DNA of 22,469 bases. It comes from a virus. Below, one piece after another: positions 1 through 22,469 of this stretch. The DNA lies in the IMG/VR virus record IMGVR_UViG_3300032213_001819, positions 1 to 22,469 of that record; one strand, given 5' to 3'. Under the pieces are notes generated by a model. It was not told the DNA's origin, made no database searches, and saw only the letters and a program-made list of their open reading frames with translations. Position numbers and translations under genes: made by a program. Numbering within the stretch: position 1 is the stretch's first letter; every line of letters begins with the position of its first letter.

Positions 1-2
1 AT

Positions 3-110
3 ATGATTAAGACTGGGGAGATTTACGAGTTACCGGGGGTGGCTGAAAAGTACGGGGACATTATGAGTATTGAGGTAGATGGGTTTGATGAAGTTAATGA
101 TGAGTATTAA
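3..110 (+). CDS. 3' end of an upstream gene (partial, unknown)
   Basis: An open frame enters from the left edge and stops at TAA 108-110. The readable part is 35 residues, acidic, ending in FDEVNDEY. There is an ATG at 3-5, so a tiny complete ORF is possible, but the frame is open to the window edge and a truncated larger gene is more likely. Its last codons contain the -33 and -7 elements of the promoter for the next gene, so coding and regulatory signals overlap here. No family is recognised. Confidence 0.5.
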   Translation: MIKTGEIYELPGVAEKYGDIMSIEVDGFDEVNDEY

Positions 111-115
111 ATTTG
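84..115 (+). promoter_or_regulatory. Bacteroidota-type promoter giving a near-leaderless transcript
   Basis: TTTG at 84-87, a gap of exactly 20 bases, then TAAATTTG at 108-115 match the Bacteroidota consensus TTTG / TAnnTTTG. The expected transcription start, about 7-8 bases past the centre of the -7 box, is 119-120. That is the A of the ATG at 120, so the message should have essentially no 5' leader. The -7 box overlaps the stop codon of the upstream gene. Confidence 0.75.
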
Positions 116-119
116 CCTT

Positions 120-497
120 ATGGAAGAGAATAGTAACAACCAAGAAGAGCCTGTGTGCCGACCTTGTTCAGAAAAGAGTAAGATTATAGAGGGGAACTTA
201 GTTGCCGGACAGATTAATTATAGTGTCAGGGACAAGGCAAAGAACCTCATTAGTGGCATAGGGGATATGTTGAAGGAGAACTATGTAAGTAATGAGGAGT
301 ATATGCGTAGGAAGGAAATATGTAGGCAGTGTCCTCACAGGCTTAATGTATTGACGAATAAGCACAATCCTGATAGGGTAAGTAAGGCGGACAAGTGTAT
401 GGCTTGTGATTGCTTTTTAATAGCGAAGGTAGGGAACCTTAGGGGCAAGTGTTGGTTGGTTAATCAGGATTGCCCTTTGGGGAAGTGGAAGGTTTAG
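120..497 (+). CDS. Cysteine-rich zinc-ribbon-like phage protein
   Basis: A 125-residue protein with nine cysteines in spaced pairs: C13/C16, C68/C71, C93/C96/C98 and C111/C118. The C-terminal half follows a layout I recall from small phage proteins: an ExCxxCPHR stretch, then a CxxCxC knuckle, then CPLGKW near the end. Structural zinc binding is the natural reading. The N-terminal 60 residues are polar and probably flexible, with a predicted helix around 36-52. The role is unknown. It has its own promoter and lies upstream of the packaging genes, separated from them by the opposite-strand endonuclease gene. The ATG at 120 is preferred because it begins 9 bases after the upstream stop and immediately after the -7 box; no Shine-Dalgarno sequence is present. 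Confidence 0.8.
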   Translation: MEENSNNQEEPVCRPCSEKSKIIEGNLVAGQINYSVRDKAKNLISGIGDMLKENYVSNEEYMRRKEICRQCPHRLNVLTNKHNPDRVSKADKCMACDCFLIAKVGNLRGKCWLVNQDCPLGKWKV

Positions 498-564
498 GGG
501 TGTTTTTTTTCAGGTGTTTTCATTTTATTGCTGTTAGTGATATTGACATTAAAGTTACACTGAA

Positions 565-1023
565 TTATATTTCATTTCCATTTCTTTTGAATTTCAGTCC
601 TCGTTCTTTTTGCTTTTCAGCAATTGATTTACCATTTGACTTCTTCTTTTTCTTCTTAATTTTTTTGTAAGGCGTGAACTTTTTTGAAACTATTGTGCAT
701 CCATTTTTGGATGTTGTCATTCTGGTTTTACCTTCAAGGTCAGGGAAAGCATAAGATTCTTTTTGAATATTGTAAATGTTTTCGTGCTTGTTTATGAGTT
801 TATACTCATACTTTTCTGCATCATCTTTAGTTGAGAAATGTTTTATGATTTCATACTTAAAAGCATCTTTGCCATACTTATTATAGTCCTTTTGAAGTTT
901 ATAGTTGTGGTGCTTTTTATTATGCAAATCCTCTTTATGAATCAAAATTCTGTATCCAAAACTATGTGTTGAACCAAAATAAACCGTTCCTGTGACTGTG
1001 TTTGTGATTTTGTAAACTACCAT
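565..1023 (-). CDS. Free-standing GIY-YIG homing-type endonuclease
   Basis: A 152-residue protein with the GIY-YIG nuclease fold at its N-terminus. VVY (2-4) and YFG (15-17) stand for the GIY and YIG signatures, followed by R25, H29, E73 (in KYEYK) and N85 (in YNI), which fit the usual catalytic positions. The C-terminal 60 residues are very basic, with a run of lysines around 120-128, and probably bind DNA. It is the only convincing minus-strand gene in the window and is AT-rich, consistent with a mobile endonuclease gene sitting between two phage transcription units. The ATG at 1021-1023 is chosen; the longer frame upstream has only TTG starts and would translate across a leader hairpin. 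Such enzymes cleave target DNA and spread by repair. Regulation of this copy may involve the leader hairpin at 1029-1062. Confidence 0.88.
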   Translation of the reverse strand: MVVYKITNTVTGTVYFGSTHSFGYRILIHKEDLHNKKHHNYKLQKDYNKYGKDAFKYEIIKHFSTKDDAEKYEYKLINKHENIYNIQKESYAFPDLEGKTRMTTSKNGCTIVSKKFTPYKKIKKKKKKSNGKSIAEKQKERGLKFKRNGNEI

Positions 1024-1028
1024 AAATG

Positions 1029-1062
1029 AAAAACCCTCAAGGGGTAGTGCGTCCTCAAGGGT
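1029..1062 (-). terminator. Terminator-like hairpin in the leader of the GIY-YIG gene (possible attenuator)
   Basis: In the minus-strand RNA, ACCCUUGAGG (1062-1053) pairs with CCUUGAGGGU (1042-1033) over 10 positions, including U-G and G-U wobbles in the middle. The loop is 10 bases (1052-1043) and the hairpin runs into a short U tract (1033-1029). The wobbles are true pairs only in the minus-strand RNA; read on the plus strand they become C-A mismatches and there is no U tract. This orients the element to the endonuclease gene, whose ATG begins 5 bases beyond the U tract. It could stop transcription before the gene or mask its translation start. Confidence 0.62.
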
Positions 1063-1121
1063 ATTCAATCGTCTTATGAGCAAAGACAAATTCTTCTGTT
1101 ACACATTGTTTACGCACTACC
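1043..1121 (-). promoter_or_regulatory. Perfect 10-bp inverted repeat pairing the hairpin loop with the upstream leader
   Basis: The plus strand carries GGTAGTGCGT at 1043-1052 and its exact reverse complement ACGCACTACC at 1112-1121. In the minus-strand leader RNA, the 5' element (1121-1112) begins about 9 bases after the predicted transcription start. The 3' element is exactly the 10-base loop of the terminator-like hairpin. Pairing of the two would compete with the hairpin, as an antiterminator does, or would form a loop-based pseudoknot. Confidence 0.6.
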
Positions 1122-1133
1122 GTAACAACGCAA

Positions 1134-1165
1134 CAAAGTTATTTTCTCCTTACGACAATTCCAAA
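1134..1165 (-). promoter_or_regulatory. Minus-strand promoter for the GIY-YIG gene
   Basis: Read on the minus strand, TTTG (1165-1162), 20 bases, then TAACTTTG (1141-1134) is a perfect Bacteroidota promoter. The predicted start is near 1130, giving a leader of about 107 bases before the ATG at 1023. It is back to back with the plus-strand promoter whose -33 element begins at 1178; only 12 bases separate the two -33 elements. Confidence 0.78.
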
Positions 1166-1170
1166 CAAAG

Positions 1171-1220
1171 GTTACATTTTGGGTAAAAATTTTTTTTTAG
1201 TTACCTTTGGTAAAAATTTG
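1171..1220 (+). repeat. Imperfect tandem repeat forming the packaging-operon promoter
   Basis: Copy one (1171-1192) and copy two (1200-1219) share GTTAC, a TTTG core, then TAAAAATTT, with one substitution and small gaps, at a period of about 29 bases. The TTTG in copy one is the -33 element and the TTTG in copy two lies in the -7 box. The two promoter elements therefore occupy equivalent places in the repeat. Confidence 0.6.
1178..1209 (+). promoter_or_regulatory. Promoter of the packaging operon
   Basis: TTTG at 1178-1181, 20 bases, then TACCTTTG at 1202-1209 match the Bacteroidota consensus exactly. Predicted start is near 1213, which excludes an in-frame ATG at 1179 as a start and supports the ATG at 1227 for the first gene. 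Confidence 0.8.
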
Positions 1221-1226
1221 TTTGTT

Positions 1227-1493
1227 ATGGCAAAGGCTAAAAATATCGAAACCGTTGTTGAAACTGAAAAGGAAAGCACTCCTATTACAGTTACAATTCA
1301 TATTAATGTGAATGGTCGCATTGTTGCTCGTACCATTACCGTTAAGTCTGACAAGGAAATTGACGAGAAAGTCCGTAAGATTACCAGAAACATTAAGTTC
1401 TTTGGTGGTATTTTGGTTCGTGTTCTCCTCAATGGACAGTCTGCTGAAGATGTAATTTTCAAGCGGATTGAGAAAGTATTGAACAAGAAGTAA
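1227..1493 (+). CDS. Small protein of unknown function, first gene of the packaging operon
   Basis: An 88-residue protein beginning MAKAKN. It has a short polar N-terminus, then predicted beta strands (ITVTIHINVNGRIVARTITV, about 20-39), then a charged helix-rich half ending VLNKK. The small beta-plus-helix layout could bind nucleic acid or be a minor virion part; no family is recognised. The ATG at 1227 is chosen because the promoter -7 box ends at 1209, so an in-frame ATG at 1179 would lie upstream of the transcript. T-ending codons such as CGT and GTT are frequent, more like the capsid gene than the neighbouring terminase gene, which hints at high expression. It is followed after 12 bases by the next gene. 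Confidence 0.72.
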   Translation: MAKAKNIETVVETEKESTPITVTIHINVNGRIVARTITVKSDKEIDEKVRKITRNIKFFGGILVRVLLNGQSAEDVIFKRIEKVLNKK

Positions 1494-1505
1494 TAATATA
1501 ACTTT

Positions 1506-1787
1506 ATGACAGAGGTAAAACCCCAAGGTGTGAAAGTAAAGCACCGCACTTCAAATTTTGAGGTGAGCATAGATGAAAATACGGGAAGGAAACTAAAAGT
1601 CAGCGTAGATGTGGAGAACCTTGATTTCATAGTCCATGGTGTTTCTGCTTTGATGAAGGAACTTGAGAACTTCAAATACAGCAAGAACACTATTGATAGT
1701 GACATTCGGGCAACTGATGAACTCTTTAAGCACACTATGGCTCTTCTGTATTCAGCCCGGAACTCCGGTAGGCTTGAAACAGAATAG
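1506..1787 (+). CDS. Small protein of unknown function before the large terminase
   Basis: A 93-residue protein, mixed beta then alpha by eye: the first half alternates polar and hydrophobic residues (VKVKHRTSNFEVSI; GRKLKVSVDVENLDFIV) and the second half is helical (ALMKELENFKYSKN; ATDELFKHTMALLYSARNSG). It lies directly before the large terminase gene, with 5 bases between stop and start. That is a common place for a small terminase subunit, but no helix-turn-helix or oligomerisation signature is seen, so that role is only a possibility. No Shine-Dalgarno sequence is evident; the sequence before the start is AT-rich. Confidence 0.7.
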   Translation: MTEVKPQGVKVKHRTSNFEVSIDENTGRKLKVSVDVENLDFIVHGVSALMKELENFKYSKNTIDSDIRATDELFKHTMALLYSARNSGRLETE

Positions 1788-1792
1788 TCCAA

Positions 1793-4159
1793 ATGGCTTC
1801 AGGGAACGACAAATACGGTAAAGTTTTATTAGAGAACTTAGGGGACTTGTATTCACTTTTAAGTGAACACGGGGCTGAAAGTGTATTGCCTACTGCATTC
1901 GTTGTTGAACTTGAAAGGCAGGGCGTAGTTAGTAATTCTGACTATATGCCCGGGGAAATACTTTACAACCGCAAGCAGAAAGAACGGCAAAAAAGGCAGA
2001 AGTATATTGCCAAGCAGTTAGAAAAGAAGTTTGGCAAAACCCACACCAAGCAGTTATTTGAACAGATTAGTGATAACCATGTTGAGGTTGTCAAGGGTAA
2101 GTTCAAGAATGAGCCAACGGTAATTGTAACCGAGGAAAGGAAAAAGCAGGAGCAGGAAAGCGTAGAGGTTATTTACCGAGGGGGTGTAATTAAGAAAGAT
2201 GATTGGATTCCGTACAGGAATGATGATAAATTTGACTTTGACCCACAATTTATTCGTTGGGTTGATAGTTGGTTTCCAAGGGGATTTAGTTATGCCACAG
2301 AGTATTCTAAATTCAATATCTATTGCCAACAGGCAGAGGATTGGTACATGGCAGGGTATGACATTAACAATGCCCTTACCATTGACGAGCAGGTAGATTT
2401 CTGTTTGTCAGAAAAGCGTAGGTATGAGGAGAATAGCCTGTACTATGTTTACAAGAATGGCAGGTTAAAGGATGGTAGTTTTGATGGAGGCAGGAGAAGA
2501 ATAGAACCCTACAAGGCACAGAAACTACTTTTGTACTTACTTGATTGCGGATTGTCAGTTGTTATTGGCAAGATGAGGCAGTTGGGTATTACGAGTATTT
2601 TGGGAATGGGTGCTGCTTCCAAGACTATGTACCGCAGGGAGTGGTTTACCAAGTACATTTGTGAGGATGATAGTAAAACCCGAAGTGTATTTGAGGACAA
2701 GATTAAGTATCCCATAAGTGAAACTCCACACTATCTTGTTCCAAGCAGTTTTAGTGATGCTGAAAGGCAGTTGAAGTTTGGCTTAAAAGAAGTTAAGGGT
2801 AGGGTAGCAGGGGCAAATAGTAAGATAGAGGTAGTTCCCCCAAGTGCTACTGCTGTAAACTCAGGTAGTCCGCAGTTGGTACTTATAGATGAGATTGGAA
2901 ACATTCCCGTACTTACCAAAATGGTGAATGAATCCCGACCCACGATGTTTATTTTTAATCCTGAAACCAAGAGGATTGAGTATAGAAGGCAGTTGTTTAT
3001 GTGGGGAACAGGGGGTGAAATGAAAACGGATAGTTTTGAAACCGAGTTTAAGGCAGCACTAACGAATTGGAGGGACAGAAACTTTAAGTATGGTATTATT
3101 CCTGTGTTTTTGGATGCGTTTTGTAAGCCAGGAATACAGGGTGATTTCTATGAAACCGAGAAAAGGAATGCGTATAGCAAACAAGGGGCAGACCGAGAGG
3201 CTACAATAGCACAATTTCATGCGGCATATCCTGTTCATATTGACGATATGTTCATCAGGAGTGTAAACACCTTAGTTCCTATTGCTACTTGTAATGCACA
3301 CCTGAAGCGTATATGGAGTTTGGAGGAAAGTGCAAGACCGATTTATGGTAGGTTTGAGCCTGTTTTTGACACCAATAGTCCTACAACGGATATTAATGAT
3401 TGGCCATACAAAGTAGTTGGGGTGATATTCGTGCCTATGAGTAAGGAGGAAGATCCACCAATAATTATGTTCCATGAGCCTGAAAAGAATTGGAAGTACA
3501 GGTATTTTCAGGGGACTGACCCTATTAACACGGAGAGTGGGCATAGTAAGTTTGCGAGTGCTATATGGGATGCTGAATGGAATACGGTTAGTTGTCAGTT
3601 GTTTTGGAGGGTAACAAACTTTGTGGAATGCTATCAGCAGAGTTTATTGATGGGGTTGTACTATGACAAGAAGGATTGGAGGGGTGTTCCAGAGTTAATT
3701 GAGTACAACATTGGTGCGGATTATATAGGATTTAGGGAGAGAAAGGGATTTGACAAGAATGTTATTTTCAACAAGGAGTTGAATCCTATGATGCACATAG
3801 ATGGGGCAAGAGTAGGTATTAGCAATAAGTCGGCAACCAAGGGTAAGATTATCAATAAAATGACCGAGTTGTATAACAACTATGCGGATAACATATTTAT
3901 TGAGGAAACCTTTGAGCAGTTAAAAACTTTTGTTGAGAAACCGACACCAAATGGCGGAGTAAAGTGGCAAGCGGAGAATCTAAAAAAGCACTATGATGAT
4001 ATTTTGTTTAGTCAGACTTATGCTTATATGGCTTCTCAGTTGTATGCGAGTAGCAGTAGGTATCCGCAATTTACGGATGAGAATGCACCAAGGAGTGTAA
4101 AGACTACTTTTAGCAGAGATGCTTATGGTAATTTAAGGCGTGTAACAAGTTTAAGTTAA
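1793..4159 (+). CDS. Terminase large subunit (DNA-packaging ATPase and nuclease)
   Basis: This 788-residue protein pumps phage DNA into the procapsid and cuts the concatemer. The ATPase half has an adenine-binding-type Q243 in EPYKAQ and a Walker A-like GKMRQLGITS from 259, the deviant RQxGxT/S form common in phage terminases. Walker B is VLIDEIG (363-369, D366 and E367), and a coupling motif GTGG lies at 405-408. The nuclease half has candidate metal-binding acids D576 (in GTDP), the region around 637-643, and D735/D736 (in HYDD). A charged, probably coiled N-terminal extension of about 130 residues makes it longer than typical terminases, as I recall for crAss-like phages. Start ATG 1793 follows the preceding stop by 5 bases. 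Arginine codons are mixed with AGG frequent, unlike the capsid gene. Confidence 0.92.
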   Translation: MASGNDKYGKVLLENLGDLYSLLSEHGAESVLPTAFVVELERQGVVSNSDYMPGEILYNRKQKERQKRQKYIAKQLEKKFGKTHTKQLFEQISDNHVEVVKGKFKNEPTVIVTEERKKQEQESVEVIYRGGVIKKDDWIPYRNDDKFDFDPQFIRWVDSWFPRGFSYATEYSKFNIYCQQAEDWYMAGYDINNALTIDEQVDFCLSEKRRYEENSLYYVYKNGRLKDGSFDGGRRRIEPYKAQKLLLYLLDCGLSVVIGKMRQLGITSILGMGAASKTMYRREWFTKYICEDDSKTRSVFEDKIKYPISETPHYLVPSSFSDAERQLKFGLKEVKGRVAGANSKIEVVPPSATAVNSGSPQLVLIDEIGNIPVLTKMVNESRPTMFIFNPETKRIEYRRQLFMWGTGGEMKTDSFETEFKAALTNWRDRNFKYGIIPVFLDAFCKPGIQGDFYETEKRNAYSKQGADREATIAQFHAAYPVHIDDMFIRSVNTLVPIATCNAHLKRIWSLEESARPIYGRFEPVFDTNSPTTDINDWPYKVVGVIFVPMSKEEDPPIIMFHEPEKNWKYRYFQGTDPINTESGHSKFASAIWDAEWNTVSCQLFWRVTNFVECYQQSLLMGLYYDKKDWRGVPELIEYNIGADYIGFRERKGFDKNVIFNKELNPMMHIDGARVGISNKSATKGKIINKMTELYNNYADNIFIEETFEQLKTFVEKPTPNGGVKWQAENLKKHYDDILFSQTYAYMASQLYASSSRYPQFTDENAPRSVKTTFSRDAYGNLRRVTSLS

Positions 4160-4163
4160 GTAT

Positions 4164-4400
4164 ATGGAAAATTCAGTAAATCAGTTCCCAGAGGAACTAA
4201 AGTTGCCTGAGGGCGTGGAAAGAGTGGACTTCTTTGTGTTTGAAAGAACGATTAACAAAGATGGCAGTATTGGAATGCAGTTAAGAATTGACAGCTCCGA
4301 CCCAAATTATCCGAACACGATTAGTGCTTTTGAGGTAATTGGTGCATTGGAAACAGCGAAATTCAATGTAATGCAACACCGTTTTGCTAAAGGACAGTAA
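4164..4400 (+). CDS. Small acidic protein of unknown function
   Basis: A 78-residue protein starting 4 bases after the terminase stop. The N-terminus is proline- and glutamate-rich (FPEELKLPEGVERV), followed by a likely beta hairpin (VDFFVFERTINKDGSIGMQLRI) and a C-terminal helix (AFEVIGALETAKFNVMQHRF). It is translationally packed between the terminase gene and the following frame, which may begin at a TTG inside its end. The operon position suggests a packaging or assembly accessory, but no family is recognised. Confidence 0.7.
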   Translation: MENSVNQFPEELKLPEGVERVDFFVFERTINKDGSIGMQLRIDSSDPNYPNTISAFEVIGALETAKFNVMQHRFAKGQ

Positions 4401-4959
4401 GACCGACCCCAATAAGATTGATTTAATACTGCACAATACGCAGTTAAAGAAGTTGATAATCAAGCGTATGCAGGAGTTCAAAGTGAATCCTCTACGCTTG
4501 ATGGCTTCGACACAGGTAAGGTATGATGATTTGCGGTTGTGGTTAGTAACGGAGAGTGTAAACTCCAAGCCTTTAAGTCATTACGAGATATTGAAGGTAT
4601 GTAATATGTTGAAAATCAGGCTTCGGGTTCAGTTAATTGTTGAGGAAGCCGAGGCAGATAATGCAATAAAATCGAAATATAGGTATGACAGAGATAGGTC
4701 AGAGAAAGTTACAGAACAAAATAATTCGGAAGTTGGACAGCAACTCAGTAAAGTTACGGGAGTTGATGTCAGTTCATTTGGAATTAGTGGGGGTATTGGC
4801 GAAATTAACTCCGGAGGTGACGGCGGTGGAAACCAAGGCGAGGTGTCCCAAGGAGGCGAGGCATCTGTTACGGGAGTTGAGGGCATTGGAGGGGATGATA
4901 AAGGAGTACAGACTTGGCGTTCGGGAAATATGGCTACAAGATATGAAACCGAGGGATGA
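4384..4959 (+). CDS. Unknown protein with a doubtful glycine-rich C-terminal half
   Basis: The open frame encodes 191 residues from a TTG at 4384 that overlaps the end of the previous gene by 17 bases; the first ATG is at 4468. Residues 1-105 look like an ordinary mostly helical protein (HNTQLKKLIIKRMQEF; HYEILKVCNMLKIRLRVQ). From about residue 115 the sequence becomes glycine- and serine-rich, exactly where a second frame opens at 4685 with much more protein-like content. Either this gene really carries a glycine-rich tail over an overlapping gene, or the functional product shifts frame or stops near 4680. The start choice is uncertain. No family is recognised. Confidence 0.5.
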   Translation: MLKDSKTDPNKIDLILHNTQLKKLIIKRMQEFKVNPLRLMASTQVRYDDLRLWLVTESVNSKPLSHYEILKVCNMLKIRLRVQLIVEEAEADNAIKSKYRYDRDRSEKVTEQNNSEVGQQLSKVTGVDVSSFGISGGIGEINSGGDGGGNQGEVSQGGEASVTGVEGIGGDDKGVQTWRSGNMATRYETEG

Positions 4960-5020
4960 GGAGAAATTTGGGGTATTAAGTCAGTCTAAGGCGGTTAGGG
5001 ACAGAAACTTGGAGGAGTAG
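4685..5020 (+). CDS. Helical charged protein overlapping the previous gene
   Basis: A 111-residue protein in the +1 frame relative to the preceding gene, overlapping it by 275 bases. Its composition is that of a soluble helical bundle: leucine-, glutamate- and arginine-rich with heptad-like stretches (KLRELMSVHLELVGVLAKL; EARHLLRELRALEGMIKEY). The other frame over the same bases reads as glycine-rich sequence, so this frame is probably the one under selection there. An in-frame stop at 4667-4669 limits any frameshift junction to about 4670-4684. The ATG at 4685 is the start if it is a separate gene. No family is recognised. It is the last gene before the next promoter. Confidence 0.6.
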   Translation: MTEIGQRKLQNKIIRKLDSNSVKLRELMSVHLELVGVLAKLTPEVTAVETKARCPKEARHLLRELRALEGMIKEYRLGVREIWLQDMKPRDEEKFGVLSQSKAVRDRNLEE

Positions 5021-5035
5021 GTGCTATAAGATTTT

Positions 5036-5067
5036 TTTGTATAGTAATTTAGACAGTTGTATCTTTG
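5036..5067 (+). promoter_or_regulatory. Promoter of the portal operon
   Basis: TTTG at 5036-5039, 20 bases, then TATCTTTG at 5060-5067 match the consensus exactly. The predicted start near 5071 leaves a leader of about 26 AT-rich bases before ATG 5097 and rules out an in-frame start at 5037. Confidence 0.8.
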
Positions 5068-5096
5068 TCATAAGTTCAACTATTTATTTTCAAAAA

Positions 5097-5855
5097 ATGG
5101 CTTTAAAAAATTATTCTCTCGTAGGTGTTTTGAACACCAATCCTTCAGCTGCAGCAAACTGCGTATTGGATGATGGACTTTTAACAGTTACTGCTCCTGT
5201 TGGCTCCCTTGCTTGGGGTGGTAGTATCAAATGGGTTGATGTAGTAAGTAACGATGTTATTACTCCATCTTCTGGTCAATTCCAAGCAATTCGTTTTGAC
5301 ACAAGTGTTGTAACTCCAACTGTAAACACTCAATACATTGTCAGAATTTATCCTGACCCTGTAAGTGGTGTTAATCCAAGTACCTTTATTTACAATACTG
5401 GTGCAGTTGCTCCTTCAATCGCTACTTTGGTAACTGCTATTGCAGCCCAAATCACTTCCGATTCTCAGGGTACTTACACTGCATCAAATGTTGCAAATGA
5501 CTTGGTTATTCAGGGTAACCTCGGTAACTTAGGTACTCAAGTTTATGGCTTCAATGCTACTATCAACTTGGCTGTTACTCAGACTGTATCACAGGCTCTT
5601 ATTCAGCCAGAAGGTAGTCCTTCTATCATCAATGCCAACACAGGTATTCCATTGTCTAACCTGACTGCCGCTTCTTACAATACTTACGAAGTGTTATACA
5701 CCGAGAAAGTAGAGAATGCAGCAGGTACTTTTGAGGTTGTCAATAAGACCGCTGTTGTATATGTTGATTCTACCGCAGATGTTCTGTTTGCTGGTGCATG
5801 GGGTAACACATTCTCTGGTGCTGGTACTACTGCTGACTACTTGGCTCGTCCGTAA
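5097..5855 (+). CDS. Probable abundant virion surface or decoration protein
   Basis: A 252-residue protein, threonine-, valine-, alanine- and asparagine-rich, with only a handful of lysines and arginines and no cysteine apart from one near residue 22 (AANCVLDD). The alternating pattern suggests mostly beta structure with immunoglobulin-like or capsid-auxiliary character. Placement just after a consensus promoter and before the portal gene, with T-ending codons (GGT, GCT, ACT) like the capsid gene, suggests high-level production. A head decoration or head-fibre base protein is the best guess from position and composition; a tail protein is the alternative. No specific family is recognised. The start at ATG 5097 is set by the promoter, since an earlier in-frame ATG at 5037 lies inside the -33/-7 region. 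Confidence 0.6.
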   Translation: MALKNYSLVGVLNTNPSAAANCVLDDGLLTVTAPVGSLAWGGSIKWVDVVSNDVITPSSGQFQAIRFDTSVVTPTVNTQYIVRIYPDPVSGVNPSTFIYNTGAVAPSIATLVTAIAAQITSDSQGTYTASNVANDLVIQGNLGNLGTQVYGFNATINLAVTQTVSQALIQPEGSPSIINANTGIPLSNLTAASYNTYEVLYTEKVENAAGTFEVVNKTAVVYVDSTADVLFAGAWGNTFSGAGTTADYLARP

Positions 5856-5874
5856 TTAATCGGGTATATAAAAA

Positions 5875-6609
5875 ATGGTTGAACTGCCTCCACAGGAAGA
5901 AATGGGAAAGCATCCCGAATCTCTACAAGTGGAGAATCCTTCGCAAGAAAGGGGTTTGGGGGCTACGACCAAAAAACCTGATGTAAACTTTGGTGAGGAT
6001 GTACTTTTTGTCCCGAACATAAATAAGGACAAAAGGTATATCCTTACCGATTTACGGAAAGAATATCCTGAACTTAATCGCATTGAAGAGTTTAAGACAC
6101 TCAAAACATGGCAAATGTATTTTGTGTGGCTATACGCAAGTCCTTGCAGTCCTTATAGTAAAACAGAAATACCTGAGGGCGTAAGGCGTAAGAATGCTAC
6201 TGAAAGGGCGTTATACGATGGCGTAAACAATAGACTAAGACTTGGGGTATCTGATGAGGAATATGCTAACTACAAGCGTGGTGTGTTCCCTGAAGAAGTA
6301 AATTCCGCTATCCGCAGAATGGAAATGTTTAATCCTAATGCGAGGTTTAAGGCGAGGTTGGCAGCAGAAAAGATTCTTGATGACTTTATGGTGTTTTTAG
6401 ATAGAAGTCCGCACGAAATTACGGACACAGAAGAACGCAAGAAGTATGTAGAAATGTGTGTGAAAATACACGATGAACTGCCAACGATTATTAAAAATGT
6501 TGAAGAAGGATATGGGGTTCGTACAGTTACTAAAAAGGTGGAAATTGAGGGTATGAAAGGGCGAACTTTAATGGATATGGCTCACGAAAGAGAAAAACAA
6601 GAACGATGA
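5875..6609 (+). CDS. Conserved-context unknown protein upstream of the portal
   Basis: A 244-residue protein. The first 40 residues are polar and proline-rich, probably disordered. The rest is charged and mainly helical, with a tryptophan- and tyrosine-rich segment (KTWQMYFVWLYASPCSPYS, about 79-97) and a helical C-terminus ending HEREKQER. It starts 19 bases after the preceding stop, and its stop overlaps the portal start as ATGA (6606-6609), indicating translational coupling with the portal. Position suggests an assembly or portal-associated factor, but this is inference; no domain is recognised. Confidence 0.75.
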   Translation: MVELPPQEEMGKHPESLQVENPSQERGLGATTKKPDVNFGEDVLFVPNINKDKRYILTDLRKEYPELNRIEEFKTLKTWQMYFVWLYASPCSPYSKTEIPEGVRRKNATERALYDGVNNRLRLGVSDEEYANYKRGVFPEEVNSAIRRMEMFNPNARFKARLAAEKILDDFMVFLDRSPHEITDTEERKKYVEMCVKIHDELPTIIKNVEEGYGVRTVTKKVEIEGMKGRTLMDMAHEREKQER

Positions 6610-8876
6610 ACTACTCTACAATAGGCGTAAGACCAAACAGGATTACCGGAATTGATGGTAAGAAAAACGAAGAGTACGACTTAGCGTGGGCGAACTATAT
6701 CATAAGCAGAGTATTTGATTGGAGGCTGGATTTTTTCAGGGTTAAAACCGACACTAATTGGATGTTTCTTTTGGCTAACTACCAAATGAAATGGCAATGG
6801 ATGTTGGATGAAGATATTGATACATTCCTGAATGATGAAAGCGGACAACCTAATGGGCGTATTCGGTGGCAGGATAATATCATGGCTCCCGTACTTCGTC
6901 AATATGTGGGTAATGCTATTCGTACAAGTTTTGAGTACAGGGCAGAACCTTTAAGCGAAAGCGTACAGCAAAAGCGTGACCAAGAAATGACCAAAATGAT
7001 GGTTATTTCACAGATTGCCCAAGAAATGGGCGGTATATTCAAGGATATGCTTCAAGACCAATTCCCTATTGGAGAAGGTCCCGAGGACGCAGAAAGACTA
7101 TTTGATGGTTATTACTTTGATTCCCTTACCCGTGATGTAAACAACCTGATTAAAGTTGTTGCTGACAGAAACGATGTAAACGGGAAGTTAAAGAAGTGGA
7201 TGACCAAGCAGTTGTGTGCTTCAGGAATGTGTGTTGTTTTCAACAAAGAACACTTCGGACACCAAGTATTTGAGGGATTGGATAGTAGATATTTCTTTTG
7301 GGATATAAGTGCCCAAAGGGATGATTTATCCGATTCTATGTATATGGGGCATAAGGCATATCTTGACCCTACTTACATTTATGAGAAATATCCTGACCTA
7401 ACGATAGAAGAGTGTGAAACTATTGAGAAGATTGCCAACTATCAAAACAATGGCGATCAATTTGACAATGGCATTTGGAATGGTGACAAGACTGGACGAG
7501 TTACTACTTATTACGCTTTTTGGCGTGATATTGAAGAACATGAATATGGTGTTGTTGCCGATGAAATGGGCAATGAGTTATTTGTCAGAATAAATTTTGA
7601 AGGTGGCAAATACACAGATAAAGACCTAATTGAAGCCACAGACGAGAAGTACAAAAAGATTCTAAGCCAAGGTACAGGAAAGCGTAGAGGCAATAAGAAG
7701 AAAAGAAAGTTCAATGCCGATGTAATCAGGTATTGTGTTTTCGTTTATGATGTTTCCGGAGGACCAATAGGTGATGCAGAAGATATGTCTCCGATTGTAC
7801 TTGAAAGTGGCATAATGCCTTATCAGGAAACAACGAGTTTAGACCCAAGTAGTGCGAGATTCCCATACGCAGTTCAAACCTTTGAGTATTGGAATGGATT
7901 AGTTGTAAGTCCTTTGGATTCTATGATTGACCCACAGCGTATGATTAACCGCTATTGGTCAGCACAGGAACACCAAATCAATCGTGCTACTCCTCCAATT
8001 ACTTTGATTGACAGAGGTGTAATTGACGAGGAAGAAGGTGAAGAAGGACTTCGTAGAAATATCCGTAATGGAGACCCTGTACTTGTAAATGGCAAGTTCA
8101 GTTTGAACAATGCCGTTGCTAATTTACCTGGTTCAAGTTTAAGTGGATTCCAATACCTAAGTGCTGCAATCGGTCAGGTTAAGACTGCTGCATTGGCTAT
8201 TACAGGTGTAAACGAGCAGATGTTGGGTACAGGTAGTTTAGAACTTGTACGGAATAATCAGGCTATGATTAACAGGGGTACTCTTATTCAGGAGGACTTT
8301 TATTTCAGTTTAGCGGATTGTATCAAGCAGATTTACCAAAGTATTGCCAATCGTGGAAGAAAGATATATGCTGATAGTCCGCATACTTTGATTAATGCAG
8401 TAGGTGATGAGGGTGCTGAAAGAGTTAGTTTTACAAGTGAAGATTTGTTGGCTGACTTCCGTATTAGTTTACAGCGTAGCGAACCTGAGAAAGAGTTGAT
8501 TAACCAAGGTAATGTTATTGCGATGCAGTTACTTCAAATGCAGTTGCTTGACGAAAATACGGTTAGTAAGATTCTCAACCTTTGTACTCCTTCAGAGGTA
8601 TATAGTGCAAGTCGCAGGTACCTGAAAATGAAGCAAGAAATTGCAAGACAGCAGGAAGAGGCAATGGCAGCACAGGGAATGCAAATGGATGCACAGGCAC
8701 AGCAACAGCAGGTTGACAATCAGTTGATGCAGTTAGCACAAATGGAGAATGCCAATCAGAATATGGCAGACAACAGGGATGCTAAGTTGATGGAAACGAT
8801 GATGAAAGCCGAGGCACAAATGGCAAGTAGGCAACAACCTCGTGGTGGTGGCGGTGCTCCAAACCAAGTAATGTAA
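6606..8876 (+). CDS. Portal protein
   Basis: This 756-residue protein should form the dodecameric ring at one capsid vertex through which DNA is packaged and ejected. Features that fit a large short-tailed-phage portal: an N-terminal segment rich in aromatic residues (DFFRVKTDTNWMFLLANY), a long mixed alpha/beta body, a central stem-like helical region around VKTAALAITGVNEQMLGTGS, and a glutamine- and methionine-rich helical C-terminus (about 680-745) like an extended barrel. Lysine- and arginine-rich RRGNKKKRKF lies near 360. The length matches the large portals of P22-type and crAss-like phages. It is coupled to the upstream gene by ATGA overlap and lies in the canonical place between terminase and scaffold. 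The assignment rests on length, order and general features rather than a catalytic motif. Confidence 0.85.
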   Translation: MNYSTIGVRPNRITGIDGKKNEEYDLAWANYIISRVFDWRLDFFRVKTDTNWMFLLANYQMKWQWMLDEDIDTFLNDESGQPNGRIRWQDNIMAPVLRQYVGNAIRTSFEYRAEPLSESVQQKRDQEMTKMMVISQIAQEMGGIFKDMLQDQFPIGEGPEDAERLFDGYYFDSLTRDVNNLIKVVADRNDVNGKLKKWMTKQLCASGMCVVFNKEHFGHQVFEGLDSRYFFWDISAQRDDLSDSMYMGHKAYLDPTYIYEKYPDLTIEECETIEKIANYQNNGDQFDNGIWNGDKTGRVTTYYAFWRDIEEHEYGVVADEMGNELFVRINFEGGKYTDKDLIEATDEKYKKILSQGTGKRRGNKKKRKFNADVIRYCVFVYDVSGGPIGDAEDMSPIVLESGIMPYQETTSLDPSSARFPYAVQTFEYWNGLVVSPLDSMIDPQRMINRYWSAQEHQINRATPPITLIDRGVIDEEEGEEGLRRNIRNGDPVLVNGKFSLNNAVANLPGSSLSGFQYLSAAIGQVKTAALAITGVNEQMLGTGSLELVRNNQAMINRGTLIQEDFYFSLADCIKQIYQSIANRGRKIYADSPHTLINAVGDEGAERVSFTSEDLLADFRISLQRSEPEKELINQGNVIAMQLLQMQLLDENTVSKILNLCTPSEVYSASRRYLKMKQEIARQQEEAMAAQGMQMDAQAQQQQVDNQLMQLAQMENANQNMADNRDAKLMETMMKAEAQMASRQQPRGGGGAPNQVM

Positions 8877-8894
8877 CTTTTAATTTCTATCTAT

Positions 8895-9050
8895 ATGAAA
8901 ATGTCCGTTTCAAAAATGAAAATGAGTACCGGTGGCGGTAAAAAGACTGCTAAGAAAAGTGCTCCTGCCAAAAAATCTGCTATGAAAAAAGTAGTAGGCA
9001 TGGCAAAAAAAGCCATGAAAGGCGGTAAAATGTCCGGTGGAATGTACTAA
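8895..9050 (+). CDS. 51-residue lysine- and methionine-rich basic protein
   Basis: A short gene encodes 51 residues: 15 lysines, 9 methionines, many Ala/Gly/Ser, and no acidic residue. The centre, KKTAKKSAPAKKSAMKK, resembles the tails of histone H1-like DNA-binding proteins. The ATG at 8895 lies 18 bases after the portal stop, and the TAA is followed 20 bases later by a strong terminator, so it is the last gene of the portal operon. Codons are rich in GGT, GGC, GCT and AAA. Likely roles are binding of DNA or RNA, or neutralisation of DNA charge in the virion; these are inferences from composition. The compact ORF with clear flanking signals supports a real gene. Confidence 0.75.
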   Translation: MKMSVSKMKMSTGGGKKTAKKSAPAKKSAMKKVVGMAKKAMKGGKMSGGMY

Positions 9051-9069
9051 GACTACCAAAACGAAAGAG

Positions 9070-9104
9070 TGCCCGGGCTTCAGCAACCCGGGCATTTGTT
9101 TTTT
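9070..9104 (+). terminator. Rho-independent terminator after the portal operon
   Basis: TGCCCGGG (9070-9077) pairs perfectly with CCCGGGCA (9087-9094) around a 9-base loop, followed by TTTGTTTTTT (9095-9104). It closes the operon just before the scaffold promoter. Confidence 0.92.
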
Positions 9105-9120
9105 ATAGCCTGTCCACTTT

Positions 9121-9152
9121 TTTGTACGAACAAAAAATTATATATAACTTTG
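9121..9152 (+). promoter_or_regulatory. Promoter of the scaffold and capsid operon
   Basis: TTTG at 9121-9124, 20 bases, then TAACTTTG at 9145-9152 form an exact consensus promoter. Predicted start is near 9156, leaving about 17 bases before ATG 9173. Confidence 0.85.
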
Positions 9153-9172
9153 TCTAAAATAATGGACAAAGT
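9147..9172. promoter_or_regulatory. Inverted repeat overlapping the scaffold -7 box (possible operator)
   Basis: ACTTTGTC (9147-9154) and GACAAAGT (9165-9172) are perfect 8-bp inverted arms 10 bases apart. The left arm covers most of the -7 box and the right arm abuts the ATG at 9173. Because the left arm lies upstream of the predicted transcript start, this is better read as a DNA-binding site than an RNA hairpin. The AT-rich context leaves room for chance. Confidence 0.4.
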
Positions 9173-10333
9173 ATGTCAGAACAACAAGTAACTTTTAGCC
9201 CTGAACAAGAAGCACAAGTAAGGGCTGCTATGCAGGATAATCCCTTTGCGGATGACCTGACCCCCGAGGAATTTGCCTTGATATTTGGAGATGGTACAAC
9301 AACAGAAACACAGCCTCCAATAACAGACGAACCACCTTCCACTCCTGACAATGACAATCAGGACTATCAGGATGAACCTGAAACACCACCTGCAAAAGAT
9401 GAACCTGAAACAGAGGTAGGAACAGAGGAAGAGGAAGATGATGATGAACCAAGTATCTTTCAGTCAAAGAAAGGTTCTAAGGTAAACTTCAAGGATGAAT
9501 CCGATGCAAAGAAGTATGTAAAAGAAAAACTTGGCTTTGATGTGAGCACTCCTGCAGGTTACGCTAAACTCGTTGAGGCGTACAACAAACAGAGGTCAAA
9601 TGCACAAAAAGCCACAGAGTTAGAAAAATTCAAGGAAGAAATAGAAACAGCCTTTGCTGAAATGCCTCCTGAAATTGTTAAGGCTATTGAAGCCTACAAT
9701 AACGGACAGGATTGGAAAGACGCAATAAAGACTGCTCCTGCTTTAAGACTTGATTTTAATAAGGACTTGGAAAGTCAAGACAAATGGGCGTTAATCGAAG
9801 CCTACGCACCAGATGAATTGACCCGTGAGGAATACGAGGATGACCCCGATTCCCGAGAAGTCCAACGCTTGTTGAGGGTTGCCGAGAAGGCTTTCCGACT
9901 TGACAAACAACAGAATGACCGACAGGTTGCTGAGGCAAAGCGTGTCCAAGAACAAAAGGTGAAAACCTTTAGGGATTCCGCACTTAGTTCGCTTGAACAG
10001 GTCAAAGCCGACTTCCCTGGCATGGATGAAAAAGAGTTAAAAAAACTCGAAAAAACATTGACAGGTGGCGGTTTAGGTTCTGAGTTTTTCAATAAGGATG
10101 GCACATATCGGGCAGACGCTGCTAAGAAACTTGCGTTAATTCAGTATGCTCCTACGGAGATTGACAGGCTCGCTAAGAAACTTTCTAAGTTGCAACAGAA
10201 GAACAAGGAGCTTAGTGACCAACTTGCCGGAGTGGTAAGCCGTGGGAGAGATACCATTAACGATGAGAAAGGTGGCAGGAACGAACTGCAAGACCCGAAA
10301 ATGGCAAACATTCCAGCATGGCTTCGAGATTAA
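9173..10333 (+). CDS. Capsid scaffolding protein
   Basis: A 386-residue acidic protein. Residues about 38-95 are a disordered, proline- and glutamate-rich stretch ending in a run of acidic residues. Beyond that it is highly charged and helical, with probable coiled coils at about 230-285 and 335-360 (RLAKKLSKLQQKNKELSDQL). This is the profile of an internal scaffold that guides capsid-protein assembly and is then lost. It sits directly before the major capsid gene, the standard place for a scaffold, and has its own promoter. No protease domain is visible, so cleavage, if any, would need another enzyme. Start ATG 9173 is set by the promoter; an overlapping ATG at 9162 is in another frame. Confidence 0.82.
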   Translation: MSEQQVTFSPEQEAQVRAAMQDNPFADDLTPEEFALIFGDGTTTETQPPITDEPPSTPDNDNQDYQDEPETPPAKDEPETEVGTEEEEDDDEPSIFQSKKGSKVNFKDESDAKKYVKEKLGFDVSTPAGYAKLVEAYNKQRSNAQKATELEKFKEEIETAFAEMPPEIVKAIEAYNNGQDWKDAIKTAPALRLDFNKDLESQDKWALIEAYAPDELTREEYEDDPDSREVQRLLRVAEKAFRLDKQQNDRQVAEAKRVQEQKVKTFRDSALSSLEQVKADFPGMDEKELKKLEKTLTGGGLGSEFFNKDGTYRADAAKKLALIQYAPTEIDRLAKKLSKLQQKNKELSDQLAGVVSRGRDTINDEKGGRNELQDPKMANIPAWLRD

Positions 10334-10356
10334 CAATTTAACTTTTAGCACAGAAA

Positions 10357-11598
10357 ATGGCAAGTACACAGTACACCCCACCCAATGCGGCGTATAATAA
10401 TAACTCCGCTAACCCCCTTGGTTCCTTTTGGGGCCAACTCACAGGTCGTGAGCAAGCGATTCTTGAAAGAATTGTTTACAACAAAATCGTTGATTCTGCC
10501 CCACAGCAGTTCTATGATTTGAAACTTCTTATGGACAAAACTCCGGAACAAAAAACTTCCGATGAACATGAGTGGTTCGAGGCTCCTTATGACCGTTATG
10601 GTTTACCAGTAAATGCATCAAGCGTTGCCGTTACTTGGCCAACCACACAGAATGTTACCTTGGTTTCAGGTGATAATGTTACCTTGAACATGGTATTGAC
10701 TTACCCTAACAACAAGCAGGGTACAGTTACAGCCATTGTTGGTAATGTAATTACCGTTACTCCAATGCAGAATGATAGCCTTCCTGCTATCGGTGCTGGT
10801 GATGTTTTGACTTTTGCTTCTCAGGTTGAAGGTGATTCTTCTACCAACATTACTAACTACTATCGTTTGAACTTACAGCGTAAATACAACTACATTTACC
10901 TGTTGTCTATCGGTATGCGTTATGGTTTTGTTGAGATGTTGAAGTACAAATCCAACAACTACCTGCCCCAATTCCTTGCAAAAGAGCGTGACCGTATGTT
11001 GCAGAACTTCCGTGTTTCTATGTCCAACCAGTTGTGGATGGGTAAGAAAGGCATGATGTTCTTGGCTGATGGTAGCCGTGTTAAGATGATGGGTGGTATC
11101 CTCAACGAAATGTTGGCTGCAGGTTCTCCTACTATTTCTACTCCGGTAAGTTCTTTCGGTGACGCTGTTGAGGCATCATTATTGAACACTATGGGTGGTC
11201 CATTAGGTCAGGAGAAATTCTTGTTCGCTACACCTACTCGTATCCTTCAACTTTCTAAGCAGTTCAAATCTGCCCTTACTCGTTACACTCCTAACGATAT
11301 GGTTGCTAAATTGAACCTGAATAAGATTGACCTTGGTTCTGCTTCTGCGGTACTTGTACCAAACTTGCGTTTCCAAGACCGTTCTTCTTACCCTGCTGCT
11401 TGGGAGAACTACGCTTTCGTACTCCAAAAAGAAAATATCAAAACAGTAAAACTGTTAGGATACGATTCTGCTTGGACTTTGGAGCCTCGTAACAATGGCG
11501 GTCCTACTTTGAACAACTTCTATGAATTTGGAATGAGTTCTTCTTTGGGCTTGCAGTTCGAAGCACCACAGTACTCTGCATTGATTACAATCCAGTAA
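10357..11598 (+). CDS. Major capsid protein
   Basis: A 413-residue protein, probably of the HK97 fold, forming the icosahedral shell. It starts with a flexible N-terminus (about 1-25), then a charged helix region, then a beta-rich insertion at about 88-155 (TWPTTQNVTLVSG through VLTFASQVEGD) that could be an inserted or E-loop-like domain, then the mixed alpha/beta core, ending in a hydrophobic strand (APQYSALITIQ). It follows the scaffold by 23 bases. Fourteen of fifteen arginine codons are CGT and most Gly/Ala/Ser codons end in T, the strongest codon bias in the window, as expected for the most abundant virion protein. A stable hairpin follows the stop. The call rests on order, length and codon bias. 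Confidence 0.85.
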   Translation: MASTQYTPPNAAYNNNSANPLGSFWGQLTGREQAILERIVYNKIVDSAPQQFYDLKLLMDKTPEQKTSDEHEWFEAPYDRYGLPVNASSVAVTWPTTQNVTLVSGDNVTLNMVLTYPNNKQGTVTAIVGNVITVTPMQNDSLPAIGAGDVLTFASQVEGDSSTNITNYYRLNLQRKYNYIYLLSIGMRYGFVEMLKYKSNNYLPQFLAKERDRMLQNFRVSMSNQLWMGKKGMMFLADGSRVKMMGGILNEMLAAGSPTISTPVSSFGDAVEASLLNTMGGPLGQEKFLFATPTRILQLSKQFKSALTRYTPNDMVAKLNLNKIDLGSASAVLVPNLRFQDRSSYPAAWENYAFVLQKENIKTVKLLGYDSAWTLEPRNNGGPTLNNFYEFGMSSSLGLQFEAPQYSALITIQ

Positions 11599-11608
11599 TT
11601 CGTGTTTA

Positions 11609-11657
11609 ATTGGTGAACACCCGGGGAGGGCATTAAAATCCTCCCCGGAATACCAAT
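11609..11657 (+). promoter_or_regulatory. Strong hairpin after the capsid gene, no U tract
   Basis: CCGGGGAGG (11621-11629) pairs perfectly with CCTCCCCGG (11640-11648) around a 10-base loop, and outer arms ATTGGT (11609-11614) and ACCAAT (11652-11657) can extend the stem past an internal loop. The following bases are AATACCAATACAAC, not a U tract. It may protect the 3' end of capsid mRNA or give partial termination. Confidence 0.72.
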
Positions 11658-11686
11658 ACAACTATTAATTTTCAATAAAAACAGAT

Positions 11687-12571
11687 ATGTCACAGAATCA
11701 GAAGCCGAATGAAGGCAAAAACCCCGTAAGCAACGGAGGTAATAAGCAAGGTGAATTGCCTTTGACTGAAAAGGAAGTTCACGATAATTCTTTGACTGGG
11801 CAAATTACTATTCAGGATAAAGATGGTAAGCCAGTCGTAATTTCACTTGACCAATTGAGGGCTATCCAAGATAGCATTGGTCCTCGTGTAGTACAAATTG
11901 CAGAACAGCACAGCAAGGCAAAAGAAGTTGCTGATAGAACCATTAACCCTGAATTGCAATATCGGGTTGAGGACTATTTAGATGAGCCTGTTGTATTCTT
12001 TTCTTTGCGTAGAGAGTTCTTGGACTTTGGTAGTTTTGACCACAAAACAGGTCGTTACCACATTCCTCCTTTCCGTGATGAAAGTAAACCTAAGAATGAA
12101 AACGGAGAATATCCTGTAAAACCAATCCATTTTAAGTTTGCCTATGCTGAAAAGGTAGCAAACTACAAACTTGGGGAGTTCAACGATATTCCGTTTTGCA
12201 CTTACTATTGCCGGAACCAAAAGGAATTAGACTACCTTTTGAACCACCCAAAATTGGGTATTGAGTTCTTCCGTGCAAAAAGTGAGATAACTACGAAAGA
12301 TACGATTCGTGGAAGAGCCTTGGCAGATGCAGCCAACGAGGTTGATGTATTGCGTAATGACAGCGTAATTGAACGCCTTATCGGATATGGTAAGCAGGTT
12401 AGTACGGATATGCAACAGAACAGAAACGAATTGATTTCCATATTGGCAGATGACCGCCTAAGAAGTGAAGATAAGGTTATGGCTGAAAACGCTATTCTAA
12501 GTAGCGATGGTAAGCGTAAGGCTATCTTTGAAATGGGTACAAACAAACCTGCCGTAATTGAACGGACATAA
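11687..12571 (+). CDS. Unknown protein downstream of the capsid gene
   Basis: A 294-residue protein. Residues 1-45 are polar and probably disordered (QNQKPNEGKNPVSNGG). A helix follows at about 55-85 (LDQLRAIQDSIGPRVVQIAEQH). A mixed central domain rich in aromatic residues has a conspicuous FFSLRREFLDFGSF stretch near 105-118 and a cysteine pair in FCTYYC. The C-terminal third is helical and charged (SVIERLIGYGKQVSTDMQQN). No family is recognised. Position between capsid and neck genes suggests a head-completion or minor structural protein; this is inference. It is preceded by the hairpin and about 30 AT-rich bases, with no promoter matching the consensus. Confidence 0.72.
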   Translation: MSQNQKPNEGKNPVSNGGNKQGELPLTEKEVHDNSLTGQITIQDKDGKPVVISLDQLRAIQDSIGPRVVQIAEQHSKAKEVADRTINPELQYRVEDYLDEPVVFFSLRREFLDFGSFDHKTGRYHIPPFRDESKPKNENGEYPVKPIHFKFAYAEKVANYKLGEFNDIPFCTYYCRNQKELDYLLNHPKLGIEFFRAKSEITTKDTIRGRALADAANEVDVLRNDSVIERLIGYGKQVSTDMQQNRNELISILADDRLRSEDKVMAENAILSSDGKRKAIFEMGTNKPAVIERT

Positions 12572-12584
12572 CAATTAAAAGTGA

Positions 12585-13460
12585 ATGATACAGGTACAGA
12601 CTATCATAGACAGAATTAAGTCGGCTTTGGATGCCGAGGGAAGTGATTATTACAACTTCAATCGGGATTTCAAACCTGCAATAAACTATGCCTTGGAATG
12701 GTCTGTATCTGTAATCAGTCCTTATATTGGGCAAAAGAAGTTTTCCGAGGAGTTGTTCAGGGAACTTACTTTCAGTAAAATTTGGCAAACAAGTCAATAC
12801 AGCAGAATTAATATCAATCCTGCGGAACTGAATAATCGGGATATTTGGACTGTCCTTGCAATTTACCCTAAGCCATGGGTAGTAGTTGAGGATGCCACAG
12901 ATTTGCTTCCAAACCTACCTGCACAATACTACTTGGAAATTCAGCCAAGTTTGAATCAGCAGTCATACAATGCCCCTATTGTAACGCAAATGTATAATGC
13001 GGTAGGCAATACAACTTTGCTTCCACACCAAAGTACATTCAGACCTGAACTTAGTTTCTTAAGAAGCAACCATAGTTGCCGTAGGGAGAACTTAGAAAGG
13101 TATGCTATTAACAAAGGAAACCCATTTGCACCAGGGAATATTGCCTACAATGATGATGTTACCGAATATTGCTATACTTCCTATATGGATTATACAGCGG
13201 TTTTTGGTGGCTACAAACTAAGTGTTCCACGGGAAATAGAGGTTGCTCCATACATTCCGAATGAATTAGTGGCGGTTTTCTACATTCATACCCCTGCTGA
13301 AATTACTGCTCCGACAGATGTTATTCCATTTCCTGCAATTATGCTGAATGTTTTGACAAGCAAAGCACTCAATTATATTGCCATCAAGCAGAATAACGGG
13401 ACTAATTTGAGGGGTACAACGGATCAGGAACTTTTAACCCTATTAGGGGCAGTTGAATAA
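12585..13460 (+). CDS. Ring-like neck or head-completion protein (first of three)
   Basis: A 291-residue protein with a helical N-terminus (VQTIIDRIKSALDAEG, then DFKPAINYALEWSVSVISPYI) followed by a beta-rich body with a segment ending in PFPAIMLNVLTSKALNYIAI near the C-terminus. The pattern of a short helical pair leading into a beta body and a final helix is shared with the two proteins at 15200-16740. It fits the adaptor or ring proteins stacked under the portal in short-tailed phages, including crAss-like ones. Start ATG 12585 follows the previous stop by 13 bases. The functional call is inferred from size, layout and position; a minor head protein is the alternative. Confidence 0.55.
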   Translation: MIQVQTIIDRIKSALDAEGSDYYNFNRDFKPAINYALEWSVSVISPYIGQKKFSEELFRELTFSKIWQTSQYSRININPAELNNRDIWTVLAIYPKPWVVVEDATDLLPNLPAQYYLEIQPSLNQQSYNAPIVTQMYNAVGNTTLLPHQSTFRPELSFLRSNHSCRRENLERYAINKGNPFAPGNIAYNDDVTEYCYTSYMDYTAVFGGYKLSVPREIEVAPYIPNELVAVFYIHTPAEITAPTDVIPFPAIMLNVLTSKALNYIAIKQNNGTNLRGTTDQELLTLLGAVE

Positions 13461-13461
13461 T

Positions 13462-13641
13462 ATGCCAAAGAAATCAAGCGTCAATAAAGCGGGTAATTAC
13501 ACGAAGCCGGGAATGCGTAAATCTTTGTTTGAAAGCATAAAGGCAGGAAGCAAGGGTGGTAATCCGGGGCAGTGGTCAGCAAGAAAGGCCCAGATGTTAG
13601 CCAAGCAATACAAATCTAAGGGGGGAGGATATAAAGGTTAA
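13462..13641 (+). CDS. 59-residue basic protein, DUF5872-like
   Basis: A 59-residue basic protein. The core reads YTKPGMRKSLFESIKAG, then SKGGNPGQWSARKAQML, then AKQYKSKGGGYKG. From memory this matches a small family widespread in phages, some bacteria and giant viruses that I associate with the name DUF5872, whose hallmark is GGxPGQWSARKAQ followed by a GGGY end; the name should be checked. Function is unknown. Start ATG 13462 is one base after the preceding stop; an in-frame TTG at 13453 inside the upstream gene is less likely. It is the first of four consecutive small basic genes. Confidence 0.8.
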   Translation: MPKKSSVNKAGNYTKPGMRKSLFESIKAGSKGGNPGQWSARKAQMLAKQYKSKGGGYKG

Positions 13642-13642
13642 T

Positions 13643-13885
13643 ATGGCAAAGAAAGCGACACAAAAGAGTTTAGCAAGGTGGACAAAGCAGGAGTGGAGAA
13701 CTCCGAGTGGGAAGCCATCTAAGGAAACAGGGGAAGTTTATGCTCCAAGTGCCACTATTAGCAAATTGAAATCTACTGCTTCAGGCAGGAGTAAGTTAGC
13801 GAGTGCCAATGCCAAAAAAAGACAGGCTACTGCAATGGGAAAGCAGTTTGCAAGTCACGGACTTCATAAGGGTAAAAAGCGATGA
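13643..13885 (+). CDS. 80-residue basic protein (RWTKQxWRTPSGKPS type)
   Basis: An 80-residue, strongly basic protein. The N-terminal half, SLARWTKQEWRTPSGKPSKE followed by TGEVYAP, is a pattern I recall from small phage and environmental virus proteins often found beside the preceding family. The second half is Ala/Lys/Ser-rich (KLASANAKKRQATAMGKQF) and ends HKGKKR. DNA or RNA binding is plausible from charge, but the function is unknown. It begins one base after the previous stop, with a purine-rich GGGGGGAGGAT stretch 15-25 bases upstream. It ends in an ATGA overlap with the next gene (13882-13885). Confidence 0.78.
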   Translation: MAKKATQKSLARWTKQEWRTPSGKPSKETGEVYAPSATISKLKSTASGRSKLASANAKKRQATAMGKQFASHGLHKGKKR

Positions 13886-14169
13886 AATCAAACAATTCTG
13901 CAATTCTGAAAAGAGTTGGGGTGAGCGGTTTTAATAAGCCGAAAAGAACTCCAAGCCATCCTACGAAAAGCCATGTTGTTGTGGCGAAGGAGGGCGATAA
14001 AACTAAAACTATTCGTTTTGGACAGCAGGGGGTAAGTGGTAGTCCTAAGAGAAAAGGTGAAAGTCCGGCAGACAGAAAAAGGCGTGAAAGTTTCAAGGCA
14101 AGACACGCTAAAAATATTGCAAAGGGCAAAATGAGTGCGGCCTTTTGGAGTTCGAGGGTCAAATGGTGA
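13882..14169 (+). CDS. 95-residue basic protein with a KMSAAFWSSRVKW-type end
   Basis: A 95-residue basic protein: LKRVGVSGFNKPKRTPSHP, then a short beta segment (SHVVVAKEGDKTKTIRFG), then GQQGVSGSP, RRESFKARHAKNIAKGKMS and AAFWSSRVKW. I recall closely similar short proteins in many marine and uncultured phages, conserved in the GQxGxxGS, RHxxNIxKGKxSAAxW and VKW positions. Its function is not known to me. It is coupled to the preceding gene through an ATGA overlap. Clustering with other basic proteins between head and neck genes suggests a virion or packaging-linked role. Confidence 0.78.
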   Translation: MKSNNSAILKRVGVSGFNKPKRTPSHPTKSHVVVAKEGDKTKTIRFGQQGVSGSPKRKGESPADRKRRESFKARHAKNIAKGKMSAAFWSSRVKW

Positions 14170-14199
14170 TAGAAATTAACCAATAATCAATAACATTTT

Positions 14200-14589
14200 A
14201 TGGCAAAAAATAATAATACCAATCCATTTGGCTCTAAAAAGAAAGCAATAGCCAATATGAGAAAGACAAAATCAGGAAGTGAAATGTATATGATAACTGA
14301 TTCTGGTCAAAAAGCATCTCATAAAATGAGTTGGGTTGGTGACCCTTCTAAAAAAAGAGGCAATTTTGCAGTCTTCCCAACAATAGCACCAAAAACTGGA
14401 AAGGAAATGTCAAGAAGTCCAAAGGATTGGATTGAACAAACGCCACAACAAGCCAAGCAAAGAAATGAACTTATTAATGTTAATTCAAGACGAAAAGCCG
14501 AAAAACTTGCAGCAGGTTCTTGGAAAAAAGGTTCTGAAAAAAAAATTGCTATGGCAGAGTATAGAGCCAATAAAACTAAGCGTAAATAA
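14200..14589 (+). CDS. 129-residue basic protein, AT-rich and AGA-biased
   Basis: A 129-residue basic protein. It begins with an Asn/Lys-rich tail, then a segment HKMSWVGDPSKKRGNFAVF leading into PTIAPKTGKE, then helices rich in charged residues (EKLAAGSWKKGSEKK). The pattern of HKMSW, a PTI strand and an AAGSWK helix recalls a small phage domain I have seen in structural regions, but I cannot name it with confidence. Six of eight arginine codons are AGA and the gene is visibly AT-richer than its neighbours, so it may have a different recent history. It begins 30 bases after the previous stop in an AT-rich gap and is the last gene before the lipoprotein-like transcription unit. Confidence 0.7.
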   Translation: MAKNNNTNPFGSKKKAIANMRKTKSGSEMYMITDSGQKASHKMSWVGDPSKKRGNFAVFPTIAPKTGKEMSRSPKDWIEQTPQQAKQRNELINVNSRRKAEKLAAGSWKKGSEKKIAMAEYRANKTKRK

Positions 14590-14596
14590 AACTCCG

Positions 14597-14604
14597 TATA
14601 TTTG
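14597..14604 (+). promoter_or_regulatory. Putative -7 element for the exported-protein gene
   Basis: TATATTTG at 14597-14604 matches TAnnTTTG, but no TTTG lies 20 bases upstream (14573-14576 is AAAC). The start would be near 14608, inside a palindrome. The weak -33 region would suit a promoter needing activation or subject to control. Confidence 0.5.
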
Positions 14605-14605
14605 T

Positions 14606-14622
14606 ATTTAGTTAAACTAAAT
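14606..14622. promoter_or_regulatory. 17-bp palindrome at the predicted transcript start (operator candidate)
   Basis: ATTTAGTT, a central A, then AACTAAAT is a perfect 8+1+8 palindrome immediately after the -7 element and covering the predicted start. A dimeric regulator site is a reasonable reading; AT-richness raises the odds of a chance palindrome. Confidence 0.45.
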
Positions 14623-14636
14623 TTATACTTCAAACA

Positions 14637-15101
14637 ATGAAAAAACTTTTCTTCTTTCTGTCTGTACTGCTTTTTGCAGTTGCTTGTGAGCCAAGCGTAA
14701 AGGCTCAAAACCTGACTTATTCCTTTGCAAATGGGAATATTGTTGTAAGGCGGTCTAACAATGTTGTCAAAGCATTGGCTGTTATTGGCACTTCTGTGGA
14801 CACTGTTACAATCACTTCTGTTCGCTACCTGCGTTTTTCAAACAATGGTACTACGCAACTGACTTTGGCGTATGGTGCATCAAGCGATTCTATTAATGGA
14901 AGAACTTGGGTTCAGGCTCGTAATATAATCAATCAGGATATTAATAGCCAACTTGGCAATTATCTCGGTGCCTATACCAAAGCCAATTTAATTACTTCTG
15001 ATACTGCTATTACAGGCAAATATTATTACGATACCGATTCTGTTACTTTTCGTTTTAAGAGGGCAGTTGGTGGTTTTCAAAGCCTTCAGCCAAAGAATTA
15101 A
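14637..15101 (+). CDS. Exported or lipid-anchored small protein, cargo-like
   Basis: A 154-residue protein with a clear signal peptide: MKK, a hydrophobic core (LFFFLSVLLFAVA) and C17, followed by EPSVKAQ. Two processing routes are possible: a lipoprotein cut before C17 (AVAC, a weak lipobox) or signal peptidase I after VKA. The mature part is beta-rich with Thr/Ser/Asn abundance and a central helix (TWVQARNIINQDINSQLGNYL). No family is recognised. A host-exported protein in a virion gene region, with its own -7 element and terminator, fits a cargo gene that changes the host envelope, for example superinfection exclusion, or a virion spike fragment; these are guesses. The codons include many T-ending ones, like the capsid gene. 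Confidence 0.75.
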   Translation: MKKLFFFLSVLLFAVACEPSVKAQNLTYSFANGNIVVRRSNNVVKALAVIGTSVDTVTITSVRYLRFSNNGTTQLTLAYGASSDSINGRTWVQARNIINQDINSQLGNYLGAYTKANLITSDTAITGKYYYDTDSVTFRFKRAVGGFQSLQPKN

Positions 15102-15130
15102 TATAAGTTTTTGCGTTGTCATTTGACAGA

Positions 15131-15161
15131 AACCCGAGAGTGATGATCTCGGGTTTTTTTT
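15131..15161 (+). terminator. Rho-independent terminator after the exported-protein gene
   Basis: AACCCGAGA (15131-15139) pairs perfectly with TCTCGGGTT (15147-15155) around a 7-base loop, followed by a T run to 15161. It isolates the upstream unit from the ring-protein promoter. Confidence 0.92.
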
Positions 15162-15195
15162 ATTGTCCTTTTTTCTATACATTTTCGTAACTTTG
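15162..15195 (+). promoter_or_regulatory. Promoter of the tail operon, near-leaderless
   Basis: TAACTTTG at 15188-15195 is a perfect -7 box. The best -33 candidate, ATTG at 15162-15165, is 22 bases upstream rather than 20. The box ends 5 bases before the A of ATG 15200, the same spacing as at 115/120, so the transcript should begin at or next to the start codon. Confidence 0.65.
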
Positions 15196-15199
15196 GGGT

Positions 15200-15973
15200 A
15201 TGGCTGGATATACATACAGGGAAGTTGTCTATGATATTTGGCAATCCCTAAAACAAAACTTTGATGATGGGGAACTTACCATAGCACAGGTACTTTACCA
15301 TGTCAGCGTTAGTGCTAATAGGCTGAAATTTCAGCACTTAGACAAAGAATACAAAGAACAAGGCTCCATTGGTGGAGATTATTTGCGTATTTACTCAAAT
15401 ATTCCTATTCAGGTAAGTAATTCTTCTACCAACCCCAATGTAATTAAGGGGAATAAGTACATTATTCTTCCTGCAAGGATACTTGACCTACCAAGAGATG
15501 GTGGAATTAAGTTTATTACCTACAATCATTTAGATACAAACTGCTGTTATGGCCCCAATCAGGTGAATTTTACGAGAACTACACCTGGTTTTGGTATTCA
15601 AAGGCTGTATGCCAATCCGTATGAGAAGCCAAGTGAGGCTAATCCGTACTATTATTTGGTGGAGGATGAGGATGGTAATGGTGTTAGGATATATTTATTG
15701 GGTATGGAGTGTAGCAATATCAGTACTTTAAGGATTGGTTGCTATTCCTATACAACTGCAAGCGATGTAAAGAGCTTAGATGATGTGGTGGACTTGCCTG
15801 AACATTTAATTGAAGTATTAAAATATAATGTAATAAGCCTTGGTAAGTTTGTTTTATCTACTGCTGATGATAATATTAATGATGGACAGGATACAACAAC
15901 AGAGGGAGGAATAAGCCGTGCAGAGCAGTTGTATCAACAACAGGTTACTCAACAATTACAGGGAGGTAGTTAA
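15200..15973 (+). CDS. Ring-like neck protein (second of three)
   Basis: A 257-residue protein with a helical N-terminus (YREVVYDIWQSLKQNFDDGE, LTIAQVLYHVSVSANRLKF) and a beta-rich body, a helical segment (LPEHLIEVLKYNVISLGKFVL, about 197-217) and a glutamine-rich tail. This is the layout seen in ring or adaptor proteins that extend the portal of short-tailed phages. It lies 2 bases before a similar-sized protein and upstream of the very large tail protein, consistent with a tail assembly operon. The start at ATG 15200 is preferred because the family-like N-terminus begins there, although it leaves almost no leader. Inferred from layout and position; no signature motif is available. Confidence 0.6.
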   Translation: MAGYTYREVVYDIWQSLKQNFDDGELTIAQVLYHVSVSANRLKFQHLDKEYKEQGSIGGDYLRIYSNIPIQVSNSSTNPNVIKGNKYIILPARILDLPRDGGIKFITYNHLDTNCCYGPNQVNFTRTTPGFGIQRLYANPYEKPSEANPYYYLVEDEDGNGVRIYLLGMECSNISTLRIGCYSYTTASDVKSLDDVVDLPEHLIEVLKYNVISLGKFVLSTADDNINDGQDTTTEGGISRAEQLYQQQVTQQLQGGS

Positions 15974-15975
15974 TT

Positions 15976-16740
15976 ATGGAATGGAGTGATGTTATTACCG
16001 CTGACGATATTATATCTGAAGTGAGTATGATGCTTGACGATGCTGATATGAGTAGAGGTTTAAGCCGTGGGTACTATATGAATAGTGTTCAAAGGGCTTT
16101 TGAGGACTTGAATTTGCAGTCGTTTATGACTATCAAGACTATTGACATTGAACTTAAGCCAGGTAGATTCACTTTGGATATGCCTTCTGATAGTTTCAAT
16201 ATCCGTGAGATGTATATGCACAATGGTGTGTGTTGTCAGCCGGGTGGAGAAATGGCAGTAGTTCATTGGAAAAGACTTTACAATAATAGCCAAGGTGGTC
16301 CAGGATATACTGCTGCAAAGAAAGATAATCAGGCACAGGATTACTACTTCAATGCTGATGGATTTGGAAGCGATATTAATGGTCTTGGCTACACTACTTA
16401 CTTTGCCAATATTGAAAATAGGTTGATAATGCTTAGTAGTCCGTGTTTGGAGTATAGGTATTTGAGGTTGGTTTACAATAGTATGGGTGGAGAGATAGGT
16501 GATAAGTTAGAGATACCAAGAGTAGTTCGTGAGTGCATTACTTTAATGACCGCTAAGAGGGTCTGTATGGCACTTATGGCTCGGGATGATAAGAAGTATA
16601 GGGTATTGTACCAAGTAATCACTAATGACTTAGATTCGCCAAGAGATGGTGCTTTAGCAAGAGCCAAGGTATTTCTTGTCAGAATGGGAACTTGGAAGAG
16701 AAATGAGTTTAATTTAAGGAACGAAACCGCAAAGTTTTAA
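15976..16740 (+). CDS. Ring-like neck protein (third of three)
   Basis: A 254-residue protein: N-terminal helices (ITADDIISEVSMMLDDADMS; YYMNSVQRAFEDLNLQSF), then strands (KTIDIELKPGRFTLDMP; FNIREMYMHNGVCC), an aromatic-rich middle, and a C-terminal helical part (VVRECITLMTAKRVCMALMA). The arrangement, particularly the helix pair before a KPGxFTLxMP strand and a C-terminal helix carrying R and cysteines, resembles neck or tail-tube adaptor proteins. It starts 2 bases after the previous stop and ends 3 bases before the next start, so the three genes are translationally packed. The function is inferred from context and layout. Confidence 0.62.
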   Translation: MEWSDVITADDIISEVSMMLDDADMSRGLSRGYYMNSVQRAFEDLNLQSFMTIKTIDIELKPGRFTLDMPSDSFNIREMYMHNGVCCQPGGEMAVVHWKRLYNNSQGGPGYTAAKKDNQAQDYYFNADGFGSDINGLGYTTYFANIENRLIMLSSPCLEYRYLRLVYNSMGGEIGDKLEIPRVVRECITLMTAKRVCMALMARDDKKYRVLYQVITNDLDSPRDGALARAKVFLVRMGTWKRNEFNLRNETAKF

Positions 16741-16743
16741 CAG

Positions 16744-19700
16744 ATGCCATTACCAATACACAATCAACAGAATACACAGTTAGATGTTAAGGCATTTAAC
16801 AAGGGTGCTCAATACAGCATAGAGGAGCAGTTCCTTGGACAAAGTGATAGTGGTGCTTATATTGATGCAGAGAATATGCGTCCTACTGGATTGAAAGAGG
16901 ATGAAATGGCTTTGCAGAGAATTGATGGAGAGGACAAGATTTATGTGAGTGAGGATAATAGTTGCTTAAATTATTATGGTGGTACTTTTGCAAATGGAGA
17001 GTGGAGATGCTTGGGTACTATGTATGTTAAGGACAATATAGTTGAATTGTGGTGTGATGAGAACCAAATCGAGGCTCCATTCATAAGAATTAACGGGCAG
17101 ATTTGTGCAGCAAGTCCACAACTACCTTTGGACATTGACTTTCCTGTTCAGTTCCATTGGAATAATACCTGTTTAGGTGGAGAGATTTATATTACCGACA
17201 ATAGAACTCCGCCAATCATCCTGAATGTTCAGGATATGATTGATAATAGTACAGCACCTAATTGTACTGAAAAATACTTCAATGAGTTTGATAGGAGGAG
17301 ATATGAAATCAATACACAGATTCCACCACACATACTTTCATTTGTTGAATTGACTGCTAATCCTGGTTATCCTGGTGCAACCGTTTATGGAACAGGAGGA
17401 CTTAAAGTTGGTATGTACGCATATTCTTTCAGGTATGTAACCAAGGATGGTGATAGAACTGCGTGGACAAATGTTACTCCAACGATACCTGTTCCGGTAA
17501 ACATAAATGCGGATAGTAATCAGTATCCGTACATTAAGACTTATGGTGCAGACCCAAGTACTCAAAGCAAGTATGGCATTGTATTAAATTTCAGGGCACA
17601 AAATGACTTGAACTTTGACTATATTGAAATTAAGAGGTATAGTTACAACACAGGCGTTCCTGTTGGCTTTACTCCTGGTGCGGAATTAATAGGTACTTTG
17701 CAATTAGTTGATGGGGAGAACTCAATAAGATATATTCTTGACATAGGTGCGATTGGAGAGCCAATTACGGATACAGAGGACACAACTACTTTTGCACCGA
17801 TTAAGGCTGCCAAAACGATAAGGTATTTTGAAAATAGATTGTATTTGATGAATATCAAGTATGAATCCATGGACTTTACACCCTCGTTTGTTTCAAATGG
17901 TAGACCCAATATGTTCCCTGTTATGGCTCCATTGGGAACGGTTGGCTACAATGATGCCTACAATACTACCTATCACAGGAGTTATTTCCGTGGGGAGAAG
18001 TATGGTTTTGCGGTAGGATTTTGGAATAACTTAATGGGCAAAACTTTTGCTACGAAAGTTCCTAACTTTACCAATTACCAAATGCCTGAACGCAGGGATG
18101 AGGCAAGTGCATTGACAGGAACTTTTAGTTATACTGCAAGTGGTGCTACTACTTTGCCTACTGCTGTTGTTTATTCTACAAATAGCGATGCCCCTTGCCA
18201 CGAAACATATACTCTTAGGAATGCAATAACAAAAGATGATTGCTGTTCATTTAAGAATATATCGTGTGAAGGTAATAAAGATGATTCATGTGATGCTCCA
18301 CTTGGATTTAATAATATGCCAAGTTATTGTGGTGGGTGTGGGATAGCACCTGAACCATATGACGCAAGTGATATAGGTTATCAACCTCTTACTCCCATTG
18401 GCGAATCAGACCCTAATGTATCAGGACATGACTATGTAATAAATACCCGTGTTGAGAATACTTGTACTAACCTTGGTGATTATCATCCTGCTGGGTTTGC
18501 ACCTGAATACTTTGCCTTAGGAATGGCATTGAATGGTATTGATACAAGTTTATTGCCAACAAACATTCAGGCATTTTCGGTACTTAGAACAAGACCTGCA
18601 GGTAGAGTTGTATTTCAGGGAATAGGTGGCTACTATCTTTATCCGAATCCGGGTGGTGATACCGACCCTGCATATAAGGCTGTAAACAAATTGTGGTTTT
18701 ATGGGTTTGAGGGTACTTCAAGAGCAGGATTAATAAGTCAGGCAATTATCAATCAAATAGGTGCTAATGCAGGTGGGCAATATGAGGCTCAATTAGTTTC
18801 TCCTGTTGGTTTGTTTTCTGAAATTCCACACGGAGAAAATAGAACTTTTCTTGGAGGCAAAGACATTATTGATATGTGTTTGTATCCAAGATTCTACGAG
18901 GACAATGCTACAATAAATCTTACTCCTGACCCAACAAGCACAGGTGGATATATTCAGTTTGGAAAGTGGAGGAATGCAGGTTTCCCGGGTTCAGGATGGA
19001 CTACGATTCTATCAACAAATAAAGCGAGTTTTGTTATTAACGAGTTTAGAAACGCAAATAACTCTGCTACAAATACAAGCGGTGTTGGTGCTGAGTATGT
19101 AGGTGATAGAGGGAATCAGTATTTTGTGCTTGGTACGAGCATAGATGTTTATGGTGTTCAAAGCGTTGGCTTAAATGCTTGTGATAATGCTTATGATAGT
19201 GGTGACTTAAAATCATTTCACGAACCTTGGTATAACATTAATATAGTTGATACCTTGGCGAATGTAGCACAAGGTGATATTACTACATACTATGATACGG
19301 GTGCATATCAAAAACTAAGGTCTTGGATTGGTACTTATTCTGCAGGTTCAACTACATTCCAACTTGCAGGGGATGAAAGATGGGAAGATGTAAGACCATA
19401 TATCCCTAATTCATATACAACACTTGCAACTATTGATACAAATACCATAAACTCAATACTTGAAATTGAGTTACCAAATGGAACTATTCAGTATTGGCTG
19501 AATGCAGATGGGGTTTCAAACTTGGATATTGATGCAATGATTCCTTCTTTGCCTTACACGATAGGAACAAATACCCCTGGTGGTAGCAAAGATGGAGTAA
19601 CTATTTCAGGTTTTTACAGAGTTTTATTTACCTCTCCAAGGACTTTTGTAATTGTGTTTACGGCAGGTTCAACTCCAATTACCCCACAAACCGATAGCAA

Positions 19701-21378
19701 AATCTACATTAAGTACGATAATGAAGTGCCTATTCGTGCTTATGGTGGAGATGCTTATACAGGAGATGATGTAGGTTGCTTTGTTGATAGACAAGTTCCT
19801 AATGGCGGTGGCAATCCTAACAATACAGGCACAAGTTCTCCACTTCCTATGAATCTTGGGTTGCCTTACTATGAGGTTCAAATAAACCCAAGAATGTTTA
19901 TTACACAGGATGCAAAGGGTGGAATAAACAAAATTCAGGATTGTAGTAAGGTAAAAAGTGATTGGGTGCGTCAAATGATTGCACTTTTCAATGTAGAAAG
20001 CAGGGTTCATGTAGCATACTTCCACGAGGTTGCTAAATTAGACCCTCCACAATACCAAATGGGGAAATTCTTCCCTGCCACAAACTACATTATGCGTCCT
20101 AATGAGTGGAAAACAGATGTTGAAAACGATAACTTCTGTGGTGGTTCAGGTATTGTTTACGATACATACAAGTCAGATTACCCAAGCGAGTGGCTTTATT
20201 GGAGATATGGTGGTTATAGATACCAACCTCAGTACAATATTGACTATATGCACTTCCAAAATGTGGTTATTTGGACAACCAAACCTACTACTGGATACCG
20301 AGAACTTACTGAGTTTTGTTCAAGGGTTGCATATAGCGAAAGAAGGGATATTGCAAGGGTTGATAGCCCGGGCATAAGAACTTTTAGTCCGGCAAATATT
20401 TATGACATTGAGGACCAATCAGGTGAGATAAAGTATGCTTGGAGTGCCTTGGGTGGTAATAAAGGGAATAACCTTTATGCTGTTACCGACAGAGGTGTTT
20501 GTCTTTTGATTACAGAGGATGTGCTTATTCGTGATGCAACCTCCGAGCAAATTGCTATGGGATTGACTACTGAAAACAATGTAATTAGTGGTCAGTATTG
20601 GATAAGCAAAGAAATCGGAATGAATGATGAGGCTTGGCGGTCAAGGGCAGAGTACAATAATGCCTTGTATTTTATCAATAGAACAAGTGCATATTTGCTT
20701 GAAGATAACCAACTTACGGATATTGCAAGGGAGTTTTCTTACTTTGCAAGAATCAATCCATTCCTAAAACAAACTACACTTGGCTATGAAACTTGGCTTA
20801 CAAGTCTTTATGATGTCAAGTATGGTGAGTATTGGGTTCAGATTCAGGCAGGTAATGCTGCTGAAGAACCAATAGACAACCTGTTTATTTTCAGCAGAAA
20901 AAACAAATCGTGGAACGGAACTTACTCACATAGATATGACCAATACCTAAGTTTTGACAATCAGACTTACGGAATGGGTAGATGGGCAGATGGAGGAGAG
21001 GCAGTTACTTTTGTCTTAGACACAGGAGACCAAATTAACGACAATCCAATTCAAGCAAGGGTAATTCAGTCAAGTGCTAAGAATCAGATACTTGCAAAAG
21101 AATTTCAGGGTGTAAGGGTTGTTTCAAATCAAGTTCCTGACACAATAAATTTCTATGATAATCTGCAACAATACTTGTCCGGCAATATTCAAACAAGTGT
21201 GGTTCAAGCCAATCTTCGTGATTATGGTTCAGGTTGGGAGCAGTACATAGGCAGAAAAACGGTTGTTGGGAATGATAATCGTATGCAGGGAACTTCCATT
21301 GTTTATGAAATAATATTCCAAGGGTCAGGTGATTTTAAGATTGTCAGTTCGGGAATTTATTGGAAACCTTTGGTATAA
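16744..21378 (+). CDS. Very large tail muzzle/nozzle-like (stabilisation) protein
   Basis: A 1544-residue protein, the largest in the window. Its N-terminus (KAFNKGAQYSIEEQFLGQSD, then AYIDAENMRPTG) has the FxxGxxxxxxx and AxNxR pattern of the start of P22 gp10-like tail stabilisation and crAss-like muzzle proteins. The body is largely beta, with repeated aromatic- and glycine-rich strands consistent with a propeller or tube. A cysteine-rich insertion lies at about 485-532 (C485, C500, C501, C508, C516, C529, C532). The C-terminal 250 residues are again beta-rich, with a propeller-like stretch (WLTSLYDVKYGEYWVQIQ) and a terminal VYEIIFQGSGDF. It would form the distal end of the short tail. 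Family assignment comes from N-terminal pattern, size and order. Start ATG 16744 follows the preceding stop by 3 bases. Confidence 0.7.
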   Translation: MPLPIHNQQNTQLDVKAFNKGAQYSIEEQFLGQSDSGAYIDAENMRPTGLKEDEMALQRIDGEDKIYVSEDNSCLNYYGGTFANGEWRCLGTMYVKDNIVELWCDENQIEAPFIRINGQICAASPQLPLDIDFPVQFHWNNTCLGGEIYITDNRTPPIILNVQDMIDNSTAPNCTEKYFNEFDRRRYEINTQIPPHILSFVELTANPGYPGATVYGTGGLKVGMYAYSFRYVTKDGDRTAWTNVTPTIPVPVNINADSNQYPYIKTYGADPSTQSKYGIVLNFRAQNDLNFDYIEIKRYSYNTGVPVGFTPGAELIGTLQLVDGENSIRYILDIGAIGEPITDTEDTTTFAPIKAAKTIRYFENRLYLMNIKYESMDFTPSFVSNGRPNMFPVMAPLGTVGYNDAYNTTYHRSYFRGEKYGFAVGFWNNLMGKTFATKVPNFTNYQMPERRDEASALTGTFSYTASGATTLPTAVVYSTNSDAPCHETYTLRNAITKDDCCSFKNISCEGNKDDSCDAPLGFNNMPSYCGGCGIAPEPYDASDIGYQPLTPIGESDPNVSGHDYVINTRVENTCTNLGDYHPAGFAPEYFALGMALNGIDTSLLPTNIQAFSVLRTRPAGRVVFQGIGGYYLYPNPGGDTDPAYKAVNKLWFYGFEGTSRAGLISQAIINQIGANAGGQYEAQLVSPVGLFSEIPHGENRTFLGGKDIIDMCLYPRFYEDNATINLTPDPTSTGGYIQFGKWRNAGFPGSGWTTILSTNKASFVINEFRNANNSATNTSGVGAEYVGDRGNQYFVLGTSIDVYGVQSVGLNACDNAYDSGDLKSFHEPWYNINIVDTLANVAQGDITTYYDTGAYQKLRSWIGTYSAGSTTFQLAGDERWEDVRPYIPNSYTTLATIDTNTINSILEIELPNGTIQYWLNADGVSNLDIDAMIPSLPYTIGTNTPGGSKDGVTISGFYRVLFTSPRTFVIVFTAGSTPITPQTDSKIYIKYDNEVPIRAYGGDAYTGDDVGCFVDRQVPNGGGNPNNTGTSSPLPMNLGLPYYEVQINPRMFITQDAKGGINKIQDCSKVKSDWVRQMIALFNVESRVHVAYFHEVAKLDPPQYQMGKFFPATNYIMRPNEWKTDVENDNFCGGSGIVYDTYKSDYPSEWLYWRYGGYRYQPQYNIDYMHFQNVVIWTTKPTTGYRELTEFCSRVAYSERRDIARVDSPGIRTFSPANIYDIEDQSGEIKYAWSALGGNKGNNLYAVTDRGVCLLITEDVLIRDATSEQIAMGLTTENNVISGQYWISKEIGMNDEAWRSRAEYNNALYFINRTSAYLLEDNQLTDIAREFSYFARINPFLKQTTLGYETWLTSLYDVKYGEYWVQIQAGNAAEEPIDNLFIFSRKNKSWNGTYSHRYDQYLSFDNQTYGMGRWADGGEAVTFVLDTGDQINDNPIQARVIQSSAKNQILAKEFQGVRVVSNQVPDTINFYDNLQQYLSGNIQTSVVQANLRDYGSGWEQYIGRKTVVGNDNRMQGTSIVYEIIFQGSGDFKIVSSGIYWKPLV

Positions 21379-21390
21379 TGTGTAATTTTG
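21359..21390 (+). promoter_or_regulatory. Putative promoter inside the end of the large tail gene
   Basis: ATTG at 21359-21362 (three of four -33 bases), exactly 20 bases, then TAATTTTG at 21383-21390 match the Bacteroidota pattern. The predicted start is near 21394. The -33 element lies in the last codons of the tail gene. Confidence 0.6.
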
Positions 21391-21402
21391 GACAAATAAA
21401 AT

Positions 21403-21409
21403 AAGGAGG
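21403..21409 (+). promoter_or_regulatory. Strong Shine-Dalgarno sequence
   Basis: AAGGAGG at 21403-21409, 5 bases before ATG 21415, is the clearest classical ribosome-binding site in the window. Most other starts have only AT-rich leaders or none. Confidence 0.75.
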
Positions 21410-21414
21410 AAATT

Positions 21415-22140
21415 ATGGACCCTATGACTATGATGATGGTAGCTAATATGGCAAAAGATTCGTCAGGGGCTGCATTACCAACAGCAGTTGGTGCAACACA
21501 ACTTATCTTGGGCAATATCCAACGGGCAAAGGCGAAGAAAATGCAACCGGCACAGGAAGATGCTCAACAAGTAACGGCTATGCAGGAGTATCAGCGTAGG
21601 GCGAATAATGCTATGACAGGTGCGAATATCAGCAATCAGATGCGTGATTTAGCACAAATGCAGGGGGCAGGAATCCGTGCTTTAAGTCGTGGTGGAAACA
21701 TCAATCAGTTTGGTCAGGTATCAAGAATGCAGAGTAAGGCGTTGAATGATATACTTGCACAGGGACAGGCACAGGAGCAGAGTTATCGTGATATGTTCAA
21801 CGAACAACTTAAGAGTGTTGCGGACAGGAGATTGCGTTTACAGACAAGGGCTGCGGATGCTATGAGTTTAAGGTCTGAGAAGAACATAGCAGCAGGAACG
21901 CAGGGTATTATGGCAGGATTGGCTAAGATGGGTGGAGGAAAGAGTGCTACTCCAAGTGCAGATGGCGGTGCTTCACAGGTTGCAGACAGAGGATTAATGG
22001 CATCTCAAGGCGGTTCTCCTGGTGCTATACCTGGTATTACACAGCCTGAATTGAATTTAGGTGGCATGAAACAATTCCAAGGAATAGGCTCAATGATGGA
22101 TACAACAGGAAGTTTGCCATTCCCTATGCCGGGAGTATAA
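21415..22140 (+). CDS. Gln/Met/Ala-rich helical protein, internal-virion type
   Basis: A 241-residue protein rich in Gln, Ala, Met, Arg and Gly. Residues 1-170 look like long helices (MTMMMVANMAKDSSGAALPT; LNDILAQGQAQEQSYRDMF; QLKSVADRRLRLQTRAADAM). The last 70 residues are Gly/Pro/Ser-rich and probably flexible. Proteins of this composition downstream of tail genes are often internal virion or ejection proteins of short-tailed phages; this is an inference, and no specific family is recognised. It has its own promoter-like sequence and the strongest Shine-Dalgarno site in the window, suggesting that its output is controlled separately from the long tail gene. Confidence 0.7.
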   Translation: MDPMTMMMVANMAKDSSGAALPTAVGATQLILGNIQRAKAKKMQPAQEDAQQVTAMQEYQRRANNAMTGANISNQMRDLAQMQGAGIRALSRGGNINQFGQVSRMQSKALNDILAQGQAQEQSYRDMFNEQLKSVADRRLRLQTRAADAMSLRSEKNIAAGTQGIMAGLAKMGGGKSATPSADGGASQVADRGLMASQGGSPGAIPGITQPELNLGGMKQFQGIGSMMDTTGSLPFPMPGV

Positions 22141-22167
22141 TTTTTCATCAGATAAGAAAGTAGTAGT

Positions 22168-22469
22168 ATGAGTTTATTCAATACATTGCGTAGGGCATTA
22201 GGTGTTAATTCAGGAGATAATCTTGAAGATGAAACGCAAATAAGTTCTTTTGACCAAGCAGGTCTTACAGGAGATGAAACCACAGGTGCGGTAGCAGGTA
22301 CTACAAATGTGAATACAAGTGCTTTGCCTCCGCAAGTAGTAGATAATGCACAAACTCAAACCGATATTACCACAGGTACAGGTACAGGTACAGGCACAGG
22401 CACAACAAGTCAAACAGGCGGTGGCACTCCTCCTCCACCATTTGCTACTCCGGGAATCGCAGGTAGACA
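22168..22469 (+). CDS. Start of a further gene, low-complexity N-terminus (partial)
   Basis: An open frame begins at ATG 22168, 28 bases after the preceding stop, and runs off the right edge after about 100 residues. It begins MSLFNTLRRALGVNSGDN, a short amphipathic helix, then becomes acidic and Thr/Gly-rich, with a run of alternating Thr-Gly near 69-79 and a proline cluster (GGGTPPPPFATP). This looks like a flexible linker at the front of a larger virion protein, possibly ejected or tail-associated. Its function cannot be assigned from the visible part. Confidence 0.7.
   Translation, partial: MSLFNTLRRALGVNSGDNLEDETQISSFDQAGLTGDETTGAVAGTTNVNTSALPPQVVDNAQTQTDITTGTGTGTGTGTTSQTGGGTPPPPFATPGIAGR
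22372..22401 (+). repeat. Five tandem copies of ACAGGY in a coding region
   Basis: Five 6-base units (ACAGGT three times, ACAGGC twice) encode the Thr-Gly run. Being 6 bases, length changes would stay in frame and alter linker length. Confidence 0.85.

Follow-up and report, generated by a model that had tools for sequence, protein, structure and literature searches.

The short leader in front of a GIY-YIG endonuclease gene in this virus record raises the question of whether the leader acts as an RNA switch and, if so, what such a switch serves; an earlier note had proposed that it was built into the endonuclease gene itself. The window, by which we mean the whole stretch of DNA analysed, comprises the 22,469 bases of a virus record and encodes the GIY-YIG protein (PF01541, 1.2e-8), a portal protein (PHROG matches, with a P22-like portal just under the Pfam cut-off) and other structural genes. 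A large terminase subunit is tentatively assigned on the basis of its location and a weak similarity to an annotated terminase. For a 70-kb related record, many of the best primase-helicase relatives are in Flavobacterium and Cellulophaga phages, and the carriers of the leader are uncultured viruses, probably of Bacteroidetes. The features on which the argument turns are as follows.

1178-1209, plus strand: divergent promoter of the structural-gene operon, TTTG-N20-TACCTTTG
1134-1165, minus strand: Bacteroidetes-type promoter, with a -33 TTTG at 1165-1162, a 20-nt spacer and a -7 element TAACTTTG at 1141-1134
1104-1130, minus strand: P1, the 5' hairpin, whose loop and top (1121-1112, GGUAGUGCGU) form the 5' half of the kissing pair
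1069-1089, minus strand: P2, the middle hairpin, variable in sequence and conserved in pairing
1033-1062, minus strand: P3, a terminator-like hairpin of 10 bp whose 10-nt loop (1052-1043) pairs with 1121-1112
1024-1032, minus strand: U-rich tract after P3, UUUUCAUUU, followed by the AUG at 1023-1021
565-1023, minus strand: GIY-YIG endonuclease ORF of 152 aa (PF01541), the cargo of the window
483-544, no strand assigned: conserved far flank where similarity to the relative L034 resumes, 98% over 62 nt

The minus-strand promoter follows the Bacteroidetes consensus (PMC7366714). This pattern is complete at 10 of the 11 elements, against an expectation of 0.005 per 70 nt in these genomes, and in all seven versions at the TerL locus, the window included, it ends 3 nt upstream of P1. 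Additional viral hits of the promoter and P1 motif (L070, L072-L074, L076, L079) proved to be unrelated sequences. The plus-strand promoter at 1178-1209 is directed away from the leader, so that leader and structural operon are divergent; L048 carries a divergent promoter of the same type (TTTG-N19-TACCTTTG). Two relatives (L001 and L005) carry some 288 nt more than the window at ~1212-1219, and the inserted stretch adds a small plus-strand ORF, absent from the window, that separates the divergent promoter from the gene at 1227-1493.

Downstream of the promoter, the three hairpins are maintained in relatives through considerable sequence change. The P1 stem is retained despite indels in L030, L048, L034 and L053, and in L001, L030, L048 and L053 the P2 arms have new sequences that still pair, the arms occurring as GUCUU..AAGAC, GUCAU..AUGAC, UAUCGG..CCGGUA, UACUGG..CCAGUA and GUUC..GAAC; only in L001 does the minimum-energy fold lack P2, yet there too the arms are still complementary. 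P3 was present as the earlier note described it, with arms ACCCUUGAGG (1062-1053) and CCUUGAGGGU (1042-1033) around the loop ACGCACUACC (1052-1043) in the minus-strand RNA, and its two wobble pairs (U.G and G.U) are indeed standard on the minus strand only. Its G+C-rich stem stands directly before the U tract, as in an intrinsic terminator. All versions have P3 stems of at least 10 pairs and U-rich tails, the U-richness being preserved with altered sequence in L034, L048 and L053; the 10-nt loop is unusually long, which is why a standard terminator scan overlooks P3. When the 110-nt leader was compared with dinucleotide shuffles, it folded at -30.2 against -21.2 +/- 3.2 (z -2.8), and 2 of 200 shuffles did as well. 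The arrangement is that of an attenuator: promoter, folded RNA and U-tailed hairpin, with exchangeable cargo immediately downstream. A role on the plus strand is disfavoured by the wobble pairs and the promoter direction. A frame running through the hairpin from a TTG at 1089 is open in the window and L030, and we do not treat it as coding because L001 has an interrupting stop, read by eye, just upstream of the hairpin.

The most distinctive feature of the leader is the relationship between its two ends. The segment 1121-1112 (GGUAGUGCGU) is perfectly complementary to the entire P3 loop over 10 nt, a 10-bp match that base-shuffled loops reached in 2 of 20,000 trials. Since P1 carries the 5' element and P3 is a long-loop terminator, a kissing loop between P1 and P3 is the natural reading of the fold. 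The relatives first compared were seven near-identical GIY-YIG loci; across related phages more widely, the pairing is upheld in ten distinct versions of the leader. L001 and L005 carry GGUGGUGCGU/AUGCACCACC, which differs from the window by one double change and one G-C to G.U replacement, L006 carries the G.U intermediate GGUGGUGCGU/ACGCACUACC, and L030 carries GGUGGUGCGU/ACGCACCACC. In L047-L050 the pair is GGUAGUGCG/CGCACUACC, and in L034 and L053 the window's GGUAGUGCGU/ACGCACUACC is replaced completely by the unrelated allele GGCUUGAC/GUCAAGCC. Across 8 versions the kissing helix has no non-pairs, and each of positions 3-8 shows at least two pair types. Covariation in homologues, on which the earlier note had staked its proposal, is therefore seen in the loop pairing and also in the P3 stem, which covaries at several positions among distinct versions.

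Because the register for the covariation count was set by hand to the structure, the loop shuffles above and a test of allele assignment are fairer measures. Among four unrelated alleles, each P1 loop pairs best with its own P3 loop: the native assignment sums to 33 bp against 26 for the next best of 24 assignments. Independent changes are few, with about four unrelated loop alleles behind the ten distinct sequences. Of 63 terminator-like hairpins in the records from this group of phages, 14 had a loop complementary to upstream sequence over at least 7 nt, against 0.9 expected from swapping loops and upstream regions, with orthologous copies counted separately among the 14; a few of these matches are probably due to chance. 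The same control in other phages gave 3 of 59 hairpins against 2.1 expected. Copies were sought with our own motif scanner, which misses those with a mismatch in P1. Given that the P3 loop exceeds the usual length in terminators and has stayed complementary to P1, we take the loop pairing to matter. Its sequence may vary freely so long as the two loops match, and we found no aptamer-like conserved core in the leader.

What follows the leader differs between relatives. L034, whose terminase is identical to that of the window, has no GIY-YIG gene after the leader, and neither do L047-L050 and L053, whose terminase is about 82% identical. Instead, the leader in these relatives is followed by a non-coding stretch of some 400 nt, over which the two groups are 69% identical.

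L034 ~4805-4395, L048 ~5185-4785 and L053 ~5192-4800, minus strand: structured RNA of ~400 nt directly after P3 in relatives lacking the GIY-YIG gene

This candidate RNA includes the conserved segments ACUACAAAGGAG and CGAAAGGGCUCAACGGGGAG and has 12 doubly compensated pairs in three sequences, of which only two are really independent. L034 has no gene-like ORF on the RNA strand after the leader. We found no promoter pattern between P3 and the RNA, so that the RNA, if made, would require read-through of P3. It gave no Rfam match and no blastn hit among annotated phage sequences, an exact motif search of bacterial genomes returned nothing, and ARAGORN identified no tRNA or tmRNA in it; searched with the models of the large RNAs ROOL and GOLLD, L034 4200-5300 gave nothing at E up to 2 and L048 nothing at the gathering score. 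A PAPS-reductase-like gene lies 3' of the large RNA in L048. Similarity between window and L034 spans the leader and resumes at window 544-483, and since it is found on both sides, the GIY-YIG gene and the RNA share one slot. In L030 that slot holds a different GIY-YIG gene (48% identity over 116 aa). Comparison of these loci makes it clear that the leader is common to the relatives and the cargo is not, although the order in which the cargoes arrived cannot be told for certain. Other genes also vary nearby: L006 (3501-5126, against window ~500-526) has extra genes that separate the GIY-YIG gene from the one at window 120-497, and a DNA methylase (PF01555) is among the extra genes of relatives in this interval. 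In L010, L015, L017 and L022, distant relatives of the GIY-YIG gene start shortly after a terminator-like hairpin, which suggests that GIY-YIG genes often land just behind terminators.

A second locus came to light when we scanned larger related records for hairpins that resemble terminators and have a loop matching sequence upstream of them. One record (G001) has two tandem copies with the loop pairs GUGGAAG/CUUCCAC and GGUGAGAG/CUCUCACC, and two others (G002 and G006) have one copy each, with GUGGAAG/CUUCCAC. The promoter pattern lies upstream of three of these four copies. All stand before genes of replication type, which give weak Pfam matches resembling Rep3 and RepL and are followed by a primase-helicase, with P3 a short way upstream of the start codon and a AAGGAAAG-like site outside P3. 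L125 and L126 (G006 and G002) share 99% identity across the 713 nt that end at the start codon, which in L125 sits at the exchange edge (1677), and carry unrelated replication-type genes beyond it; this edge is of the same kind as that at the terminase locus. In L089 (15440-15780, plus strand) a tandem pair of kissing-loop elements with differing loop pairs lies before the replication operon. L094 (5472-5595), L096 (~12341) and L113 (~3256) have a two-way terminator with the loop UGUAAUUA and an upstream UAAUUAC, possibly a further member of the family or possibly a palindrome effect. Searches of the leader, the large RNA and the replication-locus copies against Rfam 15 returned sub-threshold matches only (RT-18, snoR110, PYLIS_1). 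Relatives with a TerL of 35-40% identity (L054-L067) have no such element near TerL, and the non-coding RNA found there is instead a permuted tmRNA. Among bacterial genome contigs we found no TerL.

L058 1460-1711 and L059 2187-2555, minus strand: permuted tmRNA upstream of the terminase region (RF04321, above the gathering score)

By blastn, L054, L056, L062 and L063 contain sequence similar to this tmRNA.

These observations lead us to propose, with about even confidence, that the minus-strand segment 1130-1024 belongs to a family of promoter-proximal RNA attenuators gating cassettes that can be exchanged, and that the endonuclease is a passenger. The aligned sequences document the promoter, the three hairpins, the covarying kiss, the recurrence at a second locus and the exchange of cargo; we infer that P3 terminates transcription, that the kiss affects termination, and the direction of that effect. 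A family member would comprise the promoter, the 5' hairpin P1, a small P2 and the long-loop intrinsic terminator P3. Transcription is predicted to start at P1; as the 5' arm and loop of P3 emerge, the loop would pair with the already folded loop of P1, and this kiss would delay P3 closure or put it under strain during the passage of polymerase over the U tract, setting the fraction of transcripts predicted to read through P3 into the cargo. The leader also forms the edge of a cassette, the DNA just after P3 having been swapped between phages, with two GIY-YIG genes, a large structured RNA and different replication genes as the cargoes. It probably limits how often the genes or RNAs downstream are transcribed, and endonuclease expression is probably kept low as a property inherited from the landing site.

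The energetics bear on how such a kiss could work. The earlier note saw the two pairings as competing or as forming a pseudoknot. The loop pairing itself stands, and the folding energies do not favour a strict exchange of terminator for antiterminator at rest, since complete pairing without P3 costs 2-9 kcal/mol relative to P1 plus P3 in 6 of 7 sequences, L001 being the exception in which the extended pairing is the minimum-energy form. We estimate that ten pairs could hardly coexist with a closed P3 and that six to eight could, as in known kissing hairpins, which would make a kissing loop compatible with P3 at rest. Because P1 plus P3 is favoured at rest, a leader working purely as an antiterminator could act only through kinetics, and we favour a kinetic effect in which capture of the nascent P3 loop by that of P1 would retard closure of the terminator; antitermination is thus favoured over stabilisation of P3 as the sign of the effect. 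A broader form of the proposal, which we advance tentatively, is that these are modular, orthogonal kissing-loop attenuators with private self-complementary loop pairs, serving as standard sockets for different genes or for a new class of structured RNA of ~400 nt, with recombination at the edge between terminator and start codon and loop alleles exchanged between lineages in the manner of incompatibility types.

Several other explanations can be set against an attenuator. The element might be an independent small RNA, roughly 100 nt long, that acts in trans, with P3 ending the RNA, read-through being incidental and the kiss representing either a tertiary fold or the pairing of two copies. Such a gene would need nothing beyond a promoter, a compact body of three hairpins and a terminator, private orthogonal loop pairs would suit self-recognition, and G001 has tandem copies. 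We nevertheless regard this as rather unlikely, as P3 is followed closely by a gene or structured RNA at each of the two loci, and a leader kept through the exchange of cargo is not something a free small RNA needs. Control of translation, with P3 and the kiss governing access of ribosomes to the nearby start codon, would have a precedent in the hairpins that block ribosome binding for I-TevI, segB and mobE of phage T4 (PMC2988022), and the AUG of the window is only 9 nt from the end of P3. Neither a Shine-Dalgarno sequence nor the start codon lies inside P3, however; the AAGGAAAG-like site at the replication locus is likewise outside it, a U-rich tract always follows P3, and the cargo of L034 is an RNA without an ORF, which leaves this account improbable.

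We give similarly little weight to the idea that P1-P3 is the 5' domain of one large ornate non-coding RNA, of which the leader of the window would be a remnant after the endonuclease destroyed it. The ~400-nt RNA with its 12 compensatory pairs does follow P3 directly, and kissing loops are a feature of ornate phage RNAs, ROOL and GOLLD among them (PMC12286853); yet at the replication locus the same three hairpins stand before protein genes without such an RNA, and the pairing is kept in the endonuclease-bearing L001, L006 and L030, so the leader is not decaying there. Chance, or a repeat acting at the DNA level as a protein or recombination site, is very improbable and already disfavoured: the leaders do sit exactly at exchange boundaries, but their loops change in concert with pairing intact, the G.U pairs are valid on the transcribed strand only, and the control that swapped loops and upstream regions argues against coincidence.

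If the leader is an attenuator, it resembles known systems in part. Attenuation in pT181 acts on a plasmid replication gene, and some copies here also precede replication genes; both have a 5' leader, a terminator and kissing loops. Attenuators of the pT181 type combine a sensing hairpin, an intrinsic terminator and a loop-loop kissing step, and exist as orthogonal loop variants (PMC4878617). In pT181, however, the kissing partner is an antisense RNA supplied in trans and the antiterminator covers the 5' arm of the terminator, whereas in the present leader it is the loop of the terminator itself, on the same molecule, that complements the P1 loop. In riboswitches with H-type pseudoknots and terminators, such as preQ1, a loop pairs with a distant single strand and controls termination; the leader differs from these in lacking a recognisable aptamer core. 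Conserved, covarying kissing loops are also found in the phage and bacterial RNAs ROOL, GOLLD and OLE (PMC12286853), which are much longer. In T4, hairpins or intrinsic terminators at the start of the GIY-YIG/HNH endonuclease genes I-TevI, segB, mobE and segF limit their expression (PMC2988022), mostly by masking the gene's own ribosome site in the case of the hairpins. The earlier note treated such regulation as unfamiliar for GIY-YIG genes in phages of this kind; with the T4 cases documented (I-TevI, mobE, segF), that part of its surprise is not new. Unlike the T4 hairpins, the present leader also occurs without an endonuclease, has a covarying loop-loop pairing and precedes other cargo. We found no description of a cis-acting kissing-loop terminator leader in phages in the open-access literature searched.

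The observation with which we began is thus confirmed, and its interpretation is partly supported. A switch ahead of the GIY-YIG gene gains from the structured minus-strand RNA, the promoter at the 5' element and a P3 that transcription from it cannot avoid, but a leader built for the endonuclease is not supported. Real and covarying, the leader is general to the phage group and independent of that gene, standing also before another GIY-YIG gene, the ~400-nt RNA and replication genes.

If the attenuator reading is true, several operons of these phages would be controlled by a small swappable RNA module in which the terminator's own loop is the partner of the sensor, a natural counterpart of engineered orthogonal RNA attenuators. 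A mobile endonuclease using this pre-existing gated site would have been quiet from its arrival. The ~400-nt RNA that occupies the same site in relatives would be an uncatalogued phage RNA, and one that is directly testable.
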